The notes below the pieces were generated by a model. The model saw only the letters and a program-made list of their open reading frames with translations, was not told the origin of the DNA and made no database searches. A DNA stretch of 64,000 nucleotides from Planctomycetota bacterium (lineage in GTDB: Bacteria > Planctomycetota > Phycisphaerae > Sedimentisphaerales > Anaerobacaceae): positions 34,766 through 98,765 of the forward strand of contig JALORE010000001.1 in the NCBI GenBank assembly GCA_025459125.1. The letters run 5' to 3'. Positions 1 to 64,000 of the stretch are shown here, piece after piece; position 1 is the first letter of the stretch; each line of letters begins with the position of its first letter. A program made the translations under genes and the position numbers.

Positions 1-1732
1 CGGGATACCAATACTCGTAGTGGTCCCCGTGCCGTCGGCGGTACCCGCCGTGCTTGCCGCGGGGGATCATCTCCCATCCCCCCCCGGGGGGGCGCGCGGC
101 GCCGAACCCGAACATCCCCAGCTGACGTGGGTTGGCTGCCCGCCGGGCCTTTTCAAGGTCCAGGATCAGACGCGGTCCGTGGAGGTCAAGCACCAGGCGC
201 ATGCCGCCGTGGAGCATGCTCTTGATCACCGTCGGAATCTGGTCTTCTCCCTTGGAAGCCTTCTCACGATGCTTTCGCTCCACTTCTACTTCCTTGGCGA
301 TGATCTCCGATGCTGGATGTTTCTTCTTGTCGACATTGACCCAATGCCCGTCCTGGGTGTGGTTCCACCACTGGCGGTAGGCCATCGGCTGCCGATCCTT
401 CCAGCTGATGATCATCCGGCGATCCCGCCCCTGGGTGAAGATCGTGTCGGCGTGCTTGTCGGTCCTTTCGACCACACGCCAGTGCGCTGGGATGTTCAGT
501 GCCTCGCGCAGTCCCTGGGCGGTAGTCGGAATCTCTCCGTGCAGTTTTTCGGCCTGGTAGAGCGCCTCCACCGCCGCCGCGAACCTGTCCTTCATCTCCT
601 CCGGACTTCCCGACATCCTCGAAGCAAAAGCATCCACAACCGCCCCGCGGGCCATGCCAACGTCCTCGTGCTTGAGCTTGCCGGCCTCCACCATCGTCCT
701 CACTCGGGCAAGCCGATGCTCGCGGATGTGCTGACGTCCCTTGTCCGACACGACCACCATCACATTGCCCGGACCAAAGTGAGCCCGCCCGGTGGTGCCC
801 CTCTCGGTGACGCGCAGGTACCCCTGGTCGATCAGCCGCGCGTACTTCCGCTCCTCCACGTTGACCTGTCCCCAGTTGGCAAAGTCGAACAGCGTCTTCT
901 TCTCTTCGTCAGTCAAGCTCTCCGGAACTGCGGCGGGCGGCTCTCGCAGCTGACGGGCTCGATCAACAGCGGCAGCGTAGGATGAGAACCCGCCTTCCAC
1001 CTTCCCCCAGTTTCCTCCGGGCGGCCTGGCATCCAGTCGGAAGCTCTTGGGCGCGCCCGAGCCTGGGATGTGCTCGCTCTGCACCCGGTAGAGCGTCGGC
1101 CCTTTTTCTCCAAGCATCATCTGCTGGCCGCTATGGCCGCCGCCGCGAGGCTTGACCGGGGCGCCAATGGCGCGGTGGACCTCCACCTGTTCTTCGTAGG
1201 TCGTGGCGGTGTAGCGGGGCTTGGAAGTCGGCCGGATCTTGTTCTTGGGCCCCTTGTCCGTGTAGGTCGTGACCGACTCACCCACGGGCACGTACTCGAA
1301 CACCTGGCCACCGGGCGCCATCTCCCGGTCCTCCAGCGTGGCCGCCGCGAGCTCTTTGGGATTGACCCACTGGACGATCTGGTAACCGTGAGGCGCAAGG
1401 TCAGAGAACTTGCTCACCGCCCGATGCGTCCGCTTGAGCTCCGCTCGCGGGATCGCCGCCGGAGTCGGTGGCCCCGCTGGCGGTGCGGGAGGCGGATTCG
1501 ACTCCTGCACCACAACCGGTTCCTTGGGCGCCGCCGACCCGGATCCGGCATCCCCTGGGTGCGGGACGCTGGTCGTTCCGGTATCGAAATACCAGTAGAT
1601 GTACCCCGCCCCATGGCGCTTGTGGTAGCCACCGCGCTTCGATCCGGGAATGGGAGAGAAACCAGCCGGTGCCTTTGCTCGGCCGAACAGACTGAGTTGC
1701 TCGGCCTTGATCAGATCCAGCAACAGACGCAT
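1..1732 (-). CDS. Large virion-associated/hypothetical protein with repeated GGY-HG-YxYW module (3' end off window)
   Basis: Open frame of 577 codons from ATG at 1732 to the window edge; it is missing from the ORF track only because its stop lies outside. The start overlaps the stop of the upstream gene as TGATG. The protein begins MRLLLDLIKAEQL and soon carries IPGSKRGGYHKRHGAGYIYWYF. A related segment, IPRGKHGGYRRHGDHYEYWYP, recurs at the very end of the visible frame, and both copies follow a phrase like QLSLFG/QLGMFG, so the protein contains an internal repeat. A Pro/Ala-rich linker follows the first copy. A middle part around TTGRAHFGPGNVMVVVSD looks like a folded domain. No enzymatic motif was recognised. 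Its place after the terminase and a DdrB-like gene suggests a packaging, head or injected protein; this is inference. Confidence 0.8.
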   Translation of the reverse strand, partial: MRLLLDLIKAEQLSLFGRAKAPAGFSPIPGSKRGGYHKRHGAGYIYWYFDTGTTSVPHPGDAGSGSAAPKEPVVVQESNPPPAPPAGPPTPAAIPRAELKRTHRAVSKFSDLAPHGYQIVQWVNPKELAAATLEDREMAPGGQVFEYVPVGESVTTYTDKGPKNKIRPTSKPRYTATTYEEQVEVHRAIGAPVKPRGGGHSGQQMMLGEKGPTLYRVQSEHIPGSGAPKSFRLDARPPGGNWGKVEGGFSSYAAAVDRARQLREPPAAVPESLTDEEKKTLFDFANWGQVNVEERKYARLIDQGYLRVTERGTTGRAHFGPGNVMVVVSDKGRQHIREHRLARVRTMVEAGKLKHEDVGMARGAVVDAFASRMSGSPEEMKDRFAAAVEALYQAEKLHGEIPTTAQGLREALNIPAHWRVVERTDKHADTIFTQGRDRRMIISWKDRQPMAYRQWWNHTQDGHWVNVDKKKHPASEIIAKEVEVERKHREKASKGEDQIPTVIKSMLHGGMRLVLDLHGPRLILDLEKARRAANPRQLGMFGFGAARPPGGGWEMIPRGKHGGYRRRHGDHYEYWYP

Positions 1733-4575
1733 CACTGGCGAACCTCCCCGGCCGTCATCGCGACCAGCGCCTTGACGATCCCGCGCACGGACTTTTCGTT
1801 CACGGCCGCCAGACCCGCGGCCAGCTGCGGATCGGCAAGCGCGGCCTGCTGGGCATCGTCCAGCACCCGTCGCACCACCTGATCCAGGCGCACCGCCGGC
1901 GCCCGGCCGGCCAGGGTCGCCCGATGCACCTCGGCCTGCACCAGCCATCGGGCGTGGTGGATGGCACGGTTCAGCAGGGCGTTCCCTCCAACGGCCTTGA
2001 TCAAGGTCGGGCGCGAACGGTCGGACGCCGCGAACAGCGCCCCCTGGTCTCGGTCGGCCTCTGCCTGGAGCTTGTCCAATCGCTTGCGCTCGCGCTCGGC
2101 GTCCTTCTCGGCCCGGGCAGCTTCCTTTGCCGCGGTTTCCCGTTCTCGCTTCTCTGCCGCCCGCGCGGGAGACATACCGAACTCGATGTCCAGCGCCTCG
2201 GCCGGCGTCACGCGAGTCCGCCCGAACCCGGCCAGCACTCCCACGCCCCCCCGGGCCCCCTCGGAGAACGCATGATCCTCATGGTCCTGGACAGAGCGCA
2301 GGGCAAAGCCGCGGAAAGCCGCCGGCATCTTGGTCGTGCCGACGTGTTCGCGGATGATGGTCAGGAGGGCCTTGGCCACGGGGTCCGCGTGGATGCGCTT
2401 GGACAGGTCCAGCCCCGAGCTGCCGATCTCCGTCTGCTGCAGGAACTCCCGATGCGCGACCTTCGCGCCCTTGTCCGACGTGGCCCGGATGTGCAGGTCG
2501 GCCTCGACGGCAAGCTTCAAGGACTCGGCGATGGGCCAGCCATGCTGCTCGGCAACCACCAGGCTGGGAGTTGATAGCGCGAGCGACTCGCGGAGCGTGG
2601 GATTCATGCGCTCCAGGATATCCGCGTCGGGCACCAGCCTCGCGGCCATCACCCGCTCGACCCGCCGGCGACCGTCCTCGTTCAGTAGCGTCCCCCTGCC
2701 ACCGTTTTCGATGTACTGGGCCTTGTTGTAGTCGTCGATGATTCCGGCCTGACGCAGTGACCTGACGAAGTCCTCGCTCGCCTTGGAGTACAGGAACTCC
2801 GAGAGCGTCTGGTCTGGCTCGATTGCTCCGACCAGCGCGTCCGTGACGTGCGAGGTTACGAACTGCGCGACCGCCACCTCCTCGCTGCGCGGGTCAAGCC
2901 CCTGGGTCAGCGCCTCGTTCATCCGCCGGCCCAAGAGCTTGAGCTTGGCGTTCTTCTCCCCGGGGTCCTTGACCGTCATCCTCCTGACAATCATCGGTTG
3001 CTTCATCGCCCGCACGTCCGCGGCGCTCACGCCGTACTTCCGGGCGTTGGCCACGAGGTACGACCGGAGCTTCTCGGCGCTGTCGGGGTACTCGCGGTAG
3101 GAGCGTTGGATCGCCATCGCCCGGCCGTTGCCGCCAAGAACCACGCGGTCCTGGGTGATGATCGGCGGACCGTTCACGGCATCGGGGTTGGTGTTGATCA
3201 TGATCGCCGGGTCCAGGTTCTTGGCGATCCGGTCCACCTTCTCCTGCTCGGCCGTGATCGCGTGGTAGCGGCGCTCCTGGACGTTTTCGGGATAGGCCGG
3301 ATTCTGGGGGAAGTGCCCGAGGGCCTCGGGCTTGTGGCTGGCGATCAGATCCGAGGCGTCCATCAGCACGTACTCGGCCTGGACGTTGTCGATTCCCTTG
3401 CCGTCAGCAGAACGCAGCTTGACCGAGGTTTCCTCCCCCTTCACTTCCCGCTGGCGGCCGGCCTCGCGCTTGCGCTTGCTCACAAGGCAGAAGCCGTTGG
3501 GCTGCTTCATCACCGCCCACTCGCGGTCCCCGCCCATGGCCGCCGCCTGGGCCTCCAGCTCGGCCGCGTCGGGCGAGAACCCTTCGATGTTGTCGTACTC
3601 GCCGCGGGCCAAATCGGCCATGCTGATCCGCGCCAGCGGCGCCGCCTGGGCCTTGCCCTCGGGGGCCTTCTCCGCGGTCGCCTGGCGGTGGTAGCTCTGG
3701 ACCATCCGGTGGAGGTCTCGCTCGTGGACGTGCGCCTCTCGACCACTCTCGTCGTGCTTGACGTGGACGATCCCGCGTTTCTTGTCGTGCGCGAGCACCT
3801 CGAAGTGCCCTTCTTTCCCCTCGTGCTTGACTTTGAACTTCGCGCCCGTCGCCAGATCCTCGGACGACGTGAGCCGGCCCTTGGACGGCAAGCGATAGAA
3901 GTAGCGCCACCGCGGCCTGGGCTTGCCGGTGGGGACGCGCTTCAGGTACTTGTGCCCTGCGGCCTTGCCCACTAGCTCCTCGCCGATGGCTTCTCGGGCC
4001 TCCAAGTCATCACCCTCGGCGACCATCCACACCAACTCCGGCGGCACAGGCTCGGACCGGAGACGGAGCGCCAGGCGCTCGGCCCGGAGGGAGGGCCCGG
4101 CGTAGGCCCCGGGGATGTCCCAGGTAAGCAACTCGCCCTCGGTCGACTTCTGCACCATCACCCGGTCGACACGTCCACCCCACCGATCCGGCCGCGGTGG
4201 CGCGCTCGACCGGTAGAGCTCAACGCACCGCCTGGCGATCTCGGACCGCAGCTGCAGGTCCCGGGGCGCCATCCCGCGCAGCCCGGTGAGCAGGTGCCGA
4301 CGGAACGTGATCGGGTCTGGCGCTGTCACCCAATCCCTAACAGCCTCGCCCAGCGCCTGCTCGGCAGCGATGGACAGGCCCAGCCCTCGACTCACGTCAT
4401 CCGGAGAGCGAACGGGAAAGCCTCCGGGCAAGATCGCCTCGGGCTCGCGAGACACCTCGGTCAGCCGGGTAAGCGCCGACTGATCGATCATCACCGGCCG
4501 GCGCAAGCCGAAGATCAATCGCGGTCCCTGGCCAGCGGTTCCTGCGCCCAGGGCGCCCGGCAATGATCCGATCAT
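1732..4575 (-). CDS. DdrB-like/ParB-superfamily domain protein, 947 aa
   Basis: The ORF track starts at 4773, but an ATG at 4575 (MIGSLPGALG) has a strong GGAGG Shine-Dalgarno about 10 nt upstream and does not run into the terminase gene, so 4575 is preferred. Residues about 400-540 contain NPAYPENVQERRYH, followed by NTNPDAVNGPPIIT and VVLGGNGRAMA. This is the pattern of the DdrB-like ParB superfamily found in phage and plasmid proteins, including P1 DdrB. An N-terminal part has basic segments around YFYRLPSKGRL. Near residue 850 a charged coiled-coil stretch (EKRERETAAKEAARAEKD) precedes a helical C-terminus. P1 DdrB is linked to anti-restriction proteins carried in the head; a similar role here is only a possibility. 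Alternative: a head-associated protein. Confidence 0.75.
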   Translation of the reverse strand: MIGSLPGALGAGTAGQGPRLIFGLRRPVMIDQSALTRLTEVSREPEAILPGGFPVRSPDDVSRGLGLSIAAEQALGEAVRDWVTAPDPITFRRHLLTGLRGMAPRDLQLRSEIARRCVELYRSSAPPRPDRWGGRVDRVMVQKSTEGELLTWDIPGAYAGPSLRAERLALRLRSEPVPPELVWMVAEGDDLEAREAIGEELVGKAAGHKYLKRVPTGKPRPRWRYFYRLPSKGRLTSSEDLATGAKFKVKHEGKEGHFEVLAHDKKRGIVHVKHDESGREAHVHERDLHRMVQSYHRQATAEKAPEGKAQAAPLARISMADLARGEYDNIEGFSPDAAELEAQAAAMGGDREWAVMKQPNGFCLVSKRKREAGRQREVKGEETSVKLRSADGKGIDNVQAEYVLMDASDLIASHKPEALGHFPQNPAYPENVQERRYHAITAEQEKVDRIAKNLDPAIMINTNPDAVNGPPIITQDRVVLGGNGRAMAIQRSYREYPDSAEKLRSYLVANARKYGVSAADVRAMKQPMIVRRMTVKDPGEKNAKLKLLGRRMNEALTQGLDPRSEEVAVAQFVTSHVTDALVGAIEPDQTLSEFLYSKASEDFVRSLRQAGIIDDYNKAQYIENGGRGTLLNEDGRRRVERVMAARLVPDADILERMNPTLRESLALSTPSLVVAEQHGWPIAESLKLAVEADLHIRATSDKGAKVAHREFLQQTEIGSSGLDLSKRIHADPVAKALLTIIREHVGTTKMPAAFRGFALRSVQDHEDHAFSEGARGGVGVLAGFGRTRVTPAEALDIEFGMSPARAAEKRERETAAKEAARAEKDAERERKRLDKLQAEADRDQGALFAASDRSRPTLIKAVGGNALLNRAIHHARWLVQAEVHRATLAGRAPAVRLDQVVRRVLDDAQQAALADPQLAAGLAAVNEKSVRGIVKALVAMTAGEVRQ

Positions 4576-4598
4576 CCGAGGTACCTCCGCTTGAAAGA

Positions 4599-4624
4599 GA
4601 GGCGGCCCCCCACCTGACCGCCTC
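4599..4624 (-). terminator. Hairpin between terminase and DdrB-like gene (attenuator-like)
   Basis: In the 119-bp gap after the terminase stop, the arms GAGGCGG and CCGCCTC form a 7-bp stem with a 12-nt loop. On the minus strand the stem is followed by TCTTTC, a poor U-tract, so this is at best a weak attenuator. Just downstream the Shine-Dalgarno of the next gene lies in the palindrome GAGGTACCTC, which could mask it. Confidence 0.35.
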
Positions 4625-4694
4625 GGTCCCTCCGATGCAGAGGAAGGAGAGCGGGAACCCTCAGAACCTCGGCACCGGAACACTCCTGACCATG

Positions 4695-6587
4695 TCAGAA
4701 GCCCCCGCCGATGCCGTATCCAAATCCCAGATCGGCAGCAGTCGGCGATCTCTCGTCGAGCGAAGGATCGCAACGCGCAGGGGTGTCATGCTCCTGACGA
4801 TACTCTGGGGGATCAAGCGGAGCAACTGTATTTGCGGGAGGTTGCACGACATGGGCAGGAAGCGCCGCCCGCGCCGGGCCTGGAAGGGCGGCTACTTCTT
4901 GCGGCAGAGCGTTAATCTGTGCCTGTTGCGCGTCCCCGAAACTAAACTGGAATCCGCCGGCGCGGATGGCCGTGTCAGCCATCCACATTGCCATGACACA
5001 GTCATCGTGCTCGCCGACGCTGACCACCTGTCCATTCTGCCAGCTCATGGCCATCAGCTCGCCCATGATGATGTCAGTTACCTCGATACTGCGCTGATCG
5101 CCACGGGGCCAACGCCACTTGCGATTCTCCAAGGTCATCCTGAGCGAGGGCACGCCGCGGTCGAGGTTGTGCTTGCCCATGGTGAGCGAGGTCATCCCCT
5201 TCCGCCAGGGCTGCTTGGGCTGGACGCCCGAGGTGAAGAACTTGCGGATCGGGATGTCGGTGTCGCGTCGGAGCTCGTCGGTGAAGATCCTCTGGAACTG
5301 GTTGCTCTCCGCGTGCGCCACCTCGAAGCCGTAGATCACGTAGACTTCCTTGATCTCGTCCAACTGCTTCTGAAACCCCCATCCGCGACCGCGCCGGCAG
5401 TCCACCAACCAGCGGTTGCGCTGCTCGTCGACGGCGGTCGTGAAGATCACGGTCCAGTCGGCAGAACTTGAGGCGCTCATGGCAAAGTCGATGCCCGTGT
5501 AGATCATGCAGCCACGCTCGCGCCAGTAGCCCCCAGGCAACCCCAAGATGTACGGCAGGCGCACGTCCCCGCCCTCGAACAGCTTGCTCGGGAACAGCGA
5601 CGCCTCGTCCGACAGCGGCTGACACAGAAACTCCCGGGCGAACCGCGCCGGGCCGAGTTCCTGGCGCTTCGCCTCCAACCGGTCGCGGTTGTAGCGCTCC
5701 GGAAACAGCACCCGTCCGAACTTGTCAATCGCGGGATACTTCCGGACCGTGTACCTGCCGGTCCCCTCGATGTGCCCGTAGAGGTCGGCGTAGTGCATCG
5801 GCGTGCCGACCACCACGATCTGGCCACCGGGCGTGACCATGTTCGAGATGGCCGACAAGAAGTAATCGATGTTCCTCCGGCGGATCGTCTCGGAGTAGAT
5901 GTCCTCATCCGTGAGGCAGTCGTCGACGACAATCCAGCTCGGGTGACCACCGCGGATCTTCACGCCCATGCCGCGAGCGCGAATGATCGTGCCGTTGCGG
6001 AGCGTGATCTCTTTCTTGCTCCACAGGCGATCCTCGGTGACTGGAACCAGGTGCCGGAGCTTGGGGTTGGTCAGCAGCTCCTCTTTGACCAGCGCCAGCA
6101 GTGCATTCGCGGTGTCCTGGGTCGATGAGAAGATGTAGCCCAGGCTCTTGGGCTTGCGGTAGCCACCCATCCAGATGGGATAGGCGAGGCTGAAGAAATG
6201 CGACTTACCGTGGTCGCGGGCAGCTTCAACTAGGACTCGATCATGGGTGGTGACCAGCTCGTCCCACTCTTCATGATGCCGTCCGACCAACGACTTCCCA
6301 TTGTAGGGCGGCTCCTGCGGGGCGGTGATTACCTCCGAGAAAAAGTAGGCCAGGGAAGTGGACAGCAACTCGCGCTGCGCTACGTTCCAGATCCTGTCGT
6401 CTTCGGGAGCCACCTCCGCGAGCTTGAGGCTGGACTCCACCTGATCAGACGAAACATCGGCTGAGAAGATGAGCTCGGACAGCGGCAGCGCCCGGATTCC
6501 GCCAAGGATGGGGGTCCGGTCGTGAGGCTGGTTGCGTAGCAACGCCGGCGGAACGTGCTCGGCTACGGGTGTGCGCTCGATGATCAC
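4695..6587 (-). CDS. terL: Terminase large subunit, 630 aa
   Basis: DNA-packaging motor: ATPase plus headful or cos nuclease that acts at the portal. The ATPase Walker A is EAARDHGKSH (residues 121-130), Walker B WIVVDDC (218-224), and the coupling motif VVVGTP is at about 258-263. The RNase H-like nuclease half shows YTGIDFAM (Asp367), AHAESNQF (Glu427) and GEHDDCVMAMW (Asp528/529), so all three acidic positions are present. The length is normal for the family. The start is GTG at 6587, overlapping the upstream stop as GTGA. No small terminase subunit was recognised next to it. This is one of the firmest calls in the window. Confidence 0.95.
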   Translation of the reverse strand: MIIERTPVAEHVPPALLRNQPHDRTPILGGIRALPLSELIFSADVSSDQVESSLKLAEVAPEDDRIWNVAQRELLSTSLAYFFSEVITAPQEPPYNGKSLVGRHHEEWDELVTTHDRVLVEAARDHGKSHFFSLAYPIWMGGYRKPKSLGYIFSSTQDTANALLALVKEELLTNPKLRHLVPVTEDRLWSKKEITLRNGTIIRARGMGVKIRGGHPSWIVVDDCLTDEDIYSETIRRRNIDYFLSAISNMVTPGGQIVVVGTPMHYADLYGHIEGTGRYTVRKYPAIDKFGRVLFPERYNRDRLEAKRQELGPARFAREFLCQPLSDEASLFPSKLFEGGDVRLPYILGLPGGYWRERGCMIYTGIDFAMSASSSADWTVIFTTAVDEQRNRWLVDCRRGRGWGFQKQLDEIKEVYVIYGFEVAHAESNQFQRIFTDELRRDTDIPIRKFFTSGVQPKQPWRKGMTSLTMGKHNLDRGVPSLRMTLENRKWRWPRGDQRSIEVTDIIMGELMAMSWQNGQVVSVGEHDDCVMAMWMADTAIRAGGFQFSFGDAQQAQINALPQEVAALPGPARAALPAHVVQPPANTVAPLDPPEYRQEHDTPARCDPSLDERSPTAADLGFGYGIGGGF

Positions 6588-6967
6588 GAGATCAACGGCG
6601 CCTCGCGCACGATCTCCAGCGTCACGCGCGACAAAAACGGGGGACGCCCTAGCTTCACCCAGAGGGCCCAGCTCAAATCAACCACGGCGCGCCGCCGCCA
6701 GCCGCGCTTCAACCTGATCTGCACCTCCCACCGCCGGCCGTCGGTGGCCCCCCACGGCCCGGAGTCGCGGACTGTCGACCAAACGCACCGTCGCCCGCCG
6801 CCCACGCACACGCGAACGCGAGCACCGCACCGGCCACGCCAGCGACGGATGGCGATGTGCTCGGACTGCCACGTCAGCCGGCCGCCGCACGCGAGCTCTC
6901 CATGGTTGTGGCCGTCGCCCGGGTGATAGACGCTCAGGGCCCCGACCAGGACAAGTGCTTCGATCAT
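6584..6967 (-). CDS. RlpA-like double-psi beta-barrel protein, 127 aa
   Basis: The start is the ATG at 6967 (MIEALVLVGALS), which overlaps the upstream stop as ATGA; the longer ORF in the track is a read-through. After a hydrophobic start, possibly an uncleaved signal or anchor, come SVYHPGDGHNHGELACGG, a middle segment VRVCVGGGRRCVWSTVRDSGPWG, and an end VVDLSWALWVKLG. This order matches RlpA-type double-psi beta-barrels (surface with catalytic Asp, DRGP-like loop, VIDLS helix). RlpA proteins are septal lytic transglycosylases acting on peptidoglycan. The gene lies beside the terminase and a few genes below the endolysin, so a cell-wall role in entry or lysis is likely but unproven. Confidence 0.6.
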   Translation of the reverse strand: MIEALVLVGALSVYHPGDGHNHGELACGGRLTWQSEHIAIRRWRGRCGARVRVCVGGGRRCVWSTVRDSGPWGATDGRRWEVQIRLKRGWRRRAVVDLSWALWVKLGRPPFLSRVTLEIVREAPLIS

Positions 6968-7227
6968 CTGCTGTAGATGCGCTTGCCTGCCCCGCCCTCG
7001 CGCCCGGTGGTCCCGCGGTCTCGCCAATCGCGACCGAACTCGCGCTCGATCCTGTCGGGCCCGCCAATGATGGCTCCAGAGGGGCCAGCCACCCGAACCA
7101 GGGCGGGGGCGCTCATCAGACGCTCCATGCCAGACCCGCAGCGGCACGTTGGCGCGGGCCCGTCAAAAGCGACGTGGTGCTCACTCACATGGCCACACGT
7201 TGGACATCGGTAGTCGTACAACGGCAT
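6964..7227 (-). CDS. FmdB-family zinc-ribbon protein, 87 aa
   Basis: The N-terminus MPLYDYRCPTCGH with CRCGSGMERLMSAP downstream is the signature of the small FmdB/CxxC zinc-ribbon family, with CxxC and CxC zinc ligands within the first 35 residues. A disordered basic tail follows. Family members are often called putative regulatory proteins, but their function is unknown; phage copies are common near packaging genes. It is coupled by ATGA overlap to the RlpA-like gene. Confidence 0.8.
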   Translation of the reverse strand: MPLYDYRCPTCGHVSEHHVAFDGPAPTCRCGSGMERLMSAPALVRVAGPSGAIIGGPDRIEREFGRDWRDRGTTGREGGAGKRIYSR

Positions 7228-7233
7228 CGATTG

Positions 7234-7620
7234 TCACTTCCCCTTCTCCAGAAACGGAGCCACCGACAGAAACTCTCCGCTCCGGCGCTTTTCGCTGAGA
7301 GCCTGGGTCACCCGGTGCCCCCGCTCGGCCACGCGCCCGGCGATGTCCATCACACGCTTTACGCGATGGCGGGCGATCTTGGCCTCGGCCATCACCCGCG
7401 GCCCTCGTCGGCGACTGCGCAATCCGTCCTGTGCGGACAACGCGGTCTCCAGGTCTGCCTCGGAGATCACGCCCATGGCGATCAACAGGCGTCCGAGCAA
7501 GGCGTCTGGATCTCCGCGTTGCTGTCCTATGGCCTCTGACAGCTGGGCTTCGTTGATCATGCCAAGGGCCAACAGGACGTTCCCGATGTTGGTCCGATCC
7601 GGATCTTTATCTTTCATCAT
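7234..7620 (-). CDS. Protein with GspE/PilB N-terminal-like (T2SSE-N) domain, 128 aa
   Basis: Residues 10-65 contain two linked copies of a helical motif: IGNVLLALGMINEAQLSEA and LLGRLLIAMGVISEADLETAL. This is the pattern of the N-terminal domain of type II secretion/type IV pilus ATPases (GspE_N/MshEN), which in some members binds c-di-GMP. No ATPase domain follows, only a basic C-terminal tail. The start (ATG ATG) overlaps the downstream end of the preceding gene by ATGA. It sits between a small membrane protein and the FmdB-like gene. Function unknown; it may interfere with, or bind, a host secretion or pilus machine (inference). Confidence 0.6.
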   Translation of the reverse strand: MMKDKDPDRTNIGNVLLALGMINEAQLSEAIGQQRGDPDALLGRLLIAMGVISEADLETALSAQDGLRSRRRGPRVMAEAKIARHRVKRVMDIAGRVAERGHRVTQALSEKRRSGEFLSVAPFLEKGK

Positions 7621-7847
7621 CGCAGGCTCCTGGCAATCTCCTGGATCAGCTCCTCCATCCGCGACAGCACCACCTCGGTCTTGGTCGCGGCCTCCGTCTG
7701 CCCCACCGCCAGTCCGATCACCGTGTCCTGTAGCTTGGCCGTCTCTCGGCGTTCAAGCCAGTAGAGAACAACCATGATCGCCGCCACCAAATACCCGCCG
7801 CCGGTGGCGATCATCTTGCCGAGCAACGTCGAGAAAATGCCATCCAC
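7617..7847 (-). CDS. Small single-TM protein, holin-like, 76 aa
   Basis: One predicted membrane helix (GGGYLVAAIMVVLYWL, residues 16-31) is followed by a charged region and an amphipathic helix with heptad-like spacing. Length and topology fit class III-type holins, antiholins or a membrane tether. It lies in a group with an endolysin and a lipoprotein, which supports a lysis role, but small one-helix phage proteins are diverse. It is coupled by ATGA to the next gene. Confidence 0.55.
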   Translation of the reverse strand: MDGIFSTLLGKMIATGGGYLVAAIMVVLYWLERRETAKLQDTVIGLAVGQTEAATKTEVVLSRMEELIQEIARSLR

Positions 7848-7877
7848 GGAGCACCTCGGGATAGAAATCAGGGGGGC

Positions 7878-8468
7878 CTACGTCTGCCAGCGCCCCAACC
7901 ACTCAATTGCCACCTTCGCCGCCTCGGACTCGACGTACCCCTGTATCACAAGCCCGGCCCGCAGCGCCATGGTCGCCGCAGCCTGGCAGATGTCCGCTTC
8001 CGAACAGGCGTAGCTCTTGAGCGACCTGGCCCGGGACAAAGCGAAGTCGTAGGGGTTGAACTTGCCGTTGGACATCCACCACTCGATCTCCATGTCCGAG
8101 CCATAGGCTTCAGCCTCGTATCCGGCGCGGTGGGAGCTCGAAGCCAGGTAGCGCGTGTCGTAGACCACCCATCCCTCGCGGTCGCCCTGCACCACATGCG
8201 TGTGCTCGTGGACCGCCACCCGGAGTTGTTCTGGCAACGTCCAGATCGGCGTCGCCTGGCCGACCGAGAACGGGGTGTAGATGGTCCTGCCGACGGTCGT
8301 GACAAAGCGCTCCATGAACTGGTCGCGCTCCTGGATGTCCAGCGTGTCCAGCAGGGCCGCCGCCGCGCGCATCATTTCGGACGTGTTCTTGGGAGAGACT
8401 TGACTCCCAAAGCGCTGCTGCATATGCCCCCACAGGCCCGTAACCATCTGTGAGCCGATCTCGATCAT
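7878..8468 (-). CDS. Putative HExTH metalloprotease-like protein, 196 aa
   Basis: The start is ATG at 8468 (MIEIGSQ), overlapping the upstream stop as ATGA; the track's TTG start is less likely. A central motif VAVHEHTHVVQG resembles the zinc-binding helix of DUF4157-like or minor gluzincin folds, followed by YEAEAYGSDMEIEWW, where the acidic residues could supply the third ligand. No signal peptide is seen. Substrate and role are unknown. It lies between a lipoprotein gene and the holin-like gene, so it could act during lysis or be packaged; both are inference. Confidence 0.55.
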   Translation of the reverse strand: MIEIGSQMVTGLWGHMQQRFGSQVSPKNTSEMMRAAAALLDTLDIQERDQFMERFVTTVGRTIYTPFSVGQATPIWTLPEQLRVAVHEHTHVVQGDREGWVVYDTRYLASSSHRAGYEAEAYGSDMEIEWWMSNGKFNPYDFALSRARSLKSYACSEADICQAAATMALRAGLVIQGYVESEAAKVAIEWLGRWQT

Positions 8469-8695
8469 TTTCCGCTCACACACCGACAACCGGCGTCGGT
8501 CTCACCGCACGACCATCGGACGGGCACGGCATCCCTGGCGGGACGGACCTTGGAACAATCCATGGCCCGCTGCCACTTGCTGTTTGAGCCGCACAGCTCA
8601 AGAACGCTGCCGTTGCATCGGGTGGAATTGGGCATCTGACACGGGGCCCCGCAGGCGGCTCCGAGGAGGGCCATGGCCACTGTCACCACCTTCAT
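8465..8695 (-). CDS. Small Cys-rich lipoprotein, 76 aa
   Basis: The start is ATG at 8695 (MKVVTVAMALLGAACG), which overlaps the upstream stop as ATGA. The N-terminus is a short lipoprotein signal ending in LLGAAC. The mature part has several Cys (CQMP, RCNGSVLELCG, MDCSKV, SCGETDAGCRC), suggesting disulfides in the periplasm. Possible second outer-membrane lysis or exclusion lipoprotein; unassigned. Confidence 0.6.
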   Translation of the reverse strand: MKVVTVAMALLGAACGAPCQMPNSTRCNGSVLELCGSNSKWQRAMDCSKVRPARDAVPVRWSCGETDAGCRCVSGK

Positions 8696-8928
8696 TTGAC
8701 GAGATCCTTCTGCGCGAGCTCCCAGGCCACGCGCAACGGGCAGTCGGGCGGACAGCGCAGGATCGACTGGGCAATCCATCCCATGGCCTGGGCCATCTGG
8801 CTGTAGGAAGTCTGGAGCGCGGAGGTATTGGCTTCGACCCCACGCAGACGCCTTTCTATCCGATGCAGCGCCGCCGTTACCGGGTCCTGCGATTCTTCCA
8901 GCTGCGGCAATTCTTCCGAGGGTGTCAT
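8692..8928 (-). CDS. Small helical hypothetical protein, 78 aa
   Basis: Begins MTPSEELPQLEESQDPV; residues 18-50 form a probable coiled coil (ALHRIERRLRGVEANTSALQ), and the C-terminal half has two Cys (RCPPDCPL). No family recognised. It sits 10 nt after the endolysin gene and is coupled by ATGA to the lipoprotein gene. Confidence 0.6.
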   Translation of the reverse strand: MTPSEELPQLEESQDPVTAALHRIERRLRGVEANTSALQTSYSQMAQAMGWIAQSILRCPPDCPLRVAWELAQKDLVK

Positions 8929-8938
8929 GCTTCCCAGA

Positions 8939-9592
8939 TTAGCCGCCGAAAGCCGCTGTTACAACCCTCTCCAGAAAGGTCAGCCATTTGGCAGAGTCCA
9001 TCGCACGAATGGTCTTCTCTGAGGGCGAAAAGATCACGTCCGTGAGCGCTCTCCGGGTGGCCGGGCCGAGGTCTCCATCGATGCCGCCCGGCAGCGCATG
9101 CCCGAACACGTAGCTCAGAGCCGCCTGCATGAACAGCGTGCGAGACCGAGAGCCATAGGCCCAGTCGGTCGCAGTGCCGTCGTCGCAATGCCAGTGATCC
9201 TCGTGAGCTTGGTTGTACCAGAAATTGAGCACCATCCCCAGGTGCATGCGCAGCACGGCCTCGACCCCAAGATACCGGCGAGCGTCAAACGGGGCATTGC
9301 GCGTGATCAACGGTGGCTGGTCCTTCCACCAGATTGCGTCAATGTCGATGGCGCGACCCTCGCCGTGGCGCCCGGCCTTCTCGACATAGCAGCCGCCGGA
9401 CACCAGGCACTCGGGCGCGCCCAGCTGCGACCGCTTCCACAGGTCGAGCAAGCACCGTTCGAGCGTGGCGTGGAAGTTCTGCTCCAGCCTCACGGTGCGA
9501 GGGCCCTTGCCCTGCGTCCCGTAGGGCGCCACCGGCTGCCTGGCGTAGTGAATCGGGACTCCCGCGATGTGGTCAAACGATACGAGCACCAT
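8939..9592 (-). CDS. Endolysin, extensin-like/M15-type peptidase, 217 aa
   Basis: The start ATG at 9592 (MVLVSFDHIAG) has GGAGG 10 nt upstream; the track's longer form lacks this. Residues 66-90 (SGGCYVEKAGRHGEGRAIDI) and HEDHWHC at 130-136 give the His/Asp/His zinc-site pattern of extensin-like C-terminal and M15 D,D- or L,D-peptidases. The family cleaves peptide cross-links in peptidoglycan. The C-terminal segment GGIDGDLGPATRRALTD resembles the core of a peptidoglycan-binding repeat. No signal peptide, so export would need a holin. The spanins lie 30 kb away, so the lysis genes are split. Confidence 0.75.
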   Translation of the reverse strand: MVLVSFDHIAGVPIHYARQPVAPYGTQGKGPRTVRLEQNFHATLERCLLDLWKRSQLGAPECLVSGGCYVEKAGRHGEGRAIDIDAIWWKDQPPLITRNAPFDARRYLGVEAVLRMHLGMVLNFWYNQAHEDHWHCDDGTATDWAYGSRSRTLFMQAALSYVFGHALPGGIDGDLGPATRRALTDVIFSPSEKTIRAMDSAKWLTFLERVVTAAFGG

Positions 9593-9624
9593 GGGCCGGC
9601 CTCCATCGGCTGATGGCGACCAGA

Positions 9625-10008
9625 TTAGCTGCTGCCGTAGTAATCCGCCAGCCCCTGGGCTCGGGCCTGGCGCGCGAGGCTTTCTGCCCCGAGCTCGCCG
9701 TGGATGGAAACCGAGAACGACACGCGCCCCCCGGGCCAGGCCGCAACCCACACCGTGGCTCTCCCGCGACGCTCGACTCGCCAGACGCCGCCGAGGTCTG
9801 CGGGGTCGGCCTGAACCACAGCCTCTGTCCGGGGCTTCCCCAAGTCGGCCTCCGTCTGGTCGCGCCAGGCGACGGACGCGTCCAACGCCTTGCGCTTCCC
9901 GCCGTGCAGCCGGTCGGAGAACAGCTTGGAGTGGGTGCGTCCTCGCCAGCGCACCCGGACGAACCAGCCGCGGTTGCGGCCGTAGTCAAAGCGGCTAATC
10001 GACTTCAT
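9625..10008 (-). CDS. AP2-like DNA-binding domain protein, 127 aa
   Basis: Starts at ATG 10008 (MKSISRFDYGRNRGWFVRV). The segment RGWFVRVRWRGRTHSKLFS followed by HGGKRKALDASVAWRD is the three-strand plus helix pattern of bacterial/phage AP2 domains, often found in or derived from HNH homing nucleases. The C-terminal half (GVWRVERRGRATVWVAAW) looks like a second, weaker copy. No HNH residues are visible. Probably a DNA-binding regulator; target unknown. It overlaps the preceding gene by 14 nt. Confidence 0.65.
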   Translation of the reverse strand: MKSISRFDYGRNRGWFVRVRWRGRTHSKLFSDRLHGGKRKALDASVAWRDQTEADLGKPRTEAVVQADPADLGGVWRVERRGRATVWVAAWPGGRVSFSVSIHGELGAESLARQARAQGLADYYGSS

Positions 10009-10192
10009 CCCGGTCCCGATCTTCCTCGCCCCAGCACGGACATCCTCGGCAGTGGTGTTCGTCGCAGACAACGCACCTTTGCCACCGGCCCCAGGCCCCG
10101 CAGCCAGGGCAGGGAGTACAGCACATGCCGTCGTCGGGCGCGTAGGTTTGGCCACAGCCGGGGCACCGGGCGGTGTAGCTGAAGTCGCTCAT
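9995..10192 (-). CDS. Small Cys-rich zinc-binding protein, 65 aa
   Basis: Contains ARCPGCGQTYAPDDG, CCTPCPGCG, CVVCDEHHCRGCPC: at least five CxxC-like pairs, probably two zinc-ribbon or RING-like sites. The acidic tail EEDRDRDEVD is typical of small phage adaptors. ATGA coupling to its upstream neighbour supports expression. Function unknown. Confidence 0.65.
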   Translation of the reverse strand: MSDFSYTARCPGCGQTYAPDDGMCCTPCPGCGAWGRWQRCVVCDEHHCRGCPCWGEEDRDRDEVD

Positions 10193-10389
10193 GGCCGCTC
10201 GCCGAACGCCAGATCCAGCGCCGACGCCAGGGAGTCAGCGCGCCATTCCTCGCCATCCATCCGTGCCACATGGGCCTCGCCGTTGGCACCAAGAGAGAAG
10301 CTACCCAGCAGGCGCTTGGTGCGCTCCTCGCGAATGACACCGAACGTCTCACTCCGATCCCAGGACTCGACCACCAACTGGGTCCTCAT
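10189..10389 (-). CDS. Hypothetical protein, 66 aa
   Basis: MRTQLVVESWDRSETFGVIR... ending LDLAFGERP. Compact alpha/beta composition, no known motif. Coupled by ATGA at both ends in a run of small genes. Confidence 0.6.
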   Translation of the reverse strand: MRTQLVVESWDRSETFGVIREERTKRLLGSFSLGANGEAHVARMDGEEWRADSLASALDLAFGERP

Positions 10390-10661
10390 GTTTCCTCCAT
10401 GCTCCAGCCCTTGCGGTTCAGAGCCCGCTCGACCCGCTCAAGCTCCTCGATCTGGGCGTGCTGCTCGGGGGAGATCACGAAGCCCGCGTGGACCACGGTT
10501 CCAACGTAGTCCGGGCGATGCAGCTGATCGTCCAGCCGCACGCTGTAGGCGGCCACGTCCAAGTACGTCGGGCTGAGCATCCTGCGGTAGTTGACTGTCG
10601 CCGCGCGCCAGCGGTCACCGACGTAGGCAAATACCCTGTCTCCCGTATTGAACCCGCTCAC
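10386..10661 (-). CDS. Hypothetical SH3-like small protein, 91 aa
   Basis: GTG start at 10661 preceded by GGAGGGG. The N-terminal part FNTGDRVFAYVGDRWRAATV has the look of a Tudor/SH3-like barrel; the C-terminal 30 residues form a charged helix (AQIEELERVERALNRK). A similar beta-barrel pattern recurs in the 64-aa protein at 34.6 kb. No function recognised. Confidence 0.6.
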   Translation of the reverse strand: MSGFNTGDRVFAYVGDRWRAATVNYRRMLSPTYLDVAAYSVRLDDQLHRPDYVGTVVHAGFVISPEQHAQIEELERVERALNRKGWSMEET

Positions 10662-10670
10662 AGTCCCCTC

Positions 10671-10718
10671 CTATGGACGCCCGCCGTAGAGCTTGAGCAT
10701 TTCCTGTGGCTTTGTCAT
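10671..10718 (-). other. Possible 15-codon micro-ORF
   Basis: Between the 366-aa gene and the 91-aa gene there is a short frame, MTKPQEMLKLYGGRP, whose ATG starts 3 nt after the upstream stop and whose TAG is followed directly by the GGAGGGG of the next gene. It may be a translational coupler or a gene remnant. Support is positional only. Confidence 0.25.
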
Positions 10719-10721
10719 GCG

Positions 10722-11822
10722 TCACTTCTCGGGCTGCGGATCCCAGTATTCGACCAACTCGAATTTGATCAACTCCGATTGTCCGGTCTGTCGACCAGCC
10801 GCGGGGGAGAAAGAACTCCGCGCCATACGCAAGCACCTGCGTAGCCACCGCTCCAATTCCGCGGGGGTCATGAAGTTCACGGTCGGAGCGCTAAAGACAA
10901 ATGGGATCTCAGTGCCGGGCGGAAGCGTCTCGAACCACTTGAGACCAAACCCACCTGACCTGGTGCCCGCTCCATTCTTGGGGCTACCAGCGATCTGCAC
11001 TGCAGGCCGGTGCTGCATGACCACCTTGACAGGCGGCAGCAGCTCGGTCGGCTCGACATAGAACAAGTTGGTCATCCAGGGGTTGCACTTGAGAATCTTG
11101 TCGCGCGATCCATAGTGGGCTGAGTTGAGATGCCACTCCAGAAAGCCGGTGAAGTTCCTCGACCCGATCATGATCCCGCCGTTTGGCCCGCGGTCAAAGC
11201 ACAGGGGATAGTCGGCGGGATCCCAGTCGCTGGCATCGAAGGTCTTGTTGAACTTGGATTCCTTGATCTGCTCGATCAATCCGGCCGAATACGGATATCC
11301 GCCACGGATCTCGCTGATGAGCTTGACTGTGATTCTGAACGTGGCCCAGTTGTCCGGGTGGCTAATCTCCTTCCCCGTGTCTCGACCGCCAGGCTGGGCC
11401 TCCAGGGCGTATGCCAAGGCCATGCCCGCCGGATCCTCCTTCAGGCGCGCCAGGAGTTTGTCCACCTGCGCAATCTCCAGAGAACAGTTGTACTGCAGCT
11501 TCTTCGTCGAGTAGACACGATCCTTGCCCTCTCTGTTTGCGGCCAGAAAGTCTTTCTTACGGAGCGCCTCCAGAACCCGGCTCATCGTCCCCGGGTGAAC
11601 CACGCTGTTGAGCTGGTCCTTAATCATCTGCACGATCTCGATGCAGGTCTGCGCCCCGCGAGCCTGCACACCATAGAGGCCGAGCAGCCAGAGCTGCTCC
11701 CAGTTGTCCTTGGTGAAGCGCCGACCCTCAAGTTCTTCGACTGTCTTGGCGCTCTCGCCATTGCCCTTTGTCGGGATCTTTGGCGGCGCCTCCTGTTTCT
11801 CGGTTTCCTTCTGGATTCGCAT
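10722..11822 (-). CDS. Winged-helix protein with unknown C-terminal domain, 366 aa
   Basis: The start is ATG at 11822 (MRIQKETEKQ) with AAGGAGAGCGGGAG upstream; the track's TTG start lies inside that ribosome binding site. Residues about 40-115 (WLLGLYGVQARGAQTCIEIV, then HPGTMSRVLEALRKKDFL) look like a winged helix-turn-helix of the PadR/MarR type. The rest is alpha/beta with a C-terminal block FSAPTVNFMTPAELERWLRR and SPAAGRQTGQSELIKFELVE, a Gly-rich loop pattern I have seen in unassigned phage proteins. It is preceded by an unusually long non-coding stretch, so it may have its own expression signal. Confidence 0.65.
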   Translation of the reverse strand: MRIQKETEKQEAPPKIPTKGNGESAKTVEELEGRRFTKDNWEQLWLLGLYGVQARGAQTCIEIVQMIKDQLNSVVHPGTMSRVLEALRKKDFLAANREGKDRVYSTKKLQYNCSLEIAQVDKLLARLKEDPAGMALAYALEAQPGGRDTGKEISHPDNWATFRITVKLISEIRGGYPYSAGLIEQIKESKFNKTFDASDWDPADYPLCFDRGPNGGIMIGSRNFTGFLEWHLNSAHYGSRDKILKCNPWMTNLFYVEPTELLPPVKVVMQHRPAVQIAGSPKNGAGTRSGGFGLKWFETLPPGTEIPFVFSAPTVNFMTPAELERWLRRCLRMARSSFSPAAGRQTGQSELIKFELVEYWDPQPEK

Positions 11823-12129
11823 TCTCCCGCTCTCCTTTTGTGCCCGCTTCAAAAAGCGAACACCTCATTCAGTCACTCAACCCTTCGCGCGTGCTTGCTT
11901 GCCTCCACACAGCCCTACCGCCTATCGGACCAACGGACGAGCTATCCGTCCTGCCCGCCTTCTCTCGTGCCGCCCGACCTGCAGCCAGCCGTACCTCCGT
12001 TGCCCCTCGCCTTCCAACCATCCCTTCCGACCATCGTCCCATCATCCATCCCTCCGTCCCTCAGATCGCCCCATCCTCCTCGGCCTCGCGCCTTCTTCCT
12101 ACCGCCCCGTCCCTCCAGCCATTGTCACG
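11823..12129 (-). other. 307-bp non-coding purine-rich spacer
   Basis: The longest gene-free stretch. On the transcribed (minus) sense it is strongly purine-rich with many GGATGG/GGAAGG-type units and G-runs such as GGAGGGACGGGGCGG. A hairpin GGACG-GATAGCT-CGTCC lies near 11935-11955. I find no sigma70 promoter, no tRNA and no coding frame with a start and ribosome binding site. It could be an mRNA leader, a decayed gene or a G-quadruplex-prone element. Confidence 0.4.
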
Positions 12130-12342
12130 TCATCGAATCTGCCCCTTCGCTCGGGCCAGTTCCCACAACCCAAGCAGAGCGCCCGGGCCGTTGCCCTCTT
12201 CATCGGCCGAGATGCCCAGCACCAGCGCGCTGTCGTCTGGCATGTGGAGTTCAACCCACGGCATGTCGTCATCTAACCCAACGTCCACGATTTTCGCTCC
12301 GACGAGAAGCCGAAGCGCCTTCAACAGCGATTTCTGGTTCAT
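12130..12342 (-). CDS. Hypothetical protein, 70 aa
   Basis: The start is ATG at 12342 (MNQKSLLKALRLLVGAKI), overlapping the upstream stop as ATGA; the track version is over-extended. Mixed alpha/beta with an acidic middle (DVGLDDDMPWVELHMPDD). No family recognised. It is the last gene before the long spacer. Confidence 0.6.
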   Translation of the reverse strand: MNQKSLLKALRLLVGAKIVDVGLDDDMPWVELHMPDDSALVLGISADEEGNGPGALLGLWELARAKGQIR

Positions 12343-12629
12343 GCCTGCCACCCGTGCCCGCAGTCGCAGATCATCGCCGATGCCGGACTCGTGCGCCCGC
12401 ACTTGGGGCAGTCCTTGGCCCTCGGGGGGTTCACTGCCGGCCGTGACACCCACTCCCTCATCTGCACCATCCGCTCGAACGCCGCCAGCATCGCCGCGGT
12501 GTTCTTGGCGGTCCTGCGCGTGTGGATCCAGATGAAGATCGGGGACAAGAACAGAACCACCATCAGCACCGCCCACAGAACCTTCAGACCGACAAGCGCC
12601 GACAGAAACGGACCGATCATGGTGTCCAT
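12339..12629 (-). CDS. Membrane protein with C-terminal zinc ribbon, 96 aa
   Basis: One strong membrane helix (VLWAVLMVVLFLSPIFIWI, residues 18-36), a helical linker, then a zinc ribbon CPKCGRTSPASAMICDCGHGW. This layout (TM plus cytoplasmic rubredoxin-like knuckle) is common in bacteria but has no fixed function. The TGATG overlap with the upstream gene fixes the start. Confidence 0.65.
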   Translation of the reverse strand: MDTMIGPFLSALVGLKVLWAVLMVVLFLSPIFIWIHTRRTAKNTAAMLAAFERMVQMREWVSRPAVNPPRAKDCPKCGRTSPASAMICDCGHGWQA

Positions 12630-12895
12630 CAGCAGCCCCCCTTCACCGCGCCCTGCACGCGGTACACCAGCTTGCCCGACATCCTGGGGGCCCTGGCCCG
12701 GGCGAGCTTGAATCGCAGGTCATCGGCGGTGTCCCCGTGCTCGTAGTCTGCCGACGGGAAACTCTCGACCACCACCCCCTGGCGATGAGCAGGGGCCAAC
12801 ACGGAATCCCAGGTACCTTGGCTGTGGTCGAACACCTCCTGTTCGTCCTGAAGCGCGTGGACAACATCGTACCGGTGAAACACGCAGTTGCACAT
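12629..12895 (-). CDS. Hypothetical protein, 88 aa
   Basis: MCNCVFHRYDVVHALQDEQ..., with two N-terminal Cys and an FPSADYEHGDTADDL acidic patch. No family recognised. The Shine-Dalgarno AAAGGAGA is directly preceded by a perfect UUCG-tetraloop hairpin (12909-12922), which suggests control of translation or mRNA stability. Confidence 0.65.
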   Translation of the reverse strand: MCNCVFHRYDVVHALQDEQEVFDHSQGTWDSVLAPAHRQGVVVESFPSADYEHGDTADDLRFKLARARAPRMSGKLVYRVQGAVKGGC

Positions 12896-12908
12896 GCTGG
12901 TCTCCTTT

Positions 12909-12922
12909 GCGCCCGAAGGCGC
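12909..12922 (-). promoter_or_regulatory. UUCG tetraloop hairpin before ribosome binding site
   Basis: On the minus strand GCGCC-TTCG-GGCGC: a 5-bp perfect stem closed by the extra-stable cUUCGg loop, immediately before AAAGGAGA of the 88-aa gene. Two further UUCG hairpins occur in the leader of the next gene upstream. Confidence 0.6.
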
Positions 12923-12940
12923 GGGTTGTTCAGATGGCGG

Positions 12941-13183
12941 TCAGTCTTCCGGGCCGACGCGCCTGTAGATCTTGTACTCCCGACCGCTCTCGTGGTCGCG
13001 GATGGTAAGGCGGTCCATCAACTGCCGCGCGACCAGGCCCTTGATCAGGCGCCGCACCCGGCTCACGGGCAACGCAGTCCAGGCCGCCAGTTCCGCGGGG
13101 GTCTCGCCAAAGAGAGCGCAGCCGAGCAGGCGCGCCTCGTCTTCCGTGACCTGCTGGGGACCATTCCAGGTCTGAACGATCAT
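12941..13183 (-). CDS. Small winged-helix-like protein, first gene of the 13.2-kb operon, 80 aa
   Basis: The start is ATG at 13183 (MIVQTWNGPQQVTEDE) with AGAAGGAGA upstream; the longer track ORF would begin in the promoter leader. The segment TPAELAAWTALPVSRVRRLI followed by GLVARQLMDRLTIRD reads as helix-turn-helix plus wing. It is first behind a strong promoter, so it is a candidate regulator of this operon or an early product. Confidence 0.65.
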   Translation of the reverse strand: MIVQTWNGPQQVTEDEARLLGCALFGETPAELAAWTALPVSRVRRLIKGLVARQLMDRLTIRDHESGREYKIYRRVGPED

Positions 13184-13196
13184 CCGGTCTCCTTCT

Positions 13197-13224
13197 GCCC
13201 GAAGGCTCTCGAACCCGAAGGTTC
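13197..13224 (-). promoter_or_regulatory. Tandem UUCG hairpins in 5' leader
   Basis: Two hairpins on the minus strand: GAACC-TTCG-GGTTC (13224 to 13211) and GCC-TTCG-GGC (13206 to 13197). The first starts 9 nt below the -10 box, so it would sit at the 5' end of the mRNA, where such stems protect transcripts from RppH/RNase E. The second lies just above the Shine-Dalgarno. Confidence 0.55.
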
Positions 13225-13232
13225 TACTCAAG

Positions 13233-13260
13233 AGTATAACCAAGCACTGGCGCCGGTCAA
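13233..13260 (-). promoter_or_regulatory. Sigma70-type promoter for leftward operon
   Basis: TTGACC (13260-13255), 16-bp spacer, TATACT (13238-13233), each 5/6 to consensus. It lies just downstream of a terminator and 50 nt above the start of the 80-aa gene. It should drive the lysis/packaging group from 13.2 kb to the left edge by host RNA polymerase. Confidence 0.75.
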
Positions 13261-13273
13261 GGGGGGGGTGATG

Positions 13274-13317
13274 AAAAAAAGCCCGGACGCGCGAAGGAGA
13301 GAAGGACGCGGCCGGGC
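13274..13317 (-). terminator. Rho-independent terminator
   Basis: On the minus strand GCCCGG ... CCGGGC with a partly paired 25-nt interior (GCGCGT-type pairing), followed by TTTTTTT. It ends the operon whose last gene is the 71-aa winged-helix gene and insulates the promoter at 13.24 kb. Confidence 0.75.
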
Positions 13318-13358
13318 GAAGGAAGGCTACTTAGAGTAGGCCGATCCGGGATTGCCGG

Positions 13359-13574
13359 TCAACCCCGGCGGGCGGCTTTGCCGTCGGCGGTGAGAAGGTA
13401 TCGGGTATCCCCGGCCTTGGTCGACTCGGCGTCCAGGAATCCTTTGCCCTTCAGGCTGATCATCGATCTGGCTATCGGGCCCGGGCGACTGCCGAGCTTC
13501 TCGGCCATGGTCTTGGCCGTGGCGCCAGCGCCGATGCTGGTCAGAATGTCCTTCTGGGTCTTGCTCAGTCGCAT
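13359..13574 (-). CDS. Winged helix-turn-helix regulator, 71 aa
   Basis: MRLSKTQKDILTSIGAGATAKTMAEKLG... continues into RSMISLKGKGFLDAE, TRYLLTADGKAARRG: a complete MarR/ArsR-like wHTH of minimal size. Helix 3 is the TAKTMAEKLG...PIARSMISL region. It is the last gene before the terminator, and its upstream gap holds clustered GATC sites and a hairpin. It may control that gap or the promoter at 13.24 kb. Confidence 0.7.
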   Translation of the reverse strand: MRLSKTQKDILTSIGAGATAKTMAEKLGSRPGPIARSMISLKGKGFLDAESTKAGDTRYLLTADGKAARRG

Positions 13575-13602
13575 GATGCTCCCCGTTTCTTCAGTGGTGG
13601 TT

Positions 13603-13656
13603 GGCGGGCAATGCCCGCCCGGTAGATCCAGATCAAATACAAATCAGATCCTGATC
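13603..13656 (-). promoter_or_regulatory. Hairpin plus four-GATC array upstream of wHTH gene
   Basis: A perfect 7-bp hairpin GGCGGGC-AAT-GCCCGCC (13603-13619) is followed by four GATC sites at 13625, 13631, 13647 and 13653 (spacing 6-16-6). A TTGACG (-35-like) on the minus strand at 13666-13661 faces a poor -10 (TTGTAT/TGTATT). It may be an operator or methylation-sensitive promoter for the wHTH gene. Confidence 0.4.
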
Positions 13657-13662
13657 GCAACG

Positions 13663-15081
13663 TCAACCGGCCTGTAGCCGCAGTCGCGCCAGATGGACGT
13701 AATTGGGATCTATCTCGACCCCTACGCAATCCAGGCCCAGGCGCCGGCAGACGGCCAGGGTCGAGCCCACGCCCGCGAACGGATCCAGCACCAGCGCCCC
13801 GGGTGGCGCGTGTCGCCGAAGCAGCCGCTCAAGCAACCACTCGGGCTTCTGCGTCGGATGGTCGAGCCGCTCGTTCCCGCCGCACACTGGCCCCTCGATC
13901 AGGTTGTGCGCCTCGGGCGCGCCGGCGTTCTCCCAGGGCATGAAGTGGTAGCGGTCGCCGCGGGTTGCCCAGCAGACGGCCTCGACCGACGACAGGTAGA
14001 CGTTCCGGTGGGCCGTACCGGGGTTGGTCTTCTTCCAGATGATCGCCCCGCGCCACGTTAGCCCGATGTTCTCGCAGATGAACTTGTACTCGCCGATGGC
14101 CTCCAGCGGAGCAAACACCAGAAGCTGACCGCCGTCGACCAACAGTGGCGCCGCCTGGACAACCCACCCCACGTCGAGCTTGTCCCACGCGCCGAAGTTC
14201 GAGGAGATGTTCCCGCGCGCAACGTGCGCGACCAGGCTCTGCCGCTGGCCGTATGGAGGGTCGGTCAAGATCAGCTGGAAGGTCCCGTTCTCGGTCCGCC
14301 CAAAGAACTGGCGGTTGTCCTCCATGTGCAGAATCCGGCGCGCCTCGGGCCCGAGTTCCTCGACCTTTTCCTGGCGCTTCGCCTCGGCCTCCTTGGCCCG
14401 GGCTTCGAGCTTGGACCGCTTGCGCTCGACGCGCACCTTCCGCAGCACCTTGCGAACGGCCTGGTTGCGCTTGCTGGCGGTGTCTGATTTCTCAATCTCT
14501 GCCAAGTCCCCCCGCGGCAGATTCGCTACCTCGATGCACTCCTGCACGAACCGCTCGCCCTTGCCAATCTCGCGGGCGATGATCTTCGTCGCTCTCTCCG
14601 GCGCGGGATCAGGATTCGCACCCTTCGCAAAGTCTGCTTTGGTGCGGACGGACTTGCCCTTGCCCGAACCGCGCCCTCCGGTCGCCCCGACTTTCGTCCC
14701 GGGGTACAGCTGCTCATGCAGCACCTTCTGTCGCTGGAACCCGCGGCCCAGTTCGAGCACGTCGAAGTCCTTGCGCGCGACGTTTTCGGCCAGCTGCGCG
14801 TGCAGGGCAGACAGCTCGGTCTCGGCCGAGACTTCCACCGCCAGGACCGGCCGCCCCAGCCGCTGGCAGGCGGTCATCCGCCGAACGCCGGCAACCACCT
14901 CCCACTCGCCTTCGATTTTGCGCACGGCGATGGGTTGGATCTGGCCCTGCTTGGCAATGCTCGAACAGAGGGCGTTGATGTCACCAGCGTCAGACCGGGC
15001 CCGCCATCCCACCTTGATCGTCCCCGGATCCAGAGATAGCACCGGGTTCTTGTTCGTCGTCTTCTCGGTCGTCATCATCAT
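13663..15081 (-). CDS. ParB-domain/DNA methyltransferase fusion, 472 aa
   Basis: Residues about 15-115 are a ParB/Srx-like domain with VVAGVRRMTACQRLG (box with GxRR) and LAENVARKDFDVLE. The C-terminal half is a class-beta amino-methyltransferase: catalytic LILTDPPYG (about 271-278) precedes the SAM-binding VLDPFAGVGST (about 435-445), then VGVEIDPNYV. It should make N6-methyladenine or N4-methylcytosine; the target is unknown. A basic coiled linker joins the halves. Phages use such enzymes against host restriction or in replication control. The start (ATG ATG ATG ACG) lies within the upstream gene, with GGAGGAAC upstream. Confidence 0.88.
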   Translation of the reverse strand: MMMTTEKTTNKNPVLSLDPGTIKVGWRARSDAGDINALCSSIAKQGQIQPIAVRKIEGEWEVVAGVRRMTACQRLGRPVLAVEVSAETELSALHAQLAENVARKDFDVLELGRGFQRQKVLHEQLYPGTKVGATGGRGSGKGKSVRTKADFAKGANPDPAPERATKIIAREIGKGERFVQECIEVANLPRGDLAEIEKSDTASKRNQAVRKVLRKVRVERKRSKLEARAKEAEAKRQEKVEELGPEARRILHMEDNRQFFGRTENGTFQLILTDPPYGQRQSLVAHVARGNISSNFGAWDKLDVGWVVQAAPLLVDGGQLLVFAPLEAIGEYKFICENIGLTWRGAIIWKKTNPGTAHRNVYLSSVEAVCWATRGDRYHFMPWENAGAPEAHNLIEGPVCGGNERLDHPTQKPEWLLERLLRRHAPPGALVLDPFAGVGSTLAVCRRLGLDCVGVEIDPNYVHLARLRLQAG

Positions 15082-15664
15082 CGATCCCTAGTTCCTCCCG
15101 CCGCCGCTTGCGGCGCTCGCGCAGGAGGTTGTGCGCCAGGCGGCGCATCTCATCCTTGTTGAACGGCAGCTCCCTACCCTCGGAGGCAGCGCCAGCTATC
15201 TCCTGCTCACTCGCGGCCAGCATTGGCTCGATTGAGGTCAGGATCGCCGCGCGCTTGGTCTCTACCAGATCATCGAGGATGGCGTAAGCCTTGATCATGC
15301 CCTCCCACGAGCGGGGGGCGATGGGGAAGCGCTCGATCCCTCGCTCGTCGACCTTTGGCCGGATGAACTGGAAGACCTTGCCCTTGAGCTCCGATGCCTC
15401 GGCCAGCTCGGCCACCCGAGCTTGAACCAGAGAGACATGCTTCTGCCTAAGCCAGGCGGCCTGCACCCCACGCCAGAACGCCAGACGGCGCTCTACCCAA
15501 TGATGGGTCCGTGCATGTTCCTGGAAGGTCGGAAGCACCAAGTGCTTCGAGAGCATCCGATCCCACCACCACTCCAGTGAACGGCGGTTGGGGTCGGCAA
15601 TGAACTCCGACTCAGTCCGCAGCAAAAGGATCTGCGTGTCCTCGGATGTCACGTCCCTGGCCAA
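14990..15664 (-). CDS. Hypothetical helical protein with acidic tail, 224 aa
   Basis: TTG start at 15664 with GGGAGGA spaced 5 nt upstream. Mostly helical with a Trp-rich block SLEWWWDRMLSKHLVLPTF and a long charged region; the C-terminal part RERRKRRREELGIDDDDDRE is low-complexity and overlaps the methyltransferase start by 92 nt. A DNA-binding or small-terminase-like role is conceivable from size and composition only. No family recognised. Confidence 0.6.
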   Translation of the reverse strand: MARDVTSEDTQILLLRTESEFIADPNRRSLEWWWDRMLSKHLVLPTFQEHARTHHWVERRLAFWRGVQAAWLRQKHVSLVQARVAELAEASELKGKVFQFIRPKVDERGIERFPIAPRSWEGMIKAYAILDDLVETKRAAILTSIEPMLAASEQEIAGAASEGRELPFNKDEMRRLAHNLLRERRKRRREELGIDDDDDREDDEQEPGAISGSGDDQGGMAGPV

Positions 15665-16124
15665 GCAGGTCCTCCCACTGTTGGGTGTCCAGGTCCGGCC
15701 TCTCGCTTCGGGCGAACGCCGCGATCCGGTCGTTCACGTCGGCCAGGAACCGCTGATAGAAGGTCCCGATCACCGCCTTGGCATGTTCTTGCCCCAGCTG
15801 CTCGGGCGACTTGCCCGCGGAGTCCTGGATCGACGGATGGGGGACGGCCATGTACCCCGGAGGGAAATCCACGTCGATCCTGGGAACCAAATGCTGTGTC
15901 AGCGGGTGGGTGTCGAGCTCGACCTTGATCGCCTCGACCGGCAGCTGCAGCTCGCGGGCGATGGCCAGGCGAAGATCCAGCAGCCGGGTCAGGAACACCC
16001 CCCGCCGCGTGATCATGCAGGTGCCCCCCGGTGGGAGGGGGAAACCCGCGCTGGCCATGGCCTCGGCCCACTCGCGGTAAGCGCGATAGCCCTCGGTCAG
16101 GGCGTCAAGCGATTCATTGGCCAT
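15612..16124 (-). CDS. Hypothetical protein, 170 aa
   Basis: Start chosen at ATG 16124 (MANESLDALTEG) because GAGGA lies 8 nt upstream. Helical N-terminus (YREWAEAMASAGFPLPPGG), a middle segment VELDTHPLTQHLVPRIDVDF, then a helical C-terminal third. No known motif. It overlaps both neighbours, as usual in this operon. Confidence 0.6.
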   Translation of the reverse strand: MANESLDALTEGYRAYREWAEAMASAGFPLPPGGTCMITRRGVFLTRLLDLRLAIARELQLPVEAIKVELDTHPLTQHLVPRIDVDFPPGYMAVPHPSIQDSAGKSPEQLGQEHAKAVIGTFYQRFLADVNDRIAAFARSERPDLDTQQWEDLLGQGRDIRGHADPFAAD

Positions 16125-16347
16125 TGGCGGCATCCTCGTATCGCACGATCACCTCCGGCAGATCGCCGATGGTGCTCAGGTCGGGATCAATCCACACGCC
16201 ACGCACGGTAGCTCCCCGGGGCAACACCAGCACCGCCGCTTCGTTGTTGTCCTTGCGAAGCCACGCGGACAGACGCGCGGCGATGTCCTGCATGTGCCGA
16301 TCATCGTCACGCACGCCACTCAACGCCAACAGCAACTTCCGCTTCAT
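16114..16347 (-). CDS. Hypothetical protein, 77 aa
   Basis: The start is ATG at 16347 (MKRKLLLALSGVRDDDRH) preceded by GGAAACCTG; the long track ORF is read-through. An alpha/beta fold with NNEAAVLVLPRGATVRGVWI. It resembles no family I know. Confidence 0.55.
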   Translation of the reverse strand: MKRKLLLALSGVRDDDRHMQDIAARLSAWLRKDNNEAAVLVLPRGATVRGVWIDPDLSTIGDLPEVIVRYEDAANGQ

Positions 16348-16400
16348 CAGGTTTCCTTCACTCGGCCGCCCCACAGTAGCACATGCTCGGCTTGGCCATG

Positions 16401-16943
16401 TCAAGCGCTCCGCAGGATCTTCAGAAAGTCCTCGTACTCGATCCTCACCGGCAAATACCCCTGGTCTTTGGTCTCCGGGAACTCCCCTCCGCAGCAGCGC
16501 ACAAGGTCGGCCAATCGCATGCACGCCACGGCAGATCGAGCTCCCCGCTGGTGACAGATGGCCACTGGCCGGGTCCATCTCCGCTCCGACGGTCCATCGG
16601 CCCGCCGCCAGTGCATTGCCAGATCGCGCTCGGCCTGACGGAGCTTGGCCTCGGGCGAGATGGTTGCCGAGTCCTGGAGCTCCATCCACCAGGAACAGGG
16701 GGCAATCACGTCCGGCTCGTGAGCATTCCGACCCTGCTCCCCGCGGCGCACGGTCGTGCCGGCCATCGCGGCCTTGAGCGTCTTCCTGTCAGCCGCGGCA
16801 ATCGCGGCCAGCACCTCCGGCGCGTCGTAGATTTCCCGGAGGTCCCGCGCCACCTGCTGCTCGAACGCCTTGCCCTTCCTACGCGAGCGCCGGCCCGCCG
16901 CCTGGCGTTTGGGATCCTTGGCCAGCTTCTCGCTGCTCGGCAT
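16401..16943 (-). CDS. Putative Holliday-junction-resolvase-like nuclease, 180 aa
   Basis: The order GKAFEQQVARDLREIY, VRRGEQGRNAHEPDVIAP, SWWMELQDSATISPEAKLRQ, PVAICHQRGARSAVACMR matches a phage PD-(D/E)XK resolvase pattern (N-terminal Glu, Asp before a strand, E-x-K on the next strand). Here the E-x-K position reads ELQ, so the Lys is replaced; activity is therefore uncertain. Expected role: branch resolution of replicating DNA before packaging. GAGGGGG lies above the ATG at 16943. Confidence 0.6.
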   Translation of the reverse strand: MPSSEKLAKDPKRQAAGRRSRRKGKAFEQQVARDLREIYDAPEVLAAIAAADRKTLKAAMAGTTVRRGEQGRNAHEPDVIAPCSWWMELQDSATISPEAKLRQAERDLAMHWRRADGPSERRWTRPVAICHQRGARSAVACMRLADLVRCCGGEFPETKDQGYLPVRIEYEDFLKILRSA

Positions 16944-17334
16944 GTTCTACCCCCTCGGTCATCAGACGCTTGGCCTCGGCCACATGCAACGGCCGCAGCT
17001 GGACGTAGTGGACGTTCGATGTCACCAGCAACACCGGCATGCGCAAGTTGGCCTCACTCATCCGGCGCAGGTCCTCGCCCATGGCGTCGGGCAACCCCAT
17101 TGGCACGACACAGATCGCCAGCTCGGGCGACAGGTCCAGCTGGTCACCCTGGGCCCCCACGCGGAGGTTGTTCAAATGGATCCTGTGGCCACACTGCTGG
17201 CACTTGATCGAAGCCGCGTAGCGAACGCCGCGCACCAGGATGTTGTGCTCCCCCACCTCGGCGATCCGCTTGGCCACCCCATCGAACAACTGGGTCATCT
17301 TGTACCAGGTGGGCTTTCGCAGGGCATCTTTCAT
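16879..17334 (-). CDS. Hypothetical zinc-binding protein, 151 aa
   Basis: Contains IKCQQCGHRIHL (CxxC-G-H knuckle) and a C-terminal part AICVVPMGLPDAMGEDLRRM. The last about 20 residues (EHAEQREAGQGSQTPGGG) look out-of-frame. A run of five Gs just before the next start (16950-16954) would give TAG immediately if it were one G shorter, so the tail may come from an indel. Function unknown. Confidence 0.6.
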   Translation of the reverse strand: MKDALRKPTWYKMTQLFDGVAKRIAEVGEHNILVRGVRYAASIKCQQCGHRIHLNNLRVGAQGDQLDLSPELAICVVPMGLPDAMGEDLRRMSEANLRMPVLLVTSNVHYVQLRPLHVAEAKRLMTEGVEHAEQREAGQGSQTPGGGPALA

Positions 17335-17666
17335 GGTTGCACCCCCAGGGCCGCCTCGGCCGTGCGATGCAGCAGGGCCGAGAGTAGTTGGCGTTTCAGG
17401 GTCTCGAACATCGGGATCGGTACATGCCCGAATGCCTGCAGGGCCATCAGCGTCCCGATGGCCTGGCCATGGTAGAGCATGAGCTTTCTCTCCCAGCGCA
17501 GGTACGCCACGCTCGTCAGCTGATCAGTCGGTGGCGGTGGTTGTCGGCGGATGGTTTCATACACCGCCTGGATCCGCTCAAGCACGTAGTTCTGCGCCTG
17601 CTCGGGCGTCGCCAGTTGCCCGGCCACCACTCGCGGATCGACGATCAGATGGTCCTCGACGGTCAT
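17331..17666 (-). CDS. Hypothetical protein, 111 aa
   Basis: The start is ATG at 17666 (MTVEDHLIVDPRVVAGQL), overlapping the upstream stop by ATGA. Helical: PEQAQNYVLERIQAVYETIR and a hydrophobic end. No recognised motif. Confidence 0.6.
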   Translation of the reverse strand: MTVEDHLIVDPRVVAGQLATPEQAQNYVLERIQAVYETIRRQPPPPTDQLTSVAYLRWERKLMLYHGQAIGTLMALQAFGHVPIPMFETLKRQLLSALLHRTAEAALGVQP

Positions 17667-18031
17667 GACACGACCTTCCCGCCGTTGCCAGGGACCGCCT
17701 GCTCGGCCAGCTCCTCGCGCCCGGCCCGGGCCGCCGCCTCGATCAGAATGCCGTAGCCGGCGATGTCCAGTCCGGGCGACTCGAAGGCCCGTCCACAATG
17801 GGGGCATGGAATGTGGCCGGCCAGATGGTCTGTGCCTGTGGCCAGCCGGAACAGCTTGTCGATCAAGCGCGTGACCGCCAAGAGCGTGCGGAACTGACAG
17901 ACCGCGACGCCGTTGGGGTAGAGCGCCTCAAGCACCTTGCAGCTCAGCCGGAACGACTCGCCGTACTGCCTGTTCTTCGTCTCGACCAGCTGGCCGATCT
18001 CGGTGCCGATCTTCTCGAACTCACCACTCAC
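17663..18031 (-). CDS. DUF1599-like (nucleotide-modification-associated) protein, 122 aa
   Basis: GTG start at 18031 coupled by GTGA. The phrase TKNRQYGESFRLSCKVLEALYP, then LLAVTRLIDKLFRLATG, resembles the KNxDYGxSF core of the all-helical MazG-like DUF1599 family, which is seen near phage nucleotide-metabolism genes. A CPHCGRAFES zinc knuckle is inserted near residue 75. It may act on or bind nucleotides; substrate unknown. Confidence 0.5.
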   Translation of the reverse strand: MSGEFEKIGTEIGQLVETKNRQYGESFRLSCKVLEALYPNGVAVCQFRTLLAVTRLIDKLFRLATGTDHLAGHIPCPHCGRAFESPGLDIAGYGILIEAAARAGREELAEQAVPGNGGKVVS

Positions 18032-18630
18032 TTGTCGTCTCCCTTTCTCTTGAACTTCGCCGCATCGGGACAGGTGGCGAAGTGGTTGCAGGCGTCTCCG
18101 TCGTAGGGCGTGATCTTCCCGCGCTTCGTCCGAACAAACCAGATCGTGGCCGTGCAAGTCGGTCCCTTGCAGGGCAGGCGGTCACCCACCACGTCCAACA
18201 ACCTCCGGATGTTCTCGCGGAGCTCGGAGACCAGGTCCTGGAGCTTCAGCCGCTCGCCGATCAGCTCCTCGCACCGGGCCTTCCAGGTGAGGTCCGGGAA
18301 CTCGTGCTCTCCGACGTAGACCTGTCGACGCAGGGACCGATTCTCTTCCTCCAGGTCCGAGACCCTGCGCACGAGGTCCATCCAGTCGTAAGCGACCGAC
18401 TGGCCTTCCACCATGGGCGTTGGTATGGTTGTGACGGTCTGCCCCCACTCTCTGGACATCGCCTCACGCGCGGCGTTGGCGGCCTCGTTAGCCAGGGCCT
18501 CTTGTGGCTGGCACGGGACTGACGATGTCAGGACCCTCGCACCAATGACCGTAGCCACGGGCAACCCACCTGGGCCGAGGGCCGAAACCTTGACCTTGAC
18601 CGAAAACCTATCAGCAACTACTGGCCCCAC
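18028..18630 (-). CDS. Coiled-coil protein with C-terminal zinc ribbon, 200 aa
   Basis: GTG at 18630 is preferred (GGAGG five nt upstream) over the GTG at 18642. A long helix RRVSDLEEENRSLRRQVYV continues into a second helical block (LIGERLKLQDLVSELRENIR). The C-terminus has LPCKGPTCTATIWFVRTKRG followed by ACNHFATCPDA, a zinc-ribbon layout common in phage proteins of unknown function. Probably a homodimer through the coiled coil. Confidence 0.6.
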   Translation of the reverse strand: MGPVVADRFSVKVKVSALGPGGLPVATVIGARVLTSSVPCQPQEALANEAANAAREAMSREWGQTVTTIPTPMVEGQSVAYDWMDLVRRVSDLEEENRSLRRQVYVGEHEFPDLTWKARCEELIGERLKLQDLVSELRENIRRLLDVVGDRLPCKGPTCTATIWFVRTKRGKITPYDGDACNHFATCPDAAKFKRKGDDK

Positions 18631-18935
18631 TTGGCCCTCCACATTGCGAACACCGGACGCGGGATCGTGTAGCGGACGATCCTGCCGGTGGGCTGCATGT
18701 TCACGCGATAGGCCATGGTATCAGGCGTTGACCGCTCGTGATCGGGGGTGATTGTGGGGTTCCCGTATTCCGGCAAGTCCACCACGATGTCGCCGGTTTC
18801 GCGGCATTGGCGCTCAACCTTCTCGGCCGCGATAAATACCCGCCTATCCTCTCGCGCAACCAACAACGAAGCGCAGGTTTCGCTGATGGCCTTGTTCATG
18901 GCCTTGTTCATGCGCTCTCGTAACAACTCTTCCAT
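18618..18935 (-). CDS. Hypothetical protein, 105 aa, with 12-bp tandem repeat
   Basis: MEELLRERMNKAMNKAISET: the MNKA repeat reflects an in-frame 12-bp tandem duplication (18886-18909). GGAGG lies above the ATG at 18935. The C-terminal half is beta-rich (YRVNMQPTGRIVRYTIPR). No family recognised. Confidence 0.6.
   Translation of the reverse strand: MEELLRERMNKAMNKAISETCASLLVAREDRRVFIAAEKVERQCRETGDIVVDLPEYGNPTITPDHERSTPDTMAYRVNMQPTGRIVRYTIPRPVFAMWRAKWGQ
18886..18909. repeat. In-frame 12-bp tandem duplication
   Basis: ATGGCCTTGTTC twice in a row on the plus strand, giving a repeated MNKA in the 105-aa protein. Confidence 0.9.
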
Positions 18936-18950
18936 TGCTGCACGCCTCCT

Positions 18951-19535
18951 TCACTCTAAGATGGGGGGCAAATCGTCACGTCCAGACGGCCGCCCGAACG
19001 CCGCGGCTGCGAGCTCGGAACAGGTGGCGATCATCCGTCGCAACAGGGCCTTGTCCAGAACAACGCGCGCCCAGAAAGCGGCCTTCTTCGGATCGGCTCG
19101 GTGAAGCATAACCGTAGCGGCCTCATCCGGCGGGGGCTTGCCACTGTGGCACGCCTCCTGGAGAGCAGCGAAGATGCTGGCATGCCCGGGATGGTAGAAG
19201 TCCTGCCGGGAAAGAGCGCCGACTAGATATTCCGCCGCGTCAACAGGGCCGTTGGCGATGATCGAAAGAACGCTTTTCTCGGCTTCGAGGTTGTGCGGCA
19301 TGGCGCGCCCCTCGCGCTTGTCATGGCGCGCCTTACACGCTGGCTCCTGACTCTTTTGGGTCTTCCCCGCGTACTCTCCGCACCAGTCGTCTGACATCAC
19401 ATCTGGCCAATATGAATCAAGGACCCTTTCGACAGGGTTGCACACCACTTGTGGCGCCCGCCTCCGACACTCGGAAATCTCTTCTTCCTCGTCGTGCTGA
19501 TTGAAATAGAAATACCGGCAATCTTCGCATTTCAT
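18951..19535 (-). CDS. Zinc-finger/DnaB N-terminal-domain protein, 194 aa
   Basis: Start at ATG 19535 (MKCEDCRYFYFNQ), with AAAGGAAG spaced 7 nt. Residues 1-60 are a Cys-rich unit (CEDC, SECRR, SDDWCGEY). From about residue 79 the sequence MPHNLEAEKSVLSIIANGPV, then LSRQDFYHPGHASIFAALQE, is a clear DnaB-type helicase N-terminal helical domain. There is no RecA-like helicase domain; the protein ends about 95 residues later. An internal ATG with GAGGGG before it (MPHNLEA) could give the DnaB-N part alone. It may bridge host DnaB or its loader to the phage origin, or compete for the loader. It lies in the same operon as a DnaC-like gene. Confidence 0.7.
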   Translation of the reverse strand: MKCEDCRYFYFNQHDEEEEISECRRRAPQVVCNPVERVLDSYWPDVMSDDWCGEYAGKTQKSQEPACKARHDKREGRAMPHNLEAEKSVLSIIANGPVDAAEYLVGALSRQDFYHPGHASIFAALQEACHSGKPPPDEAATVMLHRADPKKAAFWARVVLDKALLRRMIATCSELAAAAFGRPSGRDDLPPILE

Positions 19536-19548
19536 GGTCATCTTCCTT

Positions 19549-19701
19549 TCATCGGCAGCAGCCGAATGTCAGTTGTTGCGCGGCCATTGCCCGCTCGCGC
19601 CGCCAGCGACAAACCAAGGCCATCCGACAAACGAACCCGCGGCCAGTCAGCCGCAGGTCCCGTTCAGGCAAAAACTCTCCGCACCGTCGACAAGCTACCA
19701 T
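19549..19701 (-). CDS. Small Cys-containing protein, 50 aa
   Basis: ATG at 19701 (MVACRRCGEFLPERDLRL) overlapping the upstream stop; CxxC near the start, one further Cys (GFVCRMALVCRW), Arg-rich. Zinc-knuckle type, too short for further assignment. Confidence 0.5.
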   Translation of the reverse strand: MVACRRCGEFLPERDLRLTGRGFVCRMALVCRWRRERAMAAQQLTFGCCR

Positions 19702-20699
19702 TCCGGCTGGCTCGTTTTGGTGCCCCACATCTCGTCGTCGATCCATGCGCGCAGTTCCTTGTTCGCCACCAACAGCCCCGAGCCCTTCGGCCGCTTCACC
19801 CGGGCCAGCCCGTCGAAGTCGCCGGCCATCAGTCCCAGCACCGGAACCGCGCTCCACTTCTCGATGGTCGCGAGCTTGTTCGCCCAGTGGCTCGCCCAAC
19901 AGAGCTCCTCCAGCCCGACGGCCACGGCGATCCAGCGGATGTCCGACCAGGGTGACGCCTTGAGCTTACCCTCCCAGCCGGTGCCCTCGACCGGGATATC
20001 CGGCTTCTGCGGGAGCTTCCCGCGCAAGAGCGCAACCCCGGCGTCGTCGGCCAGCATCAGCCCCTTGTCCGGGAAGCCCGGGCAGCGCATGCCGCTGGTC
20101 AAACCGGCAATCACCCCGTCCTCGGGACGCCACAGGCGGCTCACGAGCTCGCGCAGCCCCTGGGTGGAAGAATCCCGACCGCGCACGAGGTCCAGAATCT
20201 GGTGGCTGATGGGATCCAGCCCGAACAGCTGGCCATCCTGGCGCATTAGCGTGGGCCAGCCGGTCTCACCCACGTTCTCCTGCCGCTCGGACAGCGGCGT
20301 CACGTCCATGACCATCCCGTCGATCACCGCCAGCTTCCGGCTGTGATCGCCCTCGGGAACCGCGGGGTCAACCCCCACGATCAGCTCCACATCCCGCGGA
20401 TCAACCCGCTCGGGCGGCCCCTCCTGGGTCAAGCGCGTGATGCTCTGCCCGTACACCTGGCGGTCGCGAGCCTCGGTTGCTGGCGTCTGAATCTGCCGGC
20501 GGTATCCCACGTCCTCCGGCCCATTGGGCCGCGGTTCCACCTCGTCCGGACCGGCGACCTTGCCCCGCCGGTCGAACAGCAGACGCTGGCCTTTCAGAGA
20601 CGCTCGCTCAACCTCGTCGCGCTTCTTCACCGCCCTGCTCATGGACTCCTCAAACGGGTTCTGAGGGGAGTTGAGCATCTCCTCGAACGTCCTGGTCAT
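19695..20699 (-). CDS. Hypothetical protein in replication operon, 334 aa
   Basis: MTRTFEEMLNSPQNPFEESM with a basic N-terminal region, then a mixed domain starting ELIVGVDPAVPEGDHSRKL, with later GMRCPGFPDKGLMLADDAG and EELCWASHWANKL. The GVDPAVP start of the core is reminiscent of actin/RNase H-type beta strands but no full motif set is present. It is coupled to the DnaC-like gene by overlap (ATGA), so a replication role is likely by position. Confidence 0.6.
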   Translation of the reverse strand: MTRTFEEMLNSPQNPFEESMSRAVKKRDEVERASLKGQRLLFDRRGKVAGPDEVEPRPNGPEDVGYRRQIQTPATEARDRQVYGQSITRLTQEGPPERVDPRDVELIVGVDPAVPEGDHSRKLAVIDGMVMDVTPLSERQENVGETGWPTLMRQDGQLFGLDPISHQILDLVRGRDSSTQGLRELVSRLWRPEDGVIAGLTSGMRCPGFPDKGLMLADDAGVALLRGKLPQKPDIPVEGTGWEGKLKASPWSDIRWIAVAVGLEELCWASHWANKLATIEKWSAVPVLGLMAGDFDGLARVKRPKGSGLLVANKELRAWIDDEMWGTKTSQPEW

Positions 20700-21400
20700 C
20701 GGATGGTCTCCCTCGGCACGACCAGCGCCGCGCCCTCAGCCTGGATGCGAGACATCAGGCGCGCGTCGTACCTCTGCCCGATGTCCTCGGGCCCGAGGTT
20801 GGTGGTGCAGATCGTCAGCCGCCCGGCATCCCACCGGCGCAACAACAGCTCCTCGACGTTGGTCGTGTCTTGCTCGCGCTCTCGGCCGAGGTCGTCCAGA
20901 ACCAGGGCGACACAGCGGGCCTCGGAACAGTCTCGCTGTTCGCGAGCGGGAATCTGGCAGAAGTCCCAGGCCGTGACGAACAGCCCCCCGGCTCCGATGT
21001 CCGGCTGGTCATCGATCACCAGCTGGTCGCGCCGACGATGGCGCTCGGCCAGGGCCCAGCAGGCGGCGACGGTCTTGCCGGTCCCCGGGGGTCCGGCGAT
21101 CATCACCAGGCGCTTGCCATCGACCACCGCCTGGTTGGTCGACGAAGTCACCAAGCGCTTGCGGTCGATTCGTTGGATCGTCTCCAGGATGGCCGGGGGG
21201 ATCCGCGAGCCGCTGGTCAGCCACGCCTGTCGCCGGGCTTCCGCCTGCCGCAACTGGAAGTCGCGCCACTCGCGCGCTCGCTCGGCGGCGGTCTCGGGGT
21301 CGACCGCGGCCATGGCGCGATTGGCAATCTCCTTCAGCCGCGACCCGATGAGCTCTCCGGCCTTGACCGGCCCGCTGTCGATGGCCAGCACCTTGCGCAT
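20696..21400 (-). CDS. DnaC-like AAA+ helicase loader, 234 aa
   Basis: Start ATG at 21400 (MRKVLAIDSG) with AGGAGGAG 9 nt upstream; the track ORF runs back into the initiator gene. Walker A AGPPGTGKT (102-110), Walker B VALVLDDLG (164-172), sensor-1 TICTTNL (196-202) and an arginine region RLMSRI (214-219) define a DnaC/IstB-type ATPase. Expected job: deliver host DnaB-type helicase to the phage origin opened by the upstream initiator, as lambda P or DnaC do. Confidence 0.85.
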   Translation of the reverse strand: MRKVLAIDSGPVKAGELIGSRLKEIANRAMAAVDPETAAERAREWRDFQLRQAEARRQAWLTSGSRIPPAILETIQRIDRKRLVTSSTNQAVVDGKRLVMIAGPPGTGKTVAACWALAERHRRRDQLVIDDQPDIGAGGLFVTAWDFCQIPAREQRDCSEARCVALVLDDLGREREQDTTNVEELLLRRWDAGRLTICTTNLGPEDIGQRYDARLMSRIQAEGAALVVPRETIR

Positions 21401-21438
21401 GCGCAGCAGCTCCTCCTGAGCCCGTTCGATGATCTCGC

Positions 21439-22314
21439 TTATAGCCGGATCGCTTTTCGTTCGATGGCCTCGATCATCTCTTTGGTGGTCTCCACCTTGT
21501 GCACACCGTTGGAATTGCCGGACTTTTGTCTCTTGAACTGGCGCTCGATCTTGTCGAAAAACTCCCAGAATCGCGCGGCCCCGGTCACCACCTCCGACCA
21601 ATGGCCTCCGTCCTTCCACCGGGGGCTTGACATGATCGCCCAGCGGGCAACCTCCTGAGCGTAGGTGGCGGACGAAAGCAGGTCCGTCTTTCGTCGGGCC
21701 GCCAGTCGCTCGATTCCGGCATCCGAGGTTGTCAGGTCCAGAGCCTCGGGTTCTCCCGCTATCCCTAGAAGATTGTTGAAAGAAGAAAGAAAAAGGTGGG
21801 TGTGTGCGCGCGGTGGTGAAGCGCTTGTAACGTTACAGTCTGTTTCGGTAACGGGATGTAACGCTACCGTGTAACTTTCTGTAACGTTACCCTCTCCTCT
21901 CCTCTCCTCTCCTCTTATCTTATCTTCTCTTATCTGATCTCCTCTGGAGGGGAGTGCAGAGGGGAGGTTTTTTTTCGCCGCCCGGTGTCGCCGCACGCGC
22001 TCGGCCGAGGATGGGATTCTTGTCTGATGGTCCATCCAATCATGCACCAGAAGGCGGCCGTCTTCGGTGCGGTCTATCAGACCGACTTCGATTGCTCGCT
22101 CCATGGCCGGCGGCAGCTGTTCCATGTGCTCCGGTGGCCACAGAGCCGCTCGCGCGATGATGTGGGGTTTCCACATTCTGGTTACGTCTCCGGTTTCCGG
22201 GCTGTGGCGCATCGACAGCCGCCATATTGTCTCGACGACATTGGCCGCCCAAAACCCTGCCTCTTGAAATTTGAAGTGATCTCTGTGGTTTATGTCATCC
22301 TTGAGCCAGGTCAT
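21439..22314 (-). CDS. Lambda-O-like replication initiator/replisome organiser, 291 aa
   Basis: Start ATG at 22314 (MTWLKDDINHRDHFKFQ) with GGAAGAGG upstream. The N-terminal third (ERAIEVGLIDRTEDGRLLVH, then DWMDHQTR) is a winged-helix of the DnaD/replisome-organiser type. A low-complexity linker follows (SAERVRRHRAA, then REDKIRGEERRGEG, and VTESYTV repeats), whose DNA carries iteron-like repeats and a homopurine tract. A helical C-terminal domain (TYAQEVARWAIMSSPRWKDG) probably contacts the loader or helicase. The order initiator then DnaC-like loader copies the lambda O-P arrangement. Confidence 0.75.
   Translation of the reverse strand: MTWLKDDINHRDHFKFQEAGFWAANVVETIWRLSMRHSPETGDVTRMWKPHIIARAALWPPEHMEQLPPAMERAIEVGLIDRTEDGRLLVHDWMDHQTRIPSSAERVRRHRAAKKNLPSALPSRGDQIREDKIRGEERRGEGNVTESYTVALHPVTETDCNVTSASPPRAHTHLFLSSFNNLLGIAGEPEALDLTTSDAGIERLAARRKTDLLSSATYAQEVARWAIMSSPRWKDGGHWSEVVTGAARFWEFFDKIERQFKRQKSGNSNGVHKVETTKEMIEAIERKAIRL
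21827..21890. repeat. Iteron-like GTAACGTTAC repeats inside initiator gene
   Basis: GTAACGTTAC at 21827-21836 and 21881-21890, GTAACGCTAC at 21858-21867, and single GTAAC half-sites at 21848 and 21871. Start-to-start distances are 21, 10, 13 and 10 bp, near helical phasing. They encode the VT-rich linker of the initiator. Lambda-type phages keep initiator-binding iterons inside their O gene, so this is a candidate origin. Confidence 0.6.
21891..21945. repeat. Homopyrimidine/homopurine tract next to iterons
   Basis: CCTCT pentamer repeats on the plus strand run into TTATCTTATCTTCTCTTATCT. The tract is almost purely purine on the coding strand and lower in G+C at its right end, adjoining the iterons. 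It encodes RGDQIREDKIRGEERRGEG. Such tracts next to iterons serve as unwinding elements in lambdoid origins; here this is inference. Confidence 0.5.
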
Positions 22315-22492
22315 GGGCCTCTTCCTGATCTTTCTCGAACTCCGCAAGGGCTCGCTCAAGCAGACAGAGGGCCAGGGAATGGCGGGTCATCCTGACGGGT
22401 GTTCCGCCAGGCAAACGGGCCGTGTTTTTGATGCGGTCCAGCCTCTCAAGCACGGTTGACGACACGCGCAGGTGAAGATGCCCCTCGGACAC
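22295..22492 (-). CDS. Ribbon-helix-helix-like regulator, 65 aa
   Basis: GTG start at 22492 with AAGGAGAG upstream. Size and order LHLRVSSTVLERLDRIKN, then MTRHSLALCLLERALAEFEK (short strand, two helices), fit Arc/CopG-type RHH repressors. It is the first gene behind the promoter at 22.5 kb, which has paired direct repeats upstream, so autoregulation is likely (inference). Confidence 0.55.
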   Translation of the reverse strand: MSEGHLHLRVSSTVLERLDRIKNTARLPGGTPVRMTRHSLALCLLERALAEFEKDQEEAHDLAQG

Positions 22493-22519
22493 GGTACTCT
22501 CCTTGGTGGGAACGCGCGA

Positions 22520-22549
22520 ACAATAGGCACAATAAACTCACGATGTCAA
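22520..22549 (-). promoter_or_regulatory. Strong sigma70-type promoter of replication operon
   Basis: TTGACA (22549-22544, perfect), 18-bp spacer, TATTGT (22525-22520). It lies 28 nt above the GTG of the RHH gene, in a non-coding gap. The spacer is relatively AT-rich for this genome. It should drive the replication genes down to the terminator at 13.3 kb. Confidence 0.72.
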
Positions 22550-22584
22550 CCCCTGCAGAACCCAGTGATGCGGGCCTGCCATTT

Positions 22585-22620
22585 GGTGACGCACGGTGAC
22601 AAACCGTTACGCACGGTGAC
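22585..22620. repeat. 20-bp-spaced direct repeats upstream of promoter
   Basis: GGTGACGCACGGTGAC (22585-22600) and CGTTACGCACGGTGAC (22605-22620): 16-bp copies with two to three differences, exactly two helical turns apart, starting 36 bp above the -35 box. Operator or activator sites are likely. The GTTAC half resembles the iterons in the initiator gene. Confidence 0.55.
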
Positions 22621-22665
22621 GCAGCGGGGAATCGTCGAATCGCCGGAGCCTCGCCAGGGGCTTCT

Positions 22666-22760
22666 GGAGCCTTTAGAAACGGAGATGCCAGGGGGGGGGG
22701 TGCACCCCTACCCCTCGGACGGGGTTTCATCTCGCCGGCGCCCAGGGAACTAAAGGCTCC
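22666..22760 (-). ncRNA. Candidate structured RNA/large inverted repeat
   Basis: Outer arms GGAGCCTTTAG and CTAAAGGCTCC (11 bp, perfect). Inside them is a second stem CGGAGATG/CATCTC-G-CCG with one bulge, enclosing GGGGTGCACCCC and CCCC-TCGGAC-GGGG hairpins plus a run of ten Gs. The left end on the minus strand covers the stop codon of the 98-aa gene. No U-tract follows, so it is not a simple terminator. Tentative. Confidence 0.35.
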
Positions 22761-23046
22761 GCGACGCTCTCGCGCGTCGTAGGCGATCCCCCGCGGCCCT
22801 ATCCGCGGCGATCTGGATCTCCGTCCGCATGCGAGGGGGGTTTGGATTCCTGCCTGCCCGGTACGGGTACAGGGCACAGGTCTTGACACCGCACTCCTGG
22901 GCCATCTTCGTGTCACCGCTGCAGCAGTCCATGCACTTCATCTTGGCCGCCTTGCGAATGGGCAACAGGTTGTCGGGGTCGTCGTAGTTAATCGACGTGA
23001 AATTGTGGAGGTCTCGGCACAATTTCAACTGCTCGCTGTAGTTCAT
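22750..23046 (-). CDS. Cys-rich zinc-binding phage protein, 98 aa
   Basis: Start ATG at 23046 (MNYSEQLKLCRDLHNFTS), coupled by ATGA. The core AAKMKCMDCCSGDTKMAQEC, then GVKTCALYPYRAGRNP, matches a small phage family in which four Cys precede LWPYRxGRNP; function unknown. The 380-aa track ORF is a read-through. It is the last gene before the gap with the 22.5-kb promoter. Confidence 0.7.
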   Translation of the reverse strand: MNYSEQLKLCRDLHNFTSINYDDPDNLLPIRKAAKMKCMDCCSGDTKMAQECGVKTCALYPYRAGRNPNPPRMRTEIQIAADRAAGDRLRRARASRSL

Positions 23047-23252
23047 CGGCCGTCCCTCGGCTTCTGCATCGCCTCGGTGATCGTGACGTGGTAGTCCGGC
23101 GGGTTCTCTCCCTCCCCCGGTCGGTCGTTTTTCCACACCTCCACCCTCAAACGCCCGATGTTCCCGGCCATGTACTTCTTCCCGTCCTTGGTCTCGTTGA
23201 GCCACAGTCCCATCACGCGCAGCCGCGGTGGCCGCCTGTCGTTGTCCTGCAT
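23043..23252 (-). CDS. DUF736-like small protein, 69 aa
   Basis: Start ATG at 23252 (MQDNDRRPPRLRVMGLW) with AAAGGA upstream. The phrase LNETKDGKKYMAGNIGRLRV then NPPDYHVTI resembles short OB-like phage or plasmid proteins of the DUF736 type (KDGKxY, NHPDYR). Possible single-stranded-DNA-related role; weak. Confidence 0.55.
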   Translation of the reverse strand: MQDNDRRPPRLRVMGLWLNETKDGKKYMAGNIGRLRVEVWKNDRPGEGENPPDYHVTITEAMQKPRDGR

Positions 23253-23285
23253 TTTCCTTTGTCCTTTCAGCACACTGAACTGTTT

Positions 23286-23306
23286 GAAAACTCCGAATAG
23301 TTCGGA
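23286..23306 (-). terminator. Weak hairpin terminator/attenuator
   Basis: In the 78-bp gap above the 69-aa gene, TCCGAA-CTA-TTCGGA (6-bp stem) is followed on the minus strand by GTTTTC. A direct repeat GTCGGTCAGG x2 (23311-23330) lies just before it. Short stem and T-run make termination partial at most. Confidence 0.4.
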
Positions 23307-23330
23307 TCGCCTGACCGACCCTGACCGACT

Positions 23331-23930
23331 CTACCCGGCCATGACCTTGACCGCGGCAGTCACGATCTGCGATGCGGCTTCGAGGTACCCCGCCAGCTGG
23401 GCCCGAGGCACCCGGCCTTGGGCGATCCTCGTGGCGGTCGCCCGCATCAGCGCTGGAAGGCCCTGCTCGACCGCCTGGGCGATCTTCTGGAGCACCCCAG
23501 CCGCATCCCTTACCACCATCCCTTCCTCGCCTCCTGCGGGCGTCTCCGGATGGTCGGCCATGACCCCCGCGTTCAGCCCAACGGTGTCTGCCGCAGTTGG
23601 CGCCACCGCCTGTTCGGTCGGTTGACCCATCGCTCGGCGGGCGTCGTTGGCGCTCCGGAGCTCCTCCTCCCCCTGGGCGCTGATCAGGTCGCCTCCCACC
23701 CCGATCTCGGGCGGGATGTACAATCCACCTCCGCGCGGCTGCTGTGTTGGCACGGCTGGCATGGGGGCGCCCGCGGGCGCGATCAGCGGCTGACCGGCCA
23801 ACGCCGCCTGACGCGCTTCGGTCTGCCGGGCGAGGTCTCGCTCGAACGCCAGGCGCCTGGTCGCCGTTGACGGATCCGCGTCTCCTCCCCACGATCCAGG
23901 TGGCAAAACGGTTGGTGCTTCGGGGCTCAT
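23331..23930 (-). CDS. Hypothetical Ala/Pro-rich protein, 199 aa
   Basis: Start ATG at 23930 (MSPEAPTVLPPGSWGG) with CAGGAGAG 5 nt upstream, which beats the longer track start. N-terminal half is disordered (Pro, Ala, Gly), followed by a helical C-terminus GVLQKIAQAVEQGLPALMRA and LEAASQIVTAAVKVM. The composition resembles scaffold-like or adaptor proteins. A 5-bp inverted repeat around CAACCCGATCGGTTG lies about 60 bp above it. Confidence 0.6.
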   Translation of the reverse strand: MSPEAPTVLPPGSWGGDADPSTATRRLAFERDLARQTEARQAALAGQPLIAPAGAPMPAVPTQQPRGGGLYIPPEIGVGGDLISAQGEEELRSANDARRAMGQPTEQAVAPTAADTVGLNAGVMADHPETPAGGEEGMVVRDAAGVLQKIAQAVEQGLPALMRATATRIAQGRVPRAQLAGYLEAASQIVTAAVKVMAG

Positions 23931-23990
23931 AATTGCTCTCCTGATTCTGTTGTAGATCCTGGTTATCACTCTCATTTTCGGAAATGTAGC

Positions 23991-24005
23991 CAACCCGATC
24001 GGTTG
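23991..24005. promoter_or_regulatory. Operator-like palindrome
   Basis: CAACC-CGATC-GGTTG: 5-bp inverted arms about a 5-bp centre, in the 88-bp gap above the 199-aa gene. It lacks a convincing promoter nearby; tentative binding site. Confidence 0.3.
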
Positions 24006-24018
24006 TTCATTCTGCTGA

Positions 24019-24294
24019 CTAGGGATCCAGCCGTTTCAGCCCGGAGACCACCGCCACACCCACCCTGCAGGCAGGGCAGTAGTCCTCCCTCAGACGCACC
24101 CCCTCCACCCCCGACGGACGGAGGATCAGCAGCCATCCCCTGGGTGCTTTTTCATCCAACAACCACGTTGGGGCGCAACCACCCTTGGCACGGGCTTCGA
24201 GCTTCATGCCACAGTTGTCGCACCGGATATGAGGCGGCCCGGGCTCCAGCCCAAACCGGGCCATGCTCTGTCCCGCTCCACATTGGTAGCTCAT
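24019..24294 (-). CDS. Zinc-ribbon protein, 91 aa
   Basis: Start ATG at 24294 (MSYQCGAGQSMARFG), overlapping the upstream micro-gene stop by ATGA. Two CxxC pairs (IRCDNCGMKLEARAKGGC and YCPACRVGVAV) frame a beta-rich middle. Part of a run of small zinc proteins between 22.7 and 27 kb. Function unknown. Confidence 0.6.
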   Translation of the reverse strand: MSYQCGAGQSMARFGLEPGPPHIRCDNCGMKLEARAKGGCAPTWLLDEKAPRGWLLILRPSGVEGVRLREDYCPACRVGVAVVSGLKRLDP

Positions 24295-24455
24295 CGATAC
24301 CCCATGTCCCGCAGGTTTTGCCTCCACCGCCAGGCCGCCATCACCCTCGGGAACCACCGCCACACGATCCGTGACAGCAGCCACTCCCGATGGCAGTAGG
24401 GGCAGGTGCGGTTGACCGGCCAGGCCGTCGGCGCGCCGCAGCTGATGCACCTCAT
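24291..24455 (-). CDS. Very small zinc-ribbon protein, 54 aa (below ORF-track limit)
   Basis: Not in the ORF track. ATG at 24455 overlaps the upstream stop as ATGA, and its own stop overlaps the next ATG. Sequence begins MRCISCGAPTAWPVNRTCPY and continues CHREWLLSRIVWRW: CxxC...CxxC zinc ribbon plus a Trp/Arg-rich helix. The double coupling makes it credible. Confidence 0.7.
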   Translation of the reverse strand: MRCISCGAPTAWPVNRTCPYCHREWLLSRIVWRWFPRVMAAWRWRQNLRDMGYR

Positions 24456-24823
24456 GGAACACCGTCCGGGTTATCACGGTCGCCCCCATCGTTTCCCGTT
24501 TCCTCTGGGCCTTCCGCCCGGCCGGACCATTGGAGGCAGGCGGGATAGTTGTCGGTAACCACCGTGGGCTTCTCATTCTGCCGCGGGAAGACGCACACCA
24601 GACCCTCGGTCACGGCATCGTCGGTTACGGTCAGCATCCTCTTCTCGCACCACCGGCAGGTCCCGCACCGGTCTTCTTCTGGCCAGAGCACGCCCGGCTT
24701 CGGGTCGCTGTAGTAGCCCCGGCAGTCGCTGTCACAGAGCCCTCCAGCCATCGCCAGGGGCACGCTCCGGCCTCGCGGGGCTTTGGTCCTGCCACAGGTC
24801 GTGCAGGTCACTCTGTCTGGCAT
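24452..24823 (-). CDS. Cys-rich hypothetical protein, 123 aa
   Basis: Start ATG at 24823 (MPDRVTCTTCGRTKAPRG) with GGAGGA upstream. CxxC pairs at TCTTCG and RCGTCRWCEKRMLTVTDDAV; the second block (GTCRWCEKRMLT) is closely similar to GRCHWCEVKMLTIDQQG in the ASCH protein two genes upstream, so these share a domain. Function unknown. Confidence 0.6.
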   Translation of the reverse strand: MPDRVTCTTCGRTKAPRGRSVPLAMAGGLCDSDCRGYYSDPKPGVLWPEEDRCGTCRWCEKRMLTVTDDAVTEGLVCVFPRQNEKPTVVTDNYPACLQWSGRAEGPEETGNDGGDRDNPDGVP

Positions 24824-25269
24824 TCGGTCCTCCTTGGAAACTCCCACGGCGCGGGGAGCGGGCGCACCAGACGAAGGTCGACCAAGAACCGTTGCCGCCG
24901 GAAGTCGGTCACCCAAACGCCGGCCCAGTGGGCGCCATGGAGCTCGGGCGGGAACTCCACGACCGCCCGTGGCTCGCTCGCGGTCAGAATCTCCACCTCG
25001 ACCCCTGGCTTGAGCACCCGGACCGCCCGGGCGTAGAGCGCCCATGGTGCCAGCCCCTCACCCTGGGCCGGCTGCCGGTAGACTCCACGGCCGTCGAGCT
25101 CGAACAAGAAGCGTTCGGCCACAACCTCGTCGGGTCCGGGTAGCGGCGGATCCTTCCACTCGGAAGTTGCCGGTTTCATCAGTGCCACCACCACGACCGG
25201 CGGCGGACACCTGTCAGGCAGGTCCAGGAACTCGATCCAGCCGTCGGACCACACCAGCTGCACCCTCAT
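24808..25269 (-). CDS. Hypothetical protein, 153 aa
   Basis: Start ATG at 25269 (MRVQLVWSDGWIEFLDLP), coupled by ATGA. Predominantly beta (RFLFELDGRGVYRQ, VEVEILTASEPRAVVEF) with a C-terminal GVWVTDFRRQRFLVDLR. No family recognised. Confidence 0.55.
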   Translation of the reverse strand: MRVQLVWSDGWIEFLDLPDRCPPPVVVVALMKPATSEWKDPPLPGPDEVVAERFLFELDGRGVYRQPAQGEGLAPWALYARAVRVLKPGVEVEILTASEPRAVVEFPPELHGAHWAGVWVTDFRRQRFLVDLRLVRPLPAPWEFPRRTECQTE

Positions 25270-25889
25270 GGGGTCTCCTTCCTGGCGAACCTCGGACAGG
25301 CCCGCTGGCTGGCCGCAACCACGGGGTGGGTCCATCGCCTCTTGGCGTCAGGCGGGTCGGCCGCGCAGCACAGCTCGCTCGCCAAACCCTGTTGGTCGAT
25401 GGTCAGCATCTTCACCTCACACCAGTGGCACCGCCCACAGGTGTTCGATTCCTGCGCCCGGGTGTTCATACCCGATGGGGTTCCGTTCACGATCTCGGGC
25501 CCGGCGTTCACCTCGAACACCCCGCGTTCACCGCGCATCGCCTCGAAGGGCAGCTCCATCGGGTTCGCGAGCACAAAGTGCCAGGTCTCGCTATCCTGCT
25601 CGGCCCAAACCGACCGGTGGCCGCGCACGCAGTCCACAAGGTCGACCTTCCCAATGATTCCGCCGAAGTCCCACTGGCCTACCCTGAGCATCGCCTCGGC
25701 CGCCTGGTCCAGTCCCCGCTCGCGCATCCACAGGGCGATGGCGTCGAGATCCTGCGAGCGGGGCGGCTTCTTGCTCGCGTGGATGAGCAGCGGACCGCGG
25801 TAGTAGGTCGGCCAGCTGCGGTTTTCAATGTCCTTGCCCCCGTGGATGATCAGCCAGGCCCACGGCTGCCAGATGGAAAGTGCTCTCAT
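25266..25889 (-). CDS. ASCH (PUA-like) domain protein with zinc tail, 207 aa
   Basis: N-terminal MRALSIWQPWAWLIIHGGKD followed by ENRSWPTYYRGPLLIHASK and GGIIGKVDLVDCV is the ASCH fold signature (RNA or nucleic-acid binding, related to PUA). The end of that domain is FVLANPMELPFEAMRGERGVF. A C-terminal Cys block (NTCGRCHWCEVKMLT) repeats a motif of the 123-aa neighbour. ASCH proteins are often linked to RNA or modified-nucleotide recognition; the ligand here is unknown. Confidence 0.75.
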   Translation of the reverse strand: MRALSIWQPWAWLIIHGGKDIENRSWPTYYRGPLLIHASKKPPRSQDLDAIALWMRERGLDQAAEAMLRVGQWDFGGIIGKVDLVDCVRGHRSVWAEQDSETWHFVLANPMELPFEAMRGERGVFEVNAGPEIVNGTPSGMNTRAQESNTCGRCHWCEVKMLTIDQQGLASELCCAADPPDAKRRWTHPVVAASQRACPRFARKETP

Positions 25890-26206
25890 GCCAGCCTCTC
25901 AAGCCGTGCCCACCGCACCTCGCCCGACGCCAGCTTCTCCATCCACATGTCGTACAGCGGCGCGGTCTCGCCGTCGGAGATCTCGTCGAAGTCGGGGCTC
26001 ACGGCCAGCACCTCCAGCTCGCCCCAGCCTTGGACCGTGGCCACCACGAACAGGTGCGGTACCAGGGCCGCGATGTCCCCCCATCGCCGGCCCTGTACCA
26101 TCTCCCCGACAATGTCTGCCGAGAACTTGACCCTACCCCAGCGGCCCCGCGGTAGGCACCGCTGATTGAGCGGGCCACCCTCTCCGAACCAGACCCTGTC
26201 ACTCAC
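25886..26206 (-). CDS. Hypothetical protein, 106 aa
   Basis: MSDRVWFGEGGPLNQRCLP; beta-rich core VPHLFVVATVQGWGELEVLA, ends with an amphipathic helix. Coupled by ATGA with the ASCH gene. Not recognised. Confidence 0.55.
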   Translation of the reverse strand: MSDRVWFGEGGPLNQRCLPRGRWGRVKFSADIVGEMVQGRRWGDIAALVPHLFVVATVQGWGELEVLAVSPDFDEISDGETAPLYDMWMEKLASGEVRWARLERLA

Positions 26207-26552
26207 GGGGCACCCCCCCCTCCAGCCAGGTGGCCAGGTCCGACACGCGGGAGAACACCGGAATCCCCAGATCGACCGCCAACTCCCGCTCGGCCATTGC
26301 CCCGTCGCTCATCGTCCACGTACCAACCATCAGCACCGCATCACACCGGCCCAAGAGCTCGGCCGTGGCTTTGAGCCAGAATCCGTCGTTGATGGTGCCG
26401 TTGAAGTATCGGTACATCGTGTGAGAGCACAGCGGAACCATCCCGGCGACGGTAGCCACCTCCAACGCCGCCTCTTCCGCGCGACGGATATTGGTCTCGA
26501 CCGCCCAGGAGTTGTCACCCCGGAACGGACCGGCGATGTAGACGATCTTCAT
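26199..26552 (-). CDS. DUF4406/nucleoside 2-deoxyribosyltransferase-like protein, 117 aa
   Basis: MKIVYIAGPFRGDNSWAVET opens a Rossmann-like domain; LLGRCDAVLMVGTWTMSDGA then MAERELAVDLGIPVF matches the catalytic SxGxxxE region of DUF4406/NDT-type enzymes. It may cleave or transfer deoxyribosides in nucleotide metabolism. The start overlaps the ancestral end of the next upstream gene by ATGA, which helps show that gene was once intact. A second NDT-like gene lies at 35.6 kb. Confidence 0.7.
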   Translation of the reverse strand: MKIVYIAGPFRGDNSWAVETNIRRAEEAALEVATVAGMVPLCSHTMYRYFNGTINDGFWLKATAELLGRCDAVLMVGTWTMSDGAMAERELAVDLGIPVFSRVSDLATWLEGGVPRE

Positions 26553-26882
26553 CTACGCACCTCCTGCTCTACCGGCTCGGGCGGCCGGCGGATCACCAGC
26601 CCCACGCGCCAGCATCCATGTTCGTCGGAGTCAATGACCCTGGTTCCGCACTCGTCGCACACCCAGGACCGGACTCCACACCCAGGACCGGACTTGGGGT
26701 AGCCTGGTGTGGATGGTGATGATGTAGGTGGTTCCACAGCCGGGGCACACGGACTCCCACTCGGACTCGCCACCCAAGCGCGGCGAATGGGCGTTCTGGA
26801 ATGGCTCGGCGTTCGTGATGCCACACTTGGGGCAAACGGCTCGAACCAGATCTTCTCTTAGCTGTTCCATCTGGCTGCTCAT
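26549..26882 (-). pseudogene. Zinc-ribbon gene frameshifted by 19-bp tandem duplication
   Basis: Start ATG at 26882 (MSSQMEQLREDLVRAVCPKC), coupled by ATGA. As written, the frame ends at 26631 after 83 aa (...RLPQVRSWVWSPVLGVRR). Removing one copy of the repeat at 26658-26694 restores a frame that continues VRSWVCDECGTRVIDSDEHG and stops at 26549, overlapping the next ATG by ATGA, exactly as other gene pairs here. The restored protein would have a third CxxC pair. The break is therefore recent, a population variant or an assembly error. Confidence 0.7.
26658..26694. repeat. 19-bp-period tandem duplication
   Basis: CACACCCAGGACCGGACT occurs at 26658-26675 and again at 26677-26694 with one base between (period 19). 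The two copies are identical over 18 bp. It shifts the frame of the zinc-ribbon gene by +1. Confidence 0.9.
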
Positions 26883-27076
26883 TTGGACATCCACCCCTGG
26901 CCTTTCACGTAGACGACGCGCCCATTCTTCCGCAGGCGCTGCAGAGAACGATCCACTTCGCGGAACTGGGGGCCTTGGGGGTTGATGCTCAGAGCCCAGC
27001 AGACTTCAGCGAACGTCACCCCCTGGTTGTTCTGCACAACCTGGACAATGCGGGAGTCGAACTCTTCGTTTTTCAC
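26879..27076 (-). CDS. Small winged-helix-like protein, 65 aa
   Basis: GTG start at 27076 with AGGAGG upstream and GTGA overlap. Segment NNQGVTFAEVCWALSINPQG, then REVDRSLQRLRKNGRVVYVK has the helix-turn-helix-wing order of small wHTH proteins. Possible local regulator. Confidence 0.6.
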   Translation of the reverse strand: MKNEEFDSRIVQVVQNNQGVTFAEVCWALSINPQGPQFREVDRSLQRLRKNGRVVYVKGQGWMSK

Positions 27077-27750
27077 TTGGATACCTCCTGCCATGGCCCA
27101 CCAAAGTGGTCGGCCGCCCAGCGTCTGGCATCGACGATCGCGGTCTTGGCCTGGGCGGCCCCCTCAAGCGACAGCGCCCAGTGGAGATAGATCAGATGGG
27201 CGCTCACCACGTCCTCCTCGCAATAGCGTGCGACCCGCTCGGGCCCTCCCTCCTCGGCCCACACGCGCGCTACATCCGCGCCCGAGATGTCGTGCTTGCC
27301 GGGCAGGCCCAGCACCCTGGCCACGCCGTCCATGGGCATCGCCCTGACACCCCCCTGGTCACCAAGGAGGTCCATCAGGTCGTAATGGACGAGCACCTGC
27401 TTGAAGTTGGCGTACCGGTGGCTCATGCCGCGCCAGAAGCTCCAGTCGATGCCATTGGCCATGGCGCGCAAGGACAGCAAGGGCATGTCGAACCCGCGCC
27501 CGTTCCAGGTGATAACCCGATGGGCTTGGCGCAGATCGCGCCCGAGCGCTTCGAGGGCCTCGGCCTCGGAGGCGTAGATGAAGTCGTCCCCCATGGTCCA
27601 GGTGTGCAGATCGAACACGTCCTTGGCCCGGGTCAGCCAGCTGATCACGCACGGCCGGTGTTCGGGCAGGGGCGGAAACCGCGCCGGATCATCTTCAGGT
27701 GGTTCCCACTGTGGACAAATGGTTTCGATGTCCAGAGTTACGGTAATCAT
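27073..27750 (-). CDS. DnaQ/RNase-H-like 3'-5' exonuclease, 225 aa
   Basis: Start ATG at 27750 (MITVTLDIETICPQW) with GAGCGGAG upstream. Exo I: LDIET (Asp7, Glu9). Exo II: VITWNGRGFDMPLL (Asp88). Exo III: ARYCEEDVVSAHL (Tyr176, Asp180). All catalytic carboxylates are present. It resembles the stand-alone 3'-5' exonucleases related to the PolB proofreading domain. Probable role in DNA processing during replication or recombination. Confidence 0.82.
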   Translation of the reverse strand: MITVTLDIETICPQWEPPEDDPARFPPLPEHRPCVISWLTRAKDVFDLHTWTMGDDFIYASEAEALEALGRDLRQAHRVITWNGRGFDMPLLSLRAMANGIDWSFWRGMSHRYANFKQVLVHYDLMDLLGDQGGVRAMPMDGVARVLGLPGKHDISGADVARVWAEEGGPERVARYCEEDVVSAHLIYLHWALSLEGAAQAKTAIVDARRWAADHFGGPWQEVSK

Positions 27751-27825
27751 TCTACTCCGCTCTCTTTCTGGGCTTCCCCAATACAACACTTTTTCACAAG
27801 ATACCCGCGGGATGTCCGGATCCTA

Positions 27826-28764
27826 TCAACAGCCCCCATCGTCTTCGGCGACCAATCGATAGACGCGCTTACGCCTCCGGAGGATCCCCTGTTTGACCAT
27901 CCAGTCGATCCGGGTCATGACCCGCGAGCGTGTGCAGCCGCTGCAGGCGCGAACGATATCCTGCATGCCCCACACCGGCTGGTGCTGGCGAACGTAGTCG
28001 ATGATGGTCTTGTCCATGATCTCCACCGGCACGGGTGACCGGGTGACTTTCACCTGCACACCCGACGCGCGCTCCTCGCTTTTCTTGGCGCAGGCGTCCT
28101 TATACTTCTGGCTGCGCTCGCGGTGGAGCTCGTGGGCGGTCTTGTCCTGGGCCTCGGCCTCGGGGTCGCGCTTGTCGGGCTCGATCTCCAGGTCGTAGAC
28201 CGTGGCCGGCTTCTGCTGCCCGGGCGCGGGTGCCCTGGGATCGATCCACCGGCTTTGTCTCAGCAGCGTGTTCTGACAGCCGGTGCTGCTACAGGCGTAG
28301 TCGCGGATGGTCCCGGTGGCCTCGTCCACGAGCTCGACCCGCAGTAGCCCCTGGTCGCACTGGCGGCATGCCACGGGCGTGAGGTCCCCGGGTTCCACAT
28401 GTGCGGGGATGTCCTCGCCCCTACCCGCGCAGTCGCCGCGCAGGTCACAGATGCGGCACTGGGGGGCGTTCGTGAGGTAGCTCCGGCGGAAGCACGGTGG
28501 CTTGCCCTGGCGCTCGGCGCGCATGCGCTCGACCGCCTGGCGCAGCTCCGGCAGGGTCTCGCCCTCCAGCGCATAGCCGTAGCTCAGGGCCTCCCGGCGA
28601 AGGGCGTCGAGCTCGTCGCGCTTGGCCTTGAGGTCGATGATCTCCTGCTCGCGCTCGGCCCGTCGGATGGCAGCCTTCTCCTCGCGGGTCTTCTGCCCAC
28701 GACGCCGTGGCGGGGGTTTCTCCGGCAGCTGAGGTCCGTCGTCGTTATCGAAGTCATTGTCCAT
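27826..28764 (-). CDS. Coiled-coil/zinc/winged-helix protein, 312 aa
   Basis: Start ATG at 28764 (MDNDFDNDDGPQLPEKPP). A charged coiled coil (AAIRRAEREQEIIDLKAKRD), then Cys groups CRICDLRGDC and CRQCDQGLLR...CSSTGCQ (two zinc sites), then a C-terminal helix-turn-helix VWGMQDIVRACSGCTRSRVM with wing. Likely a DNA-binding adaptor; target unknown. The 75-bp gap after it contains no convincing promoter. Confidence 0.6.
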   Translation of the reverse strand: MDNDFDNDDGPQLPEKPPPRRRGQKTREEKAAIRRAEREQEIIDLKAKRDELDALRREALSYGYALEGETLPELRQAVERMRAERQGKPPCFRRSYLTNAPQCRICDLRGDCAGRGEDIPAHVEPGDLTPVACRQCDQGLLRVELVDEATGTIRDYACSSTGCQNTLLRQSRWIDPRAPAPGQQKPATVYDLEIEPDKRDPEAEAQDKTAHELHRERSQKYKDACAKKSEERASGVQVKVTRSPVPVEIMDKTIIDYVRQHQPVWGMQDIVRACSGCTRSRVMTRIDWMVKQGILRRRKRVYRLVAEDDGGC

Positions 28765-28975
28765 GGTCGTTCACTTCAAACTCTGCCTCTACCCACTCGA
28801 ACGGGGCATTGACTCGAATGGGTATTTGGCAGCGGAGCACTTCTCCCTCGAAGTCGCACTCGCACTCCTCGAACACCAGGGCCGCCCTCGGGACCGAGGC
28901 ACAATCGGGGATGTCCGCGGAGATGTCGCAGCCCAGGGCGCGGAGCTCGGCTGCGCTGATTCGGTCGTTGATCAT
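28754..28975 (-). CDS. Hypothetical protein, 73 aa
   Basis: ATG at 28975 (MINDRISAAELRALGCDI), coupled by ATGA. Contains PRAALVFEECECDFEGEVL. Small acidic beta-rich protein without recognised family. Confidence 0.55.
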   Translation of the reverse strand: MINDRISAAELRALGCDISADIPDCASVPRAALVFEECECDFEGEVLRCQIPIRVNAPFEWVEAEFEVNDHGQ

Positions 28976-29226
28976 GGCTGTAAGTCCCCGCAGTAGGCGC
29001 ACCACGCGCGACCGCCCTCGTCAGCGTGTCCCGGGCATGTGGTAAAGCGGCGCAGCCAGAGCTCGGCCTGCTGTGGAGTAAGCAGGTCGGCCGCCTGGGC
29101 AAAGTTGATGATCGCCCCCGCGCATGCCAGCTGTGGAGGGCTGCAGTCATCGCGCAGGGTGCGCCACACGCTGTAAAGAGCATCCCAGGCTCGTGGGTTT
29201 GCCACCGTATCTCGCTCATCGGTCAT
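28972..29226 (-). CDS. Hypothetical protein, 84 aa
   Basis: MTDERDTVANPRAWDALYSV; helical with a C-terminal Cys/His group (TTCPGHADEGGRAWCAYCG) that could bind one zinc. Coupled at both ends. Confidence 0.55.
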   Translation of the reverse strand: MTDERDTVANPRAWDALYSVWRTLRDDCSPPQLACAGAIINFAQAADLLTPQQAELWLRRFTTCPGHADEGGRAWCAYCGDLQP

Positions 29227-29633
29227 GGCAGTCTCCTTCGGGCTTGCCAGCCCATGTAGTGCCCCAGCCGCATGACCCGGCGTCGTTCATCCTCCATGGG
29301 TGACCACGCGAGGTCGAGGCAGTCCCAGGCCGCGAGCCACCGGCGCTCGTTCTCGTCGAGCTCAGCCGTCTGCAACCAGCGTTTCCAGCTGAGATACTCC
29401 CGTTCGAGGTCGCTTGGGCTCATCTCACCACGATCCCCCCCCTCGCGCTCCATCTTCGCGGCCTCGCTGTCGAACTCCGGGGCTCTCCGACAGGTCATCT
29501 CCCGGAACGCCTTGGCCGGCGGGGTCTCCCAGCACTCGTCGAGGACCATCGCTACCAGGTAGCGAGCTCGCCCGCGGGAGCGCGCGGCGTAGACGCCGGT
29601 GATGCCGTTCCAGGTGATGCGCCACGCCTTCAT
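29223..29633 (-). CDS. Hypothetical protein, 136 aa
   Basis: ATG at 29633 (MKAWRITWNGITGVYAAR), coupled by ATGA. The first 45 residues (RGRARYLVAMVLDECWETPP) and a helical, Trp-rich second half (YLSWKRWLQTAELDENERRW). No family recognised. Confidence 0.55.
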   Translation of the reverse strand: MKAWRITWNGITGVYAARSRGRARYLVAMVLDECWETPPAKAFREMTCRRAPEFDSEAAKMEREGGDRGEMSPSDLEREYLSWKRWLQTAELDENERRWLAAWDCLDLAWSPMEDERRRVMRLGHYMGWQARRRLP

Positions 29634-30184
29634 GGGCGCCTCTTGGGGATGCCGTCCGTCGGGTCGACCCATGATCCCATCTCCGAGCCGATGGTGATGC
29701 TCTTGCCCACGCGCAGCAGGCGCTCGCGGAACTGCTCGTCGGTCTCATCCAACTGCCGACCAACCCGATCTTGCATGTGCTGATCGAGGATGCCGCTGTG
29801 CTGTCCGAGCTGGAGCTTGCGTGCAAGCGCATCGGGCAGCCGCACGACCATCGGCACGTCGACGTAGCCGTCCGGACGTGGGCCAACGGCCGAGGGAAGC
29901 GCCGAGATCATCCGCTCCAGCTCGTCGGCGGTGGCGTGACCAAGCTCGGCATCCACGCGACAGCCGAACTCGGTAGCCCACCGTTCCCATCGGGCACGGT
30001 CCTCGAAGAACGGCGTCCGCCTCCACTCGCGCAGCAGCGCCGCCAGGCGGTCCGCGCGCGAGGGCAAGCGCGACACCCCATGATGTCGCTCGCGCCACTC
30101 CACGTCCAACATCTCGGTCACCCGCTCGGGCGCGTCCTTGAAGATCGCGTCCAGTATCGCCGCGGCCAGCTCGCGGTTGGTCAT
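29630..30184 (-). CDS. Hypothetical protein, 184 aa
   Basis: ATG at 30184 (MTNRELAAAILDAIFKDA). Helical N-terminus; VDVPMVVRLPDALARKLQLG near residue 120 resembles the strand-helix of ribbon-helix-helix proteins, which would make it DNA-binding. The tail has GSWVDPTDGIPKRRP. Not assigned. Confidence 0.5.
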   Translation of the reverse strand: MTNRELAAAILDAIFKDAPERVTEMLDVEWRERHHGVSRLPSRADRLAALLREWRRTPFFEDRARWERWATEFGCRVDAELGHATADELERMISALPSAVGPRPDGYVDVPMVVRLPDALARKLQLGQHSGILDQHMQDRVGRQLDETDEQFRERLLRVGKSITIGSEMGSWVDPTDGIPKRRP

Positions 30185-30573
30185 GGGCGTTCTCCGTTGT
30201 CGTGCTCGCAGCCTTCGCACACCTCCTCGCAGCCATCGCATACCCCCTCGCCAGGGGCATCGACGATGCCCTCGAAGTGGCCGGGCGGGTCCACGTCGGT
30301 CAGCGGTACGAACGCGACTCCCTCGACCACCTGCACGTCCACCACCTCCTTCGGCCCGTTGACCCAGCCCTCCTGGAACTCGTCGGCGGACATGGGCGCG
30401 CGGTCGATGACCTTGGGCGCGTGCTCCACCACGTCCTTCCAGTCCATGTTCCCCGCGGCCCAGTCGATCAGGTCGTGATCATCTTCCGGAGCATGTCCAT
30501 ACTGGCGCTCGAAGTCGTCAATCACGATCTGGGCCGGAACATCCCAGCGGCTGCTGTCGGGCATCATCTTCAT
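30181..30573 (-). CDS. Acidic protein with Cys repeat tail, 130 aa
   Basis: MKMMPDSSRWDVPAQIVIDD; many Asp/Glu; ends GVCDGCEEVCEGCEHDNGER, a CxxC-x4-CxxC tail repeated from a GCE unit. Possible metal binding. Unknown function. Confidence 0.55.
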   Translation of the reverse strand: MKMMPDSSRWDVPAQIVIDDFERQYGHAPEDDHDLIDWAAGNMDWKDVVEHAPKVIDRAPMSADEFQEGWVNGPKEVVDVQVVEGVAFVPLTDVDPPGHFEGIVDAPGEGVCDGCEEVCEGCEHDNGERP

Positions 30574-30878
30574 CGAAGCACCGCCTCTGGTGAGGCCAGC
30601 TCGGACAGGAGCATCTCCCGCTGGCGAGCGTCCTGATCAGCCGCGTGCGACTGCTCGACCAGGGCCTTGACCACCACGTCCTGGTCTGGGAGCTCAACCC
30701 CCAGGTGGCCGCACATGCGCTCGGCCCCCAGCAACAGGGCCGCCCCAAACAGCTGCCACTCGCCGACGGTCATTATCACCAGCCCGCACAGGGCCAGCTG
30801 TCCCGGGGTCTCACCCGCGCGGACACGCATGTGGACGTGGCCGCCCTTGGCCTCACTCTCGATTCTGATTGTCAGCAT
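30570..30878 (-). CDS. Hypothetical protein, 102 aa
   Basis: ATG at 30878 (MLTIRIESEAKGGHVHMR) with GGAGGTAGG directly upstream; the 310-aa track ORF is a read-through. Contains a hydrophobic helix LVIMTVGEWQLFGAALLLG and a helical charged C-terminus. It may be a small soluble helical protein; no motif. Confidence 0.6.
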   Translation of the reverse strand: MLTIRIESEAKGGHVHMRVRAGETPGQLALCGLVIMTVGEWQLFGAALLLGAERMCGHLGVELPDQDVVVKALVEQSHAADQDARQREMLLSELASPEAVLR

Positions 30879-31642
30879 CCTACCTCCAACGACCGGGCAG
30901 TGCCCGGGTGTCGTGCGCTGGGCCGGGGCCAGCGACTGTGGAAGACCCAGCGCCCCTTGGGCGGGGGCGCATGCTCGAAGTACCGTGACAACATGGTCGA
31001 TGGGTTCCACCGGCCGTTGGCCTGGTCGCGAACCGCACGGGCATCGGCAACTGTCACCTGCCCAAGCTCCAGGCAGCGCCGTTCGAGTAACACCGCCGCG
31101 ACCGACCAGGGGGTCACCCGCTCGGGGCTGGGTACGCCGGCGGGCACCTGCGGTACCACCATCGGCAGAGTCTCTGGCCTCCGCGTCTGCCAGCGGTACC
31201 AGCGCCACCAAATCGGCGCTGGCCTGGCACCGTTCCAGCCGTAGGTCGTCGCGAGGTTCAGCGGCGGGTGGACGCCGCCGAGCCACGTCTGGTACTCGTT
31301 CTCGGGTGGTCGCGCGACCAGGAGTCGCAGGTGCTGGGCGACGAGGCAGAAGTGGGCGCGGTTGCCGCGGCGGGCATTCTCGGTTCGCCCGGGCCAACCG
31401 CCGACCAGGACCAGCCGATAGTGGGGGCCTCGGGCCAGGGCATTGCGCCTCCGGACGCTCAGGTAGGTGCCCATGTCGGGCATCGCCTGGATCATCCCCC
31501 ATTGGTCGGCCTGGAGCTTGGACTGGACACCTACCTGGACCTGGCCACGAACCATCAGGATGTCCCAGCCGGCGGTCTCGGGATAGGCGGTCCAGCCCGA
31601 GCAGGCGTCGATGAACTGCTGGCAGAGGTCCGCCTCGGTCAT
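30872..31642 (-). CDS. PD-(D/E)XK-like phage protein with altered active site, 256 aa
   Basis: ATG at 31642 (MTEADLCQQFIDACSGWT), coupled by ATGA. YPETAGWDILMVRGQVQVGV followed by QSKLQADQW follows a phage family whose usual form is WDIL...IGVEAKL, a PD-(D/E)XK core. Here the Glu of E-x-K reads Gln (VQSK), so cleavage activity may be lost. The second half is Pro/Trp-rich with a helical end (SVAAVLLERRCLELGQVTVA). Confidence 0.55.
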   Translation of the reverse strand: MTEADLCQQFIDACSGWTAYPETAGWDILMVRGQVQVGVQSKLQADQWGMIQAMPDMGTYLSVRRRNALARGPHYRLVLVGGWPGRTENARRGNRAHFCLVAQHLRLLVARPPENEYQTWLGGVHPPLNLATTYGWNGARPAPIWWRWYRWQTRRPETLPMVVPQVPAGVPSPERVTPWSVAAVLLERRCLELGQVTVADARAVRDQANGRWNPSTMLSRYFEHAPPPKGRWVFHSRWPRPSARHPGTARSLEVGC

Positions 31643-31962
31643 CGCCCGATCCATTGGCGCAACGGCCGACGGTGGCACAGCAGTCGCTGGCTCATCACCC
31701 AGTTGCCAGTGGGCTCGATAATCTGGTCCCGCTCGGCTTCCTTCATCACCGCGCCCATCGCCCGGGGCTCCCGTGGGGCGATGGCCGTCAGCTGTGCCCA
31801 CACGTCATCGGTCGTGAATGCCAGATGTTTTCTGGCCAGAAACTCAACAACCGACCTGGCTTCGGTCATCCAATCGTCCGGCGCATGCTCTCCAACCTGC
31901 TCGATAGCCCGGTCCCTGAGATTCTTTCCCGCGACCGCGTCGAACAGCTCTGTCTGTTGCAT
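31639..31962 (-). CDS. Conserved small phage protein, 107 aa
   Basis: ATG at 31962 (MQQTELFDAVAGKNLRDR). The order GKNLRDRAIEQVGEHAPDDW, DDVWAQL..., AMGAVMKEAERDQIIEPTGN then a basic Arg-rich end is shared by many phage hypothetical proteins and looks like a winged helix. Function unknown. Confidence 0.6.
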   Translation of the reverse strand: MQQTELFDAVAGKNLRDRAIEQVGEHAPDDWMTEARSVVEFLARKHLAFTTDDVWAQLTAIAPREPRAMGAVMKEAERDQIIEPTGNWVMSQRLLCHRRPLRQWIGR

Positions 31963-31985
31963 GGTGGGCCCCCCTTTCTTGTTGC

Positions 31986-32366
31986 TCACAGGGTTCCCCC
32001 TCTCCGGAAGTCCGGCACCGCCCGCTGGTCCACTCGCACAAACAGGTGAAGCACATTCGGATGGTGGTTCACCCACTCTCGCCGCGGGGGGAGCACCTGC
32101 ACCGCGCAGCTGTCGGTGCCAAGGAAAATCTCCTTGACCGCTACCAGCTCATCCCACGTCGGCAGCCGCCCGCGGGCGCTCACGCTGACATGCCGCCAGC
32201 GGTTGCCATCGCGCTCAAGCGCCTCACTCAAGATCACGGCCAAGCCGTCGCGGTAGGTATAGCTGAAGGCGTCGCGACGCTGCCAATGGGGCGGCAGGAT
32301 TGCCGGAGCTGCCGTTGGCTCGGTCGGTCCGCAATCCCAGTCAACGTGTGGGATGATTGGCAACAT
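31986..32366 (-). CDS. Hypothetical protein (DUF7694-like?), 126 aa
   Basis: TGATG overlap fixes ATG at 32366 (MLPIIPHVDWDCG). RWRHVSVSARGRLPTWDELV followed by VKEIFLGTDSCAVQVLPPRR and NHHPNVLHLFV is a pattern I associate with a small phage family of unknown role. Weak family claim. Confidence 0.55.
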   Translation of the reverse strand: MLPIIPHVDWDCGPTEPTAAPAILPPHWQRRDAFSYTYRDGLAVILSEALERDGNRWRHVSVSARGRLPTWDELVAVKEIFLGTDSCAVQVLPPRREWVNHHPNVLHLFVRVDQRAVPDFRRGGTL

Positions 32367-32692
32367 CAGTGTACGACCTTCCCTGGCAACGACCCGCTCG
32401 CGTCCACGATCTCAGACACGGGCACGATCTCCATCTTCATCCCCTCGGAGACCAGCCGCACGAGGTACTCGCGATGGGTTATGGACAAAAGAGCCGATCC
32501 CAACATATCCGACGCTGTCGGACCGGAGAAGTTGGCCCAGTTGATCAGCCCCACAAACGCGCCCATCAGCGCCGCAGCCGCTTGCGGCAGGGACAGGCCG
32601 CAGATCTGGAGCGTGACGACCAGCGCACGGATCGCGGCCTCGATCTCGTTGCTGAACTCGAACTCGAACTTGGGATCGGCGTCATCAGCCAT
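32366..32692 (-). CDS. Hypothetical helical protein, 108 aa
   Basis: ATG at 32692 (MADDADPKFEFEFSNEIE). Hydrophobic segment LQICGLSLPQAAAALMGAFV could be a buried helix or a membrane segment. No motif. Confidence 0.55.
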   Translation of the reverse strand: MADDADPKFEFEFSNEIEAAIRALVVTLQICGLSLPQAAAALMGAFVGLINWANFSGPTASDMLGSALLSITHREYLVRLVSEGMKMEIVPVSEIVDASGSLPGKVVH

Positions 32693-32882
32693 CGGCCCGG
32701 GCCTCCAGTCCGAAGACGATGATCGACAGGCAGTGGAACTCGCGGTCCGAGCTCTGGAGCACTCGCGTGTCGACGATGCTACCTCCCCAGCTGCCGAGCC
32801 AGTCGGCCACCCGCTGCCCAAGCTGCTCGCGGTCTCTGGCCTTGGTCGCGCTGAATACCTTGATCGTGTCGTACTTTCCCAT
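32685..32882 (-). CDS. Small hypothetical protein, 65 aa
   Basis: ATG at 32882 (MGKYDTIKVFSATKARDR) with GGAAGGG upstream. Compact alpha/beta (REQLGQRVADWLGSWGGSIV, LSIIVFGLE). It lies 2 nt after the helicase stop. Not recognised. Confidence 0.6.
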   Translation of the reverse strand: MGKYDTIKVFSATKARDREQLGQRVADWLGSWGGSIVDTRVLQSSDREFHCLSIIVFGLEARADG

Positions 32883-32884
32883 GT

Positions 32885-34561
32885 TCATCCCTTCCTGTTG
32901 AATGCCCGTGTCAAGATCATCGCCGCCTGGCCCTTGGTGATGGCCGGCGGGTGCGGTATCCGCATGCGCTTGAGCAACTCCAACTGCTTGTCCGTAGCCG
33001 GCCCGTTTCGCCAGGCTGCCCGGGTATCCAAGAGCTTCTTGCATTGGGGGTCTTGTTCCTCGGCCATGGCCTCGGCCTCCTTGAGCGCCCCGCGCAGGGT
33101 ATCCATCGGCGGTCGATCCAGGGAGGCAGCCGGTGGTGCCAGGAACCGCACGCTCCACCGCCCGAGGCGATCCTGCCGCACTACCATCCGCCGGCGTTTG
33201 GTCATCGCCAGGACGTACCCTTCGCCGTCTGTGGTCGGCGTCCACTGGAGCGTGGTCCAGCTCGACAACTCCGGCGGAACGTCTGCGGCGAAAAACTGGA
33301 TCTCGGTCACGGCCAGCGCCAGGTTTTCCAAGGTCTCGATCTTCGACGTGTCGATCCAGGGGAATTTCTCCTCGAACAGCTGCAGCTGTTCCAGAACTCG
33401 CTCGGGGCGGTCCACTTTCCGCATGCGCGGAGGCAACCCGAACAGGGTGTTGAGCGTGATCAACTTGTGGCGCCCGGCCTGGCCAGTGAAGTCCAGCACC
33501 AGACAATCGGACTTGCCCGGAGACCGCCGAATACCGCGGCCAATCATTTGCATGTAGAGCAGGCTGGACTTGGTTGGACGGCACATGAGGATGCAGTCCA
33601 CGCGCGGCTCGTCAAACCCCTCGGTCAGCACCATGCAGTTGGTGAGCACCTGCAGATCGCCGGCGGCGAACCTGGCCAGGATCTCCCGGCGCTCATCTCG
33701 CGGTGTGGCTCCGGTCAGCACCTCCGAGCTCCGGCCGACGGCCCTGAAGCTCGCGCACAGCTGCTCGGCATGTGCTACGTCGACGCAGAAGGCGACGGTG
33801 CGGGTCCGGTCTTGCGCCTGCTGGAGATAGCCGGCCAGCACCTCCCGATGGCGTTCCTCCTGGTTCACCACCTTCGCCAGCTCGGCCACCGCGAAGTCGC
33901 CAGCACGGGTGGACACCTCCGACAGGTCGATCCCGGTCTTGACCTGCAGACCCCTGATCGGGGCCAGCCACCCGTCGCGCATGGCCTGCAGCAGCGGGTA
34001 GTCGTAGGCGATCTCCTCGAACACCGCTCCCAGGCCCACCTGGTCGGCACGGTTAGGCGTGGCGGTCCATCCGATCAAGGGCATCGGAGCAACGCCTCCG
34101 GAAAGAAACCCCATATGTCCCAATACGTTGGTGAAGGTTTTGGCAGTAGAATGATGACACTCGTCGATGATCACCAGCCCGAAGTCCTCGGGGTTCAAGT
34201 CTGCCAGACGCCGTCCTTGCAACGTCTGGATGCTCGCGATCATCACCTGGGCGTCTCCGGCACGCCGGTCGGCCTGCTCGACACCCACCGTGAGGTCTGG
34301 GCTGATGGCCGCGATCTTGCGCGCGGCCTGGTCGAGCAGCTCCTCCCGGTGGGCGATGATCAGCGTGCGCTTGGCGGGAGCCAAGCGCGATGGCAGCTGG
34401 GCAAAGGTCACGGTCTTGCCCGTGCCAGTGGGCATGGCCACCAGTAGCCGATTCTTTCCCAGCCGCAGGTGCCGCTCTATCTCGGAGAGCGCCTGCTGCT
34501 GATAGGGTCGCAGCGTCATCTCCCGAGCACCCACCTGGCCCAGCTGCACAACCTCGCCCAT
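32885..34561 (-). CDS. SF2 DEAD/DEAH-type helicase, 558 aa
   Basis: Motif I AMPTGTGKT (42-50), Ia TLIIAHREELL, II VIIDECHH (130-137), III GWTATPNR (164-171), V LTEGFDEPR (312-320), VI QMIGRGIRRSPGK (338-350): a full superfamily-2 set of the RecQ-unrelated 'ResIII/UvsW-like' kind. A C-terminal 150 residues are specific to this protein. It may unwind branched or R-loop DNA in replication and recombination, like T4 UvsW. AGGAGAGG precedes the ATG. Confidence 0.9.
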   Translation of the reverse strand: MGEVVQLGQVGAREMTLRPYQQQALSEIERHLRLGKNRLLVAMPTGTGKTVTFAQLPSRLAPAKRTLIIAHREELLDQAARKIAAISPDLTVGVEQADRRAGDAQVMIASIQTLQGRRLADLNPEDFGLVIIDECHHSTAKTFTNVLGHMGFLSGGVAPMPLIGWTATPNRADQVGLGAVFEEIAYDYPLLQAMRDGWLAPIRGLQVKTGIDLSEVSTRAGDFAVAELAKVVNQEERHREVLAGYLQQAQDRTRTVAFCVDVAHAEQLCASFRAVGRSSEVLTGATPRDERREILARFAAGDLQVLTNCMVLTEGFDEPRVDCILMCRPTKSSLLYMQMIGRGIRRSPGKSDCLVLDFTGQAGRHKLITLNTLFGLPPRMRKVDRPERVLEQLQLFEEKFPWIDTSKIETLENLALAVTEIQFFAADVPPELSSWTTLQWTPTTDGEGYVLAMTKRRRMVVRQDRLGRWSVRFLAPPAASLDRPPMDTLRGALKEAEAMAEEQDPQCKKLLDTRAAWRNGPATDKQLELLKRMRIPHPPAITKGQAAMILTRAFNRKG

Positions 34562-34570
34562 CGGCCTCTC

Positions 34571-34765
34571 CTATCCTGCCACCGGCTCAGGTGGAGTCGC
34601 GCGCCGGATTCGCTGTTCCGGCGCGTAGTGGTAACCTCCGATGGCCAGAAGGACCTGATACAGGCGGATCCCGCAGCACTTGTAGATCGTAGCAGCCTGC
34701 CAGGTCTCTCCATCAAGCGACACCTCGACAACTTCTCCAGCTCCGAACGTGGTCAGCATGCCCAT
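34571..34765 (-). CDS. SH3-like small protein, 64 aa
   Basis: ATG at 34765 with GAGG 8 nt upstream. MGMLTTFGAGEVVEVSLDGE then WQAATIYKCCGIRLYQVLL looks like a small barrel (Tudor/SH3). It resembles the 91-aa protein at 10.4 kb. Function unknown. Confidence 0.6.
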   Translation of the reverse strand: MGMLTTFGAGEVVEVSLDGETWQAATIYKCCGIRLYQVLLAIGGYHYAPEQRIRRATPPEPVAG

Positions 34766-34770
34766 GGTTG

Positions 34771-35007
34771 CTACCTCGGGGGCCAGTGCCAGGTGTTGAC
34801 CGCGGGATCGTCGCTGTAGCGCACGACCCCTGCCTGGCCGGTCACGGGATCAATCGGCTGCATCGGCGCGTCGTTGGCGTCGAGAAACAGGTGCAGACCC
34901 ACCGCTCGCCCATCCTCCAGCACGCGGGTTACGATAGCGGGGCGCTCCTCGCCGTTGGGTAGAACATAGCGAACGATTCTTCCGGGGGTGATGTTCTGCG
35001 GCGTCAT
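34771..35007 (-). CDS. Small beta-barrel-like protein, 78 aa
   Basis: MTPQNITPGRIVRYVLPNGE then RPAIVTRVLEDGRAVGLHLF: a pattern of short barrel proteins common in phages. Coupled by ATGA. It is similar in style to its 64-aa neighbour. Confidence 0.6.
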   Translation of the reverse strand: MTPQNITPGRIVRYVLPNGEERPAIVTRVLEDGRAVGLHLFLDANDAPMQPIDPVTGQAGVVRYSDDPAVNTWHWPPR

Positions 35008-35309
35008 GGCCTGTCTCCTTTCGATATGGCCGGGTCGACCAGGCTCTCGCCCGAGAGCGTGACAGCCCAGCGGTCATAGTGTTCCAGTGACGCCCAGCTG
35101 ACCAGCCGCCATCCGACGGCCTCGGCCCAGGCGATGTAGAGCTCCAGCAACTGCAACGGGGTGATGCTCCGGCGCGGTCGCCCAGCCGGCTGCTCGTAAT
35201 CGAACTCGGGCAACCACGGAGCCAAGGCCGCGATCTCCTCCCTGTCGAAGGTGCAGGCCCAGTCGAACAGCTGCTGGTCGGTCAGGTTGATGATCCTCGT
35301 TTGCTTCAT
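35004..35309 (-). CDS. Hypothetical protein, 101 aa
   Basis: ATG at 35309 (MKQTRIINLTDQQLFDWA) following the ATGA overlap. Helical, Trp-rich (WAEAVGWRLVSWASLEHYDR). No family recognised. Confidence 0.55.
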   Translation of the reverse strand: MKQTRIINLTDQQLFDWACTFDREEIAALAPWLPEFDYEQPAGRPRRSITPLQLLELYIAWAEAVGWRLVSWASLEHYDRWAVTLSGESLVDPAISKGDRP

Positions 35310-35569
35310 CCTATCCTCTCTAGCCGGATCTCGAACGGCTGGCTGTTCTGCTCGAACCAGGCGGCGTACTCGGCTATGACCCGCTCGGACCACCAAGCGA
35401 GCGCAAGCAAGTCTTTGGCCCCTGTCCTACTGAGCAGGGGCATGGTCTGGTCGTACAGCAAACGGATCTCGTCATCCCGCCCCTGCGCACGAGGGTACTG
35501 GCGCAGTTCCCGCAGGCGGACGTGCCGCCGGTGCAGCTCGTCAACTCCCACCTGCAACACCTCGATCAC
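35306..35569 (-). CDS. Hypothetical helical protein, 87 aa
   Basis: GTG at 35569 coupled by GTGA; begins (V)IEVLQVGVDELHRRHVRL. Entirely helical with charged surface and aromatic core. No motif. Confidence 0.55.
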   Translation of the reverse strand: MIEVLQVGVDELHRRHVRLRELRQYPRAQGRDDEIRLLYDQTMPLLSRTGAKDLLALAWWSERVIAEYAAWFEQNSQPFEIRLERIG

Positions 35570-36015
35570 CGGATGCACCGCAGCTCCGCTTCCATGGCGC
35601 TGCAGGCCATGCCCAGGTCCGCGTGGATGTCCAGGTTGATACCCGTGGCTCGGAGGGCTCCGGCGAGAGCAGGGGCTGCCGAGGGAAAGGTGCCGGACAC
35701 CCCCACCACCGGAGAACGCGCTCGATTGTTGCGGCACAGGCCCAGGAGATAGCCGAACTCCCACTCAGACCACGAGGGGCTGTCGATCCAGATCAGGGAC
35801 GCATCGGCAACCTCGATCATGGGCACAAGCCATCGCAGGAACACCTCCGGCTCGGCCCCCTCCGGCCATGCCCCGCAGACGATGCAGCCGGCGCGCGGCT
35901 CTAGTTCTTCGGCGGCCCGCAGCTGCCAGTTGCCGTAGCTACCCAGCAGGATCCCCATCGGCCTGGGGGTCTTGCCGTTGGGGCCCATCGGCGCGCTTGG
36001 AAACGTGACGATCAT
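35566..36015 (-). CDS. Nucleoside 2-deoxyribosyltransferase-like protein, 149 aa
   Basis: ATG at 36015 (MIVTFPSAPMGPNGKTPR). LIWIDSPSWSEWEFGYLLGL places an acidic residue in the S-x-x-x-E/F-G-x region used by NDT-type glycosidases, and the overall size fits. Cleavage of nucleoside bonds is possible. Shorter on the N-terminal side than typical; moderate doubt. Confidence 0.5.
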   Translation of the reverse strand: MIVTFPSAPMGPNGKTPRPMGILLGSYGNWQLRAAEELEPRAGCIVCGAWPEGAEPEVFLRWLVPMIEVADASLIWIDSPSWSEWEFGYLLGLCRNNRARSPVVGVSGTFPSAAPALAGALRATGINLDIHADLGMACSAMEAELRCIR

Positions 36016-36319
36016 GCCGCACCTTCTGTCCTCGCCGGATGCGCTTGTCTTTACGCACGGCCTCTCGCCGGTCGTAGGCATCGCGCATGCGAACGCCCTC
36101 GCAAGTCAGTCGCGCAAACCACACCGCCAGCTGCTCTCGGCTCTCGGCCCGGGTTCTGGTCTTCTGCCCACCTGCCCGCTCACAGAAAACCCGCCTAAAC
36201 TCGGCCAGTCCACGCTTCTCCAGCCAAGTGCGACACCCGGACGGAATCTGGACAGCGGACCAGTAGATGCGGATCTGCCCAGATTGCACGTAACGGAGGG
36301 CGATGCCGTCGCGCCTCAT
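35939..36319 (-). CDS. Basic hypothetical protein, 126 aa
   Basis: ATG at 36319 (MRRDGIALRYVQSGQIRI), coupled by ATGA to the nuclease gene. N-terminal 50 residues form a compact unit with EKRGLAEFRRVFCERAGG. The last about 30 residues (HDRHVSKRADGPQRQD) overlap the next gene by 77 nt and look out-of-frame, so the natural end may be earlier. Confidence 0.5.
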   Translation of the reverse strand: MRRDGIALRYVQSGQIRIYWSAVQIPSGCRTWLEKRGLAEFRRVFCERAGGQKTRTRAESREQLAVWFARLTCEGVRMRDAYDRREAVRKDKRIRRGQKVRHDRHVSKRADGPQRQDPQADGDPAG

Positions 36320-37680
36320 CTCCACTCCCAGCGTTCAACCCGCTTCTTGCGGATCAGCCCCAGCTCGCGCAGGCGGTCCAGAAACGCCCGCCGTCCATCG
36401 GGAGCTACGCCCTTGCCCTTGAGTCCGTCTTCGATGCCGCTCTTGGTGGTCTTGGCCGCGGCCAAAGCCGTCTTCTGGTCGGTCAGCTTCATCAGTTCAG
36501 CCAGGCACCCCGCGGCATCCACGATCTCATCCCGGTCGCGCTGTTGTGGACCCCACGAGTGACCCGACACCGGGTCTGCCACAGATCCGTTCTCCAGGAT
36601 CCATGCCTTGGCCGCGGCCATCCCGGCTTCGAGCCGCTCCTCCACCAATGGCACCGCCAGCAGGAACCGCAGCACCTGCTCGGGCGCGGTGAAGGTCCCC
36701 TCGACATAGGGAGCGATCTCGGCGGTGGAGATGTCGCGGCCATGATTGCGATAGGCCGTGCAGTGTTGACGTACGAGACAGGTGCGGCACTGGGCCCCGA
36801 CGTTGAACGTGGCCCGCCCGGCCCAGGCGGTCTCGGCCTCGTCCTGGACGACCTTCTTGGCCAGCTCCAGCACCGTCCCCTCAAGCTCGATCACCTCCGC
36901 GCGCCGGTAGTAAACCAGATAGCGTCGGACATCCACCCTTGCCAGGTTTAGCTCGGCGGCCGTACCCACGCCGTAGGCGATCATCTGGATGTCCTCGGCG
37001 ATGTCCGGTAGCATACTCGGGTCGTTGTAGAACTTCCAGTCGGCCACCACCGCCCGGTCTCCCTGGACCTGCACCAGATCCCGCGTGCCAGTGACCAGTA
37101 CCTCGCCAGCTTGGTACTGCATCGGCGCCTCGCATCGGGTGCTCATCGCCCCTGCCAGCGAGATCTTGCCCTCGGTGGCCAGGAAGCCCAGAAACTCGAC
37201 GATCTCCTGGATGAAGCCCAGGCCGGCCTCCTGGGTTTCGAGGTACTGTCGCATGGCGGCCGAGCCCTGGGTGAAGGCCAGCTCCAGAGCCGCGTGTCCC
37301 AGGGTGCCGACACTGGTGTAGGATGTCGACGTATCGACATCGCGCCGCTTGAGCCGGGCCGACAGAAAAATCGATCCCGGGCAGGTGAGGCCGAGATTGA
37401 GCGCCGAAGCCCGGATGGTCGGGCCCTCGCGCTTGGGCTGCGCCGGAACCATCGCCACCTCGGCCCACGGCATGCCCGCGGACTCCAAAGCCACGTCGAG
37501 CTTGCTCAGGGTTCCCTGGCCAATCCCCATGCAAAGCTGCCAGAATTGCCTACCTCGCTTCCGGATCTCCTCCGCGTCGTTGACTGCGCCCTCTTTGGCT
37601 AGCACTTTCATGATCGACGAGAGCGCGCGCCCCTTGATCCCGCACAGATCCTGCACCACCACGTCACACCCCCATCCCAT
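36316..37680 (-). CDS. RecB/Cas4-like nuclease with Cys cluster, 454 aa
   Basis: ATG at 37680 (MGWGCDVVVQDLCGIKG) is chosen; in-frame GTG codons 12-25 nt later are alternatives. GTRDLVQVQ (Asp201) and VVADWKF (Asp214, Lys216) give the PD-(D/E)XK core, with QMIAYG after it. LGLTCPGSIF (Cys100) plus QCRTCLVRQHC (Cys298, 301, 307) are the four Cys of the Fe-S cluster seen in Cas4/AddB-type nucleases. It lies beside a putative annealing protein, as in phage recombination pairs. Probable 5'-3' or ssDNA exonuclease. Confidence 0.82.
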   Translation of the reverse strand: MGWGCDVVVQDLCGIKGRALSSIMKVLAKEGAVNDAEEIRKRGRQFWQLCMGIGQGTLSKLDVALESAGMPWAEVAMVPAQPKREGPTIRASALNLGLTCPGSIFLSARLKRRDVDTSTSYTSVGTLGHAALELAFTQGSAAMRQYLETQEAGLGFIQEIVEFLGFLATEGKISLAGAMSTRCEAPMQYQAGEVLVTGTRDLVQVQGDRAVVADWKFYNDPSMLPDIAEDIQMIAYGVGTAAELNLARVDVRRYLVYYRRAEVIELEGTVLELAKKVVQDEAETAWAGRATFNVGAQCRTCLVRQHCTAYRNHGRDISTAEIAPYVEGTFTAPEQVLRFLLAVPLVEERLEAGMAAAKAWILENGSVADPVSGHSWGPQQRDRDEIVDAAGCLAELMKLTDQKTALAAAKTTKSGIEDGLKGKGVAPDGRRAFLDRLRELGLIRKKRVERWEWR

Positions 37681-38551
37681 CGTCGTCCAAGGGCGGGGGC
37701 TCGTCGCCGCTGGTGGCAGCCGGAGCGCCGCCCGGCAGCAGGGCAGCCTTTCCCTGCTCGACCGTCTCGAACTCATTGGCCGCCGTCGTCTGTCCATCCT
37801 CCAGCGCGGTGTAGATCGCGCGGATGTCCGCCACGTCCTCCTCGGACCAGTCGGGCGCCTTCTTTCCCACGCGCTGCTCAAGCATCTCGATGGTGACGCT
37901 GTACTTGGCAAACGCTTTCTTCACCTTCTCCACCGCCTTGTGGACGCCTCCCTCTTTCTTGACCCCCTGGGCGATGGCCTTCTTCGCCGCGTCCATCGCC
38001 ATCTTGACCAGCCCCGCGGGCATGGCGTTGACGATGGCATTCCGCTGGGCCTTGGACTGGCCGACCTGGAAGTTGATGTCGATCACGCGATCCTCGTCCA
38101 TGCGACCCATGCCCTTCGACGGCTTCCTCTGGAGGTACTCACGCGCGAGGTTGAAGCCGGTCTCGTAGTCCACGAACTTGCCCCGGATGCGCCAGTGGCT
38201 GACGCTCTCGCCCACGGTGTCAGACGAGGCGAAGCAGTTGCCCCACGACCTCGCGAGGATCATCGCCATCTTGATCGACGGTCCCTCGATCTGCCCGCGG
38301 CTACCGTCCTTGTTCTTCGTCTGCCACGCATAGACCAGGCCCTCCGGGAACATCCCGCACTCCTGCTCGACCCGCTTGGCGACGAGCGGCAGATCCCGAG
38401 GTTGCTGGACGGACAGGGCCGTGACGTGGTCGGTCTGGACGGCCATCATGGTCGAGCCGGACATAATCGCTGCCTCGGATGCGGACTCGGGATGCGCCGA
38501 CTGGATCGCTCCCTTGAATCTGGACAGGGCCCTCTGGTTCTGGTTATCCAT
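37664..38551 (-). CDS. Putative single-strand annealing/recombination protein, 295 aa
   Basis: MDNQNQRALSRFKGAIQSAH. GQIEGPSIKMAMILARSWGN and FNLAREYLQRKPSKGM, then FQVGQSKAQRNAIVNAMPAG are phrases I associate with phage recombination proteins encoded beside exonucleases (RecT/Erf-like function). A helical C-terminus ends in an acidic tail (SGDEPPPLDDDG). With the adjoining Cas4-like nuclease it would make a recombination pair. The family assignment is tentative. Confidence 0.55.
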   Translation of the reverse strand: MDNQNQRALSRFKGAIQSAHPESASEAAIMSGSTMMAVQTDHVTALSVQQPRDLPLVAKRVEQECGMFPEGLVYAWQTKNKDGSRGQIEGPSIKMAMILARSWGNCFASSDTVGESVSHWRIRGKFVDYETGFNLAREYLQRKPSKGMGRMDEDRVIDINFQVGQSKAQRNAIVNAMPAGLVKMAMDAAKKAIAQGVKKEGGVHKAVEKVKKAFAKYSVTIEMLEQRVGKKAPDWSEEDVADIRAIYTALEDGQTTAANEFETVEQGKAALLPGGAPAATSGDEPPPLDDDGMGV

Positions 38552-38768
38552 TGCGGTCTCCTTTTTCTTCGCCGCGGAAGCGCCCGAAGTGCGCTTTCAG
38601 CAGCAGCTGCGCGCCCCCTCCGACGCGGAGGGTAAGCGAGTAGTGATCCCACCGGATCAGTGCCCCGGTAATCTCGTCATGCTGGGAAAACGCGGTGATG
38701 GTTTTCCCGAGGTGCTCGCGAAACCAATCATCCTGGACCCGATTGGGGCCGGCCGCCGATTCACCCAT
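38544..38768 (-). CDS. Sm/Hfq-like small protein, 74 aa
   Basis: ATG at 38768 (MGESAAGPNRVQDDWFREH). A short N-terminal helix, then KTITAFSQHDEITGALIRWD and HYSLTLRVGGGAQLLLK have the beta-strand order of the Sm1/Sm2 motifs (G-x-L-x-x-x-D-x-x-x-L-x-L). A domain that assembles into rings and binds RNA, or a DNA-associated Sm homologue, is suggested. It precedes the annealing protein gene. Confidence 0.55.
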   Translation of the reverse strand: MGESAAGPNRVQDDWFREHLGKTITAFSQHDEITGALIRWDHYSLTLRVGGGAQLLLKAHFGRFRGEEKGDRNG

Positions 38769-39228
38769 TGGCCGCCCCCTCTGCCAGTGCCACTTCCTCG
38801 GCACTCATCTCCTGAAGCACCCACAGCAATCCAGTGCCCGAACAGGAGTTGCACTGCGGGTCTGGTCTGCGCTGGCCACCGTCCGTGCAGTCGCACGTCT
38901 CTTGCGCCGACGGCTCGCCCTTGCGCTCCCTAACTTCGTGGTAGCCGCAAAGCATCACCTGCACAGCCTGGAGATCCTCAAGCGACATCTGACAGACATG
39001 GGCCATCGGCAGCAGGATGTATCCATCTTGTCCGGCTCGCTGGATCCGGCCGGTGACGGTGTCGTGCGGTGGCGCGGAACGCCCAAGGCGATCCAATAGC
39101 TCAAGCAACAGCGCCTGATCGTCGGCCCCCATCTCCATCGCATCCGCGACGCGAACGACCAATGATCGGTGGGCTTTGGCCTCGAAGAACTTGCGCAGCC
39201 TGGCTGGATCGTCTATTCCGAGAAGCAT
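38761..39228 (-). CDS. Hypothetical protein with DnaJ-like zinc motif, 155 aa
   Basis: Preceded by TTCAGGAGA, 9 nt from the ATG at 39228. Residues 110-135 (CDCTDGGQRRPDPQCNSCSG) resemble a DnaJ-type zinc-knuckle pair. The rest is helical. It is the first gene after the terminator at 39.25 kb. Confidence 0.6.
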   Translation of the reverse strand: MLLGIDDPARLRKFFEAKAHRSLVVRVADAMEMGADDQALLLELLDRLGRSAPPHDTVTGRIQRAGQDGYILLPMAHVCQMSLEDLQAVQVMLCGYHEVRERKGEPSAQETCDCTDGGQRRPDPQCNSCSGTGLLWVLQEMSAEEVALAEGAANG

Positions 39229-39249
39229 GGGCGGTCTCCTGAAGAAGAG

Positions 39250-39307
39250 AAAAAGTGGCCCGATCGCCGGAGACCACGCGCTGGACAGCGCTAGGATGCG
39301 ATCGGGC
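39250..39307 (-). terminator. Rho-independent terminator after lysis genes
   Basis: 10-bp perfect arms GCCCGATCGC/GCGATCGGGC (39258-39267 and 39298-39307) enclose a second hairpin GCGCT-GGAC-AGCGC; on the minus strand CAC and TTTTT follow. It separates the spanins from the early-type genes. A further stem GGTGAGC/GCTCACC lies over the spanin stop codon (39330-39352). Confidence 0.7.
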
Positions 39308-39340
39308 TCGTTTGGCTCGCCAAGTGGACGGTGAGCCTAG

Positions 39341-39718
39341 CTATCGCTCACCGCCGAGGTCTCCCGGGGCCCGAGGGCCCATCCCGGCATCGGGCGTTAG
39401 CCTAAGTGGAATGCCGCTGTCAACTGCATTCTCGCAACGAGCCCGAACTTCAAGGATCCACGCCCGGAGAGCCGAGACGTTCTTGGCCAAGATCGCGGCA
39501 TTGGGAGTGTCGTAGCAGACCATCTTCTCCGGACATCCCATGGTCTGGCGCTTGACCGTCTCGATCAGCACCTTCGGTGGGAGCTTGCAGGGCACTTCCA
39601 CCTTGACCACCGCTGCCGGCGGGCACGCTGGGCATGGGGCGAAGCACTCTCGCTTCGAGAGCCAGCAGCAACCAGAAAGCAGAACCGCGTGACACGTAAC
39701 GATCAGCTTGGCGGTCAC
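39341..39718 (-). CDS. Outer-membrane spanin-like lipoprotein, 125 aa
   Basis: MTAKLIVTCHAVLLSGCCWL: a lipoprotein signal with the lipobox LLSGC. The mature part is Pro/Cys-rich (CPACPPAAVVKVEVP) and short, typical of an o-spanin (Rz1 partner). It follows an inner spanin with ATGA overlap, which supports the pair. Role: fusion of inner and outer membranes in lysis of a Gram-negative host. Confidence 0.65.
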   Translation of the reverse strand: MTAKLIVTCHAVLLSGCCWLSKRECFAPCPACPPAAVVKVEVPCKLPPKVLIETVKRQTMGCPEKMVCYDTPNAAILAKNVSALRAWILEVRARCENAVDSGIPLRLTPDAGMGPRAPGDLGGER

Positions 39719-40035
39719 ACCTCACCCCCTTCGAGCTCGTGGTCGAGCCACTGCCGAACCGCCTCGGGATCGCCGCATTTGGCCAGTCGGTCGCGCGTCT
39801 CTTGCAACTGTCCGCGGAGAACGGCCGCCTGGTCGTCCATGGTCTTGATCTGGCGCTCCAGCTCGAACACCCGCTCGCGGTTGGCATCGGCGATCTTGCG
39901 ACACTCGCGCTCACGCTCACCGGCGTCCTTCGCATCATTCTCGGCGCGCTGCTTGTCCGCGCGCTCATCCAGCGCCCAGATCATCAGCACCAGCCCCACG
40001 ATCAAGCCCGCGCCCCCGATCACCGCGTACCACAT
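39715..40035 (-). CDS. Inner-membrane spanin (Rz-like), 106 aa
   Basis: N-terminal signal-anchor WYAVIGGAGLIVGLVLMIWA, then a long periplasmic coiled coil (RADKQRAENDAKDAGERERE to LRGQLQETRDRLAK) and a short C-terminus. This is the i-spanin topology. Adjacent to the lipoprotein o-spanin. Confidence 0.7.
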   Translation of the reverse strand: MWYAVIGGAGLIVGLVLMIWALDERADKQRAENDAKDAGERERECRKIADANRERVFELERQIKTMDDQAAVLRGQLQETRDRLAKCGDPEAVRQWLDHELEGGEV

Positions 40036-40049
40036 GGTCCTCCCTCCCT

Positions 40050-40529
40050 CTATCCGTTTGTCGTGTGCGGCTTGCCGAGGATTCCGTGGTTGACCAGCTC
40101 CTCAAGCATCCCCGTGGCCCAGCCCGTGGCGAACACACCGGCCGCGGCCTCGAAAGTCAAGCCCCCCTGGAACGTCGCCAGGAGAGCCGCCGTCAGCGAC
40201 AGCACGGGCGAGACGACGTACTTCCAGCGGCCCATCTTCTCCAAGAGCTTGGTAGTCTTCAGCCCGAACATCGCGAGCATGATGATCACCGCCGAGAGAT
40301 ACCACCATTGGCCGCCTTTGGCCGCGGCGATAGCGTCCTTGACCGCGCCCGTGGCCTCGCCGATGTCTTTGGGCTCACTTGGCTGGCTGGCCGGAACCGG
40401 CTTCGTCACCGGCTGGCTGGTCGGGGACAGCCTCGCATCGGCAGCGGCCATTGCCGGAGCCGAGCGGAAAGCCGGCGACACCAGAAGCAACGCCAGGACC
40501 GCGCAGCTGATTTGTCTCCCCAGGAACAT
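40050..40529 (-). CDS. Holin-like membrane protein, 159 aa
   Basis: Start at ATG 40529 (MFLGRQISCAVLALLLVS) because AAAGGAGAA lies 5 nt upstream; the ATG at 40553 lacks one. A signal-like N-terminus with ALLLVSPAFRSAPAMA is followed by a Thr/Pro linker and at least one clear TM (WWYLSAVIIMLAMFGL) plus a hydrophobic C-terminal segment (YVVSPVLSLTAALLATF). It fits a holin or pinholin by position next to the spanins. Class uncertain. Confidence 0.6.
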   Translation of the reverse strand: MFLGRQISCAVLALLLVSPAFRSAPAMAAADARLSPTSQPVTKPVPASQPSEPKDIGEATGAVKDAIAAAKGGQWWYLSAVIIMLAMFGLKTTKLLEKMGRWKYVVSPVLSLTAALLATFQGGLTFEAAAGVFATGWATGMLEELVNHGILGKPHTTNG

Positions 40530-40752
40530 GCTCGTTCTCCTTTGCCGAGTCATCGGCAGTGAAGTCCCACGCTCGCCCCGATGCTCTGACCAGCACCAGA
40601 CCGAGCTCGGTCGCTCGCGTGGGAGTGACAGAAGCGTGGATGGCGCCGACAGGAGTCCTGACGATCACGACTATCTCGTGCGTCCGTCGGTCTACCCCAA
40701 CGCCAAAGGCCCCGAGGCTGTCGATCATGTGGATGTTGTCTGCGTTTTTCAT
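40375..40752 (-). CDS. Hypothetical protein overlapping holin start, 125 aa
   Basis: MKNADNIHMIDSLGAFGVGV; first about 80 residues (THEIVVIVRTPVGAIHASVT) have normal composition. The last 50 residues run in another frame over the holin-like gene for 155 nt. Either a true nested overlap, or an indel has removed the natural stop near 40530. Confidence 0.5.
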   Translation of the reverse strand: MKNADNIHMIDSLGAFGVGVDRRTHEIVVIVRTPVGAIHASVTPTRATELGLVLVRASGRAWDFTADDSAKENEHVPGETNQLRGPGVASGVAGFPLGSGNGRCRCEAVPDQPAGDEAGSGQPAK

Positions 40753-40755
40753 CGT

Positions 40756-42564
40756 CTACACCACCGGATAGGGTTGAGCCCACTGGTAGGTGAAATTGAC
40801 CCTGATCCAGTGGATGCGGCAGTCCTTGGCCTCGGCCGTCGGGCTGACAAAAGAGAGTACCAGCTGGTCCGTGTGTTGATCCATCGTTCGATCCGCGGCG
40901 TCTGCGTCACAGGTGAAGCGCATGATGTTCGTGTTCGAGATAGAGCCGTAGGCCCACTCTATGAACTGCTGTGTGGAGTTGAGATTCTTGAAGTCCGTGA
41001 CATCTGACAGCGCGGGCTTATCTCCGACGGCCGTGAACCCCATCCGGTGCAGCTGGGCGTGCATTCGCATGTTGTTGCCGCTGCTGACTTCCCCCCCGTC
41101 CTGGGTCCACATGACATCGATGTAGTTGATGATCGCTCCGTCGGGCAAGTTGATGAAGAACCGACAGGCTTTGGACATGACGTTGCAGTTGTAGAGCTCG
41201 GCCTCGCTGTCGGTGGGAGACGTGTCGCTGAGCAGCACCCACCCGTCGGCGCTGGACCGGACATCGGCAGCCCATTGCAGCGGGATCACGGTCGTGACGG
41301 TCTTGGTTTCCCACAGCGAGAACCCATTTTTTGCGAACACCGCCCCCTGCTCGGCCGCGATCCCCCGGGCGATAGCCGATGAGCCCATGCGGATCACCAC
41401 CTCGTCCGTGCCTCCCCAGTTCAACGTGCGTTTCCCGAAGTTGGTGTTCGACAGCTCGGTCGCGTCGATAAAGGAGTTGCCGAAGTAGGTCAAGGACATC
41501 GTGTCGCCATTGGCCCCGAACCCCTCGTCATCCCCGCGAGGATCCATCACCAGGTACCCGTAGCGCTTCCCAGCGTCCTCGTAGAACGCGAACTTGGCCA
41601 CGGGCGTGTCAGTCACGTAGTCACTGCCCCAGAATGCTATCGCTGGGGCATAGGCCAGGTGGAGATTGGCCGTGGCCTGCATCTTCACCGAGTCGACCGT
41701 GTTGTGCAGCGTCACCTGCTTGTGCGCGCCCGGCACCGCGGCCCCCGGCCCGAAATGTTCCACTCCAGCGCTTTCGAGGTCGATGGCCGGCAGCTTCACA
41801 TGCGAGACGTTGCTGCCGTTGTCGATAATCTCCCCGAGCTGGCGACGGACCATCTGGGACCACAGGTGCAGGTCGCCCAGGCCGTAGGTCGCCCGGTCGG
41901 CATTCCGGTCGTTCGTCCCGTCGCCCCACTCCTGCTCATAAGGGCCATCGGCCGTCGCGGCACTGCCCTCGAAGAAGAAGTGCCGGTAGTCCGCCAGGGC
42001 GCTGATCACGGGACCGGATGCAATTGTGACGCGGTAGACGCGGAACCACTCGCCGTTGCCCGGCGGGGCCAGCGCCGCTGCCTGATAGACTGCCTCCCAC
42101 GTTGCTTCCTTCTGGGTGTAGACCGTGTCCACCTCTTCAGCCGCGGGCGATCCCACGGGGTTCCAGAAAATGCGGTTTTCGCGGCTGGAATCGGCCTGGA
42201 CGTAGCGGACGTAGACATCGTAGTTGCCGACGCTGGCCGTGGAAAAGTCCAGGGTGTAGCTATCGGGGCTGGAGTCGCCATGGACCACCCCAAACTCCAG
42301 GTCCGCCCCGTTCAACAGCCCCAGGATCGCCTTGCCCGAAGACAGCACCAGCGTCGTGCCGGTCCCAAGCCCGCCGGGCACGGTCCCGGAGAACCCGGAG
42401 AGAACCCTCGCCTCGTGAGCCGCGGCGCTTCCGGTGGAACGCCCTCGGGGAAGGATCAGACACCGGGTCGCCCGGGCCATATCCTGCTCCACCAGCTGGC
42501 CGGTCGCGAGCTCCAGGTCGGACAGCTGCACTCGCTCGTTTGGGTACCATTGGATGTGGTCCAT
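40756..42564 (-). CDS. Virion tail-fibre/baseplate-associated protein, 602 aa
   Basis: MDHIQWYPNERVQLSDLELA. A phage-style N-terminal segment with VLSSGKAILGLLNGADLEF and a long beta-rich region (NYDVYVRYVQADSSRENRIF), ending in a jelly-roll-like part (RIHWIRVNFTYQWAQPYPVV). Located directly after the fibre cluster and before the lysis genes. The N-terminal phrase is typical of fibre proteins that attach to a baseplate; receptor unknown. Confidence 0.65.
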   Translation of the reverse strand: MDHIQWYPNERVQLSDLELATGQLVEQDMARATRCLILPRGRSTGSAAAHEARVLSGFSGTVPGGLGTGTTLVLSSGKAILGLLNGADLEFGVVHGDSSPDSYTLDFSTASVGNYDVYVRYVQADSSRENRIFWNPVGSPAAEEVDTVYTQKEATWEAVYQAAALAPPGNGEWFRVYRVTIASGPVISALADYRHFFFEGSAATADGPYEQEWGDGTNDRNADRATYGLGDLHLWSQMVRRQLGEIIDNGSNVSHVKLPAIDLESAGVEHFGPGAAVPGAHKQVTLHNTVDSVKMQATANLHLAYAPAIAFWGSDYVTDTPVAKFAFYEDAGKRYGYLVMDPRGDDEGFGANGDTMSLTYFGNSFIDATELSNTNFGKRTLNWGGTDEVVIRMGSSAIARGIAAEQGAVFAKNGFSLWETKTVTTVIPLQWAADVRSSADGWVLLSDTSPTDSEAELYNCNVMSKACRFFINLPDGAIINYIDVMWTQDGGEVSSGNNMRMHAQLHRMGFTAVGDKPALSDVTDFKNLNSTQQFIEWAYGSISNTNIMRFTCDADAADRTMDQHTDQLVLSFVSPTAEAKDCRIHWIRVNFTYQWAQPYPVV

Positions 42565-42575
42565 GGATGCTCCTC

Positions 42576-45092
42576 TTATCCCTCGTCGCCGCGCTGGGTG
42601 ATGCCGTACCGCGGAATAACCCCAGCAGCCACGATAGCGTCAATGATCTCCCTGGTCAGCCGATCCACGTCCGCCAGGTACATGGGGTAGTAGATTTCTC
42701 CGACGGTCCCGCCCGCTCCGTCGTTGTGAACAAACTCGTCGAGCAGCACCTGCGCTGATGGGATGGTCGTGTAGGCCACTCGCACGGGAGTGGCCGCCGC
42801 CGGCAAGGCATCGCGCACGGTGATGTTCGATGTGGCGTAGGATGCCGTACCGACCACCTCGAACATCAGACCCGATTCTGCCACCATCTGCGATTCGTCG
42901 AACGACCAGTCAAGCCCGGTCTCGGTGACGAACCCGCCGGCCTTGAACACCACGGCCGTGTACTCGTCCTGGATTGCCACCACCCAATAGCTGCCGTTGT
43001 TCGACGGCGTGGCACTGCTGCCGGCGATCTTGATGTACTTATTCGCGTCCCTGTCGGTCAGCCGCGGGTGACGTAGGATGATCCGGCTGATCGTGTCGTC
43101 CCCGGTCTCGACCTTGGCCTCGTCCGCCCGGACTTCCCCGACAAGATCCAGCTGGCCGGCCCCCACGTAACTGGCCAGCCACACCCCATCGTTCTGGTTC
43201 CAGTCCTGGGAGTACACCGCCACACGCCGGCCATCATCGTCGGCGGTGAACGGGCTGGACGCGCTGGAAAGAGATGACCCGGGCATCCCGATCACTCCAT
43301 CGGCGCGCCGGACGTTCGTCCACTCGCGGTCGTTTGCTGACCAGATTCGCAGACCATCCCACTGGCAGGTCCACGTCTGGTTGTCGCCGTTGTTGACGTA
43401 GCCGAAGCTGAACAGCGTGTCCGAGGAAGCCCCAAAGTCATCCCACGGGACAGACAGGGCCGTCCGGCCATCGATGTTCGCCCGCACCACGCCCTTGGCG
43501 CACTCGATTTCGATCCGATGCCAGTCGGTGGCATCACCCCACGTCCAGTCAACGGTGTCCAGCGCCACCTCGGCCACGCTGCCCAGAGATACCTCGTTCT
43601 CGAAGTCCCAGAACAGGCACACCTCGCGCTCGCCGTCGCACACGATCAGCTTCCAGGGCGCCCCGGCCGAGGCCGTGTGAGAGTCGATGCGCCACCAAAC
43701 GCCGAGCTTCCACTGACCAGGACCGATCCACGCGATCTCCCGCTCGTACCGACCGCCGTTCGCCGTCCCGCCCGCCTGAGCCTGCACGAGCAGGCCACCC
43801 GACACAGAGAACACTGACCCCTCGGCAGCCCCCTCGTTTTGGTAGGCCCACGCGGGATCCGCGGCGCTGGGCAGGACCGTCATCGCCAGCTCCTGCAGGA
43901 CATCACCGACCCTGATCGAACAGATGGTGGTCGGGTCGGATGTCACGGGGATGGTGTTGGCGTCGGAGCTGGTCGGCCACAGCACCTCTTCCAGGAATGC
44001 TTTGCCCTCGTAGACCTCAGACACCTCCATGACCGGGGTATCGATGAACACCTCACATGGATGCCCCACCAGATCCTCGTAGACCGACCATCCTCCCTCT
44101 GGGAACAACGCGGCCATCGCGAGCTCCAGCGCGTAGACCGGCGTCTTCGCCAGGTAGGGCAGCACCATCAGCAGTCGACGCCAGGTCTCATCCGGGCAGC
44201 CGCGCGGCCTGGAGAGCCCGTGGCGACGGGCGATGCGGTCGAGCTCCTCGCCCTCGGCATAGTCGACTTGAAGCGCCCGGCGCAGCCTATCCAGGCCGGA
44301 GTAGCCTTCGCCTCCGTCGTAGACCTCGGCGTCCTCCGGATGCAGCCGCGCGAGGTAGCCGTCCTCGTCGTAGGTCTTCATCCGCCACCACACGCCGCTC
44401 TCGCTGGTCACGAAGGCCGGCCCGGCCAGGTCGACGGTTTTGTCATCCACGACGGTAGCGATCACGCGCCAGCCGGCGTTGTCCACCGCCCCGTTCGCCA
44501 TGGGCAAGATCCACAAGGACTTCCCCGTGTCGCCAGACGCGAAGGTGCCTGCGGCCTTCACCACCAGGCGCTGGGGTGACGCGGGGTCGATCTCGCCATC
44601 CACCCCGCTAACGTCCGGCCCAAGGCCAATGAACTCCTGCGCCCCGGGAAGCACGACCGTTCCGCAGTAGGGCGTGGACAAGCTCTCGTTGTCGATCCAC
44701 AGCCGAAGGTTTCGGTCGCGAGTCGCGAAGTCGAGCGCGCTCTCAACCTGAATGCTAGACCATCGCCAGCGCACGTCGGTGCTGCCAATCCAGACCGGCG
44801 CGGTACCAGCAACGTCCACGACCTCCACCGACCCCGGATCGTTGAACGTGGCCACCCGGAAGGTCCCGCGGTTGGGCAGGGTCAAGATGTCCAACAGGCG
44901 ACCCACGTCGCTGGCTGCGAAAGCGTTGATGGTTCGGCTTTGCAGGTGCCCGGGCGTGATCGCCGAGAGCTCTGCGTCGTCCCCCCCGTAATTGGTCGCC
45001 TTGCGCAGCCGGGTGACCAACATCCCGCCGATCTCGTTGTCCGACTCGGCGACGGCTTCGATGGTTGCCGGCAGAAGGTTTTTGGTCGTCAT
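42576..45092 (-). CDS. Large baseplate/fibre protein with LamG-like domain, 838 aa
   Basis: ATG at 45092 (MTTKNLLPATIEAVAESD), overlapping the upstream stop by ATGA. A middle block LDRIARRHGLSRPRGCPDET then WRRLLMVLPYLAKTPVYALE resembles gpI/baseplate-arm helices of tailed phages. Around residues 460-600 the segment VWWRIDSHTASAGAPWKLIV, then DWHRIEIECAKGVVRANIDG is a concanavalin/LamG-like carbohydrate-binding fold. The end has beta-rich repeats (RIILRHPRLTDRDANKYIKI). Likely host recognition or baseplate linkage. Confidence 0.7.
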   Translation of the reverse strand: MTTKNLLPATIEAVAESDNEIGGMLVTRLRKATNYGGDDAELSAITPGHLQSRTINAFAASDVGRLLDILTLPNRGTFRVATFNDPGSVEVVDVAGTAPVWIGSTDVRWRWSSIQVESALDFATRDRNLRLWIDNESLSTPYCGTVVLPGAQEFIGLGPDVSGVDGEIDPASPQRLVVKAAGTFASGDTGKSLWILPMANGAVDNAGWRVIATVVDDKTVDLAGPAFVTSESGVWWRMKTYDEDGYLARLHPEDAEVYDGGEGYSGLDRLRRALQVDYAEGEELDRIARRHGLSRPRGCPDETWRRLLMVLPYLAKTPVYALELAMAALFPEGGWSVYEDLVGHPCEVFIDTPVMEVSEVYEGKAFLEEVLWPTSSDANTIPVTSDPTTICSIRVGDVLQELAMTVLPSAADPAWAYQNEGAAEGSVFSVSGGLLVQAQAGGTANGGRYEREIAWIGPGQWKLGVWWRIDSHTASAGAPWKLIVCDGEREVCLFWDFENEVSLGSVAEVALDTVDWTWGDATDWHRIEIECAKGVVRANIDGRTALSVPWDDFGASSDTLFSFGYVNNGDNQTWTCQWDGLRIWSANDREWTNVRRADGVIGMPGSSLSSASSPFTADDDGRRVAVYSQDWNQNDGVWLASYVGAGQLDLVGEVRADEAKVETGDDTISRIILRHPRLTDRDANKYIKIAGSSATPSNNGSYWVVAIQDEYTAVVFKAGGFVTETGLDWSFDESQMVAESGLMFEVVGTASYATSNITVRDALPAAATPVRVAYTTIPSAQVLLDEFVHNDGAGGTVGEIYYPMYLADVDRLTREIIDAIVAAGVIPRYGITQRGDEG

Positions 45093-45454
45093 TGTCGTGG
45101 CTCGCTGTTGAAGTTCCGTGCTCCCACCCCAAACTCCGGCGGAAACGATCTGCGGATGCGCTGGAGCTTGACTGGCCAGGATCTCTCGCAGACATCGACG
45201 AGGATGCTGTCGGAGTCCACTCCGTCTGTGATCTCCAGGGACACCTCTCCCTTTGGCACCGGGGGCGCCACGCACAGCAGAACCGCCCCATCATCGGACA
45301 TGGGAGCATATCCTCGGCCAGTCCCGCCGTGACATCGCTGACCAGAGAGCTCGACCGTCAAGGGGGTGGAGACCGGGAATTCACCGGAAACGACGATCAG
45401 ATCGCCGCCGGCCATCGAGAACGCGCTGGGAGAACAGGCGTCGATGCGGATCAT
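45089..45454 (-). CDS. IPT/TIG-like small virion protein, 121 aa
   Basis: ATG at 45454 (MIRIDACSPSAFSMAGGDL) overlapping by ATGA. The phrase SPSAFSMAGGDLIVVSGEFP is the beginning of an IPT/TIG immunoglobulin-like domain. Coupled to the large fibre gene. Probable fibre accessory or decoration protein. Confidence 0.55.
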   Translation of the reverse strand: MIRIDACSPSAFSMAGGDLIVVSGEFPVSTPLTVELSGQRCHGGTGRGYAPMSDDGAVLLCVAPPVPKGEVSLEITDGVDSDSILVDVCERSWPVKLQRIRRSFPPEFGVGARNFNSEPRQ

Positions 45455-45984
45455 CGGAGCACCCCCTGGCGAGCGTACCACGGGGCGAAGTTGGCCAGCA
45501 TCGACCGCATCCGCGAGCGCCTGGTGCGCTCTACCACGGCGATCTCGGCGTCGAGCGGGATTACGATGTCACCGACCTCCAGCGTCACGTATGCCTGTCC
45601 CACCGGCGTTGGCGGGGTCCAGATCGTGACCTCGGCCGTGGGGGCAATCCGCTCGTAACCATACCCCTGTCCGCAGTAGCACAGCGGGTCATCTACCGTG
45701 TGGAGCGCGCCGAAGTGGAAGCGCACGGTGTCCGATGAACTCCATGGCCCGCGAATTGTGATGGGATCTCCTCCGGCGTCGGAAATGATCTGGGGATAGA
45801 CCAGCAGCTCCGGCGCCAGCACCGCGCAGTTTCCGTACCGAACCTGCCCGTAGGGGCTCCGTCCATATCGGCACGAACTGTCGCCCGGGTCATACGGTAC
45901 CGGCGGGGGTGGTGAGACCTCCACGTCGAACTCGGCGTAGTCGACCCCAAGAGAACTGGCGATGTAGATCCTGATGATAGCCAT
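45451..45984 (-). CDS. IPT/TIG-like virion protein, 177 aa
   Basis: MAIIRIYIASSLGVDYAEFD followed by a Pro-rich linker. The core YPQIISDAGGDPITIRGPWS then VTIWTPPTPVGQAYVTLEVG matches IPT/TIG repeats. A basic tail (ERTRRSRMRSMLANFAPW) may contact the next protein. Probably a tail-fibre accessory. Confidence 0.55.
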   Translation of the reverse strand: MAIIRIYIASSLGVDYAEFDVEVSPPPPVPYDPGDSSCRYGRSPYGQVRYGNCAVLAPELLVYPQIISDAGGDPITIRGPWSSSDTVRFHFGALHTVDDPLCYCGQGYGYERIAPTAEVTIWTPPTPVGQAYVTLEVGDIVIPLDAEIAVVERTRRSRMRSMLANFAPWYARQGVLR

Positions 45985-45986
45985 GA

Positions 45987-47975
45987 TCAGGCCGCCATGC
46001 TGACGACGGGACCACCCATCTTGGATGTCACGTCCTCGCTTCCAACAAGCTCGCCCGTGCTGTGGTTGACCAGGTGAACGTAGTAGTTCGTACCATCGCG
46101 CACCGCAAACGAGAACAGCTGGTAGACGCCGTCCGTGTGCGGCACGGTCACGGCGTCCACCCGGTCGTAGTCGATCTCCAGCTCAACCGCCGCACCGCTT
46201 CCAACCTTGCCATAGGCGAGTTGCCATTGCGGCGTCTCATCCAACCAGTTGATGAGGTAGACCCCCTCGGTCGCGGCCATGATCATCAAGAATGGAGTGA
46301 TGAAGGCCGGTATGAATTGCGCGCGAGATCCGAACGGGAGGCTGACAGAGCTGCGCGTGCCGGGGGTGATGATCGCCAACTCAGCCGACCAGGACCCGCC
46401 GGACACTGAAAGCCCGCTTTTCCAGGCAGCAGCTCGGTAGGTCTTGGTTGCCGACTGGTAATAGAGCACCCCCGTCTGCGGCTCGATGCCCACCCACAGG
46501 ATGGTCTCGACCTCGGAACTGACCCCATACTTTGGCCGGGCATATCCTCCGCTGTCTTCCAAGTACCAGCGGGTGCAAGATGCCGCCCAAACCCCGCCCT
46601 GCTCTATCAGTGAGCCGTATGAGACAATTCGCTGGTGACCCGCCGCCCACACCAGCTGGTCGCCGAGCTGCCCGCAGTCGACGCAGGTACATGACCGGCT
46701 GCGCAGCTGATAGCCAGGAATCGAAATGCCACCGCCCCACGCCGTGTAACCGCCCCAGCCAGATCCGCCGATGTTTCGCTGCTGCCACCTCCCGTAGCTT
46801 GTGGTCCGAATCGGCGACGTGTTGTACCCGATGAACCACGGGCCATCAGGATTGTACCCACGCTTGAAGGCCCCCGGCGCTCCGCTCCCCCACGCGGACT
46901 CCAACAGGCGCGTGTCGTCCAAGGTCAGGTCAGACAGGATGGCCGTGCGCAGCGCATAGTTCGGCGCGCCCCCGGTGTTGCATGTCAGCAGACAGCCGTC
47001 CTTGAATGCTGACATGACCCCGTACTGAGGAAGGGTTCGACCGAAGCCGGAGATCTTTCGCGACCAGAGTTTGGCGTCTTCCGGATCTTCGACGCCGATC
47101 AAGTTGACGCTGCTGTCTCCAGTCACTACCAGCACCCTGTCAGGTACTGCCACCTGAAGCCCGCGGTGGGCGTTACTGGACTCGCGCGACCAAGCGGCGC
47201 CTTCCAGGATGGTTCCCTCGGCCACGGCGGCTGTGACTTGCCAGGCGGTCGTCACCCATCCATACCAGCTTTGCCATGGCTCAACGCCCAACTCAATCCA
47301 TGCCGGTCCTGACAAGCCGACATGCGTCCTGGTGCTCAGCAGCCGCTTCACCGCAGAGCGGTCCCATCCGTACACACTGACCGTGTTTCCCACCCTCTCG
47401 ATCTGAGCGTGGACCTCTCTCCACGATGCGTAGCAAGCGCCGGTGTTGAACGGGTCGTAATTCAACTGCACACGCCCGTTGAGCGACTGACCAGCGTAGG
47501 AGGCGGCGCACCGAATTTCGGCGTAGTCTCCAGCGGTCATGAACACGCGACAGAGACAACCGGTGTTGTCATGCCACCACTTGGCGGTCAGGCTGGTCCA
47601 GTTCACATCGATCAGAAAGTCACCGTCCACCCACCAGCGATGGGAAGATGAGATGAACTTGGATTGCCCGCACTTGCCCTGGAAGGTGACAGTGCCTTCA
47701 CCAATGGCCGAGAGTCCCGTTGACTTGGAGTAGAAGCCAAACGGCTCTTGAGCCACGAGGCTGTGCCGCCGGTTGTTCATTGGCCCTTGCCCGCACGCGA
47801 CCCCGCCATCGTAGATCTGGCCATCCCTACCGATGCCGGTCCCGATGAACTCGGGCGAGTCCGGATCCCACATTTCTCCAGCCACCTTGCGCACCGCGAT
47901 GTGTCGCACGTTAGAACCGTAGACGAACTCCTTGCCATCGGTGTCGTACTGGCCGGATCTCCAACGCGGGGCCAT
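45987..47975 (-). CDS. Virion protein with LamG-like and beta-propeller-like parts, 662 aa
   Basis: ATG at 47975 (MAPRWRSGQYDTDGKEFV) with GGAGGAG 8 nt upstream is preferred to the ATG six nt earlier. N-terminal about 240 residues (FLIDVNWTSLTAKWWHDNTG, YGWDRSAVKRLL) look LamG-like. The rest shows repeating Trp/Gly-rich beta segments (ALRTAILSDLTLDD) with propeller character. It is in the fibre block; receptor or adhesin role likely. Confidence 0.6.
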   Translation of the reverse strand: MAPRWRSGQYDTDGKEFVYGSNVRHIAVRKVAGEMWDPDSPEFIGTGIGRDGQIYDGGVACGQGPMNNRRHSLVAQEPFGFYSKSTGLSAIGEGTVTFQGKCGQSKFISSSHRWWVDGDFLIDVNWTSLTAKWWHDNTGCLCRVFMTAGDYAEIRCAASYAGQSLNGRVQLNYDPFNTGACYASWREVHAQIERVGNTVSVYGWDRSAVKRLLSTRTHVGLSGPAWIELGVEPWQSWYGWVTTAWQVTAAVAEGTILEGAAWSRESSNAHRGLQVAVPDRVLVVTGDSSVNLIGVEDPEDAKLWSRKISGFGRTLPQYGVMSAFKDGCLLTCNTGGAPNYALRTAILSDLTLDDTRLLESAWGSGAPGAFKRGYNPDGPWFIGYNTSPIRTTSYGRWQQRNIGGSGWGGYTAWGGGISIPGYQLRSRSCTCVDCGQLGDQLVWAAGHQRIVSYGSLIEQGGVWAASCTRWYLEDSGGYARPKYGVSSEVETILWVGIEPQTGVLYYQSATKTYRAAAWKSGLSVSGGSWSAELAIITPGTRSSVSLPFGSRAQFIPAFITPFLMIMAATEGVYLINWLDETPQWQLAYGKVGSGAAVELEIDYDRVDAVTVPHTDGVYQLFSFAVRDGTNYYVHLVNHSTGELVGSEDVTSKMGGPVVSMAA

Positions 47976-47977
47976 TG

Positions 47978-48202
47978 TCATCTCCTCCGGGGCTTGCGTT
48001 CTTTCTTGGTCGGGATCAGGCCCGCGTCTCTGACCTTCCACTCGGGGACATTGAAATCAAGCCGCAGCGAAATTCCATCTTCCTCGCCTTCCCACGATAC
48101 CCGTAAACTTCCGTCTCCCCCCACTTGCAGAACCGATACCCGCGTGCCCGCCGGCATCACTCGCCCGCAACTGAGCTCGACGCTGTCAACCAAAACCATC
48201 AT
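47978..48202 (-). CDS. Hypothetical protein, 74 aa
   Basis: ATG at 48202 (MMVLVDSVELSCGRVMPA) fixed by ATGA; basic C-terminus (IPTKKERKPRRR). Beta-rich small protein. No family. Confidence 0.55.
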   Translation of the reverse strand: MMVLVDSVELSCGRVMPAGTRVSVLQVGGDGSLRVSWEGEEDGISLRLDFNVPEWKVRDAGLIPTKKERKPRRR

Positions 48203-48339
48203 TTTCCCACCCGCTGGCTGCAGCCCTTCCTCCATTTTCGGAATCTGCGATCCTGCAACCATGCCATCGACAACGGCACGACAACCGCGAGAAAAAACGC
48301 GCCCAGGGTAATCCATACAACCTTCCAGTCGTCGCTCAT
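48199..48339 (-). CDS. Small membrane protein, 46 aa (below ORF-track limit)
   Basis: MSDDWKVVWITLGAFFLAVV continuing to PLSMAWLQDRRFRKWRKG: one TM plus basic cytoplasmic tail. Both ends are ATGA-coupled. Possible small holin/antiholin or membrane tether. Confidence 0.6.
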   Translation of the reverse strand: MSDDWKVVWITLGAFFLAVVVPLSMAWLQDRRFRKWRKGCSQRVGK

Positions 48340-48614
48340 TCGCCCTTCTCCTGGATGCTGCCTTCTACGATCTCGAAGTCCAGTCCCGGGTCGGTCGAGG
48401 TCTTCATCGCCATCTCCAAGTCTCTGACCACCTGCTCCAGCTCTATGATCCGTCTCCCTTGTTCGTTGCATCGCTTGACCAGCGTAGCCCGCTCCGACTG
48501 GTAGCACCGCAGCTGGTACTCCAGTTGCCGGCGGTGAGCCTGGCACAGCCCCAGGTCGTGACGAAGCCTGAGCACGTCCTCAACCAGGCTGTTGCGATCT
48601 CGGTCATCAGGCAC
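48336..48614 (-). CDS. Coiled-coil protein, 92 aa
   Basis: GTG at 48614 chosen ((V)PDDRDRNSLVEDVLRLRHD) because it follows closely on the stop of the upstream gene at 48607. Long helix RRIIELEQVVRDLEMAMK and an acidic tail. It may be a spanin-like or adaptor coiled coil; no signal peptide. Confidence 0.55.
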   Translation of the reverse strand: MPDDRDRNSLVEDVLRLRHDLGLCQAHRRQLEYQLRCYQSERATLVKRCNEQGRRIIELEQVVRDLEMAMKTSTDPGLDFEIVEGSIQEKGE

Positions 48615-48885
48615 AGCACCGTTCCAATGCCGCGTAGATCCTTTGCCTGGCTTCCCCTGGAAGCAGGAGACACGGACCCAGATCGGACCGGTCAAACCGC
48701 ACCTCGGCCTGCCGGCCTGTACCATCCACCCCCACCAGCGCCACTACCCCGTCCTCTTCGTCCGCCAACTCGGTCACCGCGTAGAGCTTCCCGTTGTCCG
48801 GCCAGACCCAACCTCCGGAGTTGGTGGAGGCGATACTGGGCAACCAATACTCGAAGATCCAGCGGTACCTGCTGTTCGTGGTCAC
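48607..48885 (-). CDS. Hypothetical protein, 92 aa
   Basis: MTTNSRYRWIFEYWLPSIAS, an ATGA-coupled gene. Beta-rich (GKLYAVTELADEEDGVVALV) ending in a helix with two Cys. Not recognised. Confidence 0.55.
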   Translation of the reverse strand: MTTNSRYRWIFEYWLPSIASTNSGGWVWPDNGKLYAVTELADEEDGVVALVGVDGTGRQAEVRFDRSDLGPCLLLPGEARQRIYAALERCCA

Positions 48886-49460
48886 AGCCCCAACCTCCGG
48901 TGCGTCTTGGCCATGGTGATCGTCCAGAACGGCTCGACGTGGTCCTTGGTGGTGTCCTCCGGAATCCCGAGCCGGGCCATCACCAGGTGCCCCAGCTCAT
49001 GAAGTAGGGTATTGCGCCACTCCTCGCGAACCTGACCCGTACCAGCCACGCAGTGGGGCTCGGTTGGCCACTCCGAGGTGCAGATGGGCGGCCACCATCT
49101 GGAAACCCAGATGTCAGACCCACCGTAAGCGCAACCAGCCTTCCTGGCAGACTGGCCCTTGGGCCCGTATGGACCTCGCCCGCCGCATGTTTCGGGCTCA
49201 TCGATCAGACAGACCCCGTTGCGCGTTCCGATCCTCCGCGTGGCCTCATCCACGGACTGGACATAGCCGTCCGCTTTCGCTGTCTCCAGAATGGCCGCCA
49301 GGTCCCTCTCAGCTTCCGCTACGACTTCTGCGCCGTTGGAGCACTTCTGCACGGTGTTGTGGGTCTGGTAGTCCTGCGCCCACGTCATCCTCCCGAGAGT
49401 CACGTACTTTGGGCAGGCGGCCAGCAGTGGCAGGATCAACAGCAGAAGACACCTTGTCAT
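48882..49460 (-). CDS. Lipoprotein with HELGH metallopeptidase motif, 192 aa
   Basis: ATG at 49460 (MTRCLLLLILPLLAACPK) with GGAGGA upstream; lipobox LLAAC. Around residue 155 TLLHELGHLVMARLGIP is a HExxH zinc motif, with a nearby acidic end as a possible third ligand. Several Cys imply periplasmic folding. A secreted zinc peptidase or fold relative exposed on the envelope is suggested; it could serve lysis, superinfection exclusion or a host-benefit 'moron' function. Overlaps the neighbouring gene by 152 nt. Confidence 0.65.
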   Translation of the reverse strand: MTRCLLLLILPLLAACPKYVTLGRMTWAQDYQTHNTVQKCSNGAEVVAEAERDLAAILETAKADGYVQSVDEATRRIGTRNGVCLIDEPETCGGRGPYGPKGQSARKAGCAYGGSDIWVSRWWPPICTSEWPTEPHCVAGTGQVREEWRNTLLHELGHLVMARLGIPEDTTKDHVEPFWTITMAKTHRRLGL

Positions 49461-49563
49461 GACCAACTCCTCCAGCAAGGAAGCCAAGGACGAATCCGAC
49501 CAGCAACGCCATGGGCGGTCCCAGCACCGCCAGCATGGCAAGGTCAGTGCAGTCCAACGTCAA
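49309..49563 (-). CDS. Small TM protein, holin-like, 84 aa
   Basis: TTG start at 49563 coupled to the upstream stop by TTGA. One strong TM MLAVLGPPMALLVGFVLGFL is followed by a polar tail that runs out of phase with the overlapping lipoprotein gene. Coding support rests on the TM part only. Confidence 0.45.
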   Translation of the reverse strand: MTLDCTDLAMLAVLGPPMALLVGFVLGFLAGGVGHDKVSSAVDPATAGRLPKVRDSREDDVGAGLPDPQHRAEVLQRRRSRSGS

Positions 49564-49886
49564 GATGTCGCCCCAGTTCCCACCAGCCCTTCGGTCGCCA
49601 TCAGGTCCCAGAGCTTGGCTTTGACCACCTCGTACAGCCCGCCGCTAACCTGAGAAGCAAACGCGGCGTCCAGGTTAGTGCCGGAGATGGTGTCCTCGAA
49701 CACCTGCCCGACGTGGTAGGCGTCATTCTCGTCGACCCACCCCTTGCACCATTTGACGACCAGGGTCGCAGCCTGGGTGTCAGGTGGAAGAGTCAGGCAG
49801 AGGCTCAGGATCTGGTACTTGTCCAGCTCCTTCTCGGTTGCCACAGCGACCGTCTCGGTCGGTGGTACAGTCGGTGTGTACGGCAT
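49560..49886 (-). CDS. Small virion-region protein, 108 aa
   Basis: MPYTPTVPPTETVAVATEKE; mixed alpha/beta core (YQILSLCLTLPPDTQAATLV). Located directly after the huge fibre gene, so it may be a fibre chaperone or connector. Not recognised. Confidence 0.55.
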   Translation of the reverse strand: MPYTPTVPPTETVAVATEKELDKYQILSLCLTLPPDTQAATLVVKWCKGWVDENDAYHVGQVFEDTISGTNLDAAFASQVSGGLYEVVKAKLWDLMATEGLVGTGATS

Positions 49887-49898
49887 GGTCCATGTCTC

Positions 49899-52800
49899 CT
49901 ATGCCAGGTACTGGTCGACCCAGCCCCTGACCGAGATGCGCCCGCTGTTGCAGGAGACGGTGCGCTGGTAGTAGATCGTCTTCGGAGTGCTCGGAGTCGG
50001 GATCATCCCGACAACCGTGTCACCACCGTAGGTGGCATCTCCGCTGGCGGCGCGTAGCTGCCATTGGTCGTTCGCCCCTCCGCTTCCCTGCTGACCATCG
50101 ACCCAGATGTAGCCGAGGCCGATACCTCCGGCCGACTGGTAGAACATGAACAGGTCAGCCAACGAGGCGGTCACCGGGATGTACGCCGCAAGCGAGGCGG
50201 ACACTGGCGAGCCATCAGTACCAGACGCCAGGGTGACCGCCTGCTGTTGCTGCGCGAAGTACGTTGTCGATCCCGTCTGGTAGAACGGGATGATGTTGGA
50301 CGAGCCATCGTTCCGGAACGCGCCAAGGTACTTCCAGTTGGTGTATCCAGTTGGACCTGTTGCAGGTCCAGTCACGCTGGCTCGGACGGACAGCTGGTTG
50401 TCATCGCCCGTCTTTGGCACGGCATAGAGATAGTACCAGGTCGAGCTGGCTTCGCTCCCGGTGTCCAGCCCCAGGTCAGCCACGCCGTTAGCGAATGCCC
50501 AAGCGAGCGTGCCGCTGAAATACCTCTGCTTGGCATCCTGGAGCGTAAGCAGCACCGTCGACGGAGCCCCGGCTGCAGCAGCGACGTTGACTGCTCCGGC
50601 GGCAGAGTAGGTCAAGGTCGGGAGCTTGGTGTCCGGCGTGTACTTGCCAGCGATCTGCGCCGTTGGATTCAGCAGGTACTTGTCCTGATAGCCACGTATG
50701 GTTACTGCGTAGTCCAGCGATCCAGAACCAGAGTGGCGCATGGTCCAGATGGAGATAGTCCCATCAAACAACGGCACGATGTTCCTGGTGCCACCACACT
50801 GAACGTCGTTGTTCAGCGCCCCGAGAGACCAGGTGCGATCGTTGTAGGCAGAGCCAGGAGTATACCCAGGAGGGTTCCCTGGCTCGACCCAGGCGATCCA
50901 CCCGTCAGTGCCGTCTGCGTCCATGAACGCCTGGGCTTCGACGGCTCCAGCCATCGCAGCGGGAACCGCAGTGGCAAGCTGAGTGCTGCGGTCCACCCAC
51001 GCTCCTGTTTGGGCGCCAGCGGTGACTGAGTACAGCTCCATCTCCGAATCGGTGTTGGGCTCGAAGTAGAACCAGTCCTTGGCCTGCCAGAACTTGCGGA
51101 GGTTGCTGCTGGCGTTGTTCCTGACGGCCCCGATGTACCTCCAGATGGGATACCCGGTCGGACCACCACCGGCCGGAGACGCGACCGATCCCACGATTGA
51201 CATCTGACCAGCTACGGCAGACGGCACGAGGTAGAGGTAGTACCAGGTGCTGGCCGCCTCGCTCCCAGTGTCCAGTCCCCCAAGTCCCGAGACTGTGATG
51301 TCCCAGGTGAGCGGAGCGGCAGCCGTGTACCTGGCCCCATTGTTCAGGCAGGCTCGCAACTCGGTCGAGCAGCCAGGCTGTGCCGCAATCTGGATCGTGC
51401 TGTTCGAGGCCCAGACCAGACGGGGGACGTTCTCCTCCCGCACGTAGCCACCACGCCACTGCGTGATCGAAGCTCTTGTGGGAGTAACTGAGCCGTAGGT
51501 GGTAGTGATCCCGGAACTGCTGTCCATGTTGCGGAAGGAGAACTCGATAGTGTGCGATCCGGCGGATAGTCCGGACACGATCCATGCCGGCTCGAAGTTG
51601 TACGAACCGCTGACCGAGTGCAGCCACCACTGAGCTACATGAACCCAACTCCCGCTGTCGATCCTGTAGTAGATGCCTGCAGTGCGGTTGGCCGTTCCAG
51701 CGATGATGGCATTCAGGGCCACCGCGACACTCTCACCAACCAGGGTGTAGAAGGTCGTGGTCAAGCCAGAGTAGATCAGGTAGGTCGTGGTGTCGTTCGG
51801 TAAGCTGCGGTCAACTGGGTCCGTCTTGGAGTAGCAGATCGCCCCATCGGCCCCAGTTAGGCTGACCTTGGCTGTACCCCCGACATTGGTGACCTGGCAT
51901 CCTGGCCCGGTGAAGTCGAACGCCGCGGGCGTGTCAATGACCTGGGCCCCGTCCTTGCGAACAGGAACCAACCCACCGCGGAAGCTCGTGACGATCAGGA
52001 ACGTGGACGCATTGTCCGGCGTGCCTTTGACCGAGAAGTTCCCGTCTCCAGATGAGCTCTTATACGCTTTCAACTTGATGGTGTGCGAGCCAGCAGCCAG
52101 CGGACCGGACACCCACGAACACGATATGTTCTGCGATCTGGTTCCATCGCTGTGGAAGAACGTGTTGTTCGCGGTAGACCCATCAATGTCGATGGCGATG
52201 TTGCCGGTTGTCGCGGCAGCCGGGGTCAGCCCGACCGAGAATACGATCTTCACCCGCTCGTTTGTCGTGGTTATGACAGTAGCGGTCATGCCGGTCAGGT
52301 CAGTGAACGTAGGAGACGCACTGCTAACCACCTGGGCTGCGTCTGCCTTGTTGACCACCGTATCGAGCGTGCCGCCAGCTCCAGAACCGGACACCAGCGT
52401 CAGGGTCGTCGTGAAGTCACCCACTGCCGCTGATGCCGTCCCGCGCACGATCAGAGTCGTGCCGGATGTTTCCTTGGCATAGGCTTTCAGCGTGTGGTTC
52501 CCCGCCGACAGCACGACCGTCCCGGAGAACTTCGGGCTCTGGTAGACCGACCCCGATGTACGGAACTGCCACGCGGCGTTGTAGCCGATGTACTGTTCAT
52601 CGGCCGTTCCCTCGTCGAACACCAGCTTGACCTGACCCGTGGTATTGGAACTGCTGTCGAGAAAGTTGTTCCCAGTCCACTGTACCAGGTACGTGCCGGT
52701 TGAGTTGACTGCGAACGCCAGCGATCCAGCGGACGGCATGAACTGCGTGTCGCCACTGCCAATCGCAACATCAGAGGCGGGCTGGGGCCCCACGACCACC

Positions 52801-53807
52801 ACCGCCTGCCCCGAAGCGGTCAACGCCTCGTTCATCTCGACGTTGAGCACCTTGTCCGTGCCCTCGCTCAGGCTCACGCCTGAACCTATGAAGTTCACGG
52901 CCCTCGGAGTCCCGACAACGTCAACCCCGTCCTTCTGCCAGGGGATCATTCCTCCCCGGAAACGAAGGACCTGAATGCGACCATCGTACAGATCCCAGGA
53001 GTGGGTGACGTACTTGGCCTGGAGCTTGATCACATGCTGTCCCGCAGCGGGGATGGTGTACAGAATCACCCGCTCCAGGTTCGTGGCCGTGTTGTTCCCG
53101 CTTATGGACCCGGTGGGTGAGTCCACCACCGCCCCGTCTACCACCCACTGGGTGTAGGTGCTATATCCTGCCGAGTACCAGCCTACCCCGCGAAAGCACA
53201 ACAGCACGGTCTCGGCCGCGTTGGTGTTGATCGTGACTGATAGCCCCGCGACATCTGCAAAACTGGCACTGCTGATGTTGACCGGGTTGGTGCTGGCATT
53301 GGCTGCCGACAGCATCGTGCCGCCGGCGCCGCTACCGCCTGCCAGCGTGCCATAGATCCGGATGAACGACCCGGCTGTCACTTGCACCGACCCGGTACCA
53401 CTGACCCGCCGCCACTGCATCTTGATGGAATGACTCCCGGCTGTCAGCACGACCGGAAGGACAAGAGTCCGCCAACAACGCGCGCCCGCCGCCGAAGACT
53501 GCATGTTGGCCGACGAATCATCACCAATGAGGTACTGCTCCTCTGCCCCTCCCACGTCGATGCCGATTCGGTAACGTCCAGTTGTGTCGGCAACCGACAT
53601 CACCGCGTCGAGCATGATGTCCAGCAAGTACGTCCCCGCCAGCGGAGCCACGAACTCCCCAGCCACCTCGGCGTTCACGTCGACGAACGTGCCCGACGTG
53701 GTTGAGTACGTTCCAGACGGGATCACGTCTAGCAGGTTGATCACAACGTCCGGTGCGGCGATGATGGCCGGAGCAACCTGGTCTACCTGAAGTCCTGGGG
53801 TCGTCAT
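49899..53807 (-). CDS. Giant modular tail fibre/receptor-binding protein, 1302 aa
   Basis: The largest gene. Five related beta-sandwich modules each end in AGSHxIK/AGNHTLK/AGQHVIK (for example VLTAGSHSIKMQWRR), several joined by linkers like FRGGMIPWQKDGVDVVGTP and FRGGLVPVRKDGAQVIDTP. Two C-terminal modules share LDTGSEASSTWYYLY, PTGYxxWxYxGAxRN and RGWVDQYLA/RGYQDKYLL. The module pattern suggests C1q/TNF-like fibre folds that trimerise. It should bind the host surface; modular repeats allow recombination between fibres. Confidence 0.8.
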   Translation of the reverse strand: MTTPGLQVDQVAPAIIAAPDVVINLLDVIPSGTYSTTSGTFVDVNAEVAGEFVAPLAGTYLLDIMLDAVMSVADTTGRYRIGIDVGGAEEQYLIGDDSSANMQSSAAGARCWRTLVLPVVLTAGSHSIKMQWRRVSGTGSVQVTAGSFIRIYGTLAGGSGAGGTMLSAANASTNPVNISSASFADVAGLSVTINTNAAETVLLCFRGVGWYSAGYSTYTQWVVDGAVVDSPTGSISGNNTATNLERVILYTIPAAGQHVIKLQAKYVTHSWDLYDGRIQVLRFRGGMIPWQKDGVDVVGTPRAVNFIGSGVSLSEGTDKVLNVEMNEALTASGQAVVVVGPQPASDVAIGSGDTQFMPSAGSLAFAVNSTGTYLVQWTGNNFLDSSSNTTGQVKLVFDEGTADEQYIGYNAAWQFRTSGSVYQSPKFSGTVVLSAGNHTLKAYAKETSGTTLIVRGTASAAVGDFTTTLTLVSGSGAGGTLDTVVNKADAAQVVSSASPTFTDLTGMTATVITTTNERVKIVFSVGLTPAAATTGNIAIDIDGSTANNTFFHSDGTRSQNISCSWVSGPLAAGSHTIKLKAYKSSSGDGNFSVKGTPDNASTFLIVTSFRGGLVPVRKDGAQVIDTPAAFDFTGPGCQVTNVGGTAKVSLTGADGAICYSKTDPVDRSLPNDTTTYLIYSGLTTTFYTLVGESVAVALNAIIAGTANRTAGIYYRIDSGSWVHVAQWWLHSVSGSYNFEPAWIVSGLSAGSHTIEFSFRNMDSSSGITTTYGSVTPTRASITQWRGGYVREENVPRLVWASNSTIQIAAQPGCSTELRACLNNGARYTAAAPLTWDITVSGLGGLDTGSEAASTWYYLYLVPSAVAGQMSIVGSVASPAGGGPTGYPIWRYIGAVRNNASSNLRKFWQAKDWFYFEPNTDSEMELYSVTAGAQTGAWVDRSTQLATAVPAAMAGAVEAQAFMDADGTDGWIAWVEPGNPPGYTPGSAYNDRTWSLGALNNDVQCGGTRNIVPLFDGTISIWTMRHSGSGSLDYAVTIRGYQDKYLLNPTAQIAGKYTPDTKLPTLTYSAAGAVNVAAAAGAPSTVLLTLQDAKQRYFSGTLAWAFANGVADLGLDTGSEASSTWYYLYAVPKTGDDNQLSVRASVTGPATGPTGYTNWKYLGAFRNDGSSNIIPFYQTGSTTYFAQQQQAVTLASGTDGSPVSASLAAYIPVTASLADLFMFYQSAGGIGLGYIWVDGQQGSGGANDQWQLRAASGDATYGGDTVVGMIPTPSTPKTIYYQRTVSCNSGRISVRGWVDQYLA

Positions 53808-53810
53808 TGG

Positions 53811-55013
53811 CTAGCTCCCATAGACCACGGTGATGATGTCACCGGCGGTCAACGCCTTGCAGTTGATCGTCTGGGTCGCGGTGAAGCCCCACTCCAACCC
53901 GGTCGCCGGACTCGCCCGGTACCGAAGTCGCTGGCCGTTGCGGTACACGCCGATGATGTTCTTGCCCGAGAGCATGTTCGCGTTGGTGGCCGGCACCGCT
54001 GCCAGGGCAAAGTTCTGGTCTCCACCGGTCGCGGTAAACTCCTCTTCCCTTGGCAGGAATCCGCTGGTCGGAGGGTCTACCCACTCCAGCCCAGTTGCCT
54101 GTCCGGAGTTGGCGGACAGCAGCTTTCCGTTGGTGCCGACCGCCAGCCTGGTGTTGACCGTGCTGAACGTGTAGAGGTCGCCCTTGGTCGTCAGCGGCGA
54201 GGTCGTGCCTACCGATCCCCAGGTGCCGTCACCGCGCAGGCCATCCATAGAGCTTCCACTCAACTTCGGCAACAAACCGTGCGCTCCGATAGTGGCGTTG
54301 AGCGTAGTCACGTCGGTCGGGGCCGCGAGCTCGTCGAGCTTGATCGAATCCCCACCGCCACTCTTGTGGCTCGTTGCGTGCGTTGTCGGCGTCCTGGCGT
54401 CCGACAGGCGGCTGTCATTGCCCGCGCAGGCGTCGGTGGCGCCCGTTCCAAGCTGCCGCAGGGAAGGCGTACCGGCCGCGGCATTGGCCGTGATCCACGA
54501 GTCCAGCTTGGCTGACCCATTGGCCTTGGGGATGGCATTGGCGGCCGGGGTCGCCACCGCGATCTCGTCGTAGCCGCCATTCTGGTGAGCAGTGGCGTGA
54601 ATCTCCAGCGCCCGCAGCGTCGGATTCAGGTACCGCTCTCCCCAGTCGAAGGCGTAGTCCGGGGGCAACCACACCTGACCAAGTTCGGTGCGGACCATCA
54701 CGATCTGTTGGCCACCGGCCTTGTCCGACGCGGGGTCGGACTCGCCCTCGGAGTTGGTCGCCCGGCATTGGACGCAGTACGCCCCATCGACCGCGCCATC
54801 GATCTCCAGATCGGGGTTCTGAACCGTTGCCACGCCGTCGACGAAATCACCATGTGTCCCGACATTGGCCGTGGAACCCGGTGGCACCGAGAGGATGTCC
54901 CACCTCCAGTAGATCGGGCTTCCCGTGGCCGTAGCGGTCAGCCCGACAGTGCGCGGTGAGGCGCTGTAGCTGAGAACCTGGTCGGCCCCGCATGTCACTA
55001 CCGGCTTTGCCAT
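53811..55013 (-). CDS. Tail fibre protein with Ig-like N-terminus, 400 aa
   Basis: MAKPVVTCGADQVLSYSASP: an Ig/PKD-like beta domain (SPIYWRWDILSVPPGSTANV) is followed by fibre-style text (AHQNGGYDEIAV, GATDACAGNDSRLSDARTPT, ATSHKSGGGDSIKLDELAA) typical of phage fibres and their knobs. The end has DIITVVYGS. It lies between baseplate J and the giant fibre gene, probably the base-proximal fibre. Confidence 0.75.
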   Translation of the reverse strand: MAKPVVTCGADQVLSYSASPRTVGLTATATGSPIYWRWDILSVPPGSTANVGTHGDFVDGVATVQNPDLEIDGAVDGAYCVQCRATNSEGESDPASDKAGGQQIVMVRTELGQVWLPPDYAFDWGERYLNPTLRALEIHATAHQNGGYDEIAVATPAANAIPKANGSAKLDSWITANAAAGTPSLRQLGTGATDACAGNDSRLSDARTPTTHATSHKSGGGDSIKLDELAAPTDVTTLNATIGAHGLLPKLSGSSMDGLRGDGTWGSVGTTSPLTTKGDLYTFSTVNTRLAVGTNGKLLSANSGQATGLEWVDPPTSGFLPREEEFTATGGDQNFALAAVPATNANMLSGKNIIGVYRNGQRLRYRASPATGLEWGFTATQTINCKALTAGDIITVVYGS

Positions 55014-55028
55014 CAGCGCACCTCTGCC

Positions 55029-56396
55029 TTACGAAATGGTGATTGCCGAGCTCAGGATCCTGGCCAGCTGGTTGTCCAGGACCACCCTGTTGCGCGTCGG
55101 GTCCGTGATCCCGATATCGTACATGCCAGGGACGGCCATTGCGCGCTTGCCGAGCTCCTGCCAAATCACGTCGTCGCCGATGCCCAGGGCGTTGATGTAG
55201 CCGCTGATTGCCGAGGCCACCTGCGTCGCCACGTCGGTCTGGGAGTAACCGGAGCGGACGGTGATGTTCGCATCGAAGGCCATCTGGATGATCGTCGGAA
55301 CCAAAACCCGCACCAACACACCCGCCGAGCGGTACCCGGGGTAGTTGATCCGGTCGGCCGGGTCTCCGTCGATGATCTTCTGGCACTCGGCAATCAGACC
55401 CGTGAAGTAGGTGCAGGTCTCGGTCACGGTGTCGCCGGTCGACAGCCCGGTGGCCAACTTGATGTGCCCGGACGCGGGGTTGATCGTGTAGTCGGTGTTG
55501 AGAACCAGCGGCACGGTGTTCTTTTTCAGAACAAACGTGTTCTCGATCTTGATCGGCTTGCGGCCGTAGAGATCCACCTCGCCACCCACGGCGGAAGAGA
55601 CAACCACCTCGTCCACCACGCTCGCCACCGACTCGGCAGTGCCTGAGCCATCATCGATGTAGATGATCACGTTGCCCGGGTGCACCTCATCTTCCACAAC
55701 CGAGGCGAACGCCACGCTCTTGCCGGAAACCGTGTCCTCGGCCGTAAGGGCCGCGTAGGTCAAAGCAAGGTTGGTGGCCCTGCTCAAGCTCTTGGCAAAC
55801 AGCTTGATGCGGGTTCGGAAGCTATCGTCCTTCTCGATGTCGTCGCCGTTGGTCAGTTGCGCGGGGTTGCTCACGGTGTCCACGCCCGAGGGCTTGGACA
55901 CGAAGGCCCTGATCGTCTCGGGCGCGACGTTGTAGGCGGTCCCGGGCTCCGATGCGGTGATCTGGATCGAGCCGCTGACCGAGGCCCCGTCGGCGATCTG
56001 GCCCTCGGCAGTCGTGACGAACTTCAGAGCGGCTGTCCCGGCGGTCGCCGGCACCTGAACCTGCGTCCCCTGGGGGATGCCGATGGCCCCGATGGTCCCC
56101 GTCCGGCCAAACACCACTGCTCCCGTGGCCTTCTTGGCAGGGTTCCGGCTGATGAGCGCGGGGTTGAGCTTTTTCGCCTCGGCATCGAGGTCCGGGCCAA
56201 CGGCATTGTCGATGTCGTAGATGTCCAGCACCTTGCCCATCGCATACCACTGGTCATCATCCTCGCGGGCCGCAGCCGCGAGCACCTGGTTGACCGAGGA
56301 TGTCTCGACGAGATCCGTCAGGTCGGTCCTGGCCACCACCCGGTTGCGCATGCGCTCCAGGATCTGCTTGTACCGCTTGATCTGTAGCTGCCCCAT
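55029..56396 (-). CDS. Baseplate J-like protein (gp47/gpJ family), 455 aa
   Basis: Layout ATGAVVFGRTGTIGAIGIPQ (beta-barrel start), DDIEKDDSFRTRIKLFAKSL, and EDEVHPGNVIIYIDDGSG, RSAGVLVRVLVPTIIQMAFD is the hallmark of the baseplate J/Mu gp47 family of wedge proteins in contractile tails. Its position after the gp25-like gene fits the usual wedge order. Firm. Confidence 0.88.
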   Translation of the reverse strand: MGQLQIKRYKQILERMRNRVVARTDLTDLVETSSVNQVLAAAAREDDDQWYAMGKVLDIYDIDNAVGPDLDAEAKKLNPALISRNPAKKATGAVVFGRTGTIGAIGIPQGTQVQVPATAGTAALKFVTTAEGQIADGASVSGSIQITASEPGTAYNVAPETIRAFVSKPSGVDTVSNPAQLTNGDDIEKDDSFRTRIKLFAKSLSRATNLALTYAALTAEDTVSGKSVAFASVVEDEVHPGNVIIYIDDGSGTAESVASVVDEVVVSSAVGGEVDLYGRKPIKIENTFVLKKNTVPLVLNTDYTINPASGHIKLATGLSTGDTVTETCTYFTGLIAECQKIIDGDPADRINYPGYRSAGVLVRVLVPTIIQMAFDANITVRSGYSQTDVATQVASAISGYINALGIGDDVIWQELGKRAMAVPGMYDIGITDPTRNRVVLDNQLARILSSAITIS

Positions 56397-56406
56397 GGGG
56401 TCTCCC

Positions 56407-58290
56407 CTACGTCAGAGCGCGCGACATCACCCGCGCGGCGTTGAATCCTTTGGGCTTCACCGTTGCCTCCAACTCCACCTCATCGTTGACCACTGACAGC
56501 CGGTAGTTGACCAGCTGATCCACCCGCGGATCGGCGATGAGTTGCTGGCGCACCTCAAACGCGGTGTCGGCTTTGGTGTCCTTCCACTGCAGAGCTCCTA
56601 CCAACCGAGGCAGTCCCACCCCGGGGTATAGGATGTTCTCGCCACGGGTAGTTCGCAGTCGCGTTGACAGCGCCTGCGCGAGGTTGTTGAAGCCCGAGAT
56701 CTTCTCCGCGTCGGTCGAGCCGTGGGCAGCATCGACCTTCCAGCCGTACTGGCCCTTGCCGATCTTCACCAGCAGCAGCTCCCGGCCGAGATGCTCCTCG
56801 GCCTGGCTGTCGCCCAGGGGTACCGCCCCTGTCGACAGGACCATGCTCGTGGCGTTGGCGGTGGTCACCGGGATCATGATCGGGGCCCCCACCTTGAGCG
56901 TCCCGGGGATGTTGGCGTTGGCCGTGATGTACGGCGGCTTCAGATCGTTGATCATCGCCAGCTCGGGCCACCGTCGGGCATCCCCCAGGTATCTCGCGGC
57001 CAGGCTCTGAAGCGTATCGCCCTGCCCAACGACTCGCTCGGCAAACCCGGTGTACCTCCGGGGGTCGAAACGGTCCCCCGGCAACGGCAGCGCCTGACGC
57101 TTGAGGTCCCCGGGCTTGATCGGACCAAACGCATCGCCGATGGGCATCGCCCCCCCGGACGCGGCGGCCGTGGCGGCCTTCTCCTCGATCTGTTCCTGGT
57201 ACTGGGCGCTGCCGATTTCGATCTCGGCCGGGTCATCGGGAGCGCTGAGTCGGTTGTACTTGTCCACCATCGCCGACCAGCTGGCGCGGAAGTGGTCGCG
57301 CGTAGCTACTCCCAGGGAATCCATCTGGTCTCCCAGTTGACGAAACGTCTGGCATACGTCCGCTGGTAGAGACAGAACGTCCTCGAACAGATCGGCCGTC
57401 GACTCCAGAACCCCGCTCACGGCGTCCAGGAACCGCGCTGGCAGGTCGAAGAAGTCCTTGACCCCGTTCACCAGGTCATCAGCCGCTTGGATGATGCTGC
57501 CGATGTCGTCAATGATCGAGGCGATATTCTGAACAAACTGCTTCAGTTCATTGAGTGCGGCCGTGACATCGTCGACGAGCGCCTTGATCGACTGGATCGT
57601 GTCCCGGATCTGGCTGATCGTGTCCTTGATCTTCTGGAACAGCGACCGCTCATCGGGCGCCACATAGATCAGCGCCGAAGCTGGCCCAATCACTTTCAAG
57701 GCAATGTCGTAGCGGTAGGTCACCCGCTCGCGGCCCACGTCACGACTGAGACGGAAGTGGACCGGCACCACCTCCACATGGATCTGTTCCTTTTGGATGT
57801 GCAGCTCCATGCGCGTTTTGTCGGCGGTCTTGGGGTCCTGCACCAGCTGGGAGTACCCCTCGAAACAGCGGTTGGCCAAGATCCAGAAGGCCATCTGACC
57901 AGACACCTCCTGGAGGTTCCCGCCGTATTCGCCGAGGCTCGAAGTGAACTTCGTCAGCGACGGAGCGACGGTGACCGTCTGTTGTTTGCGCAGCTTGAAC
58001 CCGGTTGTCCCGCCGATGGTGATGTCCGCTATGACGATCCCTCCCGGTTCCACCACCACTCCGCTTTCCTGCTGCGGTGTCAGCTGTGACGCAAACGGGA
58101 GCGTGTACTCGAAGCGGTCGGGACTGATGGGCAACGGGAACAAGGCCGTTCCATCGCTGCCAACTGGGCCCACGTTGCTTTCGCCGTCGACCACCAGGCG
58201 GAACACCCACGCGAGGTTCTTGTAATAACGGTCGTCCTGGGTGATGCCCTGTCGGAGGTCTTCTTTGATCTCGTCGAGTATCGAGGCCAT
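56407..58290 (-). CDS. LysM hub protein fused to gp25-like baseplate wedge domain, 627 aa
   Basis: N-terminal about 210 residues are beta-rich (LFPLPISPDRFEYTLPFASQ), then a long helical region (IKDTISQIRDTIQSIKALVD). Residues about 419-475 form a LysM-type repeat: ERVVGQGDTLQSLAARYLG then WPELAMINDL. The last about 130 residues (LRTTRGENILYPGVGLPRLV, QQLIADPRVDQLVNYRLSV) resemble gpW/gp25 wedge proteins. In most phages these are separate genes (gp53-like LysM protein and gp25), so a fusion is likely. Confidence 0.72.
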   Translation of the reverse strand: MASILDEIKEDLRQGITQDDRYYKNLAWVFRLVVDGESNVGPVGSDGTALFPLPISPDRFEYTLPFASQLTPQQESGVVVEPGGIVIADITIGGTTGFKLRKQQTVTVAPSLTKFTSSLGEYGGNLQEVSGQMAFWILANRCFEGYSQLVQDPKTADKTRMELHIQKEQIHVEVVPVHFRLSRDVGRERVTYRYDIALKVIGPASALIYVAPDERSLFQKIKDTISQIRDTIQSIKALVDDVTAALNELKQFVQNIASIIDDIGSIIQAADDLVNGVKDFFDLPARFLDAVSGVLESTADLFEDVLSLPADVCQTFRQLGDQMDSLGVATRDHFRASWSAMVDKYNRLSAPDDPAEIEIGSAQYQEQIEEKAATAAASGGAMPIGDAFGPIKPGDLKRQALPLPGDRFDPRRYTGFAERVVGQGDTLQSLAARYLGDARRWPELAMINDLKPPYITANANIPGTLKVGAPIMIPVTTANATSMVLSTGAVPLGDSQAEEHLGRELLLVKIGKGQYGWKVDAAHGSTDAEKISGFNNLAQALSTRLRTTRGENILYPGVGLPRLVGALQWKDTKADTAFEVRQQLIADPRVDQLVNYRLSVVNDEVELEATVKPKGFNAARVMSRALT

Positions 58291-58293
58291 CGG

Positions 58294-59424
58294 CTACTCC
58301 GTCTTGACCTTCGTGGAAAGCCAGGTTGCCATCGCCCCCTGCAGCTGTGCCGCTGCCGACCCGTAGTCCTGCCAGGCGGTCTTGAGAGCCTCGAACGCGG
58401 CCTTCAGCGGGGCCAGCGGTCCGATGCAGGCGGCAGACAAAGCCTGGTACTGCGCGACGTTCACGCCCGCCAGTGAGACACAGGCTGCCAGGTACGGTGT
58501 CAGGCCCGCATTCAGCTCAGTCCCCTTGATCCCGGCGCTAGCCGCGGACGAGCTTCCCAGAGCCACCTGCCCTACCAGGCCAATGGCCGGGGAGGTCACG
58601 GTGATCGCCGAGACGGCCTTGGCTTCGAGCTTGGCCTGGGCGTCGAGGGTGATCGTCTTGCTGGCCTTGTCCATCTCGATCTTGTCCGCGCCCCCGTCGA
58701 CGAGCGTGATCTTGCCCGTGTTGTCCAGCTCGACCCAGCTCTCGTCGCTGCCGTCGGTGGTGACGAGCTTGAGCTTGCCAGCCGCGCCCGAGGCGCTCTG
58801 TTCCACGCCCGACGGCCCGAGCTCGGGGTTGGCAGCCCCCCTCGCGTCGATGGTGAGGTTTCCCTCGTCATCCCATTCGATCAGCACCCCGTTGTGACGC
58901 ATGCGCTTAGTGCGACCGTCAGCCTCCTTCGTCTCTCTCCGCGACTTCGGATGCGGTAGACAGAACGGCAGGACCACCGGCTGATGGATGTCGCACTCCA
59001 TGAAGCCCACGATCACCTGATCTCCGTCGAGCGCCTCGGCCGGCGTGGGTTGCTCCCCCTGCTCCATCGGCGGCTCCGTGGCCATAATCCCGCCTTCGAT
59101 GTTCTGCGAGCACCCGCGGGGGATGTAGGTGTCCTCGTCGAACAATCCCATAGCCCGCTGCGCGACTGGCACCCGATAGAGCGTGCGCGTCTGCCGGCCA
59201 AATACCCGGACATCGCAACACACGGTCCGCATGCCATCGGCGGTCCATCCGCGCTCGGCCCAGCCGGCATCGTCGGTGTAGTAGACCTTGAGCACGGTCG
59301 CCCGGGCCATCCATCCGCCGGCGCTGCCCCAGCTCGGGACGCCAGCCATCCATGTCGGAACAGCCGCCTGCAGGACCGTCCCGTCGTCGAGCTGACACGG
59401 GCTGTATGGATCTATCAGGTCCAT
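58294..59424 (-). CDS. Baseplate spike (gpV/gp5-like), 376 aa
   Basis: TGATG overlap sets ATG at 59424 (MDLIDPYSPCQLDDGTVL). Middle EALDGDQVIVGFMECDIHQP, then MRHNGVLIEWDDEGNLTIDA is the OB-fold/beta-helix transition of gpV-type spikes; the following repeats of about eight residues (KITLVDGGADKIEMDKASKT) build the triangular beta-helix. The C-terminal 90 residues are helical and unusual for a tip. Function: membrane puncture. Confidence 0.75.
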   Translation of the reverse strand: MDLIDPYSPCQLDDGTVLQAAVPTWMAGVPSWGSAGGWMARATVLKVYYTDDAGWAERGWTADGMRTVCCDVRVFGRQTRTLYRVPVAQRAMGLFDEDTYIPRGCSQNIEGGIMATEPPMEQGEQPTPAEALDGDQVIVGFMECDIHQPVVLPFCLPHPKSRRETKEADGRTKRMRHNGVLIEWDDEGNLTIDARGAANPELGPSGVEQSASGAAGKLKLVTTDGSDESWVELDNTGKITLVDGGADKIEMDKASKTITLDAQAKLEAKAVSAITVTSPAIGLVGQVALGSSSAASAGIKGTELNAGLTPYLAACVSLAGVNVAQYQALSAACIGPLAPLKAAFEALKTAWQDYGSAAAQLQGAMATWLSTKVKTE

Positions 59425-60902
59425 CACCACGACTCCTGGTAGCGGCCACTGACCCGCTCGACCATGTCCAGCAGGCTCGCATCATCGCCCTTCCATCCTC
59501 GGGTCACCGTGGCCACCGTGGATGTCCGCGGACCAGAAGATCCGTCGCTGGACCACTGGAAGGTGTGGTCAACTCCCTCGACATAAGCCTGCAATGAGGT
59601 CTCGGGGTCGCCCGTATCCAGAATCAGCCTGGTGCCGATGCGCAGCTCTGGCAACATGCACCCGAACGTGACACTGCCAGACAGGAAATAGGGGTTGGGG
59701 CCAAACCAGTCGGCCAACATCCTCTGCCAGTCCTTGCGGTCGCTGATCCACTCTCCCGGGGCCCCCTGAGCGATGTAGATGGTGCTCTCGGAGTAGGGTT
59801 TCACCCCGAAGTTGGTGATGTCCGGTTTCGACCAAATGGGCGGGGCCAGAGCCGTGGACTCGGCGTTGGTGCCGAACGTGAAGTCGGCGCTCAGATCGAA
59901 GATCGTGAACCGCTCGTGCCCAGCGCGTCCAAGGTCGCGTTCTGTGACCAGCCACGTCGGGACGTACAGCGTTGGCAGGTCGAACCACGGGCTCGATCTG
60001 CCGGCGATGGTGTTGACATAGGGGCGCTCTCGGATCTCGGCATAGATGTCGACCTTGCTGCGCCCCCCTGCGGGCTCGGCATCGTACCTCCATTCGTTCA
60101 GTAACGGATTGCACCACTGGCCTAGCAGCTGGTGCAGACTTTGACCGGGCTGGGTCCAGAGGTTCATGTTGAACAGCGCCCCCCGCAGTGGGCCCTTGGT
60201 GTTGATCTTGAGCATCTCCGAGAACCGAGACGATCCGGTCAGAGACTTGAGGGCCGGCGGCAGCGACCAGGCGCTGCGCGTGGTGGAGCTCCCCTGATGG
60301 AATGTCGCCTCGGTCAGGATCTTGAACATCTCATCCGGGCGGCCACCGATGTTGTGCTTGACCGCGTTGGTGTTGATGCCGACGGTATACTCGCGCAGGC
60401 TCTGCACGTTCATCTGATTCCAGGCGATCATCGTCTCGAACAGCGCCCCGTGGTCTCGCCCGGACAATGAGATGGTCCTGACGGTGGCGCCCCCGGCGCT
60501 AGATCGACCTTCGCGGACCGTGTCCAGCACCCCCCGGCCCAGAGGCATCAGCAGGTTGTTCCGCAGGACGAACAGATCCACCCAGTCGCCATCAACGAGG
60601 TCCCCGCCGATGGCGTCCAGCGTCGAGAGCTTCCCGAGCTTGACCACCGCGCTCCACGTCCCGGACGGCTGCCCCAGGCGCTTGCTCCAAGTGAACTGCG
60701 TGACAGTGCCCTCGCTGGTGTCGCGCTCCCACGTCAGATACCGCGGCGACGAGCTCTTGCGCTTGGTGAACACCGGGTCGTTCGAGTGGGGGTACACATG
60801 CAGCCCCACCCTGTACGACGGACGGATTACGCGGCTGTCATGGGATGTCGCCCGGACTCCATCCAGTAGGAGCAGCCCGCCTGATCCCTCGCGCTCGATC
60901 AT
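59424..60902 (-). CDS. Tail hub protein (gp27/gpD-like), 492 aa
   Basis: Located between tape measure and spike, like T4 gp27 or P2 gpD. Features: VTQFTWSKRLGQPSGTWSAV (start of a gp27-like beta-barrel), TISLSGRDHGALFETMIAW, ELRIGTRLILDTGDPETSLQ, TSTVATVTRGWKGDDAS. The mixed barrel character and size fit; direct motif support is modest. Confidence 0.65.
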   Translation of the reverse strand: MIEREGSGGLLLLDGVRATSHDSRVIRPSYRVGLHVYPHSNDPVFTKRKSSSPRYLTWERDTSEGTVTQFTWSKRLGQPSGTWSAVVKLGKLSTLDAIGGDLVDGDWVDLFVLRNNLLMPLGRGVLDTVREGRSSAGGATVRTISLSGRDHGALFETMIAWNQMNVQSLREYTVGINTNAVKHNIGGRPDEMFKILTEATFHQGSSTTRSAWSLPPALKSLTGSSRFSEMLKINTKGPLRGALFNMNLWTQPGQSLHQLLGQWCNPLLNEWRYDAEPAGGRSKVDIYAEIRERPYVNTIAGRSSPWFDLPTLYVPTWLVTERDLGRAGHERFTIFDLSADFTFGTNAESTALAPPIWSKPDITNFGVKPYSESTIYIAQGAPGEWISDRKDWQRMLADWFGPNPYFLSGSVTFGCMLPELRIGTRLILDTGDPETSLQAYVEGVDHTFQWSSDGSSGPRTSTVATVTRGWKGDDASLLDMVERVSGRYQESW

Positions 60903-63202
60903 CGGCTACCCCCGCCTCTGGCCCCCGGGGGTTTCAGAACCGGGATGTTCCCGCGGAGGATATCCCAGAGCGTGATCTTTCCCTTGGCCAGCGCGTCGAG
61001 CGCCCCCACCCACCGCTGCATGATCCCCACGACCGATGTCAGCTCTTTGTTGAAGTTGGCCAGCGTTCTCACGCTGGCGATGCCGACCTTTTCCAGGCCG
61101 ACGAAAGTCGAAGCCATGCTCGCACCCACCCCAACCCTCTGAGACTCCAACCCGGCAGAGGTCACAGCCAGGCCGGCGCCCCGACGGGCGAGTCCCTTGG
61201 CCCCGGTGGTCAGCATACCCTCCAGTCCAGCTCGCTCGCCCTTGTCCCCGGCCCCCTGCTCGGACATGATCATGGCGATCCTGGCCCGAAAGTCCTCGGG
61301 CGTGCCCCCCTCTTGCATCGCTCGCAGAATCCCCTCGGCCCCGCCCCCTGCTCCGCCGCTGATGGGCATCGAGCCTCCGTATTGCCCAATGAGTCGGGAC
61401 ATGGCAAACGCACGGCCCTTGAGGATGTCCTCCGGGCCTCTGGCGCCAGCGATCTCTAGACCGGTGGTGCCCTGCTGGATTTGCTGGAACAGGTTGAGCA
61501 ATATCTCCGGAGACATCCCCTGCGTCTGGAGTTTCTCCATGGCCCGGATGTAACTCATCGGGCCTTCTTCAGGGTTATAGCCAGCCGCTCGCGCCATCAG
61601 CATGTCTGCCGGACTCTGAATACCTTTGAAACCCAGCTGCTGGGCAGAGCGGTTGAGGTTCTGTAGCAACGCCCCCCGCTGGTTCTTCTCCACCCCCAGC
61701 GCCCCGAGCATGGCCGTGCTGCGGGTGGCAGAGACCATCAGTTGCCCGATATCCCGGATCCGCAGCCCGCGCGTGAGCCCCTCCTCGCCCATCTGCACCA
61801 GCTGTTCCAGGTACTCGGGTACCAAACTCCCCTTCAGCCCCTGCTCGGTCGCGGCCTTGAGCACGCCCGCCAGGCCAGCTCCCGCGCCAAAGCCACCCAG
61901 CCGTCCAAACCTGCCAGAGGTCTGCATGTTCACGCCGAAGCCGACGTTGGCCGCCATCGCCACGTCAGCCTGTCTCTGGGCATTGGCCGTCGCGACCCCC
62001 CCGCGGGCACGCATGAACTGGCCAAGCATCTGCTGAGTCTGCTCTGGCCCGGCCCCGTACTCGACTCCGAACCCAGGGGAAAACATCCCTGTGCCACCCA
62101 TGCCCCCGGCGGCCTCGGCAAACTTCTTCCAGTTTTCCTTAACCAGCTCCATTCTGGCTGTCGCGAAACGGTCCTCTGCCGTCTGCACCTTCTTGGCAAG
62201 GGCTTTCCCACCCTTGCCGGCACCGCGCTCTATCCCAGCGGACAGGTCTCCATACGAAGCCACGTCCGCCTCCAATACCCGTCCGCCCATGCCGGTCCAG
62301 GCAGGGGGGCCTCCCTCTCCGCGGATCATCACGCCACCACCGGGCAGCTTTTTCCCCCCGGTGATTGCTCTCCCTTTGCCCGGAAGAAATGCCCCGCCAA
62401 TGCCGCCCATGCTGATGAAGGTGCTGGTCAGTTCCTCCTGGGACATATCCCGGTAGACTTCGCCTCGCCTCGCCGCCTCTGCTGCGCCCTTGGCCGCCGC
62501 GTATTCTCTTGCCTGTTTGGTCGCGCCGATGGTCCTGTTCAATTCCCTCAGACGCTCTCCCCTGCCAAACACATCCCCGCCGCCAGCCCAAAAGAGATTG
62601 GCGAGCTTGGAGCGGTCAAATCCGACAGCCGACTGAAACATCCCCTGCCCGGCCTGCAGCGCCCCAGCGGCTGCACCCCCCAAGAACGGAATCGCCCCCA
62701 GCATCGAGGAAAGCCCGCCCATGCCCGGCATCAAGAAAGGCGCCGCCATCGCCCCGCCAAATCGCCTGGCAGCCCCCCCTAGCCAGGCGCCAGCCACCCT
62801 CGGCATCATCCCCGGGCCGGTCGGGATGTACTGCGCCAGTCCCGCACCCTGGGCCATCCCGGCCACGAATCCCTGCCGGCGTTGCTGACGACGGTCGAAC
62901 TCTCCGTAGGCACCCTTTAGGCTGTCGATGGTGCCCTTGAGAGCCACCGCCTGAGCGCGGCTGTCCTTGAGGTTCTTGGACAGCTGCTTGAAAGCATCCG
63001 AGCCCCGCTCGACCCCCTTCATCGAGCTGACGAGCTTGAGCTGCTCGTCGACCAACCGCTTCAACTCCCGCTGGCTTTCGTTGACCGCTCGCTTGAACTC
63101 GCGGGGGGCCATTGGCGAAAAAGCATCACGCGCGGCCTTCCCGGCAGCCTTCAGGTCGCGAGCGTCGGCTTTGATTTTGATGTTCGTCGTCTGGTCGGCC
63201 AT
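60899..63202 (-). CDS. Tape measure protein, 767 aa
   Basis: MADQTTNIKIKADARDLKAA with N-terminal helix/coiled coil (NESQRELKRLVDEQLKLVSS) and long Gly/Ala-rich hydrophobic stretches (PGMGGLSSMLGAIPFLGGAA) are typical. Length about 767 aa suggests a tail near 110 nm by the usual 1.5 Angstrom per residue rule. It sits between chaperone and hub genes as expected. Confidence 0.85.
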   Translation of the reverse strand: MADQTTNIKIKADARDLKAAGKAARDAFSPMAPREFKRAVNESQRELKRLVDEQLKLVSSMKGVERGSDAFKQLSKNLKDSRAQAVALKGTIDSLKGAYGEFDRRQQRRQGFVAGMAQGAGLAQYIPTGPGMMPRVAGAWLGGAARRFGGAMAAPFLMPGMGGLSSMLGAIPFLGGAAAGALQAGQGMFQSAVGFDRSKLANLFWAGGGDVFGRGERLRELNRTIGATKQAREYAAAKGAAEAARRGEVYRDMSQEELTSTFISMGGIGGAFLPGKGRAITGGKKLPGGGVMIRGEGGPPAWTGMGGRVLEADVASYGDLSAGIERGAGKGGKALAKKVQTAEDRFATARMELVKENWKKFAEAAGGMGGTGMFSPGFGVEYGAGPEQTQQMLGQFMRARGGVATANAQRQADVAMAANVGFGVNMQTSGRFGRLGGFGAGAGLAGVLKAATEQGLKGSLVPEYLEQLVQMGEEGLTRGLRIRDIGQLMVSATRSTAMLGALGVEKNQRGALLQNLNRSAQQLGFKGIQSPADMLMARAAGYNPEEGPMSYIRAMEKLQTQGMSPEILLNLFQQIQQGTTGLEIAGARGPEDILKGRAFAMSRLIGQYGGSMPISGGAGGGAEGILRAMQEGGTPEDFRARIAMIMSEQGAGDKGERAGLEGMLTTGAKGLARRGAGLAVTSAGLESQRVGVGASMASTFVGLEKVGIASVRTLANFNKELTSVVGIMQRWVGALDALAKGKITLWDILRGNIPVLKPPGARGGGSR

Positions 63203-63211
63203 CTGACTCCC

Positions 63212-63619
63212 CTAGTCGTCCAAGTCGGGCATCTCACCACGGGCGATCTGCCGCTCCCACTCGTCGGCCACGGGGTCACCAGTACGCCGTGGGACGCACC
63301 AGTTTTCGAGGCTCTCGTCCGCGTCTAGGGCCTGGAGGTCATCGTCGCGTTCGGAGAACAGCCGCTCCAGATCGGCTATCCTCGCCTCTGCATCGGGATC
63401 TGGCCCGTCAGCTAGAGCTCCCCGTAGTCGCGATAGATCATGTGCTGCGTCGCAGAAAAACTCCCTCAGAAGCCCTCCCTTGGTTTGGTCCTCGAAGTTC
63501 CCACCACGCTGCGCCTCGTACTTCCGGTCGTACCAGCTCTTGAGTCTCCCCCTGAGCGTCTCAGGCTCCAGCCTGGCCAGTGCCCTGATCTTCTCCAGAT
63601 CCGCGAAACGTGGCCTCAT
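63212..63619 (-). CDS. Tail assembly chaperone-like second ORF, 135 aa
   Basis: ATG at 63619 (MRPRFADLEKIRALARLE) overlaps the previous stop by ATGA. Helical, acidic C-terminus (GDPVADEWERQIARGEMPDL). Lies just before the tape measure, where the second chaperone ORF (gpT/GT-type) normally sits and is often joined by frameshifting. A -1 slip on AAAAAG in the upstream frame would read into this frame. Confidence 0.65.
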   Translation of the reverse strand: MRPRFADLEKIRALARLEPETLRGRLKSWYDRKYEAQRGGNFEDQTKGGLLREFFCDAAHDLSRLRGALADGPDPDAEARIADLERLFSERDDDLQALDADESLENWCVPRRTGDPVADEWERQIARGEMPDLDD

Positions 63620-64000
63620 GCAAGGCCACCTCCGCATAGATCCGGTCCAGGATCTGCGGATCGTGCAAATTGGACAGCTTCTCCCCCATCGCCCACGGCG
63701 GTCTTTTTCGCCCACGGCGGTCTTTTCCCGAGGCTGACCGTCAAATGCGCGACCTTCTCTGTCATATCCAAGGTGTTCAGGTCCAACGCCTCCATCGGCA
63801 AGCCCCCGTTCATCTGCGCCCGGATCGTCCCCACCTGGGTCCTCATTCTGTAGGTCAAGATCCGGTTGACGAACGTGCCGTGCCAGCGCTTCCCCCGGTT
63901 GTCGGTGTAGTCGATCTCGAACTCGTACTCGGGTTGCATCTTCGGGTCAGATGCGATCTTCTCGTACTTGTCCTCGGACGCCTCGTCCTTCCCGTCGAGG
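63616..64000 (-). CDS. Tail assembly chaperone first ORF (5' end off window), frame disturbed by 19-bp duplication
   Basis: Frame is open to the window edge (DGKDEASEDKYEKIASDPKM upstream of the track's ATG), so the true start lies outside. As written it ends VSLGKRPPWAKKTAVGDGG and stops at 63616. Removing one 19-bp copy at 63689-63726 restores GKRPPWAMGEKLSNLHDPQ followed by ILDRIYAEVALHEATF, a phrase typical of tail chaperones, ending at 63561. The duplication or a programmed frameshift therefore decides the product. Confidence 0.7.
   Translation of the reverse strand, partial: LDGKDEASEDKYEKIASDPKMQPEYEFEIDYTDNRGKRWHGTFVNRILTYRMRTQVGTIRAQMNGGLPMEALDLNTLDMTEKVAHLTVSLGKRPPWAKKTAVGDGGEAVQFARSADPGPDLCGGGLA
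63689..63726. repeat. Exact 19-bp tandem duplication in chaperone gene
   Basis: TCGCCCACGGCGGTCTTTT at 63689-63707 and again at 63708-63726, without mismatch. It adds one base modulo 3. It leaves AAAAAG at the copy junction on the coding strand, a slippery-type run. Confidence 0.95.

Follow-up and report, generated by a model that had tools for sequence, protein, structure and literature searches.

A 19-bp tandem duplication private to one assembled phage genome displaces the end of a tail assembly chaperone with a putative +1 frameshift site

Frameshifted tail assembly chaperones are known mostly in the -1 direction, as in phage lambda (PMC5009743) and in SPP1 17.5, where the site is UUUUUUC (PMC6316719). 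The direction is not constant across known G/GT-type chaperones (PMC5009743): a +1 shift has been proposed for HSTV-2 (PMC5009743, PMC8211752), and +1 shifts occur among annotated actinobacteriophage cases (PMC10885494). In bacteria, UUU_Ynn is known to be +1-prone (PMC5009743). The locus described here resembles lambda gpG/gpGT (PMC5009743) in having a pair of overlapping ORFs flanked by the tube and tape measure genes and in a short product accompanied by a frameshifted fusion, both of which are predicted here, but the lambda shift is -1, whereas the second ORF here (B) occupies the +1 frame, with UUU_C as the site. With the chaperones of the Vandenendeviridae, such as phage Adele (PMC12846349), it shares the contractile tail, a second ORF annotated as a separate hypothetical gene and a conserved T-rich site at the overlap; unlike it, those chaperones shift in the -1 direction at a GTTTTT motif. 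A proposed +1 frameshift in a tailed virus also links it to HSTV-2, although that virus is archaeal, and to the forward-shifting SEA-PHAGES tail chaperones (PMC5009743, PMC8211752, PMC10885494). The tetranucleotide logic is that of the UUU_CGN and UUU_Ynn +1 sites of influenza PA-X (UCC_UUU_CGU) and Yersinia YopN-TyeA (PMC5009743), and several of our loci read UCC UUU CGN as in PA-X; those sites belong to different genes and hosts, and the frameshift here is predicted from sequence. The chaperone thus appears to be of the known frameshifted kind, in its less usual +1 sort, and the duplication itself is not a functional feature.

The window, i.e. the whole 64,000-nt stretch analysed (G000:C436:34766-98765), reaches the end of a 98,765-bp contig, which is circular with a length of about 98.67 kb because its first 99 bases are identical to its last 99. 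It is presumably a phage binned with a bacterial genome. The start of the chaperone ORF (A), at L003:152, falls beyond the window on the other side of the circular join, and upstream of it are the genes of a tube-like protein at L003:198-644 and of a tail sheath matching PHROG 279. A 767-aa tape-measure-like ORF and baseplate genes, including Baseplate_J, follow downstream, placing the chaperone between the tube-like gene and the tape-measure-like gene, the latter assigned by position and size. The identification as a tail assembly chaperone, proposed in the initial annotation, is corroborated by PHROG 25000, which is matched by eight of the nine members tested (best E 2.6e-11) and by the intact form of this gene at 1.5e-4. 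No phage-encoded tRNAs and no Rfam matches were found; direct tblastn searches gave zero matches for the chaperone against phages and plasmids and for the tape measure against phages, and no close relatives were found in the genome contigs and 98 related genomes.

Two tandem copies of the 19-mer AAAAGACCGCCGTGGGCGA, identical at every base, lie on the minus strand (Table 1), and the copy junction reads GCG AAA AAG ACC in codons. In the two-copy frame, as assembled, the upstream ORF reads ...LGKRPPWAKKTAVGDGGEAVQFARSADPGPDLCGGGLA up to a stop codon at 63616-63618. Starting from the ATG at 63689, the reading continues after the second copy as MGEKLSNLHDPQILDRIYAEVALHEATFRGSGEDQGTGQAGA and ends at 63561; the next ORF spans 63212-63619. 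Both the perfect duplication and these frames had been described correctly in the initial annotation. Across the entire phage contig, no other perfect two-copy tandem has a unit of 13-80 nt, and the 18-mer core of the duplication has no occurrence in G000 outside these copies. Chance matching of bases does not account for it, since the other contigs of the same genome carry only about half a dozen such perfect tandem arrays per 367 kb, but repeats of this type can also form naturally. The distance from the insertion to the end of the contig is 274 bp.

Table 1 Features around the duplication, in window coordinates
Feature	Position	Strand	Basis or remark
99-bp terminal repeat of the circular contig (contig break)	63902..64000	.	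End identity
Tail assembly chaperone ORF A as assembled	63616..64000	-	Out of frame past the duplication; PHROG 25000
First 19-bp copy (reading direction)	63708..63726	-	No counterpart in the near-identical contig
Second 19-bp copy	63689..63707	-	No counterpart in the near-identical contig
Conserved C-terminal part of chaperone A	63561..63688	-	In frame with the N-terminal part only at one copy; alignment with L005, L006, L016 and others
UUU_CGC, proposed native +1 frameshift site	63603..63608	-	In-frame UUU_C in 38/43 aligned loci
ORF B (T-like domain)	63212..63604	-	+1 frame relative to intact A; conserved protein
Tape-measure-like protein, 767 aa	60899..63202	-	Role from position and size; no family match

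The IMG/VR contig IMGVR_UViG_3300037461_000409 (98,779 bp, permuted, with overlapping ends) represents the same phage at nearly every base. This twin differs from our contig by 10 SNPs over ~98.7 kb, and from the 64-kb window by three SNPs, one 3-bp indel and the 19-bp insertion; relative to L004 it shows zero differences. It carries a single copy, CTCGGAAAAAGACCGCCGTGGGCGATGGGG, and the base adjoining the first copy differs synonymously between the two contigs (GGG/GGA, Gly). L006 and L016, at about 61-63% amino acid identity, align without an insertion at the place of the duplication, and the alignment with relatives bears out that one copy restores the conserved frame. The two-copy junction is absent from every other IMG/VR contig, and a second copy of the 19-mer was found in no relative examined. 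The copy number is hence two here against one in the twin and all relatives, a single one-off case, and comparison with homologous phages leaves an error or a null mutation as its source. Judged by these alignments, the duplication is private to this assembled copy and not a feature of the phage lineage. Just across the contig join, at L003:175-264, seven SNPs relative to the twin are clustered; these look like real strain variation, as four of the five in the tube gene are synonymous. The insertion and the SNP cluster flank the contig break, each within about 300 bp, in a zone comprising 0.6% of the contig. We note that the 3-bp indel lies at window position 16957, where AGT of the twin is missing. 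Positions 26658-26694 contain another tandem (19-bp period, 1.9 copies, zero mismatches); being common to the twin, it is by this comparison natural, and it was ruled out as part of the problem.

Relative to A, ORF B of the intact twin is in the +1 frame. Its counterparts in L006 and L016 reach a first ATG, GTG or TTG only about 64 codons after the transition, although the protein is conserved from the transition onward. A start-less B with a conserved protein therefore pointed to a +1 frameshift, which was then tested more widely. Two tube-protein profiles added IMG/VR loci to the set, together with four cultured phages that have related sheath proteins, and the A ORFs of 43 loci were aligned by HMM, blind to codons. 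In all 43, cultured phages included, the +1 frame continues without a stop for 72 codons or more after A ends, and the frame is +1 throughout rather than in the lambda-like -1 direction. The native frame change is located about 80 nt further downstream than the duplication, in the +1 direction and at UUU_C, and not, as the G/GT-like -1 shift of the initial annotation would have it, at the duplication.

At the transition, 38 of the 43 loci carry an in-frame UUU followed by C (UUU_CGN, UUU_CAY or UUU_CTC), where the second of two adjacent aromatic codons was taken in loci with FF or YF. A control Phe (column 44) is UUU in 10 of 36 (Fisher p = 4e-10 against the UUU_C column, a value that overstates independence, some loci being close relatives), and in the tube genes, taken from 30 loci, UUU makes up 21% of the Phe codons. 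UUU_C is kept across loci of 42% to 67% G+C. The exceptions, L122, L128, L130, L134 and L138, retain the +1 architecture without UUU_C; in L138:5881-5921, on a contig shared with L096, UUC_CGC is followed by AAC AAA AGC, and AAA_A may serve there. Analysis of the 80 nt after UUU_C in three loci gave nothing notable as a conserved 3' stimulatory RNA structure. At L005:5364-5443, a strong predicted RNA hairpin (z -3.56) encloses UUU_C, and it is absent in the L006 homologue.

Based on this architecture, we propose the following mechanism for the intact gene. UUC is a better pairing partner than UUU for the tRNA-Phe with anticodon GAA, and a one-base forward slip on UUU_C would for this reason be favoured. 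Ribosomes would read the G-like ORF to ...HEATF, and most would finish the short G-like protein (...HEATFRGSGEDQGTGQAGA). A minority would slip +1 at UUU_CGC, with the P-site tRNA-Phe moving from UUU to UUC, and enter the downstream ORF, yielding smaller amounts of a G-T fusion (...HEATF-ADLEKIRALARL...). If they act as gpG/gpGT do in lambda, these proteins would attach to the tape measure protein and bring in tube subunits; a chaperone role is presumed for them. The +1 architecture and UUU_C together support a G/GT-type chaperone made via +1 programmed frameshifting; we infer the shift from these features, and slippage by a minority of ribosomes would take place at this site. The duplication moves the conserved chaperone end out of frame upstream of the proposed native frameshift site. 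With the frame lost before that site, the two-copy allele as written could give rise to no short (G-like) product and no long (GT-like) product, and by its reading frames it cannot make the conserved chaperone, whether it is an artefact or a real mutation.

How the second copy arose can be weighed from its surroundings. On balance, we favour a private defect, most likely a chimeric or strain-mixed assembly error, in a gene that in its intact form would be recoded by a +1 slip. The assembler would have joined the haplotypes of two strains chimerically where both meet near the contig break, thereby generating the 19-bp duplication; this origin is considered most likely because the insertion and the SNP cluster flank the break, as expected where haplotypes meet. 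Further support comes from the one-copy twin, from the lack of the junction in the rest of IMG/VR and from the relatives, which align without the insertion. Against it counts that the 38-bp array is shorter than the 99-bp overlap, so that a k=99 graph should span it. Nothing suggests that the assembler does this systematically, since perfect tandems were found near none of the other sampled contig ends (40 contig starts and 20 contigs taken fully or partially, of which three were masked as N), and systematic duplication at contig ends was rejected on this ground. Ranked second, and distinctly less probable, is a genuine replication-slippage mutation in some or all of the sampled phage genomes, i.e. 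a private loss-of-function allele of the chaperone that persists in a minority of phages, either defective or complemented. Contigs of the same genome contain natural perfect short tandems of comparable size, a single slippage event in the GGG-AAAAG haplotype would yield exactly these two copies, and the adjoining SNP cluster represents real strain variation nearby; yet such a mutation would break a conserved gene that is expected to be essential, its site is less than 300 bp from the contig break, and it is without a match in any other IMG/VR contig. Of the origins offered in the initial annotation, the assembly artefact is thus the one now favoured, while the on/off switch and the reprogrammed frameshift site are unsupported.

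That the duplication is a functional on/off or reprogramming element, with a -1 slip at AAAAAG joining the chaperone to the next ORF, is hard to sustain at all. The frame arithmetic allows it, AAA AAG is present at the junction and the B frame is open from 63715, but no relative has a second copy, the conserved DRIYAEVALHEATF segment would be bypassed by a -1 slip at GCG AAA AAG, the target frame of that slip contains stops over that stretch in L006 and L016, and a different native shift site is conserved. The slip at the junction, rejected by frame and by the stops in relatives, is as judged from the alignments neither conserved nor needed, and a length switch was rejected with the second copy found nowhere else. 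The intact gene might also do without a frameshift if ORF B were a separate gene with its own start, translated by coupling. An ATG, GTG or TTG does lie in or near the overlap in this phage and some others, and the depositors of Dolphis, PHB04 and ST4 annotate distinct genes; we nevertheless regard this as improbable, given the stretch of 36 to 64 codons past the transition that lacks any start codon in L006, L016/L088, L095, L113, L131 and L136, and the retention of UUU_C at the transition in 38 of the 43 loci. The favoured reading, an assembly error in a +1-recoded gene, resolves the reported oddity, which is a defect in a single assembled copy and not a switch, and it shows that read support is required for indels close to where circular phage contigs end.

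Beyond this phage, we think it likely that a broad group of contractile-tailed phages, including cultured members from Pseudomonas, Bordetella and Aeromonas, makes its tail chaperone by a conserved UUU_C +1 frameshift (often UCC_UUU_CGN) rather than a -1 shift. A family-wide UUU_C +1 site in tail chaperones was not found described in open-licence papers. If true, the conserved site would correct the annotation of cultured phages, in which two 'hypothetical' genes would probably be one recoded gene, and the UUU_C chaperone loci represent a natural set of +1 sites for researchers of recoding in bacteria.

In the cultured phages Dolphis (L020, MT711888.1, 9228-9822), PHB04 (L021, MF663786.1, 9239-9875) and ST4 (L023, OR261032.1, 9210-9825), UCC UUU CGN ends the ORF after the tube gene, and a +1-frame ORF extends past that stop, for which the records list separate hypothetical genes. 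Touem01 (L022) has the same UUU_CGC in an unannotated frame.
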